This document shows, piece after piece, positions 1-64,000 of a stretch of 64,000 nucleotides of DNA; the first letter of the stretch is position 1, and each line of letters begins with the position of its first letter. The notes beneath the pieces are model-generated. The model was given only the letters and a program-made list of their open reading frames with translations, searched no databases and was not told the DNA's origin. A program made the position numbers and the translations under genes. Source of the DNA: Weeksella virosa DSM 16922 (GTDB taxonomy: Bacteria; Bacteroidota; Bacteroidia; Flavobacteriales; Weeksellaceae); assembly GCF_000189415.1 (NCBI RefSeq), contig NC_015144.1:1412001-1476000 (forward strand), written 5' to 3'.

Positions 1-2181
1 AGCTTTTTTCGCATCACTTTTGGTTTTCAACGTATCCAAAACAGATTGGTAATTTTTTTCAGCTTCTTTTAACACATCAATTGCTGCATTCGATGTAATT
101 GCTTCTATACGTCTAATTCCTGCCGCAGTAGATGACTCTGAGGTAATCTTGAAAAGTCGAATATCCGAAGTATTTTTCACATGTGTTCCTCCACATAATT
201 CTACAGAAGATCCGAATTTTATCAACCGAACATAATCACCATATTTCTCACCAAACAAAGCCATCGCACCTTGAGAAACTGCTTCATCGAACGGAATATT
301 TCTTTTTTCGTCTAACGGGATGGATGCAACAATTCTATCGTTTACTATTTTTTCTACTTCCGCTATTTCCTCTGTAGTCATCTTACCGAAATGAGAAAAA
401 TCGAAACGTAAATAATCTGGCCCCACATACGAGCCTTTTTGCTCAACATGTGTACCCAAAACAGTGCGTAATGCCTCGTGTAATAAATGAGTTGCCGAGT
501 GGTTTTTTTGTGTTTCATTGCGGGTGATAGAATCAACTTCTGCCTGGAAAGTTGCCTCTATATTGCTTGGTAATTGCTCAACAAAATGAATGATAAGATT
601 GTTTTCTTTTTTGGTATTGAGTACTTCTATCTGTTCATTTGCCGAAATCAATAAACCTGTATCGCCTATTTGTCCACCGCTTTCTGCATAAAATGGCGTT
701 TTGTCTAGAACCAACTGATAAAACTCTCCTTTTTTGTTTTTCACTTTTCGGTAACGAGTAATCTGTACTTCTGTCGATAGTATATCATACCCAACAAATT
801 CTTCGTTTGCATTTTCTCGTACAATAACCCAATCGTCTGTTTCTAGAGCGGTAGCTTTTTTAGAACGTGCTTTTTGTTTGCTCATTTCTACCTCAAATCC
901 ATCTTCATCAATGGTAAAGTTATGATCCTCTACCACGATACGTGATAAATCAGCAGGGAAACCATATGTATCATACAACTCAAACACAACATGACCTGGG
1001 ACAACTTTTGTGTCCTGGTATTGATCAATGATTTGATTCAAACGATTCAATCCATGTTCGATGGTTCGTAAGAAAGAAGATTCTTCCTCTCGGATTACGC
1101 CCGTCACAATGCTTTCTTGTTTGATAAGTTCTGGGAAGAAATCTCCCATTTCATCTTTCAGGATAGGGAATAATAAGTAAATAAAAGGTTCTTTTAGGTT
1201 TAGGAAACGGTAACCATAAGAAATTGCTCGGCGCAAAATTCTACGAATTACATAGCCCGCTCCTGTGTTCGATGGTAGTTGCCCGTCTGCTATGGCAAAA
1301 GAAACTGCACGCAAATGGTCTACAACCACCCGAATAGCAATGTCGGTAATTTCGTTATCACCATAAGTGATGCCCGAAATTTTCTCTAATTTTTTTATCA
1401 ACGGTCGGAAAACATCCGTGTCGTAATTAGATGTTTTACCCTGAAGAACCATAGCCAAACGCTCGAATCCCATACCGGTATCGATATGTTTAGCAGGTAG
1501 AGGTTCTAGACTTCCGTCTGCTCGTCGCTGATATTGCATGAAAACCAAGTTCCAAATCTCAATAACTTGCGGATGGTCTTGATTCACCAAAGATTTTCCG
1601 TCAACAGCCAAACGCTCTTCTTCTGGACGGATATCTACATGGATTTCTGAGCAAGGTCCGCATGGCCCCACATCGCCCATCTCCCAAAAATTATCTTTTT
1701 TATTTCCTAATAAAATTCTATCTTCTGCAATATGTTCTTTCCATAAATCAAGCGCTTCTTGATCGAGTTGAGTGCCGTCTTTTTCATCTCCTTCGAAAAC
1801 CGTTACATAGATTTGGTCTTTGCCTATTCCGTACGTTCCGGTTAATAATTCCCAAGCCCAAGCAATTGCTTCTTTCTTAAAATAATCTCCAAAAGACCAA
1901 TTTCCTAACATCTCGAACATGGTATGGTGATAGGTGTCTTTACCGACATCATCTAAATCGTTGTGTTTTCCAGAAACTCGTAAACATTTTTGGGTGTCAG
2001 CAATTCGGTTACTCTTTGGTGTAGCATTCCCAAGAAAATATTCTTTAAATTGTGCCATCCCAGAGTTATTGAACATTAAGGTAGGATCGTCTTTCAGTAC
2101 AATTGGTGCAGAATCTACTATTAAATGATTGCGTTGTTGAAAAAAATTAAGAAATTCTTTTCTTATATCTTTGGATTTCAT
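1..2181 (-). CDS. alaS: Alanine--tRNA ligase, C-terminus beyond window
   Basis: This enzyme charges tRNA-Ala in the cytoplasm. The reading frame opens at 2181 with [14 protein letters not shown] and runs off the window edge after 727 codons; the family is usually about 870-880 residues, so the end of the C-terminal domain is missing here. The class II core is seen early in the protein ([10 protein letters not shown], then [17 protein letters not shown]). The editing-domain zinc motifs are [12 protein letters not shown] (around 460-500) and CGGTHV (around 180-195). It is divergent from the peptidase gene starting at 2282, with a 100-nt spacer between them. No lesion is visible in the part present. 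Confidence 0.97.
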
Positions 2182-2281
2182 TTAGTTTATAATATTTTTA
2201 TCGTTTGATTAACAAAGTATGTGCTAAAATAGTTCTTACTTTGCAATCGTTTTGACAAAGATAAAAACAAATTAGATAGAA

Positions 2282-3280
2282 ATGGAAAATAATACTTTTA
2301 AGTTAGAACCGACCTTAAAAACCTCTACTATCGTACATTCCATCCTAAAGAAAACCAATAGAAATATCATTTTGGCAGTCTTTTTTCTTCTAGTAGCAAT
2401 GCTATCTGGAAGCTTTACGGCTTACTTGATAGTGGAAAAAGATTCGGCTTCGACAGAAGAAACTCTATTAGTAAAACTAAAGCAAAACAAAAAAGACCTA
2501 AAATTACTGCAATCAGAATACAACAAATTATCTGCCAAAATGAAAGAAGCAGGAAAAATTTTGGCAACAATTGAAGAAAAAGATGCAAAAATCTACCGAA
2601 ATGTTTACGGATTAGAGGAAATCCCCGAAGAAGTTCGGATGGCAGGTTTCGGAGGAACAGATCGGTATTCGGACTTACTAAGTTTGCCAAATGGTGAATA
2701 TGTTGCCGAAACAGCAAAAAGTATGGATGTTTTAGTGAAACGCTTAGAATTTCAGGCAAAATCTTTGGCAGAGATAAAAGCTGCATCAAACGGGAAAGAG
2801 AAAGAGTTTGCTTCTATACCTGCTATTCAACCCATTGCCAATAAACACATGTCGAGAGTTGCATCTGGTTTTGGAATGCGTTTTCATCCTATCCTTAAAA
2901 TCAAGAAAATGCACAAAGGCCTAGATTTTGCCGCTCCAACAGGAACTCCGATTTATGCAACAGCCGATGGGCGTGTCGAAAAGACTGGGTCTGAAAATGG
3001 TTATGGAAATATGGTGAAAATTAATCATGGAAATGGGTATGAGACCTTGTACGGTCATATGAGTAAAATAAAAGTAAAGCCTGGTCAACGTGTGAAAAGA
3101 GGAGAGATTATCGGTAATGTTGGCAATACAGGTATGTCTACTGGCTCTCATCTGCATTACGAAATTCATAAAAACGGTGAAGTTATCAATCCGCTGACCT
3201 ATTTTTATAAAGATATAAGTCCAGATGAGTTTGTGAAATTGTATGAAGAATCACAAAAAATGTCAGTATCTTTGGATTAA
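2282..3280 (+). CDS. M23 (LytM-type) peptidoglycan endopeptidase, membrane-anchored
   Basis: The 332-residue protein has one N-terminal membrane segment (about residues 28-50), a coiled coil (about 60-100) and a C-terminal LytM zinc metallopeptidase domain (about 190-305). The zinc ligands are intact: H211 and D215 (HKGLD) and H292 in the GSHLHYE motif, with H259 (YGH) and H290 as the other conserved histidines. Such proteins sit on the periplasmic side and cleave peptidoglycan cross-links or activate amidases during growth and division. The complete ligand set argues for an active enzyme. Its last base overlaps the start of the MerR gene, so the two are probably co-transcribed. Confidence 0.92.
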   Translation: MENNTFKLEPTLKTSTIVHSILKKTNRNIILAVFFLLVAMLSGSFTAYLIVEKDSASTEETLLVKLKQNKKDLKLLQSEYNKLSAKMKEAGKILATIEEKDAKIYRNVYGLEEIPEEVRMAGFGGTDRYSDLLSLPNGEYVAETAKSMDVLVKRLEFQAKSLAEIKAASNGKEKEFASIPAIQPIANKHMSRVASGFGMRFHPILKIKKMHKGLDFAAPTGTPIYATADGRVEKTGSENGYGNMVKINHGNGYETLYGHMSKIKVKPGQRVKRGEIIGNVGNTGMSTGSHLHYEIHKNGEVINPLTYFYKDISPDEFVKLYEESQKMSVSLD

Positions 3281-3624
3281 TGTTCGTCGATTTACCAGAT
3301 AAATTATATTATTCGATAGGTGAAGTGTCGCGTGCTTTCAACGTAAACCCTTCACTTATACGCTTTTGGGAGAAAGAGTTCTCGATTATTCAGCCCAAGA
3401 AAAATAAAAAAGGAAACCGATTCTTTACACCAAAAGATATCGAAAATCTTCGTGTTATCTATCATTTGGTAAAAGAAAGAGGTTATACTTTAGAAGGTGC
3501 CAAAATTGCACTCGAAGAACAAAAAGGATTGGTAGAAGAAATAGAGGTTATTACTCGACTAGAAAACGTCAAAGCCGAACTTCTAAAAATAAAAGAAAGT
3601 TTAGATGATATGAACGACGAATAA
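3280..3624 (+). CDS. MerR-family transcriptional regulator
   Basis: A short 114-residue regulator with a winged helix-turn-helix of the MerR type: YSIGEVSRAFNVNPSLIRFW at about residues 10-30, then the wing and second helix (RFFTPKDIENLRVIYHLVKE). The remaining 40 residues are a helix suited to dimerisation; there is no effector-binding domain and no metal-binding cysteine. The start overlaps the peptidase stop codon by one base (TAATG), so translation is likely coupled. This peptidase-MerR pair is commonly seen in Flavobacteriia; its targets are unknown. Confidence 0.85.
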   Translation: MFVDLPDKLYYSIGEVSRAFNVNPSLIRFWEKEFSIIQPKKNKKGNRFFTPKDIENLRVIYHLVKERGYTLEGAKIALEEQKGLVEEIEVITRLENVKAELLKIKESLDDMNDE

Positions 3625-3637
3625 TCGTCGTTTTTTT
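3613..3637 (+). terminator. Intrinsic terminator after the merR-type gene
   Basis: An 8-bp perfect stem (AACGACGA / TCGTCGTT) with an ATAA loop is followed by a run of T. The loop contains the stop codon of the MerR gene, so the terminator begins inside the coding sequence. It ends the M23-MerR transcript before dnaE. Confidence 0.8.
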
Positions 3638-3711
3638 ATTCTCATAAAAGCAAATCAAAAAAACTTTCTTTAAAAAATCGTATATTGAAATCCCTAAAAT
3701 AAAAAGCTAGC

Positions 3712-6700
3712 ATGTATTTAATTTTTGATACAGAAACGACGGGTTTACCAAAAGATTGGAACGCTCCAATTACCGATTCTGACAACTGGCCAAGATGTAT
3801 ACAAATTGCCTGGCAGCTGCATGATGAACTCGGAAACCTAGTCGAGCATCAAGACTATTTAGTGAAACCAGACGGATTTGATATTCCGTACGATTCTGAA
3901 AGAATTCATGGTATTTCGACAGCTTTGGCTACTGAACAAGGAGTGCCTTTGGAGGAAGTTTTGGACAAATTTCAGAAAGCTTTAGCAAAAACTAAATTCA
4001 TTGTTGGGCAGAATTTAGGGTTTGACATCAATATTATGGCTGCCGAATTCTACCGAAAAGGTGTAGAAAATAAGCTCGATCAACTTCCTGTTTTGGATAC
4101 CTGTACCGAAACAACCGCAGAATTATTAAAACTACCTGGAGGACGAGGAGGGCGTTATAAGCTGCCAACCCTTACCGAATTGCATGAGTTTCTGTTCCAG
4201 GTTCCTTTTTCAGAGGCGCATAACGCAACTGCAGACGTAGAAGCAACAGCACGTTGTTTCTTCGAGCTCATCCGAACAGGGGTTTTTACATTACAAGATT
4301 TGCAAAAAGATGAAAATTATTTCACGCGTTTTCGCACAGCAAACCCTACCGAAATAGCCTCTATCGGTCTAAAGCATACGAATCTAAAAAAAGCTTCGGA
4401 AGCCATAGCTAAACGTTTGGCAAAAGAAGAGCCAGATGTGGTTTTGCCCGCAGTAACGGATGAGATTCTAGAAAAATTCGAGAATGCTCCCTTTTCTCAT
4501 TTGCATAATCACACCCAGTTTTCTATCCTACAATCAACAATCACTATCAAAGACTTGGTAAAAGCTACTGCAAAACAAAACATGCCTGCTGTTGCCATCA
4601 CGGATCACGGAAATATGATGGGAGCTTTTCATTTTGTAGATGCAGTATACGAACACAACCAGCAAGTAGAGGAAAAAAATAAAGAACTCGAAGCACAAGG
4701 TCTAGGACCCACAGAAAAGACTATAAAACCAATTGTTGGGGTAGAGTTTTTTGTGTGTGAAAATCATTTAGATAAAACCAAAAAAGATAATGGATATCAG
4801 ATTGTTTTTTTAGCGAAAAATAAAGTAGGTTACCATAACTTAGCCAAAATGGCTTCGAAGGGGAATATCGACGGATTCTATTATGTGCCAAGGATAGACC
4901 GAGAAGTAATCAGACAACATAAGGAAGGGTTAATTGTACTTTCTGGAAACCTGCAGGGAGAAATCCCCAATAAAATTCTCAATATCGGAGAAAGACAAGC
5001 TGAAGAAGCATTAGAGTGGTGGAAAGAAGAGTTCGGAGACGATTTTTATATCGAACTAATGCGACATGGACAAGAAGATGAAGATCGGGTAAACCAGACA
5101 CTCATTCAGTTTGCGATGAAACATAACGTGAAATTAATCGCAACCAATAATACATATTATATAGATAAAGAAGACTCTAATGCACATGATATTTTGTTGT
5201 GTGTGCGCGATGCCGAGAAACAATCTACGCCGATTGGGCGTGGTCGAGGCTTCCGTTTCGGGTTTCCGAATCAAGAATATTATTTCAAGTCGAGTGAAGA
5301 GATGAAAAATCTTTTCCGAGATATACCTCATGCCATCATAAACATCCAAGAAATTGTCGACAAAGTAGAAGAATATAAATTAAGAAGAGATGTATTACTA
5401 CCTAAATTCACAATCCCAGAAGAATTTATCCATGCCGAAGATGAGCAAGATGGGGGAAAACGTGGAGAGAATGCATATCTTCGATTCTTAACATACGAAG
5501 GAGCAAAAAGACGATACGAAACCATAACGTCCGAAATTGAAGAGCGATTAGATTTCGAACTTACAACCATCGAGCGTACCGGTTATCCAGGGTATTTCCT
5601 TATTGTGCAGGATTTTATTGCGGCTGCAAGAGAAATGGGTGTTTCCGTTGGTCCAGGACGCGGTTCTGCAGCAGGTTCTGCTGTTGCTTATTGTTTAGGA
5701 ATTACCAACTTAGACCCGATAGAATACGATTTGCTTTTCGAGCGTTTCCTTAATCCAGACCGAGTATCTATGCCCGATATTGATATTGATTTTGATGATG
5801 AAGGACGTAGTTTAGTGATGGATTATGTTATCAATAAATATGGAGCCAATCAAGTAGCACAAATTATTACATATGGTACAATGGCAGCCAAGTCATCTAT
5901 TCGAGATACTGCACGTGTACTCGATTTGCCACTGTATGAGGCTGATAAAATCGCAAAACTGATTCCGAATATGAAACTGTCTAAGATTTTTCAATTAGAC
6001 GAGAAAGTTCTTAGAAACGAATTACGCCCAGAAGATTTAGAGAATGTTTTAGAACTAAAACGTTTATCAGACGGAAATGATCTCACAGCGCAAACCATTC
6101 AGCAAGCTCAGATTTTAGAGGGGTCTGTAAGAAACACAGGTGTGCATGCCTGTGGAGTAATAATTACACCCGATGATATTACGAATTTTGTCCCAGTTAC
6201 AACCGCTAAAGATTCTGATTTATATCTCACTCAGTTCGACAACTCGGTAGCAGAATTTGCAGGTTTACTGAAGATGGATTTTTTAGGGTTGAAAACACTG
6301 ACTCTTATTAAAGACACGATAAAACTGGTGAAACTTCGACATGATATAGATATCGACCCAGATCAGATTCCGATTGATGACAATAAAACATACGAACTTT
6401 TCCAAAGAGGAGAAACCATTGGGATTTTCCAATACGAATCACCTGGAATGCAAAAACATATGCGAGATCTTAAGCCAACTGTTTTTGCCGATCTTATTGC
6501 CATGAATGCCTTGTACCGTCCCGGACCGATGGAATACATTCCGTCTTTTATTCGACGAAAAGCGGGTATAGAGGAAATTACCTACGACTTAGATGCTTGC
6601 GAAGAATATCTTAGTGAAACCTACGGTATCACAGTCTATCAAGAGCAAGTAATGTTGCTATCGCAAAAGTTAGCCGATTTCTCTAAAGGTGATGCCGACG

Positions 6701-8103
6701 TGTTGCGTAAAGCGATGGGGAAAAAGCAAAAAGCAGTTCTCGATAAGATGAAACCAAAGTTCATAGAACAAGCTGCTGCCAAAGGACACGACCCTAAGAT
6801 ACTAGAAAAAATATGGACAGACTGGGAAGCCTTTGCTTCCTACGCCTTCAATAAATCTCACTCGACTTGCTATGCGTGGATTGCCTACCAAACGGCTTAT
6901 CTCAAAGCACATTACCCAGCAGAATATATGGCTGCGGTTTTATCAAACAACATGAACGATATAAAACAAGTTACGTTTTTTATGGAGGAGTGTAAGCGAA
7001 TGGGGATAAAGGTATTAAACCCTGATGTGAATGAATCGATTTCTAAATTTAACGTAAACGAAAATAACGCAATACGTTTTGGGATGGAAGCTGTAAAAGG
7101 AGTAGGTTCTGCAGCCGTAAAAGCAATTATTGCCGAAAGAGAAAAAAACGGTGATTTTAGCTCTATTTTCGATTTTGTAAAACGTGTAGATCTTCGAGTT
7201 GTAAACAAAAAAACTATCGAAAATCTAATTCTTGCAGGCGCATTTGATCAGTTTGGTTTTCATCGTGGACGCTACTTTTACCAAGAAGATGGAACAACAA
7301 ATCTCGAGAAGATTATCAAATACGGCGGCAATTATCAAGCCCAAAAAAATAGCGCTCAGACATCGTTGTTCGGTGGATTAGACGGTACTGTTGAAGATAT
7401 TGTGCCACAATTACCCGATTGTGATAAATGGAGTATTGTGCAAGAATTATATAAAGAAAAAGAGGTAATCGGAATGTTTATCTCTTCACATCCGCTAGAT
7501 GAATACAAAGACGAAATAAAATTAATTTCTAATATGACACTTGGCCAACTTATTGGGCGAGAAGGAGAGGTTTCGGGTAGAGAATTATCCATGTGCGGAA
7601 TAATGAGTAATGTTATGCATCGAATAAGTAAAAATGGAAAAGAATACGGTAGCTTTACTTTTAGTGATTATTCCGATTCATACGATTTTATGATTTTTGG
7701 AGAGGACTATCTCAAGTTTAAATATTTTTTCAATGAGAATATATTCTTGAATATTCGTGTAATTTTCGAAAAGAAAGTGTACAAAGACCGCGACGGAAAT
7801 ATTACTGGAGAAAAAATGTTTACCAAGATTACGAAAATGCAGTTATTGAGTGATATCCTCGAGTCGAGTACCAGTAGTTTAAGAATCAATATAGATTTAG
7901 AAGATCTCAACGATCACTTGGTAGAGCGATTATTGGATATGGTGGTTCGCTACCAGGGAAGCAAAAAATTAGAATTCAAGATAGTTGATAATCAAGAAAA
8001 AATACGACTCGAAATACCGTCGGATAAATACAAAGTCAATATTTGTCGAGAGCTTTTAGATGAAATCAAGCTTATTCAAGAATTAAAAATAAATTTAAGC
8101 TAA
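3712..8103 (+). CDS. dnaE: DNA polymerase III alpha subunit with N-terminal DEDDh exonuclease
   Basis: The replicative polymerase subunit, 1463 residues, about 300 longer than the E. coli enzyme because of an N-terminal exonuclease domain (about 1-195). That domain keeps the DEDDh set: D6 and E8 (FDTETTG), D105, H170 and D175 (HNATADVEA). A PHP domain follows from about 263 (HLHNHTQFS, ITDHGN), then the polymerase core with GPGRGSAAGS (about 647) and PDIDIDFDDE (about 688), which carries the catalytic aspartates. An OB-fold lies near the C-terminus (about 1290-1370). Fusion of an epsilon-like domain to DnaE is known in Bacteroidota. It is a single gene between terminator-bounded units. Confidence 0.97.
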   Translation: MYLIFDTETTGLPKDWNAPITDSDNWPRCIQIAWQLHDELGNLVEHQDYLVKPDGFDIPYDSERIHGISTALATEQGVPLEEVLDKFQKALAKTKFIVGQNLGFDINIMAAEFYRKGVENKLDQLPVLDTCTETTAELLKLPGGRGGRYKLPTLTELHEFLFQVPFSEAHNATADVEATARCFFELIRTGVFTLQDLQKDENYFTRFRTANPTEIASIGLKHTNLKKASEAIAKRLAKEEPDVVLPAVTDEILEKFENAPFSHLHNHTQFSILQSTITIKDLVKATAKQNMPAVAITDHGNMMGAFHFVDAVYEHNQQVEEKNKELEAQGLGPTEKTIKPIVGVEFFVCENHLDKTKKDNGYQIVFLAKNKVGYHNLAKMASKGNIDGFYYVPRIDREVIRQHKEGLIVLSGNLQGEIPNKILNIGERQAEEALEWWKEEFGDDFYIELMRHGQEDEDRVNQTLIQFAMKHNVKLIATNNTYYIDKEDSNAHDILLCVRDAEKQSTPIGRGRGFRFGFPNQEYYFKSSEEMKNLFRDIPHAIINIQEIVDKVEEYKLRRDVLLPKFTIPEEFIHAEDEQDGGKRGENAYLRFLTYEGAKRRYETITSEIEERLDFELTTIERTGYPGYFLIVQDFIAAAREMGVSVGPGRGSAAGSAVAYCLGITNLDPIEYDLLFERFLNPDRVSMPDIDIDFDDEGRSLVMDYVINKYGANQVAQIITYGTMAAKSSIRDTARVLDLPLYEADKIAKLIPNMKLSKIFQLDEKVLRNELRPEDLENVLELKRLSDGNDLTAQTIQQAQILEGSVRNTGVHACGVIITPDDITNFVPVTTAKDSDLYLTQFDNSVAEFAGLLKMDFLGLKTLTLIKDTIKLVKLRHDIDIDPDQIPIDDNKTYELFQRGETIGIFQYESPGMQKHMRDLKPTVFADLIAMNALYRPGPMEYIPSFIRRKAGIEEITYDLDACEEYLSETYGITVYQEQVMLLSQKLADFSKGDADVLRKAMGKKQKAVLDKMKPKFIEQAAAKGHDPKILEKIWTDWEAFASYAFNKSHSTCYAWIAYQTAYLKAHYPAEYMAAVLSNNMNDIKQVTFFMEECKRMGIKVLNPDVNESISKFNVNENNAIRFGMEAVKGVGSAAVKAIIAEREKNGDFSSIFDFVKRVDLRVVNKKTIENLILAGAFDQFGFHRGRYFYQEDGTTNLEKIIKYGGNYQAQKNSAQTSLFGGLDGTVEDIVPQLPDCDKWSIVQELYKEKEVIGMFISSHPLDEYKDEIKLISNMTLGQLIGREGEVSGRELSMCGIMSNVMHRISKNGKEYGSFTFSDYSDSYDFMIFGEDYLKFKYFFNENIFLNIRVIFEKKVYKDRDGNITGEKMFTKITKMQLLSDILESSTSSLRINIDLEDLNDHLVERLLDMVVRYQGSKKLEFKIVDNQEKIRLEIPSDKYKVNICRELLDEIKLIQELKINLS

Positions 8104-8207
8104 ACTATTGCATCATTAGTATAATCGATAAAAATACACAATCAGTATAAATTTTTTTTCTTAGTTTTGTTAAACAACATATTAGAAAAACAAAAAAATA
8201 AAAAATT

Positions 8208-8525
8208 ATGGCATTAGATGTAACAGACGCAAGTTTCGATAAAGAAATCATCAATTCGGGCAAACCAGCAATGGTAGATTTTTGGGCTGTATGGTGCGGA
8301 CCATGTCGTATGGTAGGGCCAATAGTTGAAGAAATTGCAGGAGAATACAGCGAGAAAGCAGTGGTTGCGAAAGTCGATGTAGATAACAATCAAGAGGTTG
8401 CTGCAAAATACGGAATCAGAAACATCCCAACAATTCTATACTTCAAAAACGGAGAAGTTGTAGATAAAGTAGTAGGTGTTGCTCCAAAAGAGCAATTAAT
8501 AGAAAAATTAGAAGCTTTGATGTAA
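8208..8525 (+). CDS. trxA: Thioredoxin
   Basis: A 105-residue cytosolic thioredoxin that reduces protein disulfides with electrons from thioredoxin reductase. The redox motif WCGPC is at residues 29-33 and the cis-proline motif NIPTILYF follows. There is no signal peptide, so this is the general cytoplasmic form. It is preceded by a TAGTTTTG sequence at 8162-8169 that could be a -7 element, and is followed directly by an intrinsic terminator, so it is probably monocistronic. Confidence 0.96.
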   Translation: MALDVTDASFDKEIINSGKPAMVDFWAVWCGPCRMVGPIVEEIAGEYSEKAVVAKVDVDNNQEVAAKYGIRNIPTILYFKNGEVVDKVVGVAPKEQLIEKLEALM

Positions 8526-8556
8526 TCAATTAACTTATTGATTATTAAAATGATAT

Positions 8557-8588
8557 AAAAACTCGGTTGAAAAACTGAGTTTTTTTTC
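8557..8588 (+). terminator. Intrinsic terminator of trxA
   Basis: A stem AAAACTC / GAGTTTT closes a loop of about 13 nt and runs into eight T residues. It lies about 30 nt after the trxA stop and upstream of the tRNA promoter. Confidence 0.75.
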
Positions 8589-8621
8589 AATTTTATTTTA
8601 GGAAGTATCAAAAAAACCGTG

Positions 8622-8629
8622 TATATTTG
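8622..8629 (+). promoter_or_regulatory. -7 box of the tRNA-Asp promoter
   Basis: TATATTTG matches the Bacteroidota -7 consensus TAnnTTTG exactly and lies 20 nt before the first tRNA-Asp. No perfect -33 box is seen at the expected distance (the sequence there is TTTAGG). Confidence 0.55.
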
Positions 8630-8649
8630 CAATCCGAAACTGATACACT

Positions 8650-8723
8650 GATCCGGTAGTTCAGTTGGTTAGAATACCTGCCTGTCACGCAGGTGGTCGC
8701 GGGTTCGAGTCCCGTCCGGATCG
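8650..8723 (+). tRNA. tRNA-Asp (GTC), copy 1
   Basis: A 74-nt cloverleaf. The acceptor stem GATCCGG pairs with CCGGATC, the anticodon arm CCTGC/GCAGG encloses loop CTGTCAC with anticodon GTC (8684-8686), and the T arm has GGTTCGAGTCC. The discriminator base is G, and CCA is not fully encoded and must be added enzymatically. Confidence 0.96.
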
Positions 8724-8761
8724 CAAAAGTTCTCTCACATTAATAATTATTTATAAAAACT

Positions 8762-8835
8762 GATCCGGTAGTTCAGTTGGTTAGAATACCTGCCTGTCAC
8801 GCAGGTGGTCGCGGGTTCGAGTCCCGTCCGGATCG
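8762..8835 (+). tRNA. tRNA-Asp (GTC), copy 2
   Basis: Identical over its full length to the first copy, 112 nt downstream. Identity extends a few bases beyond each end (8647-8725 compared with 8759-8837), which points to a recent tandem duplication. The anticodon GTC is at 8796-8798. Both copies probably share the upstream promoter and the terminator that follows. Confidence 0.96.
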
Positions 8836-8838
8836 CAG

Positions 8839-8867
8839 AAGCTTTACCTAGGGGTAAGGCTTTTTTT
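8839..8867 (+). terminator. Intrinsic terminator of the tRNA-Asp pair
   Basis: GCTTTACC / GGTAAGGC forms a stem with one G-T wobble around TAGG, followed by seven T residues. It lies immediately after the second tRNA. Confidence 0.75.
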
Positions 8868-8895
8868 ATTTCTACACATTTCATACAACTATACG

Positions 8896-9303
8896 ATGCA
8901 GATTTTGTATTTGGCTTCGGCAATTATTACCAACCCGCAGAATGATTTTCTAATCGTACGGAAGAAAAAATCCTCTTATTTTCAGATGGTAGGAGGCAAG
9001 ATAGAAGGAGATGAACAGCCTATCGAAGCGCTAATTCGAGAATGCAAAGAAGAAATACAAGTAGATATTTCTACCTATCCTATAGAATTATTGGGCGAGC
9101 ACTGTACAAAAGCTGTAAACGAACAAGAAACTTTGGTGAAAGCTACAATATTTCATGTAGCGATACCTCATCATGTTGCTATACAATGTGCCAAAGAAAT
9201 AGCCGAATTTGCCTGGATGAGCAAAACATCTTACCAGAATTATCAATTAGCACATTTGCTTTGTGAATTCAGTTTACCGTGGTGGAAAGCTAACGAAATC
9301 TAA
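8896..9303 (+). CDS. Nudix hydrolase
   Basis: A 135-residue protein of the Nudix family, whose members hydrolyse nucleoside diphosphates linked to another group, often as house-cleaning enzymes. The Nudix box GX5EX7REUXEEXGU is recognisable: G-KIEGD-E-QPIEALI-RECKEE-I-Q-V. The one departure is Q where the family has the second G. The metal-binding glutamates (REcKEE) are intact. The substrate cannot be told. It sits alone between the tRNA terminator and bcp. Confidence 0.85.
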   Translation: MQILYLASAIITNPQNDFLIVRKKKSSYFQMVGGKIEGDEQPIEALIRECKEEIQVDISTYPIELLGEHCTKAVNEQETLVKATIFHVAIPHHVAIQCAKEIAEFAWMSKTSYQNYQLAHLLCEFSLPWWKANEI

Positions 9304-9433
9304 TAAAACATCTTTTTATAGACGACGCGCTATGTCGTTATGATAATTTATCTTTGTCAACAAGAAAGTAGAAAAAGAAATAAACTTTTATCGAAATTAA
9401 TTCATTATTTTTACATAACATAAAAGTGAAGAG

Positions 9434-9889
9434 ATGAAAATGTTAGAAAAAGGAGATAAAGCACCCGAATTCAGTGGAGTAGATCAAAACGGAAAGCTGG
9501 TGAGCTCGATCGACTATCAAGGTAAGAAAATAGTTGTGTTTTTCTACCCCAAAGCAAGTACACCAGGTTGTACAGCAGAAGCTTGTAATTTGCGAGACAA
9601 CGAAGCTGCTTTGGCTGCCAAAGGGTACTCGATTATTGGGGTAAGTGCAGATTCGGTAGAAAGACAAAAGAAATTTGCAGAAAAATATTCTTTACCCTTT
9701 CCACTTTTGGCAGATGAAGATCATACCATTCTCAACGCTTTTGGAGTTTGGGGACCGAAAAAATTTATGGGGCGCGAATATGATGGAATTCATCGAACTA
9801 CTTTTTTGATAAATGAAGAAGGAATAATCGATGAGGTAATCAGCAAGGTGAAAACCAAAGAACATGCAAAACAAATTTTAGAAAACTAA
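9434..9889 (+). CDS. bcp: Thioredoxin-dependent peroxiredoxin, Bcp/PrxQ type
   Basis: A 151-residue atypical two-cysteine peroxiredoxin that reduces hydroperoxides and is recycled by thioredoxin. The motif PKASTPGCTAEAC holds the peroxidatic cysteine C46 and the resolving cysteine C51, the short spacing that defines the Bcp/PrxQ class. There is no signal peptide. The gene ends 10 nt before recA, so the two are probably co-transcribed, linking peroxide defence to DNA repair. Confidence 0.95.
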   Translation: MKMLEKGDKAPEFSGVDQNGKLVSSIDYQGKKIVVFFYPKASTPGCTAEACNLRDNEAALAAKGYSIIGVSADSVERQKKFAEKYSLPFPLLADEDHTILNAFGVWGPKKFMGREYDGIHRTTFLINEEGIIDEVISKVKTKEHAKQILEN

Positions 9890-9899
9890 ATAAGAAATA

Positions 9900-10898
9900 A
9901 TGAGTGATTCAGATAATAAAAAGAAAGCATTACAACTTGTTCTCGATAAGATGGACAAGGCATACGGTAAAGGAACTGTAATGCGAATGGGCGACTCTGC
10001 CATAGACGATAAAATAGAAGTAATACCTTCGGGATCATTAGGCTTAGATATAGCCTTAGGAGTAGGAGGTTATCCTCGCGGCCGTGTAATAGAAATCTAC
10101 GGACCAGAATCTTCTGGTAAAACTACTCTTACACTTCATGCTATTGCCGAAGCTCAAAAGCAGGGAGGTATTGCAGCATTTATTGATGCCGAACATGCTT
10201 TTGATCGCTATTATGCAGAAAAATTAGGAGTTAATATAGAAGAGCTAATTGTCTCTCAGCCCGATAATGGTGAGCAAGCTCTAGAGATTGCAGATAATCT
10301 TATCCGTTCGGGGGCAATCGATATAATTGTAATCGACTCGGTAGCTGCCTTGACTCCGAAAGCGGAAATCGAAGGAGAAATGGGAGATTCTCGTATGGGA
10401 TTACAAGCTCGTTTGATGTCGCAGGCATTACGTAAATTGACTGCCACAATCAATAAAACAAAATGTACAGCAATCTTCATTAATCAGTTAAGAGAGAAAA
10501 TTGGGGTGATGTTTGGTAATCCAGAGACAACCACCGGAGGAAATGCATTGAAGTTTTATGCTTCTGTTCGATTAGATATCCGTCGCTCTACACAAATAAA
10601 AAACGGAGACGAAGTTATTGGAAACCATACAAAAGTAAAAGTCGTAAAAAACAAAGTAGCTCCACCTTTCCGTCAGGCAGAATTCGATATTATGTATGGC
10701 GAAGGAATCTCGAAAGTTGGTGAAATACTCGATTTAGCAGTGGAAAAAGGCATTGTGCAAAAATCGGGTTCGTGGTACTCGTATAATGAAAGTAAACTAG
10801 GACAAGGGCGTGATGCTGTAAAAGAAGTTCTGAGAGATAATCCGGAGTTGTCAGAAGAAATCGAAGAGAAAATATTAGAAGTTATTCGTGAAGAATAA
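9900..10898 (+). CDS. recA: Recombinase RecA
   Basis: The DNA strand-exchange and SOS co-protease, 332 residues. Walker [10 protein letters not shown] is at residues 68-76, Walker [12 protein letters not shown] at about 140-150 and the DNA-binding loop [20 protein letters not shown] follows. The C-terminal acidic tail is short, which fits the length. It is followed by a strong terminator. No LexA-like operator was recognised upstream, where bcp is only 10 nt away. Confidence 0.98.
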
Positions 10899-10931
10899 AT
10901 TATAATAAGGTTTTTTCTAGTTATTAATGAT

Positions 10932-10962
10932 AAAATCCGAAGTAAAAACTTCGGATTTTTTT
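10932..10962 (+). terminator. Intrinsic terminator of bcp-recA
   Basis: A 10-bp perfect stem AAATCCGAAG / CTTCGGATTT around TAAAAA is followed by T residues. It sits 34 nt after recA and before the convergent gene ending at 10993. Confidence 0.9.
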
Positions 10963-10992
10963 GTGTCATTTTCTTAGAGTTTTCTATAGAAA

Positions 10993-12435
10993 TTACTCCA
11001 GTAAAAGATGCTCGTTATACCCGAACATTCCACGTTCTTTAATCAATTCAACTACACTTTTTGGACATTCTTTTTCCCAACCACTTTCGTTATTAGAAAT
11101 TTTTCTCAGGATATCTCGTGAATAGGTATTCAGATAATCTTCGTTGTATTCGGTAATGTCTTCAATTTTATCATTATACAAGAAAAACTTATACAATTCG
11201 TGTAGATTTTTCTCTACTTTCAGGTTTTTAGAGTTCAACAAAAGGTTGTCTTTTTTATCTAAATAAGGGTAGAGGAAAATCTTCATTTGTTTTTTAAAAA
11301 GTTTACCGAAAGCTTCCATTATTCCACCCGGAAGATTGGTATAATAATTCTCTTTGAAGATTTCTAATAAATTGTTTACACCCATTGCCAAACCAATTTT
11401 AGTCTGATTTCGGGTGAATTTCGAAAAATAATCAACCAGTTTATAATACTCAGAAAAATTAGAAATAATTACATTAAATCCTAAGCTACCAATGATATCT
11501 GCCCGATCGAGGAAATCTCTTTCATCCAGCTCACCTTGTAAGCCCGATGCAATTAAGTTGCTCAGGGTGATCTCGAATAGGATTTCGGTATTGTTATCCG
11601 TAACGCCTTCGGTTTGCCTAAACTGGCTCAATCCACCCTGAAACATGTCCATATTCACATTCATAACCGGGCGGAAAGATCCGCGAACGGCATAAATATT
11701 TTTTTTGTATAACAAATCTGCCGGCAGTATATTTTTACCTTCAGGGTTGAAAATCGCAACATCGGTAAAGCCATTTTTCACCAATTGCAAACTCATCAAA
11801 CGGTTATCTACATACTTGAAATGCGGCCCTCGAAAATTGATCATATCAATTTCTAGCTGATCTTTATCGAGCGAATCATATAGAGATTTTATCAATTCTC
11901 TTGGGTTTTCGTATAGATAATATGCGCCATAGATGAGATTTACCCCCAAAATTCCCAAAGTTTCTTGTTGTAACTTTGCAGAGTTTTCTTTGAATTTTAC
12001 GTGTACTACAATTTCGTCGGCTTCTTTGTCTTCTACATTTAGTTTAAAACGAATTCCGACCCAACCATGTCCTTCATTTTTTTTAGAATAATCTATCGTA
12101 GTTACGGTATTTGCATAAGCAAAAAAACATTTTTCTTGATGATGTTCTTTGTTTAATCTCTCCATCATCAAAACCATTTCATGATCGAGCATTTTTTTTA
12201 GTCGCTTTTGCGTTACGTAGCGGTTATCGCTTTCTGCACCATAAATCGCATCAGAGAAATCCTTGTCATAGGCGCTCATTGCCTTGGCAAGTGTGCCAGA
12301 AGCTGCACCAGCACGATAGAAAAAACGAACTGTTTCTTGTCCTGCTCCAATTTCGGCGAAAGAGCCGTAAATCTTTGGGTTGAGGTTAATGATAAGTGCC
12401 TTTTGTTTTGGAGTTAATACTTGTTGAATCGACAT
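10993..12435 (-). CDS. Conserved Bacteroidota protein of unknown function
   Basis: A 480-residue soluble protein starting MSIQQVLTPKQKALIINLNP. I recognise it as a protein conserved across Flavobacteriia whose database names are inconsistent; I see no nucleotidyltransferase, TonB-receptor or other motif that would justify a function. It has no signal peptide or membrane segment. Conserved stretches include GSFAEIGAGQETVRFFYRAG near the N-terminus, GILGVNLIYGAYYLYENP, and GVNNLLEIF in the C-terminal third. The frame stays open upstream to 12531 but MSIQQ at 12435 is the start found in homologues. It is convergent with recA and divergent from the metallo-hydrolase gene. Confidence 0.85.
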   Translation of the reverse strand: MSIQQVLTPKQKALIINLNPKIYGSFAEIGAGQETVRFFYRAGAASGTLAKAMSAYDKDFSDAIYGAESDNRYVTQKRLKKMLDHEMVLMMERLNKEHHQEKCFFAYANTVTTIDYSKKNEGHGWVGIRFKLNVEDKEADEIVVHVKFKENSAKLQQETLGILGVNLIYGAYYLYENPRELIKSLYDSLDKDQLEIDMINFRGPHFKYVDNRLMSLQLVKNGFTDVAIFNPEGKNILPADLLYKKNIYAVRGSFRPVMNVNMDMFQGGLSQFRQTEGVTDNNTEILFEITLSNLIASGLQGELDERDFLDRADIIGSLGFNVIISNFSEYYKLVDYFSKFTRNQTKIGLAMGVNNLLEIFKENYYTNLPGGIMEAFGKLFKKQMKIFLYPYLDKKDNLLLNSKNLKVEKNLHELYKFFLYNDKIEDITEYNEDYLNTYSRDILRKISNNESGWEKECPKSVVELIKERGMFGYNEHLLLE

Positions 12436-12566
12436 AATTTTGCAGAAAATTTTTTGTTGCCGTAAATTTATCAAATCAAGTCCGATTAACAAACGAATAC
12501 GTTTAAAATAAAAGTTAGGTGTATTTTTCATTTATCGTTTTGTTGTAGGATAGTAGACCAAGAAAC

Positions 12567-13337
12567 ATGTTAAAAGCAACTTTTTTAGGCACAGGAACAT
12601 CACAAGGTGTTCCGGTTATTGCATCCGATCATCCCGTAAATTTTTCTAATGATCCTAGAGATAAGCGTTTGCGATCATCTTTTATGGTAGAAAAAAATGA
12701 AACGCGTGTAGTGGTAGATTGTAGCCCAGATTTTCGGTATCAGATGTTGAGAGAAAACGTACAAAATCTAGATGCGATAGTTTTCACGCATGAGCACAAT
12801 GACCATGTTTTGGGTATTGATGATACAAGGCCATTAATTTTCAAGGCTAAAAGAGATTTGCCAATTTATGGATTGCCACGTGTGTTGAATCAGATACGCG
12901 TACGTTTTCCGTATATTTTTGATGGTACTAAATATCCTGGTATTCCACAAGTAGAAGAGCATGCAATTGGATTGGAGCCTTTTTATATCAACGATATACA
13001 TATCCAACCTGTAGAGGTAATGCATGGTGGATTGTCTATTTTAGGATATATTTTTGATAAGAAAATCGCTTATCTTACAGATGTGAAATCTTTGCCAGAA
13101 AAAACATTAGAAAAACTAGAAAATCTAGATGTTTTAGTTTTGAGTGCTTTGCGACAAGAAAATCCACATCATGCACACTTGTTATTGGCAGATGCTATAG
13201 AAATTACCCAAAAACTCCAGCCAAAACAAACTTACTTCACTCATATCAGTGTAGAAATGGGCTTCTATGAAGAGGTCAACTCTTTGTTACCGAAAGGGAT
13301 GGATTTGGCTTATGATAAAATGCAAATATTTTTATAG
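12567..13337 (+). CDS. MBL-fold metallohydrolase (PhnP-like)
   Basis: A 256-residue metallo-beta-lactamase-fold hydrolase. The metal motif HxHxDH appears as HEHNDH at residues 75-80 and is extended by further ligands at EVMHGG, the aspartate of YLTDVK and the histidine of THISVE. The N-terminal GTGTSQGVPV is typical of the PhnP / RNase Z-like branch that hydrolyses phosphodiesters such as cyclic phosphates. No phn genes are near, so the substrate is open. The gene stands alone, just before the tRNA-Leu promoter. Confidence 0.85.
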   Translation: MLKATFLGTGTSQGVPVIASDHPVNFSNDPRDKRLRSSFMVEKNETRVVVDCSPDFRYQMLRENVQNLDAIVFTHEHNDHVLGIDDTRPLIFKAKRDLPIYGLPRVLNQIRVRFPYIFDGTKYPGIPQVEEHAIGLEPFYINDIHIQPVEVMHGGLSILGYIFDKKIAYLTDVKSLPEKTLEKLENLDVLVLSALRQENPHHAHLLLADAIEITQKLQPKQTYFTHISVEMGFYEEVNSLLPKGMDLAYDKMQIFL

Positions 13338-13343
13338 ATTTTT

Positions 13344-13374
13344 TTTGTAGTAAAAAGAAAGCGTCCTATATTTG
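13344..13374 (+). promoter_or_regulatory. Promoter of tRNA-Leu
   Basis: A -33 TTTG at 13344-13347 and a -7 TATATTTG at 13367-13374 are separated by 19 nt, the Bacteroidota primary-sigma arrangement. The tRNA starts 15 nt further on. Confidence 0.75.
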
Positions 13375-13388
13375 CAACCACAATAATG

Positions 13389-13469
13389 GCTCGGATGGCG
13401 GAATTGGTAGACGCGCACGACTCAAACTCGTGTTCCATTGGAGTGTGGGTTCGATTCCCACTCCGAGTA
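13389..13469 (+). tRNA. tRNA-Leu (CAA)
   Basis: An 81-nt class II tRNA. The acceptor stem GCTCGGA pairs with TCCGAGT (one G-T), the anticodon arm CACGA/TCGTG encloses CTCAAAC with anticodon CAA (13423-13425), a long variable arm TCC-ATT-GGA is present and the T arm is GTGGG/CCCAC. Discriminator A; CCA is not encoded. A decayed phage-like segment lies directly downstream. Confidence 0.95.
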
Positions 13470-13472
13470 CTG

Positions 13473-13507
13473 AAACCCTTAATATATAACGTATTAAGGG
13501 TTTTTTA
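13473..13507 (+). terminator. Intrinsic terminator of tRNA-Leu
   Basis: A 12-bp perfect stem AAACCCTTAATA / TATTAAGGGTTT is followed by T residues, three bases after the tRNA. Confidence 0.9.
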
Positions 13508-13662
13508 TTTGAATGTTTCCGAACATTTGAGAAAACAGCAAAGACAAATGAACTATATCGCACGATAGTTTTCCTCAAATTACACGGGCATGTTTAGCTC
13601 GCATATCAAAAGAAAAAATTAGATTATAGATAAAAAGATTTTTCATTTATGAGGTAGTTTTT

Positions 13663-13857
13663 TTATTGTTTGATAATCAATGTATTGAAACTTTTCGAAA
13701 AATTTATAAACGCACACACCACCTCATCAAATTGTTTAGCCATTAAATCAAGCAAAACAATACTGTCTTTTCCTGCCGAATAAAAAAGTATTGCACGGTT
13801 TGAACGATCTCGAACCGTGCTAATTACTTTTTTTGCATGCTCTAAAGGCGTTAACAT
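13663..13857 (-). pseudogene. Truncated PAPS-reductase-like (phage type) fragment
   Basis: The 64 residues begin MLTPLEHAKKVIS and carry the PP-loop FYSAGKDSIVLLDLM of the phosphoadenosine phosphosulfate reductase / adenine nucleotide alpha hydrolase family. Full members are some 200-250 residues. The match stops after about 50 residues (EVVCAF) and the rest (INFSKSFNTLIIKQ) looks like read-through into unrelated AT-rich DNA, so the gene has lost its 3' end. In Bacteroidota such genes often belong to prophages. The ATG lies two bases after the stop of the small upstream ORF (TAATATG), as in a compact phage operon. Confidence 0.6.
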
Positions 13858-13858
13858 A

Positions 13859-14011
13859 TTAACCCCCACTTAAACCAAATGCTCGGCGTACATCGTAATA
13901 CCTTTGTCTACGAGATACAAATCTGTTACCTCTACCAGCGGGTCCACCACTTGCCACCGATGAAGTTCTACTACCCCCTCGATAACCCGACGATGCATTC
14001 GTTGTGCGCAA
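13859..14011 (-). CDS. Putative small Gly/Arg/Ser-rich protein
   Basis: A 50-residue frame with a TTG start at 14011, preceded at about 11 nt by AGGAG. The product is rich in Gly, Arg and Ser and ends RRQRYYDVRRAFGLSGG. It sits tightly between the ASCH gene and the PAPS-reductase-like fragment and is followed at once by the ATG of the latter, which supports a real phage-type gene. An overlapping frame in the same stretch (42 codons, 13870-13998) is also open, so the call is tentative. I do not recognise the family. Confidence 0.35.
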   Translation of the reverse strand: MRTTNASSGYRGGSRTSSVASGGPAGRGNRFVSRRQRYYDVRRAFGLSGG

Positions 14012-14080
14012 TTGTCTTTGTACTCCTAATCTATAAACAACTCAGCTAAATATTTAAAATGTTAAACAATAATTATTCAT

Positions 14081-14461
14081 TTATGGTCTAGAAATGATTT
14101 CGCCTAAGCTATATTCAATAATAGCCGCATTATAATCTTTACCCTTTTCATCTTGTAAAATGATCAATTCACCTGTTTCTTCATCTACTAATAAAAATAT
14201 ATCTGCCCTTTCTACTTTCACCACCATTCTCGGGCGTGTACCTTTGTACGCACCTGTAAGAAATGTTATTGTGTCATATTCAACGGGCAGAATATTGCCC
14301 GTTTCTTCATCTTCGATTACATAACCCTCTTCATCTACCCGACAATACCTGTGCACGTTTTTAGGTCTAATTTCTCTTGTTTCTATTTTCTTTGTGCCTG
14401 CAAGTATCTCATCAAAATAAACTTGCTTAATGCTTAATGTTAAATTTTTTTTCTTACTCAT
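14081..14461 (-). CDS. ASCH-domain-like protein, probable phage remnant
   Basis: A 126-residue protein whose N-terminal part (LTLSIKQVYFDEILAGTKKI followed by ETREIRP) resembles the opening strand and helix of ASCH / PUA-like RNA-binding domains, with the usual I-L-x-G-x-K-x-x-E-x-R pattern. The middle has two acidic repeats of the form DEETG (about residues 49-55 and 95-101). It is first in a minus-strand group with the Gly/Arg-rich ORF and the truncated PAPS-reductase gene, an association typical of Bacteroidota prophages. It appears intact but the rest of the element is gone. Biochemical role unknown. Confidence 0.6.
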   Translation of the reverse strand: MSKKKNLTLSIKQVYFDEILAGTKKIETREIRPKNVHRYCRVDEEGYVIEDEETGNILPVEYDTITFLTGAYKGTRPRMVVKVERADIFLLVDEETGELIILQDEKGKDYNAAIIEYSLGEIISRP

Positions 14462-14504
14462 AATGTTGATTTTCTACAAAATAAATAAATGATATTCAGA
14501 ATAA

Positions 14505-14550
14505 AGAAAAAATCCCTACTGTAAAGAAATTTTTCTTGTTAGTAGGGATT
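14505..14550 (-). terminator. Intrinsic terminator of the outer-membrane receptor gene
   Basis: AATCCCTACT (14511-14520) and AGTAGGGATT (14541-14550) form a perfect 10-bp stem. Reading the minus strand, the stem is followed by a T run (plus-strand A at 14505-14510). It lies 25 nt after the stop of the receptor gene. Confidence 0.85.
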
Positions 14551-14574
14551 TGTTAGTTTATTCGGCACTATGGT

Positions 14575-17076
14575 TTATTCTGGCATCATTTCATCTCTCA
14601 TTCCACCGTTATCATCCATATTGTTTTGGCGATCGCGTTGTTTCGGTTGATTAGCTTTTAGACGATACGTAAAGCTTAGATTAATCATTCGAGTGTTCCA
14701 ACGCATTTCAGATTCTGTTAAGAAATCATTTCCGTATGAGGTAAAAGCACGTTTACGAGAATCGAAAACGTCGCGTACATTCAGGGTAAATGTTCCTCTT
14801 CCTTTCAGGATATCTTTGGTTAGCGATGCATCCATACTAATATTTGCGTTTACATCTTGTCGAGCATTTTTTGTTTTTCCGCGGTACATTCCGGCCAATT
14901 GAAATCCGAAGTCTGCCGGAAGCTTAAAGTTTGATGAAAGTCTTGCAAAAGAGCTTATTCCGTCACCTTTGAAATTGAAGTTTTCGGTTACGTTATGTTC
15001 GCTACCGTCTGCTTCTCGGTAGGTATATGTATAATCGATTTCTCCTTTATCATCATATCCAAACACGTTGATGCTTCCCATTAGATTCCACCATCTGAAT
15101 GGGCGGTAAGTAAATGTAAGGTCTAATCCGTAACGATCTTGCGTTCCTAGATTAATTGGCAAACTCTCGAAATATTGTCCGGCATTGTAATTCAGATTAC
15201 GGTAAACATCGGTCGAACGTTGGTAATAGATATTTGGTGTAATCATCAATTTACCGATATTGGTAATGTACGATAATTCGATAGCATTGGTATAGGTTGG
15301 GTTGATGTCTGGATTTCCTTTTCGGATGTTTTGGTCATCACTATAGGTGAAGTAGGGTAATAAGAAGAACGACATCGGGCGTCGAATTCTACGAGAATAG
15401 CTTAATTGTAATTGATTTTTATCGTTGAACTCATAGTTTAGGGTTGCTGACGGGAACCAATCAACATACTCTTTATTAATGGTTTTTTTCAGAGTTTCAT
15501 CCTTGATTGTCATATCCGAATATTCCATACGAACTCCTGCAAAGTAGGTAAATTTTCCGATAGTATTTCCGTACTGCGTATAGGCTGCATACACATTCTG
15601 GAAGTTGTCTACCTCTGCATTGAAGCCAGGAATCTGTGTCCACAGATTATCTATTAGTCGAGTAGCTCTAAAGGTTGTGGTGGTGTTTTCTATGTTTCCG
15701 CGAGCACCTAATTCAAACTTTCCTTTTTCACCTATTGGTTTCACATAATCGGCAGATATCGTTACCGATTTATAGTTTTCGTAACTACTTGCAGCTTCTT
15801 GACGGATTTGTCGAGAATTTCTAAAGTTGCGTAAATCTGCTTCTTCATCTTCTTTTGCATACGACATACGTGCATTTACTGAGAATTCATGTCCTTTATT
15901 ATCAAATTTGTGCGTGTAGTTGAAATCCGCATCGATATTGTGTTCGATTTCATCTTCATTTTGTTTTCTTACCTGATCATAAAAAGAAAATTTATCATCG
16001 TTGGCATAGGTATATAAAATGTTACTCAAGGAGTTTCCGTTATTGAAACGGTATCCTGCAGAGAAAGTAAAGCTATTTTTTGGGTCTAAATAATACTCGA
16101 AACCAGCACGAAAATTAAAGTTTCTTCTGATTCGGTCATTATTCCTTTGCGTTTCGCGGTAGCTGTACAGAATGTCATCATACCCAACTTCATCGTTTCC
16201 TATTCGTTCTTCTCTGGGATTGTAGAAAGTTGTTTTCACCGAGCTTTCACCTTCTCTTTTCGAGTATCGGAAACCGAAATTTGTAAAAAGATTAATTTTA
16301 TTGGTGCGATAGTTAAGATTGGCATTAGCTCCTACCGATTCTGGAGTTCCGGCATTGGCTGTGATGGATCCGTTGAAGCCGTTGTTCGATCCTTTTTTCA
16401 GAATAATATTGATGATTCCAGCAGAACCAGAAGCTTCGTATCGGGAAGAAGGATTGGTGATTACTTCTACTCTCTCTACATTTTCTGATGGGATGTTTTT
16501 CAATGCTTCGGCAGGATTAGAAATTCCTAACATCCCCGAAGGTTTACCATCGATCAGAAATTTAACGTTTTCATTTCCTCGGAGCGACACATTACCTTCT
16601 GTATCTACTTGTACCGATGGGACGTTTTGTAGAGCATCAGACAAGCTTTGTCCTTGTGACATCGGGTCGTTGGCCATATCGTATACTTTTTTGTCGAGCT
16701 CTACTTTGTAGATAGGCTTTTCTGCTACAATAGTGGCGGCTTGTAGAGAAATCACTTCTTCTGCAGCGAGCGGAATGTTTCCTAGATTAAGGGTTTCTGT
16801 TACACGCACTTGCTTTTCTATTGTAGAATAGCCCAGTGCTTCTATCACAAAAAGATAATCTCCTTGGGGTAAATCGTATAGAAAGTCTCCATTTGCGTTG
16901 GTAATAACCTCGGCAATATAGCCAGCTTGATTATTTTCTATAATTACCGAAGCAAATTCTATTGGTTTTTGTGTACTGTTGTTGGTTACTTTTCCAGTTA
17001 CTTTAAAGGTGTCTTGAGCCATTACATTAATCGCAAAAAAACTCAAGATAATCCAGGATAAATTTTTGATACTCAT
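14575..17076 (-). CDS. TonB-family outer-membrane beta-barrel protein with carboxypeptidase-like N-domain
   Basis: The 833-residue protein has a signal peptide (about 1-20, ending VMAQ), a carboxypeptidase-regulatory-like beta-sandwich (about 24-105), a plug domain with SLSDALQNVPSVQVD and FLIDGKPSG, and a long beta-barrel with many aromatic and Asn-rich strands to the C-terminus. It fits the outer-membrane beta-barrel (OMP_b-brl_3) branch of TonB-linked proteins in Bacteroidota. The very end (RDRQNNMDDNGGMRDEMMPE) is polar and Met/Asp-rich, extending past the last strand. No SusD partner is adjacent, so the substrate is unknown. It diverges from the small Spy-like gene starting at 17201. Confidence 0.9.
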   Translation of the reverse strand: MSIKNLSWIILSFFAINVMAQDTFKVTGKVTNNSTQKPIEFASVIIENNQAGYIAEVITNANGDFLYDLPQGDYLFVIEALGYSTIEKQVRVTETLNLGNIPLAAEEVISLQAATIVAEKPIYKVELDKKVYDMANDPMSQGQSLSDALQNVPSVQVDTEGNVSLRGNENVKFLIDGKPSGMLGISNPAEALKNIPSENVERVEVITNPSSRYEASGSAGIINIILKKGSNNGFNGSITANAGTPESVGANANLNYRTNKINLFTNFGFRYSKREGESSVKTTFYNPREERIGNDEVGYDDILYSYRETQRNNDRIRRNFNFRAGFEYYLDPKNSFTFSAGYRFNNGNSLSNILYTYANDDKFSFYDQVRKQNEDEIEHNIDADFNYTHKFDNKGHEFSVNARMSYAKEDEEADLRNFRNSRQIRQEAASSYENYKSVTISADYVKPIGEKGKFELGARGNIENTTTTFRATRLIDNLWTQIPGFNAEVDNFQNVYAAYTQYGNTIGKFTYFAGVRMEYSDMTIKDETLKKTINKEYVDWFPSATLNYEFNDKNQLQLSYSRRIRRPMSFFLLPYFTYSDDQNIRKGNPDINPTYTNAIELSYITNIGKLMITPNIYYQRSTDVYRNLNYNAGQYFESLPINLGTQDRYGLDLTFTYRPFRWWNLMGSINVFGYDDKGEIDYTYTYREADGSEHNVTENFNFKGDGISSFARLSSNFKLPADFGFQLAGMYRGKTKNARQDVNANISMDASLTKDILKGRGTFTLNVRDVFDSRKRAFTSYGNDFLTESEMRWNTRMINLSFTYRLKANQPKQRDRQNNMDDNGGMRDEMMPE

Positions 17077-17200
17077 ATTATTTTATATAATCTTGAGTAT
17101 TATAGACAAGTTATTACAGAAAAGGTTTAATGCACGAATAAATTTTTTATCATAATTAAACCTTTTTACCTTTACCTTGTCATAAGCGTAGAGAATTAAT

Positions 17201-17533
17201 ATGACAATTATGAATTGTAAAATAAAGTTAATGGTCTTGATGGGTGTTTTTGGCGTATCAACCTCGGTTCGAGCACAAAACCCTGTAAAATTAGAAAAGC
17301 ATTCGATGACCAAATTGAAACAAGAATTAGACTTATCGGATGATCAAATTAATCGTATCAAAAAAATTTATGCTTCGTATGCGGGTGAGAAAGAAGAATT
17401 GCGCAAGAAAATGAATGAAATCCGTGCGAAAGAAAAAGCAGAAATTGGTCGTGTTTTGAGTGCTGACCAACTTAAAAAGTTGGAAGAGTTGAAGGCAAAG
17501 CATCATCGGTCTCGTAAACCAATGCAAAAATAA
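17201..17533 (+). CDS. Small periplasmic helical protein, Spy/CpxP-like
   Basis: A 110-residue protein with a signal peptide ending VRAQ and a mature part made of charged helices (KLKQELDLSDDQINRIKKIY, then AEIGRVLSADQLKKLEELKA). The pattern of an L-x-L-s-x-x-Q helix followed by an L-s-x-x-Q helix resembles the Spy/CpxP and heavy-metal-resistance families of periplasmic chaperone-like proteins. The C-terminus is basic (HHRSRKPMQK). A second Met at 17210 is an equally possible start. Its divergence from the outer-membrane protein gene could reflect a shared envelope role, but that is inference. Confidence 0.6.
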   Translation: MTIMNCKIKLMVLMGVFGVSTSVRAQNPVKLEKHSMTKLKQELDLSDDQINRIKKIYASYAGEKEELRKKMNEIRAKEKAEIGRVLSADQLKKLEELKAKHHRSRKPMQK

Positions 17534-17643
17534 TTTTTCTCATTGTAGAGAAGATTATTAGAGGATATCAGCTTGTATCATCTGAAGAATTTTATTTTCT
17601 TCGGATATATACTGGGTGGTTGGACTAGAGAAAAAACGAAAAG

Positions 17644-17675
17644 TTTGTATAATGTAGAAAATTATTCTATTTTTG
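17644..17675 (+). promoter_or_regulatory. Promoter of tRNA-Ala
   Basis: A -33 TTTG at 17644-17647 and a -7 TATTTTTG at 17668-17675 are 20 nt apart. The tRNA starts 11 nt later. Confidence 0.7.
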
Positions 17676-17685
17676 TCGGCGTATT

Positions 17686-17759
17686 GGGGAATTGGCGCAG
17701 CTGGCTAGCGCGTTTGACTGGCAGTCAAAAGGTCACGGGTTCGAATCCCGTATTCTCCA
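17686..17759 (+). tRNA. tRNA-Ala (GGC)
   Basis: A 74-nt cloverleaf. The acceptor GGGGAAT pairs with ATTCTCC (one G-T), the anticodon arm TTTGA/TCAAA encloses CTGGCAG with anticodon GGC (17720-17722), and the T arm is CGGGTTCGAATCCCG. Discriminator A; CCA not encoded. An IS3 transposase fragment lies about 170 nt downstream. Confidence 0.95.
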
Positions 17760-17925
17760 CAACACACACACTATATATCAGTAAATTATAAAATACTCGG
17801 ACTAAATCAGGGACTTTATCCTAATTTTTGTCTAAGTTTTCTTTTGTATGACGTATCCAAGTTCAGAGAAATAAAAAAGTTGTGTAAGCTACTTTTTTTT
17901 GTTACCACTGTAAACTTAATAATTG

Positions 17926-18165
17926 TTATTCATTAATTTCAAATTGATTAGGAGATTTATACCTCAATGATTGATGCGGTCTTTGGTGATTGTATTCCCA
18001 TTGCTACTGGGTTACTTTTAGTTCCACTTGTTGTATTGAGTCCTAGATGTAAGGATTTAATAGTTCTTCTCTGCAGCTTCGGTTGATTTTTTCGATCAGT
18101 GCGTTCTGGGTTGGCTTTCCAGGTTGGATGTAATGGATTTTTACTTGATTTTCCTTTATCTATTC
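17926..18165 (-). pseudogene. IS3-family transposase (OrfB) C-terminal remnant
   Basis: Read on the minus strand, the stretch encodes HYIQPGKPTQNALIEKINRS, then a stop, then after a shift of frame DSIQQVELKVTQ, another stop, and WEYNHQRPHQSLRYKSPNQF. These are the conserved end of the IS3-family integrase core: the YIQPGKPTQNAFIE block with its catalytic glutamate, and the NHxRPHxSLxxxSP block. Internal stops and frame changes make it non-functional. No OrfA and no clear terminal inverted repeats remain. The rest of 17760-18250 shows no gene. Confidence 0.85.
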
Positions 18166-18250
18166 TAAAAATAAACATAGACTATTCACTCTTTTGGTTA
18201 TATTTGATGTGGTTATATTTGCAAGTAGAAATTATAAAATAAAGATATTT

Positions 18251-18562
18251 ATGTTTGGAAATTTAATGGGTATGATGGAAAAACTAAACGGAATAAAAGA
18301 AAAGTTTAGTGATCTGAAAGAAGAATTGGATAACGATCTATTTATTGCAAAATCTATTTCTGGAAATGTGAAAATTACCATGTCGAAATTTGCTACCATC
18401 AAAGATATTGAGATTGCAGAAGGTTTGGACAAAGAACAATTGGAAGATGAATTGGTTTTGACGCTGAATCGTGCTTTGGAGAAAGTGAAAACCGAAGCGA
18501 TGGAGAAAGCAAGAAAAACAGCAGCCGAAAATATGCCCAATATTCCTGGCTTACCTTTTTAA
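18251..18562 (+). CDS. YbaB/EbfC-family nucleoid-associated protein
   Basis: A 103-residue protein beginning MFGNLMGMMEKLNGIKEKFS. It shows the YbaB pattern: an N-terminal helix rich in Met and charged residues, a central sheet (SISGNVKITMSKFATIKDIE), and a C-terminal helix with ALEKVKTEAMEKARKTAAEN, ending in the usual Met/Pro/Gly-rich tail (MPNIPGLPF). Family members form dimers that bind DNA and compact the nucleoid. The frame is open upstream to 18194, but 18251 gives the normal family length and start. It is followed directly by a terminator. Confidence 0.9.
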   Translation: MFGNLMGMMEKLNGIKEKFSDLKEELDNDLFIAKSISGNVKITMSKFATIKDIEIAEGLDKEQLEDELVLTLNRALEKVKTEAMEKARKTAAENMPNIPGLPF

Positions 18563-18567
18563 AATAT

Positions 18568-18598
18568 AAATCCACTTCGATCGAAGTGGATTTTTTTA
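18568..18598 (+). terminator. Intrinsic terminator of the YbaB gene
   Basis: A perfect 13-base inverted repeat AAATCCACTTCGA / TCGAAGTGGATTT is followed by seven T. It runs up to the stop codon of the convergent minus-strand gene ending at 18596. Confidence 0.9.
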
Positions 18599-18967
18599 TT
18601 GTATAACATGTTCGAAGAATAATTTACCGCTCGTATATTTTTTAGGTTCAATTTTTAATATTGCATCATATGTGCCGTAATAATCAATGTTTTTAAATAT
18701 TGTGTCAACTTTTCCATTAATAATTTCTGGATATCCGAACAAATGAATCTTTATAGTATCACTAATTTCACCTTTAATTTTTACATAATGGGTTGTATAA
18801 TTATCTTTTTTATTGGGTCTTAAAGTATCAAATTTCAATTTCGAAAAATCGGTAACCTCAAATTTATGCACTATTCGCTGTCCAAAAAGTTCATGATACC
18901 AATATCCAACAAAAACAAGTAACATTACGAACAGAACTGAAAAGTTAATAAGGATTGGTTTTTTCAT
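18596..18967 (-). CDS. Small single-membrane-segment protein, candidate immunity protein
   Basis: The 123 residues have one N-terminal membrane segment (about 6-23, ILINFSVLFVMLLVFVGYWY) and a soluble part of about 100 residues predicted outside the cytoplasm, rich in beta-type strands (THYVKIKGEISDTIKIHLFG). I do not recognise a family. It is the third gene of a minus-strand set after the Tae4-like lipoprotein and the WG-repeat-like protein, ends at a convergent terminator and, like the two before it, is very AT-rich. A role as an extracytoplasmic immunity protein is inferred only from position and topology. Confidence 0.6.
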   Translation of the reverse strand: MKKPILINFSVLFVMLLVFVGYWYHELFGQRIVHKFEVTDFSKLKFDTLRPNKKDNYTTHYVKIKGEISDTIKIHLFGYPEIINGKVDTIFKNIDYYGTYDAILKIEPKKYTSGKLFFEHVIQ

Positions 18968-19026
18968 TAACTATTGATTTATAAAAAAAATATCTTTTTT
19001 ATTAAGTATATTAAGCTTTTAATCTA

Positions 19027-19611
19027 TTACAGATTTATGTCTTTCCAATTAATTTCTTTTTGTATTTGGTCAAAAGTATAGTTGCTTATTTTAATAATTT
19101 TTCCATTTTTATCAATATATCCATATTGATTACATTTAATACTTGATTCAGAACATTTTTTGCCTACAATAGCATAACCATTATTGAAACTTGTGGCAAA
19201 ATCAAATTTTGGTTTTATAATAATTTTACCACATTCATTTGCAAAACCTATTTTATTATTTTTACCAACAATTCTGATTCTATCTTCAATTAAATAATCT
19301 GGCCAAGGTTCATTAGGAATAGTATTATATACTTCAAATAGAATATTTTCATTGAAATCTATAGCACTCCAGCCTTTTTTTCCTTTTATTGAAAAAATAG
19401 CAAAATATGCATTTTCATGAAATGTAAGACTAACTATATATTTATTAGGATTTAGTTTTTTGGTTATTCCATTTTCTGCTATTAACATATAGTTTTCCGA
19501 GACAATATTATCTGTACGTACCAAAGTAAACTTTTCTAATTTACATTGAGCATTTCCTTTTGTAAAAGGGAAGAAAAATAAAATAAGGTAAAGAAATATT
19601 ATCTTTTTCAT
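19027..19611 (-). CDS. Secreted WG-repeat-like protein, candidate immunity protein
   Basis: The start at 19611 gives MKKIIFLYLILFFFPFTKGN and a signal peptide ending NAQ; the frame is open 21 nt further (19632) but that would overlap the upstream gene. The mature part of about 170 residues contains degenerate WG-type beta repeats: KKGWSAIDFNENILFE, NKIGFANECGKIIIKPKFD and QYGYIDKNGKIIK. Several WG-like proteins occur next to toxin genes in Bacteroidota. Its start lies 5 nt after the stop of the Tae4-like lipoprotein gene, so both are probably translated from one mRNA. The predicted periplasmic or surface location suits an immunity protein against a cell-wall amidase; this role is inference. 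Confidence 0.7.
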   Translation of the reverse strand: MKKIIFLYLILFFFPFTKGNAQCKLEKFTLVRTDNIVSENYMLIAENGITKKLNPNKYIVSLTFHENAYFAIFSIKGKKGWSAIDFNENILFEVYNTIPNEPWPDYLIEDRIRIVGKNNKIGFANECGKIIIKPKFDFATSFNNGYAIVGKKCSESSIKCNQYGYIDKNGKIIKISNYTFDQIQKEINWKDINL

Positions 19612-19616
19612 AGTAA

Positions 19617-21212
19617 TTAATTTAACACCCAAATTCTTATTGATTTAACACCTCCATTAGGAGTAGTGTAAGCACCTCCAATACATTTACCATTTATAAT
19701 TGTATCAACATGACCAGAATAATGAATTTGAGAAGGATATTTATCATTTATAATTACGTAAATACCATTTTTATTTTTTAGTAAATCGGCCACTTTTTTA
19801 GGGTCATTTGCATCGGCTCCTTCTAGTTTATGAGGAGTGTCTCCGAACTTTTGAATCATAAATTTATTAAAAGAAACAGCATCTAATATATAATTTTTTC
19901 CGTCTCCTCCTTTTTGAGTTCTTTGTGTGCCATTATAACGAAGTACAGGAATGTCAAAACCTGAATATAATAAACCTCTAGAGCCTCTAATAGCACAAGC
20001 ATTATTGTATGCATCTCTCTGGTTTAAATGACTATCCCAAAGAGAGCCTCCTGCTAGTTTATAAGCCTCAGAAGTAGGTAATTCTGTATAATTTGGAGAA
20101 CTACCTTTTTTAGGAAAATTATTTAAAAAAGTATTAAAACTAGGTAATGAGGATTGTTGAACAGGCGTATCAAAAGTGATAAGATTAGGATCCACTACAG
20201 GATGATTTTCAGTTTCTATTTGCTTTTTAAAAAACCAATTTTCTAAATAATCCCAACTAATATTAGGATTTTGATTAAAGAAATCAGAGCCTAAAGCAAA
20301 TAAAACATCCAAATCTTGCGGGTTTTGATTAAAATAATTTTTTGCTTGATAATTAACATTTAAATAATCAATTGCCCATTTGATAAAATCTTTGGATTGA
20401 TTAGAATAACCATTAGCACTTAATAATTGAAGAAATTTATTAGAAATATTAGGATTTTCTATAAGCCAATTAATTTCTATAGTAGAGAGGTTTATGTATT
20501 GTGCTAAAACATTAGCGCTGGAATAATTAGAGTTGTTTCCTTGACCATCTAATGGATCTGTAGGGATCCCTTCGTTCATGCCTCCTCTCGGGTCTTCACC
20601 AGAAGGACCACCAGTGCTGACTCCTCCACAAGGTACTAAGGCATATGCTGGTTTTTTTGTTGCTACACATTCGTGCCATTCTTCTTGATTAGATGCTGTA
20701 TGCATACCTTCACTACATTCGAATATTGCAATACATAAACTTTCAGAATGTTTCACATTTATATTATTCTCAGATATTTGTTTTACTTTTACTTGTAAAC
20801 CTTCATTGTTAGTAGATTGATTAAAGTTCGGAGGGTATTCAACTAAAAAAAACTTATTATTGTTAGGTGTACTTTGTATAATAATGTTTCGAAAGCCGTT
20901 AGTCAAACTGTCTTCATTAACTTTGAATGTATAGGTGACCTGATAATCAGTGGTGATAGATACAATCTCAGTAGTGTCTATATTTATAGTGTTATTAGAT
21001 TTTTTAAAAAATATATTGTCAAATTCTTTGGAGAGTTTGGTCTCTTTATTTATTTCTAAAAAAGTTTTATAGGAAATAATTTCTTTCTTTTTAATTGGGT
21101 TTTTACTGTGTGAGTGATTTTCAGATTCCTCAATAATATCATCTAAATCGTTTTCACATGAATAGTGTACAAATAAAATAGATAATACTAACAATAGGAT
21201 AATTTTCTTCAT
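19617..21212 (-). CDS. Lipoprotein with C-terminal Tae4-like amidase domain (candidate antibacterial toxin)
   Basis: A 531-residue protein. The signal peptide ends in a lipobox-like VHYSC with the lipid cysteine at 19, followed by ENDLDD, an acidic stretch of the kind that directs Bacteroidota lipoproteins to the cell surface. A beta-rich N-domain (about 40-155), a short Cys/His segment (about 165-205) and a Gly/Pro linker (about 205-230) precede a helical region and then a C-terminal domain (about 365-531). The last resembles Tae4 peptidoglycan amidases: the NNACAIRGS block holds the probable catalytic Cys406, and SGHVDTI holds probable His501 and Asp503. The layout matches polymorphic-toxin lipoproteins of Flavobacteriia. 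No T6SS genes or T9SS C-terminal domain are seen here. Confidence 0.75.
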   Translation of the reverse strand: MKKIILLLVLSILFVHYSCENDLDDIIEESENHSHSKNPIKKKEIISYKTFLEINKETKLSKEFDNIFFKKSNNTINIDTTEIVSITTDYQVTYTFKVNEDSLTNGFRNIIIQSTPNNNKFFLVEYPPNFNQSTNNEGLQVKVKQISENNINVKHSESLCIAIFECSEGMHTASNQEEWHECVATKKPAYALVPCGGVSTGGPSGEDPRGGMNEGIPTDPLDGQGNNSNYSSANVLAQYINLSTIEINWLIENPNISNKFLQLLSANGYSNQSKDFIKWAIDYLNVNYQAKNYFNQNPQDLDVLFALGSDFFNQNPNISWDYLENWFFKKQIETENHPVVDPNLITFDTPVQQSSLPSFNTFLNNFPKKGSSPNYTELPTSEAYKLAGGSLWDSHLNQRDAYNNACAIRGSRGLLYSGFDIPVLRYNGTQRTQKGGDGKNYILDAVSFNKFMIQKFGDTPHKLEGADANDPKKVADLLKNKNGIYVIINDKYPSQIHYSGHVDTIINGKCIGGAYTTPNGGVKSIRIWVLN

Positions 21213-21327
21213 AGGTTAAGTTTTTATTAGGTTTTCCTCAAACCTAAATAAAAATATTCTATTAAAAAAAATAAGTTTTAATCTAAGGCTTTAAAGAATA
21301 GATTTCAATATTTTCAAGTGGATTTTT

Positions 21328-22440
21328 TTAATCCTTAATGTCCATTACGTCACGTAAAACATTCCCGAAAATATTGAAGCCTAAAACCAAAAACATAATG
21401 GCTAAACCTGGTAGAATCGCTAAATGTTGTTTGCCAAGAATTATGTGGCTATAATGTTCTTTGATGATATTACCCCAAGATGGCGTTGGCGGTTGTGCGC
21501 CAATACCCAAGAAGCTCAAGCCACTTTCGACCAAAATAGCCGATGCAAAATTAGCGGCCGAAATCACAATAACGGGAGCAATGACATTGGGGAGAATCTG
21601 ATGAAAAATAATTCGGTAATCTGAAAAACCTAGAGCACGAGCAGCTTCTACAAACTCTTTTTCTCTAAAAGATATAAACTGTCCACGCACAACACGGGCA
21701 ACTTCTACCCACATGGTCAATCCTACCGCAATAAAAATTTGCCAAAAACCTTTCCCAATTGCTAAAGTAATTGCGATGACCAATAAAAGCGTTGGAATCG
21801 ACCAAACGACATTGATGAGCCACATGATGAGGTTGTCTAACCAACCACGATAATAACCTGCAAGTGCGCCTAAACTTATCCCGACAACTAAGGAAATGAA
21901 AACAGCAACAAAGCCAATTAGAAAAGAAATTCTTGTACCAATTACCAAACGCGAAAAGAAGTCTCGTCCGTAACTATCGGTACCCAGAAAATAAGTTTTC
22001 TGGAAAATATATTTTTTTTCTATTTCGTTTATCGGTATGTGGTGATGTGTCCAAATGTCGAGTGGAATTTCTACTTTTTCGCCTTGTAAACCCTCGCCAA
22101 GAAAAGGAATATACGTAACTTTTTGCTTGTCGATCGAATAACTCACAATGCTAATTTGTTCCGAATCGATTTCTTTCCCGAAAAACAAATCGTGAATAGA
22201 GTAGGATTTCGTATAGTTTTCGAGCGGAATTTCGAGGGTCAATTGTTGGTATCCCATCGGTGCGTAGGCAATAGTAAGATCCTGACGATTGGCATTTTTA
22301 GTTTTGTCTGTTGCAATAAAATAAGCGAAAACAGTAACCAAAGCAGCTACTGCTATAACAGCAAAAGAAAGAATCCCGAGAGGATTCTTTCTTAGTTTTC
22401 TGATTGTTGTCGCTGTAAAAGAACCTTGATTGTTCTCCAT
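21328..22440 (-). CDS. ABC transporter permease, DppC/OppC type
   Basis: A 370-residue inner-membrane permease of the peptide/nickel importer class. One membrane segment near the N-terminus (about 22-45) is followed by a periplasmic insert of about 120 residues and then five segments. The EAA loop that contacts the ATPase is seen as EAARALGFSDYRIIFHQILP. No partner DppB, ATPase or binding protein is next to it, which is common in Flavobacteriia where these genes are dispersed. The start is 3 nt after the stop of prc, so the two are co-transcribed. Confidence 0.9.
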   Translation of the reverse strand: MENNQGSFTATTIRKLRKNPLGILSFAVIAVAALVTVFAYFIATDKTKNANRQDLTIAYAPMGYQQLTLEIPLENYTKSYSIHDLFFGKEIDSEQISIVSYSIDKQKVTYIPFLGEGLQGEKVEIPLDIWTHHHIPINEIEKKYIFQKTYFLGTDSYGRDFFSRLVIGTRISFLIGFVAVFISLVVGISLGALAGYYRGWLDNLIMWLINVVWSIPTLLLVIAITLAIGKGFWQIFIAVGLTMWVEVARVVRGQFISFREKEFVEAARALGFSDYRIIFHQILPNVIAPVIVISAANFASAILVESGLSFLGIGAQPPTPSWGNIIKEHYSHIILGKQHLAILPGLAIMFLVLGFNIFGNVLRDVMDIKD

Positions 22441-22443
22441 TCT

Positions 22444-24615
22444 TTATTTTCTTAAATCGCGTAAAACATTAATCGACTCTTCTACATAAAGATCTTTTTG
22501 TAAACCTTTGTGCCAGTTTTCTCGTCGAGTTTTCAACACTGTGTCGTTTTTAGTCAATGCTTGTTCGCGAGCAGTATTCGAGAAAGTTAAATTGTTTTTG
22601 TATTTGTCTAAAACATCAAAACGTTCGATTGATTTTTCTCGTTGTTCTCTGAATTTTCTGTATTCTTCTATATTTAGAGGTATAGTTTTGGTGTTGTCTA
22701 ACGATTTCATAAGTTTAGCACTTTCGTCGATTAACTTCAGGTTCTGATTGTTTGCAAGACGAGCTTTACTTTTTTCGATAATCATTTGTAAGTTGATTGT
22801 CGGTTTCCATTTTTCTACATTGAGAGCAGCAATCTGATCCCATGGTAAAGCTTCTTTTTTAGACCCTTCACTGATCTCGCTATAGGTAAGTTGATCGACC
22901 ATTGCGATGTCAGAATTTACGCCACGTAGTTGGGTAGAGCCTCCGTTAACGCGATAAAATTTTTGGATTGTTAGTTTAATCGCTCCTAATTCATCTGTAC
23001 GATTTTGTTGATCTACCGGGAAAATAGTTTGTACCGTGCCTTTCCCAAAAGTCTGTGGACTACCAACAACTACTGCACGACCATAGTCTTGCATGGCAGC
23101 GGCCAAAATTTCCGAGGCCGATGCAGAGAGCTCATTTACCATCACAACCAGCGGACCGTCATAAGCAATCGAAGGGTCTTTGTCTTCGTGAATTTTCATC
23201 ATCCCATCACTTCTTTTTACCTGAACAATCGGCCCGCTTTTAATAAACAATCCGGCAATTTCGATTACTTCTTCAAGTGAGCCACCACCGTTGTTACGGA
23301 CGTCGAAAATAAGTCCTTTGATGTCTTCTTTTTTCAGTTCATTGATTTCTGCCAATATATCATCCGATGGGTCGCGGCCTTTGTTGCCATTCATGCTGGT
23401 ATAAAATTCTGGCAGATAAATAATTCCGTATTTATCTCCTTTTTCGTCTGTAATGACAGCAGATCGTGCGAAAGTTTCGTCGTATTCGATCACATCGCGC
23501 ACAAGGTTAATAATTTGTTGAGAGCCGTCTTTTTTCTTTACTGTTAGGATAACTTCGGTTCCTTTTTTACCACGAATTAGGCGGATTGCTTCGTCGAGTA
23601 ACATCCCAACAATATTTACAGCTTCCCCTTTTTTACCTTGAGCAACGCGCATAATTTGATCGCCAACTTGTAGTCGTCCATCTTTCCAGGCTGGCCCACC
23701 TACAACCAATTCTGCAATGGTTGCATAGCCTTTTTTATCTTGTAATTTTGCACCGATTCCTTCTAATTGTCCAGACATTAGAATGTCGAAATCTTCTTTA
23801 TCGGTCGGTGAATAATACGCAGTGTGCGGATCATATTGTTCGGTGAAGCTATTCATGTACATAGTGAAATAGGCTTCTCGCTTACGTTTTTTGATTCGTC
23901 TGAAATAATCAGATATAATATCTTTTACTTGGTTACGTGCAATTTTTTCGACTTCGCTAAACGGCGTTTCTTTGGTGATTTTAGAGGCTGGAGAATCGTC
24001 GGCCAAAGGATCATTATTTTTTTGGGTAATCGAATCTTTTTTTGCTTTTTTGATTTCATCCAAATCATCTTGCATCGAAATGATTTCGAGCATTACGTTG
24101 TATTTTAAATATTGACGCCATCGGTCTTTCAGTTCTGTATGAGTTTTTGCATAACCAATGGTTTTAGGGTCCAAGGCAAAATTTTCTTTTTTGGTGAAAT
24201 CCATTGGTTTTTCGAGCAATTCTTGTGTATATTTTTCTACTTCTTCTATTCTTTTGTAGAGCGTATCTACAGTTGCGAAATAGAAAGTGAGATCTTCGTT
24301 GTTGAAGAAATCGTCTTGTTTGTGAATATCTTTTTTGAAACTCTGAAAGTCAGAATCTAACAAAAAACGTTTTCCTGGATCGATGTATTCTAAATATTTG
24401 TAGAAAACTTTTTCAGAAAAATTATCGTTTATGTTTGCTGGTTTATAATGCAGATATTTTAATGTTGTCCGCGTGTTTCGAATAATTTTTTTATAATTTT
24501 CTTCATTTTCTTTATCACTTACCAAGGGTTTGCAAAAGCAAAAAGCTAAGAAACACATAGAAAAAAAGGCAAGTAGTATAGAGGTCTTTTTTATTAACAT
24601 AAAATTTTTAAACAC
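22444..24615 (-). CDS. prc: Carboxy-terminal processing protease (Tsp/Prc, S41)
   Basis: A 723-residue periplasmic protease that degrades or trims proteins from their C-termini. An N-terminal membrane or lipoprotein signal (hydrophobic to about residue 28, ending LAFCFC) is followed by a Tsp N-terminal domain (about 40-230), a PDZ domain (about 245-340, GIGAKL to IRLIRGKKGTEV) and the S41 catalytic domain. The Ser/Lys dyad is in ELSASASEI (S501) and TFGKGTVQ (K525). A DUF3340-type C-terminal domain follows. The length is normal for the long Prc class. It diverges from surE and leads into the ABC permease gene. Confidence 0.95.
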   Translation of the reverse strand: MFKNFMLIKKTSILLAFFSMCFLAFCFCKPLVSDKENEENYKKIIRNTRTTLKYLHYKPANINDNFSEKVFYKYLEYIDPGKRFLLDSDFQSFKKDIHKQDDFFNNEDLTFYFATVDTLYKRIEEVEKYTQELLEKPMDFTKKENFALDPKTIGYAKTHTELKDRWRQYLKYNVMLEIISMQDDLDEIKKAKKDSITQKNNDPLADDSPASKITKETPFSEVEKIARNQVKDIISDYFRRIKKRKREAYFTMYMNSFTEQYDPHTAYYSPTDKEDFDILMSGQLEGIGAKLQDKKGYATIAELVVGGPAWKDGRLQVGDQIMRVAQGKKGEAVNIVGMLLDEAIRLIRGKKGTEVILTVKKKDGSQQIINLVRDVIEYDETFARSAVITDEKGDKYGIIYLPEFYTSMNGNKGRDPSDDILAEINELKKEDIKGLIFDVRNNGGGSLEEVIEIAGLFIKSGPIVQVKRSDGMMKIHEDKDPSIAYDGPLVVMVNELSASASEILAAAMQDYGRAVVVGSPQTFGKGTVQTIFPVDQQNRTDELGAIKLTIQKFYRVNGGSTQLRGVNSDIAMVDQLTYSEISEGSKKEALPWDQIAALNVEKWKPTINLQMIIEKSKARLANNQNLKLIDESAKLMKSLDNTKTIPLNIEEYRKFREQREKSIERFDVLDKYKNNLTFSNTAREQALTKNDTVLKTRRENWHKGLQKDLYVEESINVLRDLRK

Positions 24616-24729
24616 TTATAATTCAGTTTGGGTTATAATTTAATAATATTTTCAATACTCAAATATAGAACCAAAAAAATAAATATCAACTCAAATCTTT
24701 ACATTTGTAGTAAACATAAAAAATAGACA

Positions 24730-25497
24730 ATGAAAAGACCTTTAATTTTAGTTACTAATGATGATGGGATTACAGCTCCTGGGATTCGTGCATTGATTGA
24801 TATGACCAAGGAGTTTGGTGATATTTATGTAGTTGCGCCAGATAGTCCGCAAAGTGGTATGGGGCATGCAGTTACTATTCATTCAATCATTCAAACTGAG
24901 GAGGTTTTGATCGAGGATGACACACGCAAAGAATTCTCTTGTTCTGGTACGCCTGTGGATTGTGTTAAATTGGCGGTAAGTAATATTTTACCTCGTCGAC
25001 CAGATTTATGTGTTTCAGGGATTAATCATGGATCCAATTCATCAATCAATGTAATTTATTCTGGTACGATGTCGGCAGCTGTAGAAGCGGGGATAGAGGG
25101 GATTCCAGCGATTGGTTTTTCTTTACAGGATTTTTCTTACAATGCCGATTTCGAGGCGGCTCGAGAGTATATCCAAAAAATAATAAAACAAGTCCTGAAT
25201 AATGGTTTGCCAAAAGGTGTAGTGCTCAATGTAAATATCCCGAAACTGCCAAAAGAAGAACTGAAAGGTATAAAAGTTTGTCGACAAGCCGATGCCAAAT
25301 GGATAGAGGAGTTTGATAAACGTGAAGATCCACGAGGTAGAACGTATTATTGGATGACAGGTGAGTTTAAGAATTTAGACAAAGGAGAAGATACCGATGA
25401 GTTTGCTTTATCACAAGGTTATATTTCGGTTGTTCCGGTTCGATATGATTTGACAGCACATCATGTTTTAATGGAACTCAAAAACTGGGACTTATAA
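24730..25497 (+). CDS. surE: 5'/3'-nucleotidase SurE
   Basis: A metal-dependent nucleotidase that dephosphorylates nucleoside monophosphates, 255 residues. The conserved metal-binding start LVTNDDGITAPGI has D11 and D12; the SGTPVDCVKLA loop and GINHGSN follow. A TACATTTG -7-like box lies at 24700-24707, 23 nt before the start, so the transcript would have a very short leader. It is bounded by a bidirectional terminator. Confidence 0.96.
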   Translation: MKRPLILVTNDDGITAPGIRALIDMTKEFGDIYVVAPDSPQSGMGHAVTIHSIIQTEEVLIEDDTRKEFSCSGTPVDCVKLAVSNILPRRPDLCVSGINHGSNSSINVIYSGTMSAAVEAGIEGIPAIGFSLQDFSYNADFEAAREYIQKIIKQVLNNGLPKGVVLNVNIPKLPKEELKGIKVCRQADAKWIEEFDKREDPRGRTYYWMTGEFKNLDKGEDTDEFALSQGYISVVPVRYDLTAHHVLMELKNWDL

Positions 25498-25513
25498 TAT
25501 TGTATGGTAGAAT

Positions 25514-25544
25514 AAAAAAAGGAGCTATTAACGCTCCTTTTTTA
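25514..25544. terminator. Bidirectional intrinsic terminator (surE / TPR gene)
   Basis: AAAAAAAGGAGC and GCTCCTTTTTTT form a perfect stem around TATTAAC, with T runs on either strand. It ends surE on the plus strand and the gyrA-TPR transcript on the minus strand. Confidence 0.9.
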
Positions 25545-25559
25545 TTGATATTAATTTAT

Positions 25560-26744
25560 TTATTTAGCAAGACTTTGTTCCAAAGCTCTAAATTCATCTT
25601 CTTTCGCTGTATTACCTGTTGCTTTGTAAGCAGAAATTAAATATTTAATGAATTGTAGATTGTTTTTATCCAATTCATGAGCTTTCACTAAATAAGGTAA
25701 GGCTTCGTTATAAGCATCTTTGCGTTTTTTCGTGTACTCTTCGTATACTGCACGTTGAGTTTTGCTCGTGCCTAAATTATTATTGATTTTATCTACGTAT
25801 TCTTTTTCGTTCGATAAAATAGCCAAAGCCATGTTGATATTAGATTCTAAATGATTAGGATTTACAGCTAGTGCTTGTTTTAGGGTTTCTTTGGCTTTTT
25901 CTATTTGATTATCTTGTAAATATAACGTCCCTAAATTATAAAGTGCCGAAACATCTTTTGGGTTGTTTTTTACATTTTGCTCTAGCTGAGACGTCAACTG
26001 AGAAGTATTCCCGCTTTGTTGATAAATCGCTGTGGCTAAATTCGTAATATCCGCATCCGAACTATATTTGCTAAGTGCTTCATCTAATAGAGGATCGGTT
26101 GTTTTGGTACGGTAAAGATTGTTCAGACCTAAAATATATAAGTCGCGGTTAAGGTCTTTAGGCTGTACATCAGAAATTCCAGTGAAATTAACAGCAATTA
26201 ATTCTTTTACCAAGGCTAATGAATTGGCATAATCGTCTGCATTGTAATACGAAATGGCTGCTTGGTATTTGTATAAATCATCCGATACGCCCAAAGCTTT
26301 AGTAAGATTATACACATCGATAAATTGTGGTGCTGCTTTTTTATAATCTTTGTTTTTTAAGGCTTCGTTTGCACTTTTCAAAGTTTCGTTTGCTAATGTA
26401 GAAACCTCAGAATTAATCAAAATTCCATACTTTTGTGTGAGGTCTTGCGATTTTATTTTTCCGTAATTTCCTTTTGCTACTGCAGCATCAACTTCGGCTT
26501 GTGAATAATAATACTCGTCTTTTTTGGTGTCTTTGTTTCGTACAATAAATACTTTTCCGTTTTCGTATTTGCTAAGTTCTGCCAAGTTTTTGGCTGCTGC
26601 AGAAATGTCTTTGAGGGCTAAATTTTTTTTTGCGTCATTGTAGACTTTTTCTGCAAGTTTCGCAGGTTCTGTATTCAAATCTTGTGCAAATGAGAAGCTT
26701 CCCATTAAACAAACAAAACTCAAACTTAAAATTATTTTCTTCAT
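25560..26744 (-). CDS. Secreted tetratricopeptide-repeat protein
   Basis: A 394-residue protein with a signal peptide (about 1-20, ending SFAQ) and TPR units. The clearest repeat is about residues 245-300 (DVSALYNLGTLYLQDNQIEK followed by AKETLKQALAVNPNHLES); a weaker unit covers AAPQFIDVYNLTKALG, and the C-terminus has YLVKAHELDKNNLQFIKYL. These act as protein-interaction scaffolds, here in the periplasm. It starts 15 nt after gyrA and is read in the same direction; this pairing is common in Flavobacteriia. No more specific role can be given. Confidence 0.85.
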   Translation of the reverse strand: MKKIILSLSFVCLMGSFSFAQDLNTEPAKLAEKVYNDAKKNLALKDISAAAKNLAELSKYENGKVFIVRNKDTKKDEYYYSQAEVDAAVAKGNYGKIKSQDLTQKYGILINSEVSTLANETLKSANEALKNKDYKKAAPQFIDVYNLTKALGVSDDLYKYQAAISYYNADDYANSLALVKELIAVNFTGISDVQPKDLNRDLYILGLNNLYRTKTTDPLLDEALSKYSSDADITNLATAIYQQSGNTSQLTSQLEQNVKNNPKDVSALYNLGTLYLQDNQIEKAKETLKQALAVNPNHLESNINMALAILSNEKEYVDKINNNLGTSKTQRAVYEEYTKKRKDAYNEALPYLVKAHELDKNNLQFIKYLISAYKATGNTAKEDEFRALEQSLAK

Positions 26745-26759
26745 AAATAAGACTTTTTG

Positions 26760-29354
26760 TTACTCTTCGGTAGGGTTTTCGTTATTATTTTCTTCCGAAG
26801 AGATTGTTGTGTTTTTGTTATTTTGATTATCTCCTTCAATCATTGTACCACTTTGTTCTTGAGTTTGGCTTTCTTCATTTTCTTCTTCTACGTCTTCGTC
26901 GACTTCTACCTTAGCAATTGCTGCGATTTCATCGTTCTTTTTCAGATTAATCAATTTCACTCCTTGTGTTGCTCTACCCATTACGCGGATTTCACTCAAT
27001 CCGGTTCTGATTGCTACACCCGACTTGTTGATAATCATCAAATCATTATCATCTGTCACCGATTCTATAGCGATTAGTTTTCCTGTTTTTTCGGTAATGT
27101 TGAGGGTGGTAACTCCTTTTCCTCCACGATTGGTTTCGCGATAGTCTTCTATAGATGTACGCTTACCGTAACCTTTTTCAGAAACAACTAAAACGGTTTC
27201 GTTTTCCATGTCCGATACGACAATCATTCCTATAACTTCATTGTCTTTGTCGTCTCCTAAATTGATTCCTCGAACGCCCGAAGCGGTTCTTCCCATTGGT
27301 CGAACTTTTTCGTCTTCGAAGCGGATTGCTTTTCCGTATTTAGTAGCAATCATGATTTGGGATTTACCATCGGTCAATAAGGCTTCTAACAAGGTGTCGT
27401 CTTCTCGTATCGTAATTGCATTGATACCGTTGATGCGTGGGCGAGAATATGCTTCTAGACTAGTTTTCTTGATAATGCCATTTTTCGTAACCATGATTAC
27501 ATAGTTATTGTTAACATATTCTTCATCCATCAAATCATGGGTGAGTATGTAGGCTTTTACTTTGTCATCAGGTTCGATATTGATTAGGTTCTGGATAGCT
27601 CTTCCTTTTGATGTTTTTGAGCCTTCTGGAATTTCGAAAACTCGCAGCCAGAAACATTTTCCTTTTTCGGTAAAGAATAACATGTATTGATGGTTGGTTG
27701 CTACCACTATGTATTCTAAGAAATCTTCATCACGGGTAGTTGCTGCTCGGTTACCAACTCCTCCGCGTGATTGTTTTTTGTACTCGGTTAGTGGAGTACG
27801 TTTTATATAGCCTAAATGAGAAATCGTCAGAACAACATTATCATCCGGGATAAGGTCTTCTATATTAAGGTCACCACCAGAATAGTCAATTTCTGATCTT
27901 CTTTCGTCGGCATATTTTCTCTTAATTTCTTCTAATTCTTCTTTGATAATGCTGAAACGTAAATCCTCGTCACTTAAAATATTTTTCAAGTATTCGATGG
28001 TTTTCATGATTTCTTCATACTCTGCACGGATTTTGTCTATCTCTAGACCAGTCAACGTACGCAGACGCAACTCGAGAATAGCACGAGCCTGAATTTCTGA
28101 TAGATCAAAAGCAGTCATCAAACTCTCTCGAGCAATTTCTGGCGTTTCGCTTTCACGGATTATTTTAATTGCTCGGTCTAAGTCATCTTGTGTGCCGATG
28201 ACCTTCATGTATCCTTCTAAGATATGTGCTCTTTCTTGGGCTTTTCTTAGTTCGAATTCAGTTCTTCGTACCACTACCTCATGACGATGATCTACAAAAT
28301 GACGAATCATGTCTTTTAGGTTCAATTGTTCAGGACGACCATTGACCAATGCAATATTATTGATGCTAAATGATGATTGTAGTTGGGTGAATTTGTATAA
28401 CTGGTTGAGAACAACGTTTGGTATAGCATCCATTTTTAGAACATATACAATGCGCATTCCTTGTCTGTCCGATTCATCACGAATCTCAGCAATACCATCC
28501 AGTTTACCATCTTTTATCAGGTCAGCTGTTTTCGCAATCATATCTGCCTTGTTTACCTGGTACGGTATTTCTGTAACAATGATACAGTCGCGCCCATGAA
28601 CTTCTTCAAAATTTGCTTTCGCTCGCATTACTACTCGACCACGCCCCGTTTCGAAGGCTTGTTTCACTCCATCATAACCATAAATAATTCCACCGGTCGG
28701 AAAATCTGGCGCAGTAATATGTTTGCTCAATTCATCAATCGAAATGTCTCGATTATCGATATAGGCAACGGTTCCATCGATGACTTCGCCTAGGTTATGG
28801 GGTGCCATATTGGTTGCCATCCCGACAGCAATCCCAGAAGCTCCATTCACCAAAAGTGTAGGAATTCTAGTAGGAAGAACTGTGGGTTCATAAATGGTAT
28901 CATCGAAATTAAGCTTAAAATCAACTGTTTCTTTGTCGATATCAGCCAATAACTCATCGGATATTTTTTGTAATCGCGCTTCTGTATAACGCATTGCAGC
29001 AGGTTGGTCACCATCTACCGAACCAAAATTCCCTTGACCATCTACCAAAAGATAGCGCAACGACCATGGTTGGGCCATACGTACCATAGTATCGTACACA
29101 GAGGTGTCCCCATGTGGGTGAAATTTACCTAAAACTTCTCCAACGATACGAGCAGATTTTTTATACGCACGATTAGAAAATACGCCTAATTCATACATTC
29201 CGAATAATACTCTTCGGTGAACGGGTTTCAAACCATCGCGTACATCTGGTAGAGCACGAGAAACAATAACCGACATCGAGTAGTCGATGTAGGCAGACTT
29301 CATTTCTTCTTCAATATTGATAGGAATTAGTTTTTCTCCTTCAGTCATATTCAT
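26760..29354 (-). CDS. gyrA: DNA gyrase subunit A
   Basis: The DNA-cleaving subunit of gyrase, 864 residues. The catalytic tyrosine is Y123 ([10 protein letters not shown]). The quinolone region reads [10 protein letters not shown], with T84 at the position of E. coli S83 and D88 at that of D87; threonine is the ordinary residue in several flavobacteria, so resistance is not implied. The GyrA box of the C-terminal pinwheel is KQSRGGVGN. The protein ends in an Asp/Glu/Asn-rich tail of about 50 residues. It is followed by the TPR gene. Confidence 0.97.
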
Positions 29355-29453
29355 ATATTATAAGGGTGCTAATTTACAAATTTTTTATGGGATTTAGGGA
29401 AGAAGATTTTTGGAAACTTCAGAGTTTATTAATAAAATAAAACAATCTTTTTG

Positions 29454-29545
29454 TTGGTTAATGATAAAAAATGTCTAATTTTGCAGATGAAATTTTCTAG
29501 ATATGGCGAAAAAAGCTTTACAATATAGCTTCCTGTAAGGCTTAG
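29454..29545 (+). promoter_or_regulatory. Promoter-like element and hairpin between gyrA and rpmH
   Basis: TTG at 29454-29456 and TAATTTTG at 29476-29483 are 19 nt apart, the same promoter form as at other genes in the window. About 30 nt downstream AGCTTTACA (29514-29522) and TGTAAGGCT (29534-29542) form a 9-bp stem with one wobble, not followed by a T run. Only very short ORFs (13 and 11 codons) fit in the interval. It may be a structured leader for rpmH or a small RNA; neither is proven. Confidence 0.4.
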
Positions 29546-29600
29546 CGATTAAAAATGAAGAAAATTTCTAATTTTTTATCATAGTATTAGAAAATAAAAG

Positions 29601-29608
29601 TATATTTG
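29601..29608 (+). promoter_or_regulatory. -7 box of the proximal rpmH promoter
   Basis: TATATTTG matches the -7 consensus exactly and lies 38 nt before the rpmH start. No perfect -33 box is present 19 nt upstream. Confidence 0.5.
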
Positions 29609-29646
29609 CAACCCCATTCGAGTAATGGATCCCAAACTTTGAAAAG

Positions 29647-29802
29647 ATGAAAAGAACATTTCAACCAAGTAACAGAAAGAGAAGAAACAAACACGGTTTT
29701 CGTGAGCGTATGTCGACTAAAAACGGTCGTAGAGTATTAGCAAATCGTAGAAAAAAAGGCAGAAAAGCATTGACGATTAGCGAAGTTAGAGCTAAACGAT
29801 AA
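29647..29802 (+). CDS. rpmH: 50S ribosomal protein L34
   Basis: A 51-residue, highly basic protein of the large subunit. The start [20 protein letters not shown] is diagnostic of L34, as is the run of Arg/Lys through [16 protein letters not shown]. It has its own -7 box and a terminator directly after it, so it is a monocistronic unit here. The usual rnpA or dnaA neighbours are not present. Confidence 0.97.
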
Positions 29803-29821
29803 TAGCTTCTATTAATAATTT

Positions 29822-29856
29822 TAAAGCTTGAGAGATAATCTTTCAAGCTTTTTTTG
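29822..29856 (+). terminator. Intrinsic terminator of rpmH
   Basis: AAAGCTTGA / TCAAGCTTT is a perfect 9-bp stem followed by T residues, 20 nt after rpmH. Confidence 0.85.
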
Positions 29857-29883
29857 TTTATATTTGTTTATCAAAGAAGAAGA

Positions 29884-30585
29884 ATGTCAGAAATAACGAA
29901 TGTAATAGAAATCGAAAATGCATCAGTTTATCAGCGTAATCATTTGGTGCTTAGTGGAGTAAATGTAAGGTTGCAAGAAGGTGAATTCGTCTATCTTATC
30001 GGTAAAACTGGAAGCGGTAAAAGTAGTCTTTTGAAGGTTCTTTATGGTGATTTGCCATTGGAGTCTGGGAATGCTTCTGTTGTAGGATATGATCTGAAAA
30101 AACTGAAAATTAGTAAAATACCAGATTTACGACGACATTTAGGGATAGTGTTTCAGGACTTTCAGTTACTTACTGATCGAAGTGTCGAACAAAATCTTAC
30201 TTTTGTCTTACGAGCAACCGGCTGGAAAAATTCTCAACAAATAAAAGATCGTATCGATTTTGTCTTGGATAGTGTAGGGATGTTGTCTAAGAAAAAAATG
30301 ATGCCTTTCCGCCTTTCAGGAGGTGAGCAACAAAGGGTTGCTATTGCGCGTGCTTTGCTCAATTCACCCTCGCTCATTTTGGCTGATGAGCCAACAGGAA
30401 ATTTGGATCCAGAAACATCGAACGAGATTATGAATCTTCTCTTGTCGGTATCTAAGCAGAACAATTGTGCTGTGCTGATGGCTACACATGACTATGATAT
30501 AATTCGTAAACACCCATCGAGAATGTTGAAGTGCGAAAATGGAAGAGTAATAGAATTGACACCCGAAATGCTAGATGTCAATTAA
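29884..30585 (+). CDS. ftsE: Cell division ATP-binding protein FtsE
   Basis: An ABC ATPase of 233 residues. Walker A is GKTGSGKSS, the Q-loop is GIVFQDFQLL, the signature is LSGGEQQRVAIARALL and Walker B is LILADEPTGNLD. The overall sequence, including LYGDLPLESGNASVVGYDL, is FtsE-like; with FtsX it controls septal peptidoglycan hydrolysis. FtsX is not adjacent, as is usual in Bacteroidota. The frame opens at 29854 but MSEITNV at 29884 is the likely start, because 29854 lies inside the rpmH terminator tail. A LolD-type identity is the main alternative. Confidence 0.85.
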   Translation: MSEITNVIEIENASVYQRNHLVLSGVNVRLQEGEFVYLIGKTGSGKSSLLKVLYGDLPLESGNASVVGYDLKKLKISKIPDLRRHLGIVFQDFQLLTDRSVEQNLTFVLRATGWKNSQQIKDRIDFVLDSVGMLSKKKMMPFRLSGGEQQRVAIARALLNSPSLILADEPTGNLDPETSNEIMNLLLSVSKQNNCAVLMATHDYDIIRKHPSRMLKCENGRVIELTPEMLDVN

Positions 30586-30616
30586 AATAAAATAAAATCA
30601 CCATCAATATTTATAG

Positions 30617-30648
30617 AAAGAGTTTACATTTGTGTAGACTCTTTTTTT
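30617..30648 (+). terminator. Intrinsic terminator of ftsE
   Basis: AAAGAGTTTACA and TGTAGACTCTTT form a stem with one wobble around a short TTTG loop, followed by seven T. It shows that the next gene starts at 30668 rather than at the in-frame ATG at 30647 inside the T run. Confidence 0.85.
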
Positions 30649-30667
30649 GTACACTAAAACACAAATC

Positions 30668-31789
30668 ATGTACCGTGATATAACCTTGCATTTTGTAAGT
30701 ATGGATAAACCTTACCCGCCAAATTATGGCGGAGTAATTGATGTTTTTTTTAAGCTGAAAAGCTTTTATGATTTGGGTGTGAAAATTTATTTACATGTTT
30801 TTGGTTTTGATAAAAAACTACCAAAAGAGTTGGCTCAGTATGCCGAAAAAGTATTTTATTATCCTATTAAACAATACCCGAAATATTTCTTTCGGAAAGA
30901 GCCTTTTTCGGTTGCTTCGAGAAATGGAAAATGTTTATTAGAAAACCTTTTGTCAATCAAAGCTCCGATTTTTTTCGAAAGCATGAAAACTACAGACGTT
31001 TTACGTTTTCCTGGTCTAGAAGACTATCCCAAGTTTTTGCGTTTACATAATATCGAACAAAATTATTTCGACGGTTTGTCTAGAACAGAAACCAATCCAA
31101 TCAAAAAACAATTATTTCATCAAGAATCGAAAAAGTTTATTCGATACGAAGCGATTCTAGGGCAATTTGATGAGGTGTTTACATTATCGAATTTCGAACA
31201 AAATTATATCAAAAAAACTTATAACAAAGGAACCTTTGTGCCTGTTTTCCATGGGAATGAGAAATTTTCTAATCTGAAAGGTTTTGGTGAATTTGCTTTG
31301 TATCATGGTGACTTGCGAGCGGCCGATAATCGTGCGGCAGTAACTTTTTTGATAGATGTTTTTTCTCAAACCGATTATCCGTTGTGGATTGCCTCGAGTA
31401 TAAAGGAAGATTGGGTGAAAAAACAAATAGGTAATCGACCTAATATCCGATTTGTTCGGTTGAGAGATTTTCAGCATTTGATCGAATTATTTCACCGTGC
31501 ACATTTCAATCTGAGTTGGTCTTTTCAGGAATCTGGAACGAAGCTGAAAGTTGTCAACGCTTTGTTTAATAGTCGTTTTTCGGTGATTAATCATAATGTG
31601 ATTGATGATAAACGAATTGCTAAAATGTGTGTGCAAGTAACTACCAAAGAAGAGTTGCTTCAGGTAATAGAGGATTTGAGAAATCGAGGGTTCGATGCAT
31701 CAGATGACTATCGACTTACCTTAGAAACATATTTGAGTGATCGGAATAATGCAGAAAAGATTTTAGATTCAATTTTTTCTTACCTTTAG
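30668..31789 (+). CDS. GT-B-fold glycosyltransferase-like protein
   Basis: A 373-residue protein starting MYRDITLHFVSMDKPYPPNY. The N-terminal GxPYPPNYGG-like opening and the middle ALYHGDLRAADN followed by an Rossmann-like half (TDYPLWIASSIKEDW; NIRFVRL) match the two-domain layout of family-1/4 glycosyltransferases. The usual E-x7-E donor motif is weak (ESGTKLKVVNALF). It probably adds a sugar to a surface glycan. It is 17 nt upstream of a 2-oxoglutarate oxygenase gene and the pair faces a second glycosyltransferase on the other strand. Confidence 0.75.
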   Translation: MYRDITLHFVSMDKPYPPNYGGVIDVFFKLKSFYDLGVKIYLHVFGFDKKLPKELAQYAEKVFYYPIKQYPKYFFRKEPFSVASRNGKCLLENLLSIKAPIFFESMKTTDVLRFPGLEDYPKFLRLHNIEQNYFDGLSRTETNPIKKQLFHQESKKFIRYEAILGQFDEVFTLSNFEQNYIKKTYNKGTFVPVFHGNEKFSNLKGFGEFALYHGDLRAADNRAAVTFLIDVFSQTDYPLWIASSIKEDWVKKQIGNRPNIRFVRLRDFQHLIELFHRAHFNLSWSFQESGTKLKVVNALFNSRFSVINHNVIDDKRIAKMCVQVTTKEELLQVIEDLRNRGFDASDDYRLTLETYLSDRNNAEKILDSIFSYL

Positions 31790-31806
31790 AGAATAATCCC
31801 GTCAAG

Positions 31807-32628
31807 ATGAAAAGAAAAGAATTTGCAGATCTGATAGTAGAGAAAATCGAACAAAATAAAAAATCGATCAAACAACAATACGATCAGTCAAAAGATAGCA
31901 TTGGTTATTTTTGGGTAGATGATTTATTGCCAGAAGAATGGGCTATGCAAATTAACGAAAAATTCCCGACCAAAGATAAAATGGTTTTGAAGAAAAGCTT
32001 AAAAGAAGATAAATATATTGCGGTACAAATGAATGAATACGACCCAATATTAGAAGAAATAATATACGCTTTTCAAGATAAACGTATAGTGGATTTGATT
32101 GCCGAAATATGCGAAATAAAACAACCTTTTCCCGATAGTTCACTGTATGCAGGAGGTTTATCTATGATGGGGAAAAACCAATTTTTACAACCTCATTTGG
32201 ATAATTCCCATGACGCAAAACGGGAGTTATGGCGCGTGCTCAATCTCTTGTATTATGTATCGCCAGGTTGGCAAGAAGACTATGGAGGGAATTTAGAAGT
32301 GTGGCCAAATGGATTGAAAAATGATCCAATAACAATAGTAAGCCGGTTCAATCGATTAGCGGTAATGGCAACCCATAACGACTCTTTGCATTCGGTCTCT
32401 CCAGTGAGGCACGATGGTTATAGGAAGTGTGTATCTAATTATTATTTTTCTAAAGAACCTTTGCGCCAAACCGATTCATTTCATGTAACCTCCTTCAGAG
32501 GTAGACCAGATCAGAAGATTTTGGATCAGGTGTTGCAAGTAGATAATGCACTACGGATGGGTGTTCGGAAAATCTTTAAGAAAGGAATCGTAGAAAACCC
32601 ACATATTTATAAAAAAGAAGAAGAGTAG
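31807..32628 (+). CDS. 2-oxoglutarate/Fe(II)-dependent oxygenase
   Basis: A 273-residue cytosolic oxygenase. The iron triad is H130 and D132 (QPHLDNSHD) plus H195 (DSLHSVSPV), and R206 (YRKCV) would bind the 2-oxoglutarate carboxylate; the residues are all present, so it should be active. The family hydroxylates small molecules, sugars or proteins. It follows a glycosyltransferase-like gene at 17 nt in the same direction, so a role in modifying a surface glycan is reasonable but inferred. The N-terminal 30 residues are charged and helical. Confidence 0.8.
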   Translation: MKRKEFADLIVEKIEQNKKSIKQQYDQSKDSIGYFWVDDLLPEEWAMQINEKFPTKDKMVLKKSLKEDKYIAVQMNEYDPILEEIIYAFQDKRIVDLIAEICEIKQPFPDSSLYAGGLSMMGKNQFLQPHLDNSHDAKRELWRVLNLLYYVSPGWQEDYGGNLEVWPNGLKNDPITIVSRFNRLAVMATHNDSLHSVSPVRHDGYRKCVSNYYFSKEPLRQTDSFHVTSFRGRPDQKILDQVLQVDNALRMGVRKIFKKGIVENPHIYKKEEE

Positions 32629-32645
32629 ACATATGTCTGGTTAAT

Positions 32646-33764
32646 CTATACTTTTATTTGTTCGAATATTTCCTTTAGAACCAGCTCTTCATTTTCCCAG
32701 CACAATTCATTAGCAGCTAGCATAAGTTGTTCGAGAAAAGGCTCTCGGCCTTTGTTCAAAAGCTCCTTGATTTTGCTCGCTAAATGTTCAGGCGTATGAT
32801 TTTCAATCAATAAACCTATCTGATAATGCTCGATGATTTTTTTTATTTCGGGTAAAGGACTTCCCAAAATAGGGATTTGCGCCTGTATATAATCAAACAA
32901 TTTATTGGGAAGTGCATAGCGATAACTCAAACCAAAATCTTCTTCTATACTAAGACCAATCGAGGCCAAAGGTGTGATGGTTTTTAGTAACTCTGGTTTT
33001 ATTCTACCAAGAAAAAATACCTTATCAGTAAGTTGAAGCTTTTGGGTAAGTTGCTCATATTCTTGTTTCTTTGGACCATCGCCAATAATCCATAACTGTT
33101 CATTATCTAGATGACGAAAAGCTTCAATCACTTTATCAATCCCCCGACTCATGTTGATTGCACCTTGGTAAAGAATTACATTTTTATTGGTGGGATTTGG
33201 TGGAAGCGGAAAGAAAATATGATTTTGTTTTTGATTTAATCGAATTCTAGTCGGAACATTGCGCACAACTTTTGGTGACACTTGATAGTTCTCTGCAAAA
33301 AAAGCTGCATAACTATCACTTACGGTATAGAAGTTTTTTATTTTCGGAAGCAGAAATTGCTCAAGAGTTTTCCAGACTTTTTTAGTTTTCGGTCGATTGT
33401 GCAAAGAAGGCAGCTCTGAGAAAATTTCGTGACTATCAAAAACAAGTGGTAAATTTTTCCATTTACTTACCAAATAGAAAGGCAATAAAGAATCCAAATC
33501 ATTTGCCAAAAGAATTGTCTCTTTATCTACTTTGTTGAGTAAGGTGAAAAGTAGTTTTTTGTTGAATTCTGCATACATGCTCATCGAATGTTGGTTTTTC
33601 ATTTCGATTAGATGAGTTGCATAAGGCTTGTCGAGTAATGGTTTTCCTTTTAGTGTGGCACCAATTAGTTCTACTTCATACCCAAACTTCAGGAGAGAGC
33701 GACAAACTTTGTCTAGGCGTTGATCGGTTTCTATGTTGTTTAAAACGGCAGATAAAATTTTCAA
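32646..33764 (-). CDS. Glycosyltransferase, GT4-like
   Basis: A 372-residue GT-B glycosyltransferase. The C-terminal half has NVILYQGAINMSRGIDKVIE, QLWIIGDGPKKQEYEQL, VFFLGRI and the donor-site region GLSYRYALPNKLFDYIQAQ, where the usual E-x7-E becomes E-x-x-x (EDFGLSYRYALPNKLFDY). The N-terminal acceptor half has VFDSHEIFSELPSL. No membrane segment is present. It ends 17 nt from the convergent oxygenase gene and shares the surface-glycan context. Confidence 0.82.
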   Translation of the reverse strand: MKILSAVLNNIETDQRLDKVCRSLLKFGYEVELIGATLKGKPLLDKPYATHLIEMKNQHSMSMYAEFNKKLLFTLLNKVDKETILLANDLDSLLPFYLVSKWKNLPLVFDSHEIFSELPSLHNRPKTKKVWKTLEQFLLPKIKNFYTVSDSYAAFFAENYQVSPKVVRNVPTRIRLNQKQNHIFFPLPPNPTNKNVILYQGAINMSRGIDKVIEAFRHLDNEQLWIIGDGPKKQEYEQLTQKLQLTDKVFFLGRIKPELLKTITPLASIGLSIEEDFGLSYRYALPNKLFDYIQAQIPILGSPLPEIKKIIEHYQIGLLIENHTPEHLASKIKELLNKGREPFLEQLMLAANELCWENEELVLKEIFEQIKV

Positions 33765-33795
33765 AATTTAAGGTTTTTATAAAAAAGTTATTTCC

Positions 33796-34026
33796 CTAGT
33801 TTAAAAGTAATCTAATAGACCTGTACAAAAAAAAATAGAATTGCATTTAGGATAAGAACAGGCCAGGCTTCGACCATAGCGGCATAAATCAAAAAGTACA
33901 CACAACCAAAATAGCATTAATAATTCTGATAATGGTAATCTTAGAAAAGAAAAAAGCCAAAATAATGAAAACAGAAGCAAGATAACCGAAAATATCAGCC
34001 AACTCTAGGTTCGAGACAAAATCCAT
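33796..34026 (-). pseudogene. Broken small membrane protein, YgjV-like
   Basis: From an ATG at 34026 the frame reads MDFVSNLELADIFGYLASVF and IILAFFFSKITIIRIINAIL, then meets TGA after VVCTF. Two bases later in frame the family pattern resumes: VYFLIYAAMVEAWPVLILNA. A second shift at a run of nine T (about 33826-33834) would be needed to read on to LYRSIRLLLN. The unbroken product would be about 75 residues with three membrane segments, resembling short YgjV / inner-membrane proteins. The first lesion (GTGTG at 33898-33902) is not a homopolymer. The remaining bases up to kdsA hold two TAAATTTG -7-like boxes (34082-34089, 34092-34099). Confidence 0.55.
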
Positions 34027-34104
34027 ACAAACAATAAATAAGAATGATAAAGTACAGACAAATTTATAAAAAATAAGTCGGTAAATTTGCGTAAATTTGC
34101 ACCT

Positions 34105-34914
34105 ATGATAGCAACTTTATCAAAGATTAAACATAAAGATTCTCCGAATTTTTTTCTTATTGCTGGCCCTTGTGCAATAGAAGATGAATCGATGGCGCTT
34201 CGTATTGCTGAAAAGGTAGTAGAAGTGACCGATAAATTATCGATACCGTATATTTTCAAGGGATCTTTTAAAAAAGCAAATCGTTCTCGTATTGATAGTT
34301 TTACAGGAATTGGAGACGAAAAAGCATTAGAGATTATTCGTAAAGTTGGCAAAACTTTCGATATCCCGACAACTACCGACATACACGAGCCTTGGCATGC
34401 AGAAATGGCAGCCCAATATGTAGATGTAATACAAATCCCTGCTTTTTTGGTTCGTCAGACCGACTTGGTAGTTGCTGCTGCAAAAACTGGGAAACATGTT
34501 ACACTGAAAAAAGGCCAATTTCTTTCGCCCGAATCTATGCTATTCCCAGTACAAAAAGTAACCGATTTAGGCAACCAAAATGTTGCGATTATCGAGCGTG
34601 GTACGATGTTCGGTTATGGAGACTTGGTCGTTGATTATAGAGGTATTCCAGTGATGAGGAATTACGCACCCGTAATTTTAGACATTACGCATTCTTTGCA
34701 ACAACCAAATCAAGCTTCTGGTGTAACTGGCGGAAAACCAGAATTGATAGAAACCATTGCCAAAGCAGGAATTGCTGTGGGCGCAGACGGCTTATTTATA
34801 GAAACGCATCCTGATCCAAAATGTGCAAAAAGTGATGGTGCGAATATGTTGCAATTAGATAAACTAGAAGAACTATTAACAAGATTAGTGAAAATACGTC
34901 AAGTAATTTTGTAA
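34105..34914 (+). CDS. kdsA: 3-deoxy-D-manno-octulosonate 8-phosphate synthase (KDO8P synthase)
   Basis: Condenses arabinose 5-phosphate with phosphoenolpyruvate to give KDO 8-phosphate for lipopolysaccharide. The chosen start MIATLSKIKH gives 269 residues. The motif IAGPCAIEDES has Cys23 where non-metal enzymes have Asn, so this is the metal-dependent class; ETHPDP and the SDGANML region supply the other ligands. KGSFKKANRS binds the phosphoenolpyruvate. The in-frame TTG at 34087 lies inside the promoter-like repeats and is less likely. It stands alone but near surface-glycan genes. Confidence 0.95.
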   Translation: MIATLSKIKHKDSPNFFLIAGPCAIEDESMALRIAEKVVEVTDKLSIPYIFKGSFKKANRSRIDSFTGIGDEKALEIIRKVGKTFDIPTTTDIHEPWHAEMAAQYVDVIQIPAFLVRQTDLVVAAAKTGKHVTLKKGQFLSPESMLFPVQKVTDLGNQNVAIIERGTMFGYGDLVVDYRGIPVMRNYAPVILDITHSLQQPNQASGVTGGKPELIETIAKAGIAVGADGLFIETHPDPKCAKSDGANMLQLDKLEELLTRLVKIRQVIL

Positions 34915-35100
34915 TACACTAATCGATGGCAAAACCTTTAACTAACCGATAATAGGAATATCTACATGGTTTTCTATAGATAAGGTTTATTTTGTTGAGG
35001 TTTATTTTAATAATACAGAATAATCAGGAAATCTAGGTACATGATTTTTTCTGATTCATACGACAATATTTCACGAAAGTTGAGATATAAAATAAAGAAA

Positions 35101-36462
35101 ATGAATAATTTAATTCGAAAATATAACATTCCAGGACCACGTTATACGAGTTATCCTACCGTTCCGTTTTGGGACAATGATAATTTCAGTAAGCGCGGTT
35201 GGGTAGAAACCTTTCAGCGCGCTTTTGATGAGAGTAACGAAGAAGAAGGAATCTCGATTTATATCCATTTACCTTTTTGCGAATCACTTTGTACTTTTTG
35301 TGCTTGCAACAAGAGAATAACCAAACAACATTCGGTAGAAATACCTTATATAGATACCGTTCTCAAAGAATGGAAAATGTATGTGGATTTGTTTTCATCA
35401 AGACCAAAAATTAAAGAAATTCATTTGGGAGGAGGAACGCCAACATTTTTTTCTCCGGAAAACCTCAAGAAGCTAATCGACGGAATTTTTGTTTATGCCG
35501 ATATTGCAGAAGGTCACGAGTTTAGTTTAGAAGGTCATCCAAACAATACAACCAAAGAACATTTGCAAGTTTTATACAATTTAGGTTTTAAAAGAATCTC
35601 TTACGGCGTACAAGATTATGACCCAAAAGTGCAAAAAGCCATCAATCGAGTGCAATCCTTCGAAGCGGTGAAAAAAGCAACCGAAGAAGCGCGAGAAATA
35701 GGATTTACGTCGGTTTCTCATGATTTGATTTTCGGTTTGCCGCATCAAACGATGAGTGGGATGATCAGAACCATACAATTGACAAGAGAACTAAATCCGG
35801 ACAGGATTTCTTTTTATAGCTATGCACATGTACCTTGGATAAAGGGGGTAGGACAGCGAGGTTTCCAAGATGAAGATCTTCCGTCGCCAGAAGTGAAAAG
35901 AGCTTTGTACGAAGAAGGTAAGAAAATGTTCGAAGACATGGGCTATTTCGAAATCGGAATGGATCACTTTGCATTGGAACATGATTCGATGTATCAATCG
36001 ATGAAGAATCATACCCTACACAGAAATTTTATGGGCTACTCTTCATCCAAAACAAAACTGATGATTGGTTTAGGCGTTTCATCCATTAGCGACTCTTGGT
36101 ATAGTTTTGCACAAAATGAGAAAACGGTAGAAGAATACGAAGCATCTATTAATAGAGGAGAATTGTCCGTTTTCAAAGGACATATCCTTACCGATGAAGA
36201 TTTAATTGTTCGCCGCCATATCCTGAATTTGATGTGTAATTTACAAACCTCTTGGAAGCATCCAGAGCAAAAATTCGACGGTTTATCTCAAGCGCTATAC
36301 TTATTAGAAGATATGGTGAAAGATGGTTTGATAGAAATAAAAGAAAACGAACTGATTGTAAACGAAAAGGGACGTCCGTTTGTACGAAATGTATGCATGG
36401 CATTCGATTTACATTTGCTGAGAAATGCACCCGAAACCAGAATTTTCTCAATGACGATTTAA
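35101..36462 (+). CDS. hemN: Oxygen-independent coproporphyrinogen III oxidase-type radical SAM enzyme
   Basis: Oxidatively decarboxylates coproporphyrinogen III in anaerobic haem synthesis. From MNNLIRKYNIPGPRYTSYPT the product has 453 residues, the normal HemN length. The radical SAM cluster motif CESLCTFCAC gives C60, C64, C67 and C69, the CxxxCxxCxC pattern of true HemN rather than HemW. HLGGGTPTFFSPENL and the SLEGHPNNTT region follow. The frame is open 20 codons further upstream (35041), but that extension has no family counterpart. Confidence 0.93.
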   Translation: MNNLIRKYNIPGPRYTSYPTVPFWDNDNFSKRGWVETFQRAFDESNEEEGISIYIHLPFCESLCTFCACNKRITKQHSVEIPYIDTVLKEWKMYVDLFSSRPKIKEIHLGGGTPTFFSPENLKKLIDGIFVYADIAEGHEFSLEGHPNNTTKEHLQVLYNLGFKRISYGVQDYDPKVQKAINRVQSFEAVKKATEEAREIGFTSVSHDLIFGLPHQTMSGMIRTIQLTRELNPDRISFYSYAHVPWIKGVGQRGFQDEDLPSPEVKRALYEEGKKMFEDMGYFEIGMDHFALEHDSMYQSMKNHTLHRNFMGYSSSKTKLMIGLGVSSISDSWYSFAQNEKTVEEYEASINRGELSVFKGHILTDEDLIVRRHILNLMCNLQTSWKHPEQKFDGLSQALYLLEDMVKDGLIEIKENELIVNEKGRPFVRNVCMAFDLHLLRNAPETRIFSMTI

Positions 36463-36524
36463 TTAAATTGAGAATAAATTTTATTTAAAATATTCAAAAT
36501 AGTATATTTGAACTTATAACATCT

Positions 36525-37061
36525 ATGAAAGAAATTGAAATACACGGGAAGAGATTTATTCCCTACATAGCATTCGAAGAAATAGAACATGCTATAATCG
36601 ATATGGCCAACAAAATTTACGATGAATACAAAGACGAAGTTCCTGTATTTGTTGGTGTATTGAATGGTGTAGTAATGTTTATGAGTGACTTTCTAAAACA
36701 CTATCCTGGAGAATGCGAAATTTCTTTTCTAAAACTAAGTTCGTACGAAGGCACAGAGACAACCGGTAAAGTAAAAATCCAGATGGATATTCCTATTTCG
36801 GTAGAAGGCAGGCATGTAATTATTTTAGAAGATATCGTCGACACCGGAAATACTTTGGTAGAATTGCATAAAATTCTCACAGAAAAAAAGGTTAAATCTC
36901 TGAAAATTGCTACCTTACTATTTAAACCAGATGCTTACAAAAAAGATCTAGTTGTCGACTTAGTAGGTCTATCTATACCGGATAAATTTGTTGTTGGTTA
37001 TGGATTGGATTTTGATGGCTTTGGTCGAAACCTTCCAGATATTTATCAAATAAAATCATAA
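36525..37061 (+). CDS. hpt: Hypoxanthine phosphoribosyltransferase
   Basis: A purine salvage enzyme of 178 residues that makes IMP or GMP from PRPP and the base. The PRPP-binding loop is VIILEDIVDTGNTLVEL at about residues 98-114, and DKFVVGYGLDFDG near the C-terminus contacts the base. A TATATTTG -7-like box lies at 36503-36510, 15 nt before the start. adk follows after 17 nt, so these two nucleotide genes form one unit ending at the strong terminator. Confidence 0.95.
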   Translation: MKEIEIHGKRFIPYIAFEEIEHAIIDMANKIYDEYKDEVPVFVGVLNGVVMFMSDFLKHYPGECEISFLKLSSYEGTETTGKVKIQMDIPISVEGRHVIILEDIVDTGNTLVELHKILTEKKVKSLKIATLLFKPDAYKKDLVVDLVGLSIPDKFVVGYGLDFDGFGRNLPDIYQIKS

Positions 37062-37078
37062 AAAAAATAAAACTCAAA

Positions 37079-37669
37079 ATGCTAAACATTGTATTGTTCG
37101 GACCTCCAGGAAGCGGGAAGGGAACACAAGCGAAATTTTTAGAACAAAAATATCAAACCCCACAGATCTCTACCGGAGATTTATTCCGTTATAACCTAAA
37201 AAATGAAACTGATTTAGGGAAAAAAGTTCGTGCATACATGGACAAAGGTAGTTTGGTGCCGGATGAAATTACAACCCAGATGCTCAGCGATGAGTTGGAT
37301 AAAGGAAAAAGCCCGAATGGGTATATTTTCGATGGTTATCCCCGAACAACCTCACAAGCAGTAGCATTGGACAAAATCCTCGCTGAAAAATTCAATGAAG
37401 AAGTAACGGTTACCGTAGCTTTGGTTGTAGATGATGAAGTCTTAGTACAACGTCTTCTAGAAAGAGGTAAAACAAGTGGTCGTTCAGACGATGTGAATGA
37501 AGAAGTAATTCGTCATCGTATCACAGAATATTATACCAAAACAGCTAAGGTTGCTAAGCATTATAAAGCACAAGGAAAGTGGGTAGAAATCAATGGGGTA
37601 GGTGATATCGATGAAATCACCGAAAAGTTAATTGCCGTCATTAATGAAGCAATGATTAAAGAAGATTAA
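37079..37669 (+). CDS. adk: Adenylate kinase
   Basis: Interconverts ATP + AMP and 2 ADP. The 196-residue protein has the P-loop GPPGSGKGTQ at residues 8-17, the AMP-binding STGDLFR and DGYPRT motifs, and LLERGKTSGRSDD at the short lid. The lid lacks the zinc-binding cysteines, consistent with the short-lid form. It follows hpt in the same direction. Confidence 0.97.
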   Translation: MLNIVLFGPPGSGKGTQAKFLEQKYQTPQISTGDLFRYNLKNETDLGKKVRAYMDKGSLVPDEITTQMLSDELDKGKSPNGYIFDGYPRTTSQAVALDKILAEKFNEEVTVTVALVVDDEVLVQRLLERGKTSGRSDDVNEEVIRHRITEYYTKTAKVAKHYKAQGKWVEINGVGDIDEITEKLIAVINEAMIKED

Positions 37670-37687
37670 TCTCACTACTTAGATTAT

Positions 37688-37725
37688 AAAAATACGCCGA
37701 GCATATTTGCTCGGCGTATTTTTTA
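37688..37725. terminator. Strong bidirectional terminator after hpt-adk
   Basis: AAAATACGCCGAGCA and TGCTCGGCGTATTTT form a perfect 15-bp stem around TATT, with T runs on either strand. It separates adk from the convergent broken lipoprotein gene. Confidence 0.93.
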
Positions 37726-37752
37726 TGCTTTTATGTGATGTTTTGCCACGAA

Positions 37753-38489
37753 TTAGTGGGTTGTTGTTGGTGTATACGTTACTTTCACGGCTTCAACTTC
37801 GTCACTATTTGATTTCGAGATGTCTATATTTCTAGGGAAGTTTTCTATTTGATAATCGCTATAGGTAAAATTTGTAATTGCTCCCTTCTCATCTTCGAAC
37901 GATTTTAGCTGATTTTTATTTTTGGCTAAGGTGTGTAATTTAAAGAAAGTAAAGACCCAAGATGGAGTGCGTACATTTCTGAAGTACGAAGCCTGATCGG
38001 TATAATAATCAAACGATAATTTCACAGTGCCATCAGAGATCCATTGCGATAAATTCCCGTTAGAATAAGTGAAACTATTGCCTTCGAGATCACCACGTAA
38101 ACTTCCGTCACTATTAATTTTCAGATAATTGGTTTCGATAACTGCGTTGTGAACTTTTTCTTCAATTTTTATGGTTCCTTCGCTTTCATAGTAAACAATG
38201 TATTCTTTCTTAGAATTGTTCAGATCTTCATAGATTACATTGGCCAATTTTTGGTTGATGTAAGTAAAAGAATATTGGTAGAATTCGTCGCCAACATTAT
38301 AGGTATATTTCGTGATGTTTTTATCGTTATTGTACATAAAAATCTCAGAACCTTTGCCCGCATAGGTAAATTTTTGAGGCATAAGATTAGTTTGCGGCGA
38401 TGAGTTTTCTCCAGCATTATCATCACTATTACAAGCATTCAGTCCGAAAAAAGAAAGTGCAATATCGTTAAAATAGCGTAATTTTTCAT
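37753..38489 (-). pseudogene. Frameshifted small lipoprotein gene
   Basis: From ATG at 38489 the frame gives MKNYAILTIL and then runs out of frame; the rest of a normal signal peptide, ALSFFGLNAC with the lipid cysteine at 38431-38433, lies in the next frame. A one-base loss near 38460 explains this. The downstream 209 residues (from MPQKFTYAGKGSEIFM) are otherwise open and rich in Tyr, Asn and beta-type repeats, ending at TYTPTTTH. It looks like a YD-repeat-like Bacteroidota outer-membrane lipoprotein of no known function. Either the strain has lost the protein or the base is a sequencing error. Confidence 0.7.
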
Positions 38490-38580
38490 GGGTTTTCTCT
38501 GTTTATTTTGATTGTTATTGATCAAGCTTTCTATACTAACGCAAATAAGTATGGGTTAGTATAGAAAGGGAGACCGAAAT

Positions 38581-39771
38581 TTATTTCAGTTTCGATCGGA
38601 TAGCTTTGGGTACTGCATCTTTATGAACCAAAATATTCAACGTTTTGTATTCTACATAGGCTTTAGTTACGTACATATATCCTTTATAATCGTTACTTGT
38701 TCCCCAAGAATTGCGGATGATGTAATACTCTTTCCCGTTTTGGTCTTTGGCCAAGCCAACAATATGCATTCCGTGATCGTCTGTGGTTTCGTAATTATCG
38801 AATGCTTCTTGGCGCATATCTTCGGTGATAGTGCGTTCTGGTTTTGGCCCATTGAACATTTCTTTGCGTTCGGTTTCCGTCATGTCTGCAAAGTTTTTTT
38901 CCGGCACATAGGCAATCCCATTTTTCCAACTAAAAGATTTTTCCGATACGTCTTGAGCCCAAGCTACCGTGAAACCATTTTTCAGGGCATTATCGATAAT
39001 CGTAACGATTTCTTTCAGTGGAACATTCCAATATTCACCCAAAGCCCAATTGTCTGGTATTGGTAGGATAAATTGTTGATAATACGGATAGGCTTTGAAC
39101 GATGAAATTGCTAAATAATCTTGTGGTTGAATTCCGACGCGTTCCTGAGCAAAGGTTTTGGGTGTGTACCGTTTGCCTTCGTACTCGAAGTTGGCAGGAT
39201 ATTTCCCGAGATAAGCGTCTAAAATTCCGGCATAGGCAGCGGTCCAAGCTGGTGTTAATTTCCCGTTCGGGTTTTTAATAATTCCGTTCAGAAAGCCTTC
39301 CATTGCTGCACTCATTTCTGCAAATTGATTATGGTTGGTTCCATAGTTCAAGCCCAAATATACTTCTTGTGGTACGGCACCGTATTGTTCATAAACCCGC
39401 ATTACATCATGGAAAACTCCACCTTCGCCAAGCGACATTCCTCCATGCAAACGAACATATTGTTTTGCACGATCCATGTAGGCGTTTCTTGCCGTAAATA
39501 TTTGAGATAATTGGATAGGTTTTTTCCCCATTCTAATCATTTCCGATTCGATGAAAGAATTCCCAGAATACGACCAGCAAGTTCCCGAAGATGCTTGGTT
39601 CTGGATAGGCATTTTTGCTAAATTGATGATTTCGGTGAATTGGAATGAGGCTTTACTGTTCTCACTTGCATGATTTTTTAGAGAGTTGACTAAGTCGTCT
39701 TGTGCTTGTAGTTGTGTAGAAAAACTCACTGTAGAAGTAAGAACTATGAGCGATAGAATAATTTTTTTCAT
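38581..39771 (-). CDS. C1-family cysteine peptidase, aminopeptidase C / bleomycin hydrolase type, secreted
   Basis: A 396-residue papain-fold peptidase. The catalytic triad is C65 (SSGTCWSYS), H336 (DDHGMHIVG) and N354 (RNSWGT), with the oxyanion glutamine in PIQNQ. The N-terminus is a signal peptide (about 1-23, ending LQAQ), so unlike the cytosolic bleomycin hydrolases it is exported and probably processes peptides in the periplasm or outside. The length and insertions match the C1B subfamily. It stands alone between the broken lipoprotein and the Omp85 gene, all on the minus strand. Confidence 0.9.
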   Translation of the reverse strand: MKKIILSLIVLTSTVSFSTQLQAQDDLVNSLKNHASENSKASFQFTEIINLAKMPIQNQASSGTCWSYSGNSFIESEMIRMGKKPIQLSQIFTARNAYMDRAKQYVRLHGGMSLGEGGVFHDVMRVYEQYGAVPQEVYLGLNYGTNHNQFAEMSAAMEGFLNGIIKNPNGKLTPAWTAAYAGILDAYLGKYPANFEYEGKRYTPKTFAQERVGIQPQDYLAISSFKAYPYYQQFILPIPDNWALGEYWNVPLKEIVTIIDNALKNGFTVAWAQDVSEKSFSWKNGIAYVPEKNFADMTETERKEMFNGPKPERTITEDMRQEAFDNYETTDDHGMHIVGLAKDQNGKEYYIIRNSWGTSNDYKGYMYVTKAYVEYKTLNILVHKDAVPKAIRSKLK

Positions 39772-39852
39772 ATTGTTTATTCTTTATTAATTTTTGGCAA
39801 ATTAGAGCTTTTTTAGGGCATTATGGTAAAAGTTTTTGAAAAAAAATAAAAG

Positions 39853-41499
39853 TTAAAATTTACTGATAATCCCAAAATGGATTTTAGAGTCTTTAAAGTC
39901 AAAAGGTAAATTTCCGGTTTTGCCAACTGCATAATTTATATTAAAAACCCCTAATTTGGTCAGAAAAGCAATTCCTGTTCCCAAACTCATAAGATTGGTT
40001 TGTACGTTTATTCGTTTATTTTGTATACTTGCGTAATCGCTAAACAGTGTGATATAAAAAGCTTCATTTGGCAAGAAACGATATTCGGCAGAAACCGTCG
40101 CATAAAGATTTGCGGTAATGCTTTCTTCATTAAAACCTCGGAGAGAACCAAAACCACCGATTCGGTAAAGTTCATTTTCTGCAAAATGATTCGCTTTGTC
40201 GAACAATCCGTAAAAGTTAAACCGACCTTTCAGGTAGTGTTTTTTACCAAGACGAAATAGGCGATAGGTTTCGAGTCCAATTTCGTACTGATTGCTCGTT
40301 TGGTTTTCGGCTTGATCATCGTGTACGAGGTTTTTTTCTTTCTTTCGGATAGAGTTAACCACGGTATACAGGCGTTGTTTACCTTCTAGAATTGCTTGAT
40401 CCGTTCCTTGAAAATAATCATAGCTTAGACCTAGATTTAGTTTCTGATAATCATCGTAATTTGTTGCAATCGTCGGGTATTCTTCGAGAACAAAGTTAGA
40501 GGATTGTATGCCCAAATTAACACCAATATTCGATTGTGGAGTTAATTGATAAAAAAATCTTTCTTGCAAATTTGTGTTAACAAATACGCTATCTTGTTTG
40601 AAAAGTTTGAAGTTGGTTTCGCTTCCTATTTTGCTGCCAAAAAGATAAGGGAATTTCAGTCGAATATCAAGAGTTGTATTTTTGGCTGCTGTTCCTATCC
40701 AATTCAGCCGAATTTGTTCCATCGCATTGAAGTTGTTATTCAGTTCGAGGCTAAGGTTTCCATTCATCCTAAATTTACCATCTTCGTCTGTACCAAAACC
40801 AATAATCCCATCGAAAATATTTGCTTTTATTTTTTCAGTGTACAAGTAAATATAGGTAGAGTCTTCTTGGTACATTACGTTGGGTGAGCGGGTTTCCCGG
40901 ATCCATTGGTTTTGACGAATTTCATTTTGGATCGTGATTAATTTATCTTCTCGGAAAGTCTCTCCTACTCGAATTTGCAGTTGATGTTTGATAAATCCTC
41001 GCGACATTTTCTCGTAGCCAACCAACTTCACCCCATCAATGGTACGTTTTTTTGCTTGCTTTCTGTGTAATTCTACCTGCAACTCATTGTTCTCAAATCC
41101 TTTACTTTCTACCACTATACTCGAAAAAATTCGTCCTTCGTCTACTTCTTTTTGATTGAAGTATGCAATGATCGAATCGAGATTTTTGGTAGGGAAATAA
41201 TCGTTTTTGTTCTGGAATAACTCATTATTCTTTACCCAAATATTTTGATAAAGTTTACCACGTTTCAGATAAACCTTCTGATCGATTACAGAGTCTAATT
41301 GCAAGGTGTAATAACCAATTTTTACAAGAGAATCGAGGGTGGATTGCCATTTTCCCGATTCGATCTTTTTCTCGAAAATAGGTTTTTCTGCTGATGATTG
41401 AAAATCATAAAACAGAAAGGTTTGTTGTGTTTGTGCGCAGAGAAAATTGAACGCAAAGAGGCAAAAAATAAACCAAAGAAGAGATAACAATCGAATCAT
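39853..41499 (-). CDS. Omp85-superfamily outer-membrane protein (BamA/TamA-like)
   Basis: A 548-residue protein with a signal peptide (about 1-22), two or three POTRA-like units (about 35-215; KTIDGVKLVGYEKMSRGFIK is one such repeat) and a C-terminal 16-strand type barrel ending INYAVGKTGNLPFDFKDSKI with a terminal F. The FGSLRGFNEESI segment is the conserved lid-loop VRGY/F element of the family. It is shorter than BamA (about 800+), so a TamA- or surface-antigen-like role in outer-membrane insertion or secretion is more likely. No secreted partner gene is adjacent. Confidence 0.85.
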   Translation of the reverse strand: MIRLLSLLWFIFCLFAFNFLCAQTQQTFLFYDFQSSAEKPIFEKKIESGKWQSTLDSLVKIGYYTLQLDSVIDQKVYLKRGKLYQNIWVKNNELFQNKNDYFPTKNLDSIIAYFNQKEVDEGRIFSSIVVESKGFENNELQVELHRKQAKKRTIDGVKLVGYEKMSRGFIKHQLQIRVGETFREDKLITIQNEIRQNQWIRETRSPNVMYQEDSTYIYLYTEKIKANIFDGIIGFGTDEDGKFRMNGNLSLELNNNFNAMEQIRLNWIGTAAKNTTLDIRLKFPYLFGSKIGSETNFKLFKQDSVFVNTNLQERFFYQLTPQSNIGVNLGIQSSNFVLEEYPTIATNYDDYQKLNLGLSYDYFQGTDQAILEGKQRLYTVVNSIRKKEKNLVHDDQAENQTSNQYEIGLETYRLFRLGKKHYLKGRFNFYGLFDKANHFAENELYRIGGFGSLRGFNEESITANLYATVSAEYRFLPNEAFYITLFSDYASIQNKRINVQTNLMSLGTGIAFLTKLGVFNINYAVGKTGNLPFDFKDSKIHFGIISKF

Positions 41500-41608
41500 G
41501 ATGTTTAGAAAACGTGTTAAGTTTATTTAAAGTATGTAGTTGAACGATATTTATTAGTTTTGTTCTCGAGGAAAGAAAGTATATTTAATCGAATTTATAA
41601 AAAAAACT

Positions 41609-41926
41609 ATGTTAAAATTATTTAAGGTTGTGGGATTTGTCGAAGCCATTTCGGCGATAGCATTATTTTTTGTTGCAATGCCAATAAAATATATTTTTGA
41701 TAATCCGACTTGGGTTACGCATACTGGTCGTATTCACGGAGGTTTGTTTATTGCCTATGTGGTGATTTTATATTTTCTGAAAGAAAAGTATAATTGGAGC
41801 TGGAAGATTTTCGGAATTTTTTTTGTTTCGGCAATCATCCCAGGCGGTACGATTTGGGCAGATAAAAGATTAATAGAAGGAAAACGATACAAGAATCAAC
41901 TTCAAGAAGAAACGATAGAAAATTAG
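41609..41926 (+). CDS. DUF3817 family membrane protein
   Basis: A 105-residue inner-membrane protein with three hydrophobic segments and the family pattern of HTGRIHGGLFIAYV between the first two. It ends in a short basic cytoplasmic tail. The function of DUF3817 proteins is not established. It is a single gene before a strong terminator. Confidence 0.85.
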   Translation: MLKLFKVVGFVEAISAIALFFVAMPIKYIFDNPTWVTHTGRIHGGLFIAYVVILYFLKEKYNWSWKIFGIFFVSAIIPGGTIWADKRLIEGKRYKNQLQEETIEN

Positions 41927-41949
41927 AGAATTTTAGACGAGTTATAAAA

Positions 41950-41980
41950 AAATAGACCGAAATCGTTCGGTCTTTTTTTG
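41950..41980 (+). terminator. Intrinsic terminator of the DUF3817 gene
   Basis: AGACCGAA / TTCGGTCT forms a perfect 8-bp stem around ATCG followed by seven T. Confidence 0.85.
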
Positions 41981-42019
41981 TTGTTTTTTCGGCTTGGTAT
42001 TTCATCCTACCGAAACATT

Positions 42020-43131
42020 TTACAATAAGCTAATAATATAATAGATGATTGCAGCAACAATCGCCGAAATAGGAATTGTAAGAACCCAAGCCCAAAGAAG
42101 GCTGATTGTTACACCCCAACGAACCGCTGATACGCGTTTTATCATTCCAACTCCGATAATAGAACCAGTGATGGTATGGGTTGTAGAAACCGGAATCCCG
42201 AAGTGTTCTGAGATGTAAAGGGTGATAGCTCCCGCTGTTTCAGAGGCAACACCTTCTAAAGGAGTTACTTTGGTAATTTTGGATCCCATGGTTTTGATGA
42301 TCTTCCATCCACCTGCCATTGTTCCACAAGCGATTACAATAAATGATGTAATCGGTACCCATCCCCAATGTTCTACGAAATATTGGAATTTATCTTCAGC
42401 TTGTACATAAGCAGGATCGAAATCTACATTCATGTGATAGAAAATTACGGCTGCACCGATAATGCCCATTACTTTTTAAGCGTCATTCATTCCATGCCCA
42501 AGGGAGAAAAGGGCAGAAGAAACCAATTGGAGTTTCTTGAACCACCATTCTGCTCGAGCAGGTTTTGCTTTTTGACAGATATTCATAATCAAGATGGTGA
42601 GAATACTTGCAATCACCATTCCGATGAAAGGTGCTAAGAAAATGAATAAAAATATCGGTATTACTTTGGCATAGACCACAACGCCGGCCAAAGAACCAGT
42701 TGTCATGTATGCGTGGGTGAGGGCAGAGCCAATAAATCCACCAATCAAGGTATGTGATGAAGAAGACGGGATCCCGAATTTCCAGGTTAAAAGATTCCAT
42801 GAAATTGCGGCAATAATTCCGGCTAAGATAACTTCTAAGGTTATAAAATTTTCGCTGACATATTTGGCAATGGTATTCCCTATTTTGAATTCTCCTATAT
42901 AATAAAGCGAGATAAAATACGCAGCGAAAATCCAAACGGCAGCCCATAAAACGGTTTGAAAGGAGAGAGAACTTTGGTTGCGACAATGGTTGCAATTGAG
43001 TTTGCCGCATCGTGGAAACTGTTTATATAGTCGAAAACAAACGAAAGGATGATCACCGCCAAAAGGATAAATCCTGCTCTCGAAGTCATCATATCTGTGA
43101 TGTGATGCATCACCGTACTGAAAATTTCCAT
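42020..43131 (-). pseudogene. Inorganic phosphate transporter (PiT), decayed
   Basis: The gene encodes the short (about 370 residues) Pit-type permease. The N-terminus (43131) holds the first signature FDYINSFHDAANSIATIVAT, then the frame is lost within an A run at 42959-42961 where one base is missing; the correct frame resumes as QTVLWAAVWIFAAYFI. The second signature GHGMNDA-KVMGIIG contains TAA (42476-42478) where the family has Gln (CAA), a one-base nonsense change. Downstream reading is open to the natural stop at 42020. With two independent lesions the product should be absent. The accessory gene upstream (43155-43799) and the second permease are intact. Confidence 0.85.
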
Positions 43132-43154
43132 ACAGTTTGTGACTTAAGTTAAGC

Positions 43155-43799
43155 TTAAGAATATTTTACGGCAATAGCTTGTAAAACGTTGGCAACACTT
43201 TTGCATTTGTCTGTCGCCGATTCTAGAGAAGAAAGCATTTCTTTGTACTTGATGATATTCTTAGGATCGGTTTCGTTCTCGAAAATTTCTTCTACCGCTT
43301 TATCAAAAATACGATCAGATTTGTTTTCTAATTTATTGATCCTTTCGCAAATCTCATAGATTCTTGGGATATTGCTCAGCTCTTTCAGATCAGAAATCGC
43401 TTCTCCTATCAGTTGACAAGCTTCTAAGTTTACTTGTGTCAACTTACAAATAGATTTAGTGATTTTTTCTACCTGATAAATTTTTATGCGGTTTGCAGCG
43501 CCATTCAAATTATCGGCAACGTAATCTATCGAACGGATAAGATTGTAAATATCTTCACGATCAAAAGGGGTAATGAAATTTCTACTCAGTTCGATATTCG
43601 TTTTCTGAGTAAGCACTTCTATTTTGGTTTCCAATTTAGTAATCGTTACTAAATAATCTTCTCGCTCTTCTGGGACTACATTTACTAATTCGTGCAATTG
43701 TTCAGCCAACTCGATTAGACTTGCAGATGCATCGTCGAAAATCGGAAAAAAGGTTTTGTCTTTTGGTGTAAAGAATTTGAAAAATGAATTAATCGACAT
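43155..43799 (-). CDS. DUF47 / PhoU-like Pit accessory protein
   Basis: A 214-residue all-helical cytosolic protein of the DUF47 (YkaA-like) family that pairs with Pit phosphate permeases and is thought to restrain them. It starts MSINSFFKFFTPKDKTFFPI and has PhoU-type helices with acidic motifs (INKLENKSDRIFDKAVEEIF). It ends 24 nt before the decayed permease, with which it once formed an operon. Its start codon lies inside a long hairpin with a leader ORF (see the regulatory entry). Confidence 0.87.
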   Translation of the reverse strand: MSINSFFKFFTPKDKTFFPIFDDASASLIELAEQLHELVNVVPEEREDYLVTITKLETKIEVLTQKTNIELSRNFITPFDREDIYNLIRSIDYVADNLNGAANRIKIYQVEKITKSICKLTQVNLEACQLIGEAISDLKELSNIPRIYEICERINKLENKSDRIFDKAVEEIFENETDPKNIIKYKEMLSSLESATDKCKSVANVLQAIAVKYS

Positions 43800-43842
43800 T
43801 CAAATAGTGATTTTTGAAGGCATAAAAATCACTATTTGAATG
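43797..43842 (-). promoter_or_regulatory. 19-bp perfect hairpin with leader ORF over the DUF47 start codon
   Basis: CATTCAAATAGTGATTTTT (43797-43815) and AAAAATCACTATTTGAATG (43824-43842) are exact inverted repeats with an 8-nt loop. In the minus-strand mRNA the last three bases of the distal arm are the AUG of the DUF47 gene, so its start and the 16 nt before it are fully paired. The loop carries another AUG (43821-43823) that opens a 7-codon ORF, MPSKITI, whose UGA (43800-43802) directly abuts the DUF47 AUG. There is no T run after either arm, so it is not an ordinary terminator. Translational coupling or attenuation is inferred. Confidence 0.6.
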
Positions 43843-43870
43843 TTAAATTAATGTAAATTAAACTATAGAA

Positions 43871-46129
43871 TTAATCATTTATTTGCTGGTCGATTCCTTT
43901 GTATAATCTCACTAATTTTTCTACACGGTCTGCTGAATATTCTATTTCGGTAAGAATGGTAAAATACAAAGTAGAACTTTTCTGACTGATATTATCACAC
44001 TGGATTCGTGCTATTTGGTTACTAATTGCTATATTCAATGCTTCGTCAAAATCTTTTCGTAGAGGCTCTATGCCACCTAGATTGTTCAAATCATCTTCTA
44101 AGAAACGTTTAGAGATGTAATACATCATCTTTTTATATGCCGTGTTGATTGTCTTTAGATCTCCTATTTGCTCAGGTTTCAATTGTCGATGATTGTTATA
44201 GATATAGGTATGGATAGAAGTGTTGATGAAATTGATACTGATGATGATATTCTGTATATACCCAAAAGACTGAACGAAAATCTTACTCGAATTGATATTC
44301 GATTGATCCATATTGCGAAGAATTCGGTAGAAATTAATCTTTAGATCTTCTATAGATGTAATTAACTTTTTGATTTTCTTTTTGTTTTCATTCAGAAAGC
44401 CAAGGTTCTCTTGGTCAATTCCTTTTACTGATAAGGCGAAATTATCCGCTATTTTTGATAATGCTTTACCGATTTGTTTTTTGTTTTTAGCCAAAATCTT
44501 TTGTACAGAATCGATATCTTCTCCTGTGAAACTTACCAAGACTTCTTCTTTTACTTTGCTTTTATCCTCATAGCTTTTATGCGAACGGAAAAGAATAATT
44601 CCCAGCACAATAATCATCCCAATAACACCTACAGTTCCGCCATAATACATGGTGAGAGAGATAATGGCTGCTATCATGAAAGCAGAAATACCGGTCAAAA
44701 ACCAACCTCCAATCACATTGAAAACTCCTGCAACACGGAAAACAGCACTATCACGATCCCAAGCACGGTCTGCAAAAGAAGTACCCATTGCCACCATAAA
44801 GGTCACGTAGGTTGTAGAAAGTGGTAGTTTTAGTGAAGTACCAATCGAAATCAGGATTGATGCCACCAATAGGTTTACCGAAGCACGAATCATATCAAAA
44901 GCTTCTTCGTCGGTAGTTTCTATTTGTAATGTTTTTTGTTTCTGAGGTTTTTCGAATCGTTTCTCGACACGTAATTGAAAAGATTTTGGTAAGATTTTAT
45001 CCACTACATTTCCTAACAAAATCACAGCACGAACAATGGCACGCGATAAAAAATTTGGGTTGAATTTTTCGGTTCCTTCATCTTGTTTACTCAAACTCAA
45101 TTCGGTCTGAATAACATTTTTTGCTTTCTTAGAAGTCCATAAAGTAATGATCATTATGACTCCGGCAATTATTAAATAATAAACTGGCGCTACAATATCG
45201 CTATTTGCCAAGTCACCCATCATAAAAGTATGTGGATCAGTTACGCCCGACGCTTGGAAAATATCGTACGATTGTAAAGCAGCAATCGGCACACCAATAA
45301 AGTTTACCAAATCGTTTCCGGCGAAAGCCAAAGCCAAAGCAAAGGTTCCGATCAAAATAATGATACGCAGAATGTTGATTTTTAAGATAATAAGAATTTG
45401 GGAAACAATGGTCCAAAAAACGAAGTTGATTCCGATCAATAATAACTGATTATGGGCAATCCAGTCTTTCGCATTGTCACTAATAAAAGTTAAATTTTTA
45501 GCACCTTTTATCAAGATGAAAAAAGATATAGCAGTGATAGCAACTCCTCCCAAAATCCCTCCATAACGTTTGATTCTCGCTTCTGAATTGAACGTGAAAA
45601 TAAAACGCGTAACGTATTGTACAAAAGAGCCTACAATAAACGAAAGGAATACCGAAAGAACAATGCTGACAACTATCTCCGAAGCTTTCTCGGTATTGAT
45701 ATAATCGAGTACTGTATATAGAGCTTGATCGCTATTGAGAACTTTGATAAAAGCCAAACAAGTTGCAGCACCTAGGAGCTCGAAGATAATCGAAACGGTT
45801 GTCGAGGTAGGGAAGCCGATATAGTTGAACAAATCGAGCAAAATGACATCGGCAATCATTACTGTGAGCATAATAATCATCAAATCATAAAAGGAGAACA
45901 TAGAGGGAACGAAAATACCACTCCGAGCAATTTCCATCATACCACTCGAGAAGATTGCTCCGAAGAGAAGACCACAAGAAGCAATAATCATGATTGTTCT
46001 AAAACTTGCAGCTTTTGATCCGATAGCAGAATTTAAGAAGTTTACGGCGTCATTACTTACTCCGACCATAATATCGAGTATAGCCAAGAGAACTACCGTA
46101 ATCAGAATAATAATAAAAATTTGTTCCAT
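43871..46129 (-). CDS. Inorganic phosphate transporter fused to a PhoU-like domain
   Basis: A 752-residue PiT-family permease. The first signature is VGVSNDAVNFLNSAIGS (about 22-38); the second lies at FAGNDLVNFIGVP. About ten membrane segments occupy residues 1-515, with a cytosolic loop at about 330-400. The last 210 residues (from about 535) are soluble helices resembling PhoU/DUF47, thus carrying the accessory domain in the same chain. Such long forms are known in Bacteroidota. It is intact and lies upstream of the DUF47 gene in the same direction, and may carry phosphate uptake now that the short Pit gene is broken. Confidence 0.9.
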   Translation of the reverse strand: MEQIFIIILITVVLLAILDIMVGVSNDAVNFLNSAIGSKAASFRTIMIIASCGLLFGAIFSSGMMEIARSGIFVPSMFSFYDLMIIMLTVMIADVILLDLFNYIGFPTSTTVSIIFELLGAATCLAFIKVLNSDQALYTVLDYINTEKASEIVVSIVLSVFLSFIVGSFVQYVTRFIFTFNSEARIKRYGGILGGVAITAISFFILIKGAKNLTFISDNAKDWIAHNQLLLIGINFVFWTIVSQILIILKINILRIIILIGTFALALAFAGNDLVNFIGVPIAALQSYDIFQASGVTDPHTFMMGDLANSDIVAPVYYLIIAGVIMIITLWTSKKAKNVIQTELSLSKQDEGTEKFNPNFLSRAIVRAVILLGNVVDKILPKSFQLRVEKRFEKPQKQKTLQIETTDEEAFDMIRASVNLLVASILISIGTSLKLPLSTTYVTFMVAMGTSFADRAWDRDSAVFRVAGVFNVIGGWFLTGISAFMIAAIISLTMYYGGTVGVIGMIIVLGIILFRSHKSYEDKSKVKEEVLVSFTGEDIDSVQKILAKNKKQIGKALSKIADNFALSVKGIDQENLGFLNENKKKIKKLITSIEDLKINFYRILRNMDQSNINSSKIFVQSFGYIQNIIISINFINTSIHTYIYNNHRQLKPEQIGDLKTINTAYKKMMYYISKRFLEDDLNNLGGIEPLRKDFDEALNIAISNQIARIQCDNISQKSSTLYFTILTEIEYSADRVEKLVRLYKGIDQQIND

Positions 46130-46321
46130 AAATTAGGTGTTATCTACTGTGTTTAATTTTGTAAGTATTATAAAATGTAACGGTAACAAATTTCTGGTGT
46201 TTATTCTTATTGAATGTTAAAAGAAGGTTATCAAATATAAAATATGGTTGAGATGCACGGTAATAATATCATAATCAATGTAAAATAACTAAGAAATATT
46301 TTTTTTAGAAATATTTTTTTG

Positions 46322-46329
46322 TAATTTTG
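46322..46329 (+). promoter_or_regulatory. -7 box of the str operon promoter
   Basis: TAATTTTG lies 48 nt before rpsL. At 19 nt upstream (46299-46302) the sequence is TTTT rather than TTTG. A long T-rich stretch precedes it. Confidence 0.5.
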
Positions 46330-46377
46330 CATGCCCAAAAATGGGATTTTAATAATAAAAAGGAATATTTAATTAGT

Positions 46378-46761
46378 ATGCCAACAATTCAACAATTAGT
46401 TAGAAAAGGTAGAAAAACTCTAACCAAGAAGAGTAAATCGGCTGCTTTGGAGTCATGTCCACAACGTCGCGGAGTATGTACGCGTGTTTATACGACTACC
46501 CCAAAGAAACCAAACTCGGCTATGCGTAAAGTAGCTCGTGTAAGGTTAACCAATGGGAAAGAAGTAAATGCGTACATCGGTGGTGAAGGTCACAACTTAC
46601 AAGAGCACTCGATAGTATTGGTGAGAGGAGGAAGAGTAAAAGACTTACCAGGTGTTCGTTACCACATTGTACGTGGAGCATTGGATACTGCTGGAGTAAA
46701 CGGACGTACACAGCGTAGAAGTAAGTATGGAGCGAAACGTCCAAAAGAAGCTAAAAAATAA
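46378..46761 (+). CDS. rpsL: 30S ribosomal protein S12
   Basis: A decoding-centre protein of 127 residues, start [12 protein letters not shown]. The frame is open upstream to 46327, but this is the family start. [15 protein letters not shown] is the conserved streptomycin-site region with Lys at the usual K43-like position (TTPKKPNSA), so a wild-type, streptomycin-sensitive sequence is suggested. First gene of the str operon. Confidence 0.98.
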
Positions 46762-46773
46762 ATTTAAGGAACA

Positions 46774-47250
46774 ATGAGAAAGACAAGAGCTAAAAAAAGA
46801 CCTTTACTTCCGGATCCTAAATTTAATGATCAGTTAGTAACTCGTTTCGTGAACAATCTAATGTATGATGGTAAGAAATCTGTAGCTTTTAAGATTTTCT
46901 ATGATGCACTAGATATTGTAGAGCAACGCAAAGAAGATGAAGAGAAATCAGCATTAGAAATTTGGAAAGACGCGCTGTCTAATGTAATGCCACACGTAGA
47001 AGTTCGTTCTCGTCGTGTAGGTGGAGCAACATTCCAAATCCCGATGGAAATACGTCCAGACCGTAAGATTTCGACTGCTATGAAGTGGTTAATTTCTTAC
47101 TCTCGTAAGCGTAATGAAAAATCAATGGCCCAAAAATTAGCGGGTGAAATTATTGCAGCAGCAAAAGAAGAAGGTTCAGCTTTTAAAAAGCGTCAAGATA
47201 CGCATAAAATGGCTGAAGCTAACAAAGCATTTTCACACTTTAGATTCTAA
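46774..47250 (+). CDS. rpsG: 30S ribosomal protein S7
   Basis: A 158-residue primary 16S rRNA-binding protein of the small-subunit head. Diagnostic stretches are [20 protein letters not shown] at the start, [17 protein letters not shown] and NKAFSHFRF at the end. It follows rpsL at 12 nt and precedes fusA at 6 nt. Confidence 0.98.
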
Positions 47251-47256
47251 TCAGTC

Positions 47257-49380
47257 ATGGCAAGAAACTTATTATATACCAGAAATATTGGGATTGCTGC
47301 ACATATCGATGCAGGAAAAACAACCACTACAGAGCGTATACTTTTCTATACGGGGAAAAACCATAAGTTGGGAGAAACGCATGAAGGGTCTGCTACCATG
47401 GACTGGATGGAGCAGGAAGCAGAGCGTGGAATTACCATTACTTCTGCAGCAACAACCTGTAAATGGAAGTTCCCGACAGAACAAGGTAAACCACTTCCTG
47501 GTGCACAAGAATATCATTTCAATATCATCGATACTCCAGGTCACGTTGATTTTACCGTTGAGGTAAACCGTTCACTTCGTGTGTTAGACGGATTAGTGTT
47601 CTTGTTCTCTGCAGTAGACGGAGTAGAGCCGCAATCGGAAACCAACTGGCGTTTAGCCGATAATTACAAAGTTCCACGTATGGGGTTTGTAAATAAGATG
47701 GACCGTCAGGGAGCAAACTTTTTAGGTGTTTGTCAGCAAGTAAAAGATATGTTAGGGTCGAATGCTGTGCCAATCGTTTTACCAATTGGTGATGAGGCAG
47801 ACTTTAAAGGTATCGTTGACCTGATAAAAAACCGTGCGATGGTATGGCATGATGAAAATCATGGTATGACGTTCGATATCGTAGACATTCCAGCTGAAAT
47901 GGCTGATGATGTAAAACAGTACCGTGCACAATTAATCGAGGAAGTAGCTGCTTACGATGAAGACTTGTTAGAGAAATTTATGGAAGACGAATCTTCTATT
48001 ACAGAGGACGAAATCCATAACGCTCTACGTGCTGCAACATTGGATATGTCTATTATCCCAATGACTTGTGGTTCATCGTTCAAAAACAAAGGAGTACAAT
48101 TCATGTTAGACGCAGTTTGTCGCTACTTACCATCACCATTAGATAAAGAAGCTATTCCAGGGGTTGATCCTAGAACAGAAGAACCGATTACACGCAAACC
48201 TTCTGTGGATGAGCCTTTCTCGGCATTAGCGTTTAAGATTGCTACTGATCCATTCGTAGGTCGTTTAGCATTCTTCCGTGCTTACTCAGGACATTTGGAC
48301 GCAGGTTCGTACGTGTTGAACACACGCTCTGGTAACAAAGAGCGTATTTCTCGTATCTTCCAAATGCACGCACAAAAACAAGAACCAATCGAATTTATTG
48401 AGGCAGGAGATATTGGTGCGGCAGTAGGATTTAAAGATATCAAAACAGGAGACACATTGTGTGATGAAAAGAATCCTATCGTACTAGAATCGATGAAATT
48501 CCCAGACCCTGTAATCGGTATCGCTGTAGAACCTAAAACAAAAGCAGATGTCGATAAGTTAGGGATGGCTTTAGCTAAACTAGCAGAGGAAGATCCAACT
48601 TTCCAAGTGAAAACAGACGAAGCTTCAGGGCAAACTGTTATTTCGGGGATGGGTGAATTACACTTAGATATCATTGTCGATCGTTTAAAACGAGAGTTCA
48701 AGGTAGAAGTTAACCAAGGAGAACCTCAAGTAGAATACAAAGAAGCGTTTACAAAACCAGCAACTCACCGTGAAGTTTACAAAAAACAATCAGGTGGACG
48801 TGGTAAATTTGCGGATATTGTATTTACAATGGAACCTGCAGACGAAGGTAAAGTTGGATTAGAATTCATATCAGAGATTAAAGGTGGTAACGTTCCGAAA
48901 GAATTTATCCCTTCAATCGAAAAAGGATTCAAAATGGCTATGAAGAATGGACCATTGGCTGGTTTCGAGATGGATTCATTAAAAGTTACCCTTACAGATG
49001 GTTCTTACCACGCAGTTGACTCGGATCAATTATCGTTTGAATTAGCAGCTCAAATGGGATACAAAGCTGCTGCAAAAGCTGCAGGTGCAACAATTCTAGA
49101 ACCAATCATGAAGCTGGAAGTATTAACGCCAGAAGAAAACATGGGAGACATCGTAGGTGACTTGAACAGACGACGTGGACAAGTATCGGGTATGGATGAC
49201 CGTAACAACGCGAAAGTGATCAAAGCATTGGTGCCACTTTCTGAGATGTTTGGTTATGTAACTGCATTACGTACATTATCTTCTGGACGTGCAACCTCTA
49301 CAATGGAGTTTGATCATTACGCAGCGGCTCCAACAAATATTGCTGAAGCAGTAATCGAGAAAGCTAAAGGTAACGCTTAA
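47257..49380 (+). CDS. fusA: Elongation factor G
   Basis: The translocation GTPase, 707 residues. G1 is [10 protein letters not shown] (about 15-24), G3 is [12 protein letters not shown] and G4 is [10 protein letters not shown]. The five-domain layout is complete, including domain IV ([14 protein letters not shown]) and the C-terminal [20 protein letters not shown]. It is in the usual str-operon position after rpsG. No separate second EF-G is in the window. Confidence 0.98.
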
Positions 49381-49391
49381 TAATTTAAGAA

Positions 49392-49697
49392 ATGAGTCAA
49401 AAAATAAGAATAAAATTAAAATCATACGATTATAACTTAGTTGATAAATCAGCTGATAAAATCGTAAAAACTGTGAAAGCTACCGGTGCTGTAGTGAATG
49501 GACCAATTCCATTACCGACACACAAACGTATCTTTACAGTTCTACGTTCGCCTCACGTAAATAAAAAAGCACGTGAACAATTTCAACTATCTGCACACAA
49601 ACGTGTATTGGATATCTATTCATCGTCTGCTAAAACAGTAGATGCTTTGATGAAACTAGAGCTACCAAGTGGTGTAGAAGTAGAAATTAAAGTGTAG
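49392..49697 (+). CDS. rpsJ: 30S ribosomal protein S10
   Basis: A 101-residue head protein, also NusE in antitermination complexes. It starts [40 protein letters not shown] is diagnostic. Here it closes the str operon: a terminator follows within 22 nt and rplC, normally next, is 527 nt away. Confidence 0.98.
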
Positions 49698-49718
49698 TAG
49701 ATTCTACAATATAAATCT

Positions 49719-49750
49719 AAAACCTCGTTGCTAACAACGAGGTTTTTTTA
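49719..49750 (+). terminator. Intrinsic terminator after rpsJ
   Basis: AAAACCTCGTTG / CAACGAGGTTTT forms a perfect 12-bp stem around CTAA, followed by seven T. It splits the str transcript from the S10-type operon. Confidence 0.92.
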
Positions 49751-50096
49751 TATATCAGGAATACAAAAATGGTAAATCATTCTAAAAAAAAATGCCACAA
49801 GTGAGTTTTGTAAAAGAAAATGCTTCTTTTTATAGTAAGATGGAATTCAAGGTTTAGGAAATTCCTTTGTCGCGATAATTAAATATTTATGTTCTATTTT
49901 ATTAGTTATAACATTTTTCTAAAAAATAATCGATAGAAAGCTAGTATAGTAGTTGAAAGTTGAAGGAAAATTACCTTTAGCCTATTCGATAAATAAACAT
50001 TCATATTAATTTCGATTCACAGGTAACTCATTCTGATTAATAAGAAGTCGGGAAAAGAAAAAATATCATAAAAAACAATAAAATATTCTAGATAAG
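49751..50096. other. AT-rich gap between rpsJ and rplC, no gene seen
   Basis: This stretch has no ORF longer than about 21 codons on the plus strand (one, MPQVSFVKENASFYSKMEFK..., at 49792-49857, has no recognised relative) and none on the minus strand that I can support. It contains no tRNA or visible repeat. It may be the scar of a lost insertion. Confidence 0.5.
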
Positions 50097-50127
50097 TTTG
50101 TGGTTTACAAATAAATTCATAAATTTG
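50097..50127 (+). promoter_or_regulatory. Promoter of the S10-type operon (rplC onward)
   Basis: A -33 TTTG at 50097-50100 and a -7 TAAATTTG at 50120-50127 are exactly 19 nt apart. Transcription would give a leader of about 90 nt before rplC; a weak bulged stem (TTGGTGTCAA with TTTGACC, about 50158-50191) is the only structure noticed in it. Confidence 0.75.
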
Positions 50128-50224
50128 CACACTATTTTTAGGGAGAAGAGTGCTTATTGGTGTCAATATGCAAACCTTTGACCTAGGAATATTTATGTAA
50201 AATTTAATAACATTATTTAACAAA

Positions 50225-50854
50225 ATGTCAGGTATCATTGGAAAAAAAGTTGCGATGACAAGTCTGTTTGATGAGAACGGGAAGAATATTCCATGTACAA
50301 TCATTCAAGCAGGGCCTTGCGTTGTAACACAGGTCAGAACCGAGGAGAAGGACGGGTATAAATCTGTTCAGCTTGGTTTCGATGACGCAAAAGAGAAAAA
50401 CACCTCTGCCGCTTTGAAAGGTCATTTCAAGAAAGCTGGAACGACGCCAAAACGTAAATTGGTAGAATTTTATGGCGACAAGTGGGTAGACACATTAAAC
50501 CTAGGGGATGAAGTAAAAGTTGACTTGATCCAAGAAGGTGAGTATGTAAGTGTGACTGGTACGTCAAAAGGTAAAGGATTTCAAGGGGTTGTTAAACGTC
50601 ACGGGTTTGGTGGTGTTGGTCAGGCAACTCATGGTCAGCACAATCGTTTGAGAGCGCCAGGATCTATTGGAGCTGGTTCGGATCCATCTCGCGTATTTAA
50701 AGGTATGCGTATGGCAGGAAGAATGGGTGGAAAGCAAGTTACAGTACAAAATTTGGAAGTATTAAAAGTGGATACGGAACAAAACCTTTTAATTGTTAAG
50801 GGTGCTGTACCAGGTCCTAAAAATTCATACGTAATTGTAAGAAGATGGAAGTAG
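50225..50854 (+). CDS. rplC: 50S ribosomal protein L3
   Basis: A 209-residue early assembly protein of the large subunit. [20 protein letters not shown] at the start, [20 protein letters not shown] and [13 protein letters not shown] are diagnostic. It is the first gene after the new promoter. Its last 10 nt overlap rplD. Confidence 0.98.
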
Positions 50855-51474
50855 CAGTATTAAATATAGAAGGAAAAGAAACCGGAAGAAAAGTTTCGTT
50901 AGACGAAGCGGTTTTCGGAGTTGAGCCATCTACGCACACAGTGTGGTTAGAAGTTAAACAATATTTAGCTGCTCAACGTCAAGGAACACATAAAGCGAAA
51001 GAACGTAATGAGGTTGCGGGATCTACCCGTAAAATCAAAAAACAAAAAGGAACAGGTACTGCACGTGCAGGGTCGATCAAGTCTCCTGTCTTTCGTGGGG
51101 GAGGTAGAATCTTTGGGCCAAGACCAAGAAACTACTCTTTCAAATTGAATAAGGCACAAAAACGTTTGGCTAAAAAATCAGTGTTGTCACAAAAATTAGC
51201 TGATAATGAAATCAAAGTAATTGAAGACTTCAGTTTCGAAGCTCCAAGAACAAAAGAATTCATCAACGTATTGAAAGGTTTAGGGTTAGAAGGTAAAAGA
51301 AGTTTATTTGTTTTAGGAGAACCAAATAAAAATGTTTACCTATCATCTCGAAACCTACAGAAAACGAAAGTTGTTAACAATTCAGAGCTGAATATTTACG
51401 ATATGATTAATGCATCACAAATCGTATTCTTTGAAGGTTCATTGGCAACTATTCAAGATAACTTAAGAAAATAA
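50845..51474 (+). CDS. rplD: 50S ribosomal protein L4
   Basis: A 209-residue exit-tunnel protein; in some bacteria it also represses its own operon. [20 protein letters not shown] and [20 protein letters not shown] mark the tunnel loop. It overlaps rplC by 10 nt, which implies coupled translation. Confidence 0.98.
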
Positions 51475-51481
51475 AACGAAA

Positions 51482-51766
51482 ATGGGAATATTAATTAAAC
51501 CAGTCATTTCAGAAAAAGCGACTAATACAACTGAGTTGTTAGGGCAATATTCGTTTTATGTAGATACACATGCGAATAAATTACAAATCAAAGCTGCTGT
51601 AGAAGCAGCTTATGGTGTAGACGTAGTAAAAGTAAATACCATGGTATCTGCTCCCAAAGTGAAAACACGTTATACCAAAACAGGTTTTCAGGTTGGTAAA
51701 ACAAATAAATTAAAGAAAGCGACCGTTCAGTTAGCTGAAGGTCAAGAAATAGAGTTGTTCGGATAA
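51482..51766 (+). CDS. rplW: 50S ribosomal protein L23
   Basis: A 94-residue protein at the exit of the tunnel, where trigger factor and SRP dock. MGILIKPVISEKATNTTELL and YGVDVVKVNTMVSAPKVKTR are diagnostic. Seven nt after rplD. Confidence 0.97.
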   Translation: MGILIKPVISEKATNTTELLGQYSFYVDTHANKLQIKAAVEAAYGVDVVKVNTMVSAPKVKTRYTKTGFQVGKTNKLKKATVQLAEGQEIELFG

Positions 51767-51781
51767 TTTAAGATTTAAAAA

Positions 51782-52606
51782 ATGTCAGTAAGAAAATTAA
51801 AACCTATCACCCCAGGACAACGTTTTAGAATCGTTAATGATTTTTCGGTTTTAACACCAGGTGCTAAACCAGAGAAAACATTAATCGAAGGTAAATCTAA
51901 ATCGGGTGGACGTAACCATTCTGGTAAAATGACCATGCGAAACATTGGTGGTGGTCACAAACAAAGATATCGTATAATCGACTTCAAACGCAATAAAGAC
52001 GGAGAAGCAACTGTAGAGTCTATCCAGTATGACCCCAACAGAACAGCTTTCATCGCTTTATTAGTATACGCCGATGGTGAGAAGCGATATGTGATTGCAC
52101 AAAATGGACTAAAAGCTGGGCAAACTATCCATTCAGGAGATTCAGTAGAGCCAGAAGTGGGGAACACAATGAAGCTAAAGAACATTCCTTTAGGAACCGT
52201 AATATCATGCATAGAATTACGTCCAGGACAAGGAGCAGTTATGGCAAGAAGTGCAGGGACTTATGCGCAATTAGTTGCGCGTGATGGTAAATATGCCATC
52301 GTTAAGTTACCAAGTGGAGAGATTCGTATGATTTTGGTAGAATGTCGTGCAACGATCGGAGTTGTATCAAACTCAGATCACCAGTTAGAAGTATCAGGTA
52401 AAGCGGGGCGTTCGCGTTGGAAAGGACGTCGTTCTAGAACGAGAGCAATGGTAATGAACCCTGTGGATCACCCAATGGGAGGTGGTGAAGGTAGAGCTAC
52501 CGGAGGTATTCCACGTTCAAGAAACGGTATTCCTGCAAAAGGATACAAGACTCGTGATAAGAAGAAGTCGTCTAACAAGTATATTATTGAAAGAAGAAAA
52601 AAATAA
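51782..52606 (+). CDS. rplB: 50S ribosomal protein L2
   Basis: A 274-residue protein near the peptidyl transferase centre. [20 protein letters not shown] and the C-terminal [19 protein letters not shown], with the conserved histidine, are diagnostic. Normal position between rplW and rpsS. Confidence 0.98.
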
Positions 52607-52609
52607 TTT

Positions 52610-52888
52610 ATGGCACGTTCATTAAAAAAAGGACCATTCATCCACTATAAATTAGAAAGAAAAGTATTGGCCAACGTAGAGTCAGGAAGTAAAAATGTGA
52701 TCAAAACTTGGTCAAGAGCTTCGATGATTTCTCCAGATTTTGTGGGTCAAACATTTGCAGTACACAATGGAAAACAATTTATTCCTGTTTATGTAACAGA
52801 GAATATGGTTGGTCATAAATTAGGTGAGTTCGCTCCAACACGTACTTTTAGAGGTCATGCCGGAGCTAAAAACAAAGGAAAAAAATAG
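52610..52888 (+). CDS. rpsS: 30S ribosomal protein S19
   Basis: A 92-residue small-subunit head protein. [20 protein letters not shown] and [19 protein letters not shown] are diagnostic. Three nt after rplB. Confidence 0.98.
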
Positions 52889-52897
52889 TAGAAGGCC

Positions 52898-53317
52898 ATG
52901 GGATCTAGAAAAAGATTAAGTAATCAAACAATCAAAGAAGCGAACAAAAAAATCGCTTTTGCGAAATTAAATAATGTACCAACTTCTCCAAGAAAAATGC
53001 GATTAGTTGCAGATATTATTAGAGGAGAAGAAATTCAGAAAGCTTTAGGTATCCTTAAATACTCTAAACAGCATGCATCTATTTCATTAGAGAAATTATT
53101 GTTGAGTGCAATTGCCAACTGGCAAGTGAAAAACGAAGGGTCAGACGTTGAAGATGCTGGTTTATATGTGAAAACGATTACAGTAGACAGCGCTCGTCAA
53201 TTAAAACGAATTCGTACTGCACCACAAGGTAGAGCACATAGAATAAGAAAACGTTCTAACCACGTTACTATTGTATTAGGAACTAAAGAAGATAAACAAA
53301 AAGTAGAAGATCAATAA
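52898..53317 (+). CDS. rplV: 50S ribosomal protein L22
   Basis: A 139-residue tunnel protein with a Lys/Asn-rich N-terminal extension before the conserved [20 protein letters not shown]. The hairpin tip region [20 protein letters not shown] is intact. Nine nt after rpsS and 2 nt before rpsC. Confidence 0.97.
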
Positions 53318-53319
53318 AT

Positions 53320-54042
53320 ATGGGACAAAAAACTAATCCAATCGGAAATCGTTTAGGAATCATCAGAGGATGGGATTCTAACTGGTACGGTGGAAATGAT
53401 TATGGTGATAGAATTGCAGAAGATGCAAAAGTACGTAAGTACTTACGTGCTCGTTTATCAAAAGCCGGAGTTTCTCGTATCTATATCGATCGTACTTTTA
53501 AGTTGGTTACAGTGACGGTAACAACAGCTCGTCCAGGTATCATTATTGGTAAAGGAGGACAAGAGGTTGATAAATTAAAAGAAGAGTTGAAGAAAATCAC
53601 CGGTAAAGAGGTGCAAATCAATATCTTCGAAATCAAAAGACCAGAACTGGATGCAATCTTAGTAGGTGACAGCATAGCAAGACAAATCGAAAATCGTATT
53701 TCTTACCGGCGAGCAATCAAGATGGCAATGACATCAGCAATGCGCATGAACGCAGAAGGAATCAAAATTCAGATTTCTGGGCGTTTAAACGGAGCTGAGA
53801 TGGCACGTTCTGAAACGTATAAAGAAGGACGTATTCCATTATCAACTTTCCGTGCTGATATCGATTATCATATTTCAGAAGCACATACAACATACGGTCG
53901 TTTAGGGATCAAGGTGTGGATTATGAAAGGTGAAGTATACGGTAAACGTGAGCTTTCTCCACTTGTAGGACTACAAAAGAAACAAAACAAACGTTCTGGC
54001 GGAGCACACAGAGGTGAACGTTCTAATAGAGGAAAACGTTAA
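53320..54042 (+). CDS. rpsC: 30S ribosomal protein S3
   Basis: A 240-residue protein with an N-terminal KH domain ([19 protein letters not shown]) and the conserved start [20 protein letters not shown]. The C-terminus is basic and Gly/Arg-rich ([16 protein letters not shown]). It guards the mRNA entry site. Confidence 0.98.
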
Positions 54043-54072
54043 TTAGTTGAACAACTAAAAAATTAGTAGATT

Positions 54073-54492
54073 ATGTTATCACCGAGAAGAGTAAAATATA
54101 GAAAAACCCAAAAAGGTAAGATGAAAGGTAACTCGCAAAGAGGAGCTGAGTTGGCTTACGGAACTTTTGGGATCAAAACTTTAGACGAAGCATTCATTAC
54201 TGCTCGTCAGATAGAAGCGGCTCGTATTGCTGCTACACGTTACATGAAACGTGAAGGACAATTATGGATCAAAATTTTCCCAGATAAACCAATAACCAAG
54301 AAACCTGCAGAGGTACGTATGGGTAAAGGAAAAGGTGCACCTGAATATTGGGTAGCTCCTGTAAAACCAGGACGTATCATGTTCGAGGTAGGAGGTGTTC
54401 CATTGGATGTAGCAAAAGAAGCTTTACGCTTAGCTGCACAAAAATTACCTGTGAAAACGAAGTTTATTGTAGCAAGAGATTACTCAATCTAA
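54073..54492 (+). CDS. rplP: 50S ribosomal protein L16
   Basis: A 139-residue protein contacting A-site t[23 protein letters not shown] and [20 protein letters not shown] are diagnostic. It lies 30 nt after rpsC. Confidence 0.98.
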
Positions 54493-54513
54493 TAATTTTT
54501 AAAATTGAACAGA

Positions 54514-54708
54514 ATGAAAACAGAAGAGATTAGAAATCTTAGTATTGAGGATTTAAAAGCTAAAATTGCCGAAGAGCAAAAAGCACTAGAACAATTGGAA
54601 ATGACCCACGCAATTTCACCAATTGCTAACCCAATTGAAATTAGAAATGCACGTAAACTCGTTGCACGTCTAAAAACAATTTTGACTGAAAAACAAAAAC
54701 AACAGTAA
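54514..54708 (+). CDS. rpmC: 50S ribosomal protein L29
   Basis: A 64-residue two-helix protein at the tunnel exit. MKTEEIRNLSIEDLKAKIAE at the start and NPIEIRNARKLVARLKTIL are diagnostic. The ATG at 54514 is preferred to the in-frame TTG three codons upstream. Confidence 0.96.
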   Translation: MKTEEIRNLSIEDLKAKIAEEQKALEQLEMTHAISPIANPIEIRNARKLVARLKTILTEKQKQQ

Positions 54709-54726
54709 TCACAAAATTTGTATCTG

Positions 54727-54981
54727 ATGGAAAGAAAATTAAGAAAAGAAAGAATTGGTTTAGTAACATCAAACAAAATGGATAAAACTGTTGTGGTGTC
54801 TGAAACCAAGAAACAAAAACACCCTTTCTACGGAAAGTTCGTTTTGAAAACCAAAAAATATACAGCGCACGACGAAACAAACGACTGTAACGAAGGTGAC
54901 ACTGTGCGCATCATGGAGACTCGTCCATTGTCTAAAAACAAACGATGGAGAGTAGTAGAAATAATCGAAAGAGCTAAATAA
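54727..54981 (+). CDS. rpsQ: 30S ribosomal protein S17
   Basis: An 84-residue OB-fold 16S rRNA-binding protein. [20 protein letters not shown] and [20 protein letters not shown] are diagnostic. The ATG at 54727 (MERKLRKER) is preferred to an upstream TTG at 54718. Confidence 0.97.
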
Positions 54982-54992
54982 GAAAATAAGTT

Positions 54993-55361
54993 ATGTTACA
55001 ACAAGAATCAAGATTAAAAGTTGCAGATAACACAGGAGCTCGTGAGGCGTTAGTCATTCGCGTATTAGGCGGAACCAAAAGACGCTATGCATCAGTTGGT
55101 GACAAAATCGTTGTAGCGATTAAAGAAGCCACCCCAAACGGAAACGTTAAGAAAGGTGCTGTATCTAAAGCTGTTGTAGTTAGAACGAAGAAAGAAGTTC
55201 GTAGAAAAGACGGTTCATACATCCGTTTCGATGATAACGCTTGTGTATTGCTTAACACACAAGGTGAAATGCGCGGAACCCGTGTATTTGGTCCTGTAGC
55301 ACGTGAATTACGTGATAAAGAATATATGAAAATTGTATCATTAGCCCCTGAGGTATTATAA
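54993..55361 (+). CDS. rplN: 50S ribosomal protein L14
   Basis: A 122-residue interface protein. [20 protein letters not shown] and [20 protein letters not shown] are diagnostic. First gene of the spc part, continuous here with the S10 part. Confidence 0.98.
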
Positions 55362-55374
55362 ATAATCATTCAAC

Positions 55375-55689
55375 ATGGCAAAGTTAAAAATTAAAAAAGG
55401 AGACAACGTCGTTGTTTTATCAGGTTCTCATAAAGGGAAAACTGGTACAGTAGTGCGTGTATTCCCAGGCAAAGCAAAAGCAATTGTTGAAGGGGTGAAC
55501 ATCGCAAAAAAACGTGTAAAGCCAAGCGCACAAAATCCGCAAGGCGGAATAATCGAGAAAGAAGCTCCTTTATATATCTGTAAATTGGCTTTAGTTGATC
55601 CTGAAACTGGTAAAGCTACAAAAGTAGGTTACAAAGTAGAGGACGGAAAGAAAACAAGAATTTCTAAAAAAACAGGTAAAGCTATTTAA
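55375..55689 (+). CDS. rplX: 50S ribosomal protein L24
   Basis: A 104-residue KOW-domain assembly initiator. [20 protein letters not shown] and the [20 protein letters not shown] region are diagnostic. Its stop codon overlaps the start of rplE by one base (TAATG). Confidence 0.97.
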
Positions 55690-56252
55690 TGATGAGTAAA
55701 ACTTACAAACCGCGTCCGCAGGTTAAATATAAAGAAGAAATTGTAGGAGCTCTTAAAGAAGAGTTCGGATACAAATCGATCATGGAAGTTCCGAAATTAG
55801 AGAAAATTGTATTATCACAAGGTTTAGGTGCTGCAACTGCAGATAAAAAAATTGTTGATTATGCAATCGAAGAATTAGAACTTATCACAGGTCAAAAAGC
55901 TGTAGGAACCATCTCGAAAAAAGATGAGGCCGCATTCAAATTACGTAAAGGAATGCCAATCGGAGCAAAAGTAACTTTACGTGGTGAGAAAATGTACGAA
56001 TTCTTAGATCGTTTGGTAACAGCTGCTTTACCACGAGTACGTGATTTCCAAGGAATCAGCTCGAATGGTTTCGACGGTAGAGGAAACTATAACTTAGGGA
56101 TAAAAGAACAAATCATTTTCCCTGAGATCAATATCGATAAAGTGAAAAAAATCCAAGGGATGGACATCACTTTTGTGACCTCTGCAAAAACTGATAAGGA
56201 AGCAAAAGCTTTATTAACTAAGTTTGGTTTACCATTTACGAAAGAAAAATAA
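55689..56252 (+). CDS. rplE: 50S ribosomal protein L5
   Basis: A 187-residue 5S rRNA-binding protein. [40 protein letters not shown] and [20 protein letters not shown] are diagnostic. Start at 55689, with a second ATG immediately after; either is possible. Confidence 0.97.
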
Positions 56253-56255
56253 GTT

Positions 56256-56525
56256 ATGGCAAAAGAATCAATGAAAGCGCGTGAGCGCAAAAGAGCAAAA
56301 TTAGTTGCTAAATATGCAGCAAAACGTGAAGCTTTATTAGCTGCTGGTGACTATGAAGGATTACAAAGAATTCCTAAAAACGCTTCGCCTGTACGTTTAC
56401 ACAACCGTTGTAAAATAACAGGTCGCCCTAAAGGATATATGAGAACATTTGGTATTTCTCGTGTTACATTCCGTGAAATGGCAAACGAAGGGTTAATCCC
56501 AGGAGTGAAAAAAGCATCTTGGTAA
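56256..56525 (+). CDS. rpsN: 30S ribosomal protein S14, zinc-independent
   Basis: An 89-residue long-form S14. The C-x-x-C zinc pairs of the short form are absent, leaving a single Cys in [20 protein letters not shown]. Elsewhere rpsH follows directly; here a terminator follows and rpsH is 4.07 kb away, beyond the thiamine operon. Confidence 0.97.
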
Positions 56526-56552
56526 TCTAATTACAAAGAGCAAGTTATAAAG

Positions 56553-56585
56553 AAAACCTTATGCTATGCGTAAGGTTTTTTTGTT
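56553..56585. terminator. Terminator after rpsN, facing the thiamine operon
   Basis: AAAACCTTA and TAAGGTTTT form a perfect 9-bp stem around TGCTATGCG, followed by seven T on the plus strand. On the minus strand it lies 10 nt after the HAD gene and is followed by four T, so it may serve both convergent units. Confidence 0.8.
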
Positions 56586-56595
56586 TTGGTGAGGT

Positions 56596-57231
56596 TTATA
56601 TATCTTTGATCAACTCCCTAAAATCTGCTATGTAATTTGGGTGAAGACAAAAGGCTGAATTGTTGTAAATCTTATAATTTAAACCTGCAACTTTTGCTGA
56701 ATTAATTCCGGTGAGTGAATCTTCAATAACTAAAACTTCTTCCATTTGTTTTTCGGATAATGATAAAGCTTTTAAATAAGGTTCTGCATTTGGTTTGCCT
56801 TTCGAAACATCATCTGCTGAAATAGTGTGATCAAAATAAGAGTGAAGTTTTAATTGCTCAAAAGCATACTTGACTTGTCTTTTAGAGGAATTAGAAACAA
56901 GAATAATTTGAATTTGATTGGCTTTTAAATGTTCCAATACTTCAACAACATGTTCATTTAATCGTAATAACTGATGAAAGTTATCGATGTAAAATTTTTC
57001 TGTCCATTCGATTATTTCCGCGGACAAAGCGTTGGTGAAGCGTTGCTGATTTTCTAACATCAATTGGATTGCTTCATTTGTCGTGAAATTCATCCCATCA
57101 TTTTCTACCAAACATTTCGTATCCAAATGATATAGTTTAACAACTTCATCAAACATCTGCTCCCACAATTGTAGACTATCTACGATTACTCCATCAAAAT
57201 CAAAAAAGATGGCATTTATTTTCTTTCCCAT
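56596..57231 (-). CDS. HAD-superfamily phosphatase, thiamine operon
   Basis: A 211-residue HAD hydrolase. Motif I is FFDFDGVIVDS with D11 and D13, motif II is LVSNSSKRQ, motif III is the lysine of SKGKPNAEPYL and motif IV is VIEDSLTGINSA. The cap type is that of beta-phosphoglucomutase-like phosphatases. It is the last gene of the thiamine salvage operon and overlaps tenA by 16 nt, so it may dephosphorylate a thiamine intermediate or its phosphates; that is inferred from position. Confidence 0.85.
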   Translation of the reverse strand: MGKKINAIFFDFDGVIVDSLQLWEQMFDEVVKLYHLDTKCLVENDGMNFTTNEAIQLMLENQQRFTNALSAEIIEWTEKFYIDNFHQLLRLNEHVVEVLEHLKANQIQIILVSNSSKRQVKYAFEQLKLHSYFDHTISADDVSKGKPNAEPYLKALSLSEKQMEEVLVIEDSLTGINSAKVAGLNYKIYNNSAFCLHPNYIADFRELIKDI

Positions 57232-57878
57232 GTGATGTTTTTATAAGATGCATCCCAAAACCGATATTCTAATTCGCTTGCTTTGACAAAAGCTTCTAAC
57301 ATTTGCTCTTTTATTTTTTCAGTTGCTCCATCTGCAATCTTATCAACATAAGTTTTTGCTTTTCTTACTCCTTCACCAAATTCATTTCCACTATAGGTGT
57401 CTATCCATTTTTGATATGGATTATTTTCTTTTGCTTGATTTTTGATGATTTCATCACCAACTTCTTTGTAAATCCAAAAGCAAGGCAAAACAGCTGCTAA
57501 TGCAATTTCGATAGGTTCGAATGCAACAGTACTTTTTAAGAAATGTGAATAATGGTGACAAACAGGTTGTGTTTCGATGATGATGTTTGGCGATAATCCA
57601 AAATCCTCAAAATAGGATTCGTGCAAAGCACGTTCAACAATTAATGCGTTTTTTCCGAATTCGAAAAAGTCGATGGCTTGTTGATTGTCTTCAGATTTTG
57701 ATCCAATGGCAGCTAATACTCGTCCAAAATGTTCCAAATATTTTGCATCTTGTAACATGTAAAACTGAAATTTCTCTATTGGTAATGAGCCATTTTGCAA
57801 TTCGATTATAAAAGGCATATTTAGAATATCATTGTAAATAGGTTCGATGGTTTCCCATGCTTTAGTTGTGAATGTCAT
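57216..57878 (-). CDS. tenA: Thiaminase II / aminopyrimidine aminohydrolase TenA
   Basis: Hydrolyses aminopyrimidine breakdown products of thiamine to hydroxymethylpyrimidine for salvage. The 220-residue all-helical protein keeps the active site known from Bacillus TenA: D44 (MLQDAKYL), nucleophile C133 (AAVLPCFWIYKEVG) and E204 (ELEYRFWD). It overlaps thiD by 17 nt and the HAD gene by 16 nt. Confidence 0.95.
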   Translation of the reverse strand: MTFTTKAWETIEPIYNDILNMPFIIELQNGSLPIEKFQFYMLQDAKYLEHFGRVLAAIGSKSEDNQQAIDFFEFGKNALIVERALHESYFEDFGLSPNIIIETQPVCHHYSHFLKSTVAFEPIEIALAAVLPCFWIYKEVGDEIIKNQAKENNPYQKWIDTYSGNEFGEGVRKAKTYVDKIADGATEKIKEQMLEAFVKASELEYRFWDASYKNITWERK

Positions 57879-58698
57879 ACGTTTTTAATTTTTGTGGATT
57901 AAATAAATGATTAAGAGGTCCATTTCCTTTCCCAATTGCTAGGTCTTTACTTCCTAATATTGCTTGTTCAACATATTCTTGTGCTAGTTGTACACTTTGT
58001 GTGAGTGAATATCCCAAAGCTAAATTACACGCAATTGCAGAAGATAGTGTGCAACCTGAACCATGCGTATTTTTTGTCTTTATTTTTTGAGAGGTATAAC
58101 TTTGTACAGGTTGTTCTTTTTGAAATAAATAACTGATAATTTTTTCTTGCTGAAGATGTCCACCTTTTATTAAAAGATTCTGACAACCTAAATTTAAAAT
58201 CGTTTCTCCATAAGCAAGCATCAATTCAGCAGAATCAATTTTATGATTTACCAAAATACTTGCTTCATCAAGATTTGGTGTAATAAGCGTAGCCAAAGGG
58301 AAAAGTTTTTCTATGCAAGCTTCAAGAGTTTCTTCTTTGATTAATCGATGTCCACTGGTCGCAACCATGACAGGGTCATAAACAATCGGTCTATTGTAAT
58401 TTTTTAATTCCTCTGAAATGATATGAACCAATTCAACACTATGAACCATTCCAATTTTTATTGCATCAGGATAAATATCCTCTAATATGGATAGAATTTG
58501 TTCACGAATTGCTTGTGCAGGAATTTCGTAAATATTTTGTACGCCTTTTGTATTTTGAACAGGCAATGCCGTCAATACATTTGTAGCATAACATCCATGA
58601 GCAGAAATTGTTTTGGTATCAGCTTGTATGCCAGCGCCACCGCTTCCATCATATCCGGCAATTGTTAAGACGCTATAGGGTTTTTGCATGGTATTCAT
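57862..58698 (-). CDS. thiD: Hydroxymethylpyrimidine (phosphate) kinase ThiD
   Basis: Phosphorylates HMP twice to HMP diphosphate, 278 residues. Ribokinase-fold motifs: TIAGYDGSGGAGIQADTKT near the N-terminus (about 12-30) and NTHGSGCTLSSAIACNLALG, with the anion hole and catalytic region, in the C-terminal half. Met codons at 58698 and 58689 are both possible starts. It overlaps thiE by 26 nt, implying tight coupling. Confidence 0.96.
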   Translation of the reverse strand: MNTMQKPYSVLTIAGYDGSGGAGIQADTKTISAHGCYATNVLTALPVQNTKGVQNIYEIPAQAIREQILSILEDIYPDAIKIGMVHSVELVHIISEELKNYNRPIVYDPVMVATSGHRLIKEETLEACIEKLFPLATLITPNLDEASILVNHKIDSAELMLAYGETILNLGCQNLLIKGGHLQQEKIISYLFQKEQPVQSYTSQKIKTKNTHGSGCTLSSAIACNLALGYSLTQSVQLAQEYVEQAILGSKDLAIGKGNGPLNHLFNPQKLKTYDIHN

Positions 58699-59332
58699 TA
58701 TTGTTAATAATTTGTTTTAAAATTTGGGTCGATTTTTTTGGATTTTTACTTCCGCAAATGGCAGAAACAATTGCAACACTATCTGCGCCTGCTTGTATGA
58801 TTTTAGCAATATTACTTTCATTAATCCCGCCAATTGCAATCAAAGGTTTTGATGTTTTAGTTTTTAAAAATTTTAATCCATCAAAACCCCATTCAGTAAT
58901 CGTATTGGTTTTTGTTGGAGTCGAAAATATAGGACTTACCCCTAAATGATGTACATATTTCATTTCATCATCATCCAATTGTTTGATATTTTCTAAAGAC
59001 CAACCAATGTGTTTTAGAGCTTGTGTATTTTTCTTAATTTTAGAAGGTGATATATCAGCCTGCCCGACATGTATTCCCCAAGAGTCAACAGCGGTAGCAA
59101 CCTCTAACGAATCGTTAATAATCAACGGGATATTGTAGTGGTCCGTAATATTTTTTAATAATGTAGCTTTTGAAATGTACTCGCCGACACTGCAATTCTT
59201 TTCCCGGAGCTGAATGATGTCAACCCCACCAATAATTGCTTGCTCTGCAACATCTAACCAGTGAAGATACTTACAATCTTTTTCAGAAATAACTAAATAC
59301 AAAGGATAAGGAAAAGTTGGATTAATCTTCAT
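58673..59332 (-). CDS. thiE: Thiamine-phosphate synthase ThiE
   Basis: Joins HMP diphosphate with hydroxyethylthiazole phosphate to give thiamine phosphate. The 219-residue TIM barrel shows IIQLREKN (about 39-46), NDSLEVATAVDSWGIHVGQ, and the GVSPIFSTPTKT phosphate/pyrimidine loop, then IAIGGI. It overlaps thiM by 11 nt and thiD by 26 nt. Confidence 0.95.
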   Translation of the reverse strand: MKINPTFPYPLYLVISEKDCKYLHWLDVAEQAIIGGVDIIQLREKNCSVGEYISKATLLKNITDHYNIPLIINDSLEVATAVDSWGIHVGQADISPSKIKKNTQALKHIGWSLENIKQLDDDEMKYVHHLGVSPIFSTPTKTNTITEWGFDGLKFLKTKTSKPLIAIGGINESNIAKIIQAGADSVAIVSAICGSKNPKKSTQILKQIINNNEYHAKTL

Positions 59333-60125
59333 GAACCGATATTTTTAAGTTTGCTCGAATTTCTTTTGCAGATATATGGTATAACGTGTCATACAAATTC
59401 ATTTGTAAGGTTCCAGGACCATAACTTTTTTTCTGTGCCAATTCACCTGCTAAACTAAATACAGCCATACCGCTAACCGTTTCGAGGAAAGGATTTTTAT
59501 TAAGACCAATAAAAGCACCGATACTAGCTGTTGCCGAACAACCTAAACCAGTAACTTTCGTCATTAATTCATGACCATTTTTAATTTCAATAATCAGATT
59601 GTTGGATACAATAAAATCTGAAGCACCTGAAATGCACACAACAGACCCAAACTTTTGATTTAAATTGTGTGCTGCTTTTATCGCTTGATTACTTTGATGC
59701 GTACTGTCGACTCCTTTTCCCTGGACAGTTTCGAAGCTATCTAAAGCTAAAATTTCCGAAGCATTTCCTCTTACCACGGTAGGATGATAGCGTAACAGTT
59801 CTTTTATAAGTTCGTTTCTGAAGGTTGAGATTCCAGCTCCAACAGGATCCAATATCCAAGGCTTATTCAGTTGATTTGCTTTTTCTGCTGCAATTAGCAT
59901 ACTTTCTGTCCAATAATCATCAAGAGTTCCGATATTGATGACTAATGCATTTGAGATTTCGACAACATTTTCCACTTCTTTATGTGCATGCACCATAACA
60001 GGCGATGCGCCAATTGCCAAAAGAACATTTGCAGTATTGTTCATCACCACAAAATTGGTGATGTTGTGAACAAGCGGATTTTTTATCCGGACAGCATGTA
60101 AATTTTCAATGATTAGATTTTCCAT
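59322..60125 (-). CDS. thiM: Hydroxyethylthiazole kinase ThiM
   Basis: Phosphorylates the thiazole alcohol for salvage. The 267-residue protein starting MENLIIENLH has NPLVHNITNFVVMNNTAN, the ILDPVGAG motif and VTGLGCSATA with C196 of the catalytic anion hole. The frame is open nine codons upstream, but 60125 is the family start. First gene after the TPP riboswitch. ThiC, ThiG and ThiH are not in the cluster, so it serves salvage rather than de novo synthesis. Confidence 0.95.
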   Translation of the reverse strand: MENLIIENLHAVRIKNPLVHNITNFVVMNNTANVLLAIGASPVMVHAHKEVENVVEISNALVINIGTLDDYWTESMLIAAEKANQLNKPWILDPVGAGISTFRNELIKELLRYHPTVVRGNASEILALDSFETVQGKGVDSTHQSNQAIKAAHNLNQKFGSVVCISGASDFIVSNNLIIEIKNGHELMTKVTGLGCSATASIGAFIGLNKNPFLETVSGMAVFSLAGELAQKKSYGPGTLQMNLYDTLYHISAKEIRANLKISVHED

Positions 60126-60219
60126 TAATTGATAATTTTTTAGATAAAACAATTAATGGCTAAAGAGGATTTTCTTCGAAAATAAAGCGTTGCAAATATT
60201 AAATAATTGCATAGACATT

Positions 60220-60296
60220 GCTTTTCCCTACGTCGGTGTTAACCGTATCAGGTTCAAAGGGACTCTCTCAATTCTTTTCAGAATACCCCTAAAGCC
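60220..60296 (-). ncRNA. TPP riboswitch (THI element)
   Basis: On the minus strand the conserved parts appear in order: CTTTAGGGGT opening the P1/P2 region, GAGAG, the core CCCTTTGAACCTGATACGGT, then ACACCGACGTAGGGAA. This is the standard thiamine pyrophosphate aptamer, which represses when the ligand is abundant. About 90 nt separate it from the thiM start. The control is probably at translation initiation or by an expression platform that I cannot resolve. Confidence 0.95.
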
Positions 60297-60300
60297 AAAC

Positions 60301-60330
60301 CAAATTTATATAAATTGTTTCGACATTCAA
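60301..60330 (-). promoter_or_regulatory. Promoter of the thiamine operon
   Basis: On the minus strand a TTG -33 box (60328-60330) and a TAAATTTG -7 box (60301-60308) are 19 nt apart. Transcription would start at about the first base of the riboswitch. Confidence 0.75.
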
Positions 60331-60475
60331 CTTTTTTTAAGAATAAAAAGAAGATTACATCAAGAATTAATGTTGAGATTGATTATAATGTGTAAGAAAA
60401 TATAAGATTTGTTTTTATGCTTCATTTTAATCCCTAATAATTAAAACGATTAATAATAAATTATTTGATGCACAT

Positions 60476-60506
60476 TTTGTAGAATAAAAAAAAATAAATA
60501 TCTTTG
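60476..60506 (+). promoter_or_regulatory. Promoter of the second spc unit (rpsH-secY)
   Basis: A -33 TTTG (60476-60479) and a -7 TATCTTTG (60499-60506) are separated by 19 nt. It supplies transcription for rpsH onward, now cut off from rpsN. It and the thiamine promoter fire away from each other. Confidence 0.78.
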
Positions 60507-60553
60507 CAACCCAAATGCATAGAGCATTAAATAGTAAAGTTTAATCCTAAAAG

Positions 60554-60576
60554 TAGAGTTAGAAGGGCTAACTCTA
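60554..60576 (+). promoter_or_regulatory. Hairpin in the rpsH leader
   Basis: TAGAGTTAG and CTAACTCTA make a perfect 9-bp stem with loop AAGGG, 16 nt before the rpsH start. No T run follows. It could be a leader for S8 autoregulation, which is known for the spc operon in E. coli, but the S8-site core was not identified. Confidence 0.5.
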
Positions 60577-60592
60577 TACTATAGAATTATTT

Positions 60593-60994
60593 ATGTACAC
60601 AGATCCAATTTCAGATTTTCTTACCCGAGTAAGAAATGCAATGATGGCAGGGCACAAAGTTGTGGAGATTCCTGCGTCGAACTTGAAAAAAGAAATCACA
60701 AGAATTCTTTTTGAGCAAGGTTACATCTTGAATTATAAATTCGAGACTAATGAGAAGGGTCATCACTCAATCAAAATTGCATTGAAGTATGACAAATTAA
60801 CTAAGCAACCAGCAATTAAAAAGCTTCAAAGAGCTTCGTCTCCTGGTTTGCGTCAGTATGCAGGAGCGAAGGAATTGCCTCGCGTTTTAAACGGTTTAGG
60901 TGTTGCCATTATATCAACCTCTCGTGGTGTGATGACAGACAAACAGGCACGTAGAGAAAACGTAGGTGGTGAAGTATTATGTTTTGTTTATTAA
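60593..60994 (+). CDS. rpsH: 30S ribosomal protein S8
   Basis: A 133-residue 16S rRNA-binding protein and, in E. coli, translational repressor of the spc operon. MYTDPISDFLTRVRNAMMAG at the start and LGVAIISTSRGVMTDKQARR are diagnostic. First gene of the second spc unit. Confidence 0.98.
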   Translation: MYTDPISDFLTRVRNAMMAGHKVVEIPASNLKKEITRILFEQGYILNYKFETNEKGHHSIKIALKYDKLTKQPAIKKLQRASSPGLRQYAGAKELPRVLNGLGVAIISTSRGVMTDKQARRENVGGEVLCFVY

Positions 60995-61015
60995 TCTATT
61001 AACGCAGAAGAAATT

Positions 61016-61561
61016 ATGTCTAGAATAGGAAACGCACAAATTACATTACCTTCATCAGCTAACGTAGAGTTTAAAGATAATGTTGTAACAGTGAAAAACG
61101 GTAACGTATCTTTGACTCAAGAGTTGAAAGAAGGATTTGATGTGAAAATAGAAGACGGAGTGTTGACGGTAGTTCGTCCGTCAGATTCGAAAGAAGATCG
61201 TTCGTTACACGGATTGTATCGAGCTCTTATTAACAATATGGTAGTAGGAGTAACGGAAGGTTTCAAAACTAGTTTAGAATTGGTTGGGGTTGGGTATAGA
61301 GCATCTAACCAAGGACAAAAATTAGATATGTCATTAGGATTTTCTCATAACATCATTATGGAGATGCCGGAAGAAGTGAAGGTAGAGACTGTAACTGAAA
61401 AAGGGAAAAACCCAATTGTAATTTTAAGCTCACACGACAAGCAATTATTAGGGATGATAGTAGCGAAAATCCGCTCTTTCCGTAAACCAGAGCCTTATAA
61501 AGGAAAAGGTATCAAATTTGTTGGTGAAATAGTAAGAAGAAAAGCAGGTAAATCTGCGTAA
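61016..61561 (+). CDS. rplF: 50S ribosomal protein L6
   Basis: A 181-residue protein at the factor-binding site. ELVGVGYRASNQGQKLDMSL and EPYKGKGIKFVGEIVRRKAG are diagnostic. It follows rpsH by 21 nt. Confidence 0.98.
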   Translation: MSRIGNAQITLPSSANVEFKDNVVTVKNGNVSLTQELKEGFDVKIEDGVLTVVRPSDSKEDRSLHGLYRALINNMVVGVTEGFKTSLELVGVGYRASNQGQKLDMSLGFSHNIIMEMPEEVKVETVTEKGKNPIVILSSHDKQLLGMIVAKIRSFRKPEPYKGKGIKFVGEIVRRKAGKSA

Positions 61562-61574
61562 AAACTTGTAAAAA

Positions 61575-61925
61575 ATGGCATTATCTAAAGTAGAAAAAAG
61601 ACAAAAAATAAAAAGACGCGTACGTCGCAATATTTTTGGTACAGCTGAAAAACCACGTTTATCAGTTTACCGATCAAACAAAGAAATCTACGCACAAATT
61701 ATTGATGATAACACAGGAACTACCTTGGTATCAGCATCATCACGTGAGAAAGGAATTGCGGCAGGAAATAAAACAGAAGTTTCTGCATCAGTAGGGAAAG
61801 CTTTGGCAGAGAAAGCAAAAGCAAAAGGAGTAGAAGCAGTTGTATTTGATCGCAATGGTTTCGTTTATCATGGTAGAATCAAAGCTTTAGCAGATGGAGC
61901 TAGAGAAGGTGGATTAAAATTCTAA
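61575..61925 (+). CDS. rplR: 50S ribosomal protein L18
   Basis: A 116-residue 5S rRNA-binding protein. The basic N-terminus [20 protein letters not shown] and [20 protein letters not shown] are diagnostic. Normal position between rplF and rpsE. Confidence 0.98.
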
Positions 61926-61943
61926 AAAAGAAGAAAAGAAATT

Positions 61944-62465
61944 ATGTTAGGATTCAATAACGTAGAAAGAGTAAAGCCAATAGGATTAGATCTTAAAGAT
62001 CGCTTAGTTGGAGTACAACGTGTAACAAAAGTAACAAAAGGTGGACGTGCATTTGGTTTCTCGGCAATCGTTGTCGTAGGAGATATGAATGGAGTAGTAG
62101 GTTATGGTTTAGGTAAGTCTAAAGACGTAGCATCTGCTATTGCAAAAGCGATCGAAGATGCTAAGAAAAACTTAATCCGTATTCCATTACAAGGTGCAAC
62201 AATTCCCCATGAGCAAGAAGCTCGTTACGGTGGGGCGCAAGTCTTCATCCGTCCGGCAGCTGAAGGTACCGGGGTAATTGCGGGTGGTACTGTACGTGCA
62301 GTGTTAGAATCTGCGGGGGTGCGTAATGTGTTATCAAAATCGAAAGGTTCGTCGAACCCACACAATGCGGTTAAAGCTACCTTTGTCGCTTTATTATCTT
62401 TGAGAAGTGCAGAAGAAGTAGCTCGTCAACGCGGAATTTCAGTTAGTCAAGTGTTCAACGGATAA
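61944..62465 (+). CDS. rpsE: 30S ribosomal protein S5
   Basis: A 173-residue protein important for accuracy. [20 protein letters not shown] and [20 protein letters not shown] are diagnostic; no change at the classic spectinomycin loop is evident to me. It precedes rpmD by 11 nt. Confidence 0.98.
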
Positions 62466-62476
62466 AAAATAATTTC

Positions 62477-62656
62477 ATGAGCAAAGTAAGAGTAAAACAA
62501 GTACGTAGTGCTATTAATCGTGAAAAATCTCAGAAAGCAACTTTAATAGCTTTGGGGTTAACCAAATTAAATCAAGTAGTTGAACATGACGCTACCCCTC
62601 AGATCGAAGGAATGATCCGTAAAGTTCAACATTTAGTAGAAGTAGAAAAGGCCTAA
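62477..62656 (+). CDS. rpmD: 50S ribosomal protein L30
   Basis: A 59-residue protein, MSKVRVKQVRSAINREKSQK at the start and ALGLTKLNQVVEHDATPQIE in the middle, matching short bacterial L30. It fills the expected gap between rpsE and rplO, and both ATG and stop were located directly. Confidence 0.95.
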   Translation: MSKVRVKQVRSAINREKSQKATLIALGLTKLNQVVEHDATPQIEGMIRKVQHLVEVEKA

Positions 62657-62685
62657 GCGCTTTTAATCTTTAAAAGAGTTAGAAA

Positions 62686-63144
62686 ATGAATTTAAGTAAT
62701 TTAAAACCAGCACCTGGTTCAACAAAAAATAAATTCCGTAAAGGTAGAGGAGAAGGTAGTGGAAACGGTCTTACTGCAGGACGCGGACACAAAGGAGCAA
62801 AATCGCGCTCTGGATACTCTAAAAAAATCGGTTTCGAAGGAGGACAAATGCCTTTACAAAGACGTTTACCAAAATTTGGTTTCAAAAATATAAACCGTGT
62901 AGAGTATCAAGGTATCAATCTAGATACAATCCAAGCACTTGTAGATGAAAAGAAAATTACCGATACCTTGAACAGGGAAGTAATGTTAGAATTAGGTTTG
63001 ATACACAAAAACGATTTAGTGAAAATCTTAGGTCGTGGAGAGTTGACTGCCAAATTAAATATTACAGCAGATAAGTTTACAAAAACTGCCCAAGAAGCGA
63101 TCGAAAAAGCTGGAGGTAAAGCAGAATTAATTAACGAGAAGTAA
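62686..63144 (+). CDS. rplO: 50S ribosomal protein L15
   Basis: A 152-residue protein with the glycine/arginine-rich N-terminal arm (FRKGRGEGSGNGLTAGRGHK) and EGGQMPLQRRLPKFGFKN, both diagnostic. It precedes secY by 10 nt. Confidence 0.97.
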   Translation: MNLSNLKPAPGSTKNKFRKGRGEGSGNGLTAGRGHKGAKSRSGYSKKIGFEGGQMPLQRRLPKFGFKNINRVEYQGINLDTIQALVDEKKITDTLNREVMLELGLIHKNDLVKILGRGELTAKLNITADKFTKTAQEAIEKAGGKAELINEK

Positions 63145-63154
63145 ATATTTTTGG

Positions 63155-64000
63155 ATGAAAGGTTTTATACAGACCCTACAAAATATTTGGAATATTAAAG
63201 AACTAAGGCAAAAGTTATTATTAACTTTTGCTTTGTTATTGGTATACAGATTCGGTTCTTATGTACCACTTCCAGGGGTTGATATCAATGAAGTGAATCG
63301 ATTTATAGAGGATCAAGCACACAGTAAAACGGGTATCCTTGGATTGTTGAATTCTTTTACAGGAGGGTCTTTTAGTAGAGCCTCGATTCTCGCATTGGGA
63401 ATCATGCCTTATATTTCTGCTTCCATCGTGGTGCAGTTAATGGGACTGGCAGTACCTTCCATACAAAAATTACAAAAAGAAGGAGAAAGTGGACGAAACA
63501 AAGTCAATCAGATAACTCGTTGGTTAACCATCGGGATTTGTTTGGTTCAAGCACCTGCTTATCTCACGTTGACAACATCACAAATCCTCCCGTATGATCC
63601 TTCTTCTGGGTATGCATTTTACTTATTGCCACCATCGAATTTTTGGTTCTGGTTTCCATCAATCATTATCTTGGTAACGGGTACAATATTTGCGATGTGG
63701 TTAGGTGAAAAAATAACCGATAAAGGAATAGGGAATGGTATATCTATTTTGATTATGGTAGGGATTTTAGCAGATTTACCAAGAGCATTAATGAATTCTT
63801 TCGAAACAGATACCTCTGGCGGAATGTTTTTCTTGCTAGAAATTCTTGGTCTAATTCTGGTAATAGCTTTTTGTATCATGATAGTTTCTGCCGTACGAAA
63901 AGTACCTGTACAATACGTACGACGAGCACAAACCGGTAGCAGTAGTTATATACGTTCTGTAACAGATTCTGTACGTTCGTATATCCCTCTAAAAGTGAAT
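63155..64000 (+). CDS. secY: Protein translocase subunit SecY, 3' end beyond window
   Basis: The main pore subunit of the Sec translocon. From ATG at 63155 the frame is open for all 282 codons to the window edge, about 60% of the usual 430-450. The N-terminus (MKGFIQTLQNIWNIKELRQK), plug region GVDINEVNRF and ILALGIMPYISASIVVQLM are typical, with several membrane segments. It ends the second spc unit as far as seen. Confidence 0.97.
   Translation, partial: MKGFIQTLQNIWNIKELRQKLLLTFALLLVYRFGSYVPLPGVDINEVNRFIEDQAHSKTGILGLLNSFTGGSFSRASILALGIMPYISASIVVQLMGLAVPSIQKLQKEGESGRNKVNQITRWLTIGICLVQAPAYLTLTTSQILPYDPSSGYAFYLLPPSNFWFWFPSIIILVTGTIFAMWLGEKITDKGIGNGISILIMVGILADLPRALMNSFETDTSGGMFFLLEILGLILVIAFCIMIVSAVRKVPVQYVRRAQTGSSSYIRSVTDSVRSYIPLKVN

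Follow-up and report, generated by a model that had tools for sequence, protein, structure and literature searches.

Genes and features at the locus

The gene at the centre of this analysis lies within the window, i.e. the whole stretch of 64,000 nucleotides that was analysed, and is predicted to encode a lipoprotein with a C-terminal Tae4 amidase, here called P0001. The initial annotation placed an open reading frame at 19617-21212, omitting its strand; the frame is present and runs on the minus strand, the plus-strand translation of this interval having 35 stops. Two shorter genes follow on the same strand, and copies of a direct repeat bound the block. The features, with the basis of each assignment in brackets, are as follows.

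19617-21212, minus strand: predicted lipoprotein with C-terminal Tae4 amidase, P0001, 531 residues (open reading frame, Pfam)
21156-21212, minus strand: predicted type II signal peptide (residues 1-18, ending VHYS) and lipid-bearing Cys19 (read from the sequence)
21123-21155, minus strand: acidic stretch ENDLDDIIEES after Cys19, candidate lipoprotein export signal (resembles SusD starts of the same genome)
20631-21089, minus strand: chassis N-domain, residues 42-194 (AlphaFold2 model, weak PDB matches, cysteine columns)
20523-20630, minus strand: Gly/Pro-rich linker, about residues 195-230 (sequence, low AlphaFold2 model confidence)
20217-20522, minus strand: helical pre-toxin module, residues 231-332, in which NPNISWDYLENWF lies close to the end (similarity to locus L022)
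19620-20150, minus strand: Tae4 amidase tip, residues 355-531 (Pfam, fold match, tip alignment)
19995-19997, minus strand: codon of predicted catalytic Cys406 (alignment, Tae4 triad comparison)
19710-19712, minus strand: codon of predicted catalytic His501 (alignment, Tae4 triad comparison)
19704-19706, minus strand: codon of Asp503, third residue of a Serratia/Agrobacterium-type Tae4 triad (alignment, Tae4 triad comparison)
19027-19611, minus strand: candidate cognate immunity gene, 194 residues, signal peptide and WG repeats (PF14903, 1.9e-9)
18596-18967, minus strand: candidate orphan immunity gene, P0003, 123 residues, N-terminal membrane segment (phmmer homology)
21316-21330, minus strand: 15-bp direct repeat TAAAAAAATCCACTT, one copy, bounding the block (read from the sequence)
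18584-18598, minus strand: the other copy of the same 15-bp direct repeat, overlapping a terminator-like hairpin (read from the sequence)

The N-terminal signal with Cys19, the acidic residues after it and the modular middle with a Gly/Pro linker, as described initially, can all be read in the 531-residue product. Cys19 is invariant in 7/7 chassis proteins and fills its column in 90% or more of the sequences in chassis alignment A4. When modelled alone with AlphaFold2 (pLDDT 76.7, pTM 0.71), the chassis N-domain comprises a strand and two helices followed by strands; its comparison with PDB structures returned nothing convincing, the best match being weak (Z 5.6). Towards and after the end of the N-domain, Cys160, 166, 182 and 195 (20625-20735, minus strand) are nearly invariant among chassis proteins, which suggests a disulfide or metal knot common to the chassis.

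The genome of origin is a single contig of 2.27 Mb, in which the genome searches, including that with the chassis profile, found P0001 as the one match. NCBIfam gave no meaningful match for any of the three window proteins or for the chassis C-termini considered below, and a PHROGs search gave no match. The sequence TAGGTTTG occurs at 21239-21246 (minus strand), 26 bp upstream of the P0001 ATG, and fits the Bacteroidota promoter element TAnnTTTG.

The Tae4 amidase tip

The assignment of a Tae4-like C-terminal domain in the initial annotation is borne out by profile and fold comparisons. Pfam Tae4 (PF14113) matches residues 402-528 of P0001 over all 125 profile positions, with an E-value of 1.6e-25 and a score of 90 bits (cut-off 27), which is far beyond chance. 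The Foldseek comparison with Tae4 structures that had been proposed as a check matched the AlphaFold2 model of P0001 to Tae4 chains (best 2.6e-7), and VIA-align superposed modelled residues 355-531 on the Tae4 crystal structure 4hfk with Z 17.4 (155 aligned residues, rmsd 2.4), the top non-Tae4 chain reaching only Z 4.8. At the sequence level, phmmer with the whole of P0001 gave only weak matches to PDB sequences, the best of them (0.22) being a Tae4, and a profile of the Tae4 tip matched seven Tae4 sequences, the best at 2.4e-13.

Cys406, His501 and Asp503, the arrangement proposed initially, are invariant in six of six full-length Tae4 lipoproteins and in all 12 aligned tips. Two triad types are described for the Tae4 family in the available text of PMC6277958, one of which has Asp at His+2, as in Agrobacterium tumefaciens (Cys47/His131/Asp133) and Serratia (Cys50/His133/Asp135). 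The P0001 pattern is of this type, as in SmTae4 and AtTae4; the triad residues thus appear to have been picked correctly, given their invariance and their agreement with the Asp-at-His+2 type. On sequence and model evidence the tip of P0001 is a Tae4-type peptidoglycan amidase, the activity being predicted.

Tae4 domains were also encountered in other settings. In a Chryseobacterium-genus genome (L038:2064-12314, plus strand) a 3416-residue protein, RHS-like by eye, ends in a Tae4 domain, and the amidase therefore also occurs on another chassis. Short Tae4 proteins at L026:6459-7220 and L036:6866-7450 have a common start, MNINNFxPILLEQRRGIVATSG, with a looser form in L028; this start is perhaps a marker of T6SS cargo.

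The chassis family and its exchanged tips

A profile of the N-terminal part of the chassis (A1, built from seven sequences) matches 101 of 320 genomes of the family, distributed over 14 of 33 genera, and 16 of 395 genomes in a phylum-wide draw, all of these but two weak matches falling in the same order; neither congener has a match. As judged from these profile matches, the cassette family spans the Chryseobacterium family and, more sparsely, other parts of its order. Eighty loci were hand-picked among the chassis-profile matches listed, taking long open frames without in-frame stops and with up to six candidates scored per genome, and 19 further loci were added from other searches, giving 99 loci in which the share of Tae4 is therefore inflated. 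These yielded 95 chassis open reading frames, or 88 once seven of under 390 residues had been left out before clustering.

The last 170 residues of the 88 sampled chassis proteins (at least 390 residues each) form 14 clusters. Among 89 C-termini, P0001 included, Pfam identifies Tae4 in 10, AHH in five, Tox-MPTase3 in four and DUF6973 in one, with weak matches to SprT-like, C39-like, DUF4329 and JAB (Prok-JAB in 2/89); the majority have no strong Pfam name. Matches to AIG1, Porin_10, RXT2_N and p55_CTD were taken as chance. Cluster 4 is called AHH because five members match that domain, one member having been checked singly. The commonest C-termini, in clusters 0, 3 and 12 (43/88), share an HxH...S..D motif and are called JAB-like, a judgement made by eye from the HxH, S and D with weak Pfam support. 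Most of these proteins align with the chassis profile no further than about position 275, before the pre-toxin module is reached; the three clusters may be distantly related to each other, and not all of their members may be toxins.

Exchange of tips is apparent from 160 mosaic pairs, which have more than 55% identity over the first 230 residues, different C-terminal clusters and at most 35% identity over the last 140 residues, e.g. 94% N-terminal versus 17% C-terminal identity in one pair; 133 are left once 27 pairs within the JAB-like clusters are removed. P0001 itself reads as a mosaic: its N-domain scores highest with that of metallopeptidase-tipped L091; its pre-toxin module and that of L022 are 78% identical over 46 aligned residues, the Tae4 tips of the two being only 34% identical; and the tips of L024 and L128 share 63% identity with its own. 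Orphan tips are present as 16 open reading frames in 14 of the 99 loci, though some are short fragments or run up to a contig or locus end; in L027, from another family of the order, an intergenic Tae4 tip precedes a gene for a protein with a signal peptide.

The search for chassis N-terminal parts joined to other C-terminal domains, also proposed at the outset, was thus positive, with its 14 clusters and 160 mosaic pairs. The initial annotation regarded the amidase head as having been moved onto a lipoprotein chassis; the presence of Tae4 on a lipoprotein stands, but P0001 is better seen as a member of a widespread polymorphic family than as a one-off transplant.

Partner genes and candidate immunity

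In 82 of the 88 cases a same-strand gene starts between -40 and +60 bp from the chassis stop; half of the six exceptions come from cluster 7 (3/88), in which 3/3 members have no partner within 60 bp. All five partners of AHH tips (cluster 4) are without a signal or membrane segment, and one or the other is present in 75 of 77 non-AHH partners, compared with 175 of 327 control open reading frames, the classes being set by a crude hydrophobicity criterion in which signal peptides and membrane segments are not told apart, and the controls possibly including further immunity genes. Pfam left nine of 10 partner genes unnamed, weak matches being taken as chance; the single AHH partner scanned is Imm11 (2.3e-13), a family paired with Tox-AHH in the available text of Zhang et al. 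2012 (PMC3482391). The predicted compartment of the partner matches that of the tip.

The initial annotation missed the two partner genes downstream of P0001. The ATG of the WG-repeat gene lies 5 bp past the P0001 stop. The arrangement recurs in another genus (L022), where the gene 6 bp after that of a Tae4 lipoprotein encodes a WG-repeat protein (PF14903, 5.5e-8) that has a signal peptide, the two WG proteins matching one another in phmmer at 1.2e-5. It is likely, from gene order and sequence, that the WG-repeat protein beside the toxin is its immunity protein. WG repeats are, however, a general motif, which counts against a specific Tae4 immunity role: two of the eight Tae4-lipoprotein partners scanned with Pfam are WG proteins and six are not, and in L096 a WG protein is encoded by the second gene after a non-Tae4 chassis protein. 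In the WG-repeat protein beside P0001, Pfam at E up to 1 shows WG repeats only, and no Tai4.

The second gene, P0003, is probably an orphan immunity gene, because in L055 its homologue (phmmer 9e-20) lies 8 bp past the gene of a chassis protein with a DUF6973 tip; relatives also occur in L161. In the latter locus, from a Flavobacterium metagenome-assembled genome (L161:4856-5685), two tandem P0003 relatives lie about 2 kb after a P0001 relative and look like a small immunity array. Neither P0003 nor any of its three relatives has a Pfam name.

The constant N-terminal part, the variable tip, the downstream partner and the orphan tips are together those of a polymorphic toxin system, as which the family may be classed. 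The best reading of P0001 is as a lipoprotein polymorphic toxin bearing a peptidoglycan amidase, with a SitA-like logic, its action on cells being predicted.

Genomic site

The block is flanked by two genes, presumably for an ABC-transporter permease and for YbaB, which in the window are separated by about 2.8 kb with three genes. These two flanks are 87 bp apart in the nearest congener, where the block is absent; in the other (G001, L171:209-4884) about 4.7 kb lie between the same flanks, with other open reading frames and a gene that is transposase-like by eye and presumably encodes a transposase. The toxin block appears to be accessory, and the site may be an insertion hotspot.

This bears on whether P0001 could instead be a self-directed cell-wall enzyme, i.e. 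an outer-membrane lipoprotein that faces the periplasm and takes part in peptidoglycan remodelling or recycling, with the WG partner in a regulatory role. Lipoprotein peptidoglycan hydrolases are common, and the surface exposure of P0001 is a prediction. A housekeeping role of this type is nevertheless quite improbable, in that the congeners have no chassis match, the nearest of them has no block at the site, the same chassis bears an AHH nuclease (with Imm11 in the one case scanned) and other tips, and orphan tips exist.

Secretion context

Tae4 is classic T6SS cargo, and P0001 might accordingly be the effector of a T6SS encoded elsewhere, with its N-terminal part as a T6SS adaptor. In favour of this, short Tae4 genes without a chassis also occur in the order, and TssC is commoner in chassis-positive (78/101) than in chassis-negative genomes (126/219), mostly through one large genus; given this bias, the chassis may be linked with T6SS in general. 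By contrast, the TssK and VipB profiles found nothing in the genome of origin, their control match being in E. coli only. A family-wide TssC search was used because the absence of TssK and VipB is weak evidence alone and a first TssC search had given no match anywhere; it was positive in 204 of the 320 family genomes and negative in the genome of origin and both congeners. Among in-family sampled genomes with an intact Tae4 lipoprotein, five of eight have no TssC match, or five of 10 when the split Tae4 lipoprotein genes of G236 and G161 (both TssC-positive, and excluded from the eight) are counted. A Sec/lipoprotein signal is moreover incompatible with cytoplasmic loading, and P0001 could therefore hardly be cytoplasmic T6SS cargo. 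The effector alternative is thus highly improbable, and the placing of the toxin outside a T6SS in the initial annotation agrees with the three blank profiles.

The initial annotation also saw no T9SS signal on P0001. The genome has 37 matches to T9SS C-terminal domains, and Pfam finds no such domain in P0001. The start of the mature protein would fit the surface-lipoprotein route. In the available text of PMC5080379 the Bacteroidota LES is described as a residue that is polar or positive, with acidic ones behind it, near the Cys. Four SusD-like lipoproteins of the same genome start CSDDYLD, CSDDRLD, CQDELD and CSSDDL, and among 91 located chassis proteins 82 have D or E at +4 and 80 have R at +2. 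Mature P0001 starts CENDLDD, with E at +2, and conforms to an LES-like pattern, as assessed by the pattern and not by a trained predictor.

Proposed mechanism

The locus is probably a toxin-immunity cassette of a lipoprotein polymorphic toxin system, with delivery at the surface by contact, or in vesicles, and attack by the Tae4 tip on a neighbour's wall. This explanation draws on the chassis, the tip and its triad, the polymorphism, the tightly spaced partners, the match of compartments, the empty site in a congener and the lack of a detectable T6SS, all of them read from sequence.

The precursor would be exported by Sec and lipidated at Cys19, after which the lipoprotein would probably move to the outer membrane. 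The acidic residues that follow the Cys make it probable that it is then flipped to the cell surface along the route taken by Bacteroidota surface lipoproteins. The simplest next step is that it reaches a neighbour's envelope on contact or in shed vesicles. The chassis, comprising the N-domain and the helical pre-toxin module, would bring the tip into the neighbour, where the Tae4 domain would cleave peptidoglycan peptides in the periplasm, presumably with toxic effect. The signal-peptide-bearing WG-repeat protein would neutralise it, so protecting the producer and its kin, and P0003 may be a retained immunity protein against a DUF6973-tipped cousin.

A broader proposal, the chances of which appear about evenly balanced, is that Bacteroidota have an uncharacterised system, independent of T6SS and T9SS, in which one chassis on the surface or on vesicles would deliver Tae4 and peptidase tips to the periplasm of neighbours and AHH tips to their cytoplasm. 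With tips for both compartments, the chassis must, on this proposal, serve as an entry device or recruit one. The same need for entry, together with the long low-confidence linker, might favour a diffusible colicin-like bacteriocin, in which cleavage at the Gly/Pro linker would free the toxin, as opposed to its acting on contact while lipid-anchored. That possibility is unlikely: the neighbouring open reading frames, inspected by eye, include no lysis gene or processing protease, and the lipobox Cys is conserved across the family.

Should the proposed lipoprotein toxin system be confirmed, a chassis matched in roughly one in three of the family genomes sampled, with tips for different compartments, would represent a Bacteroidota weapon independent of T6SS, surface lipoprotein export would serve for more than feeding, and toxin and immunity families not yet studied would come into view. 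It would also become testable by what means a lipid-anchored protein gets through the outer membrane of a neighbour; in the open-licence literature, as far as its available text extends, the demonstrated transfer route for lipoprotein polymorphic toxins is that of Myxococcus.

Comparison with known systems

The P0001 tip resembles the Tae4/Tai4 pairs of T6SS in its predicted fold and Cys-His-Asp triad. It differs from them in being borne on a lipoprotein chassis, in a genome without a detectable T6SS, and in having a WG-repeat partner instead of Tai4.

Some elements of the family are familiar from the toxins of Zhang et al. 2012 (PMC3482391), including a relative with an AHH tip and Imm11, and the Tox-MPTase3 tips. 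Tox-JAB-1 with the lipoprotein Imm65, from the same source, resembles the JAB-like clusters and their partners in outline, although Tox-JAB-1 sits there with RHS repeats, unlike the lipoprotein chassis here. Its available text also describes the APD1 and APD2 lipobox prodomains in Amoebophilus, on effectors directed against the host; in that text the chassis is not among the toxins and Tae4 has no occurrence. RHS tips have been described in Ornithobacterium (available text of PMC13183296). Searches of the open-licence PMC literature yielded no description of the chassis toxin system.

A further resemblance, made by description of the chassis, is to the toxins of the lipocone paper (PMC12419801), the available text of which reports a lipobox, an N-terminal cystatin-like domain and swapped tips, including ColM-like, START-like, papain-like acyltransferase and VanY-like domains, with a BamE-like protein as the most widespread partner. 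The chassis shares with these a lipobox, a helix-and-strand N-domain and exchanged tips, and a DUF6973 tip occurs in one relative. The two chassis may be identical, which would mean that the outline of the system is already in print and which is compatible with the lipoprotein toxin-immunity explanation: the order of elements in the N-domain (helix then strands) is loosely similar, but no PDB match of the N-domain exceeds Z 5.6. Monellins, stefins and cystatins do appear among its weak matches, at Z 3.4-4.0, but no higher than unrelated rows. Moreover, the tips listed in the available text of PMC12419801 do not include Tae4, AHH, JAB or MPTase, its partners are mostly BamE-like where those here are diverse, and neither Chryseobacterium nor Flavobacterium is named in its main text. 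Identity is thus doubtful, while retaining a real chance of being correct.

SitA of Myxococcus, as described in the available text of PMC5562445 and PMC8546572, is an outer-membrane lipoprotein with a conserved escort, a swapped C-terminal toxin and an adjacent immunity gene; it depends on TraAB outer-membrane exchange, and its tips are nucleases. Its escort and toxin parts were exchangeable in three of four chimeras (PMC8546572), and its authors report no significant homologues beyond the Myxococcales (PMC5562445). Like SitA, the chassis family has a lipoprotein N-terminal part, a swapped tip and an adjoining candidate immunity gene, here recognised from sequence alone. Unlike SitA, it is found in Bacteroidota hosts and its tips include predicted wall and protein hydrolases.
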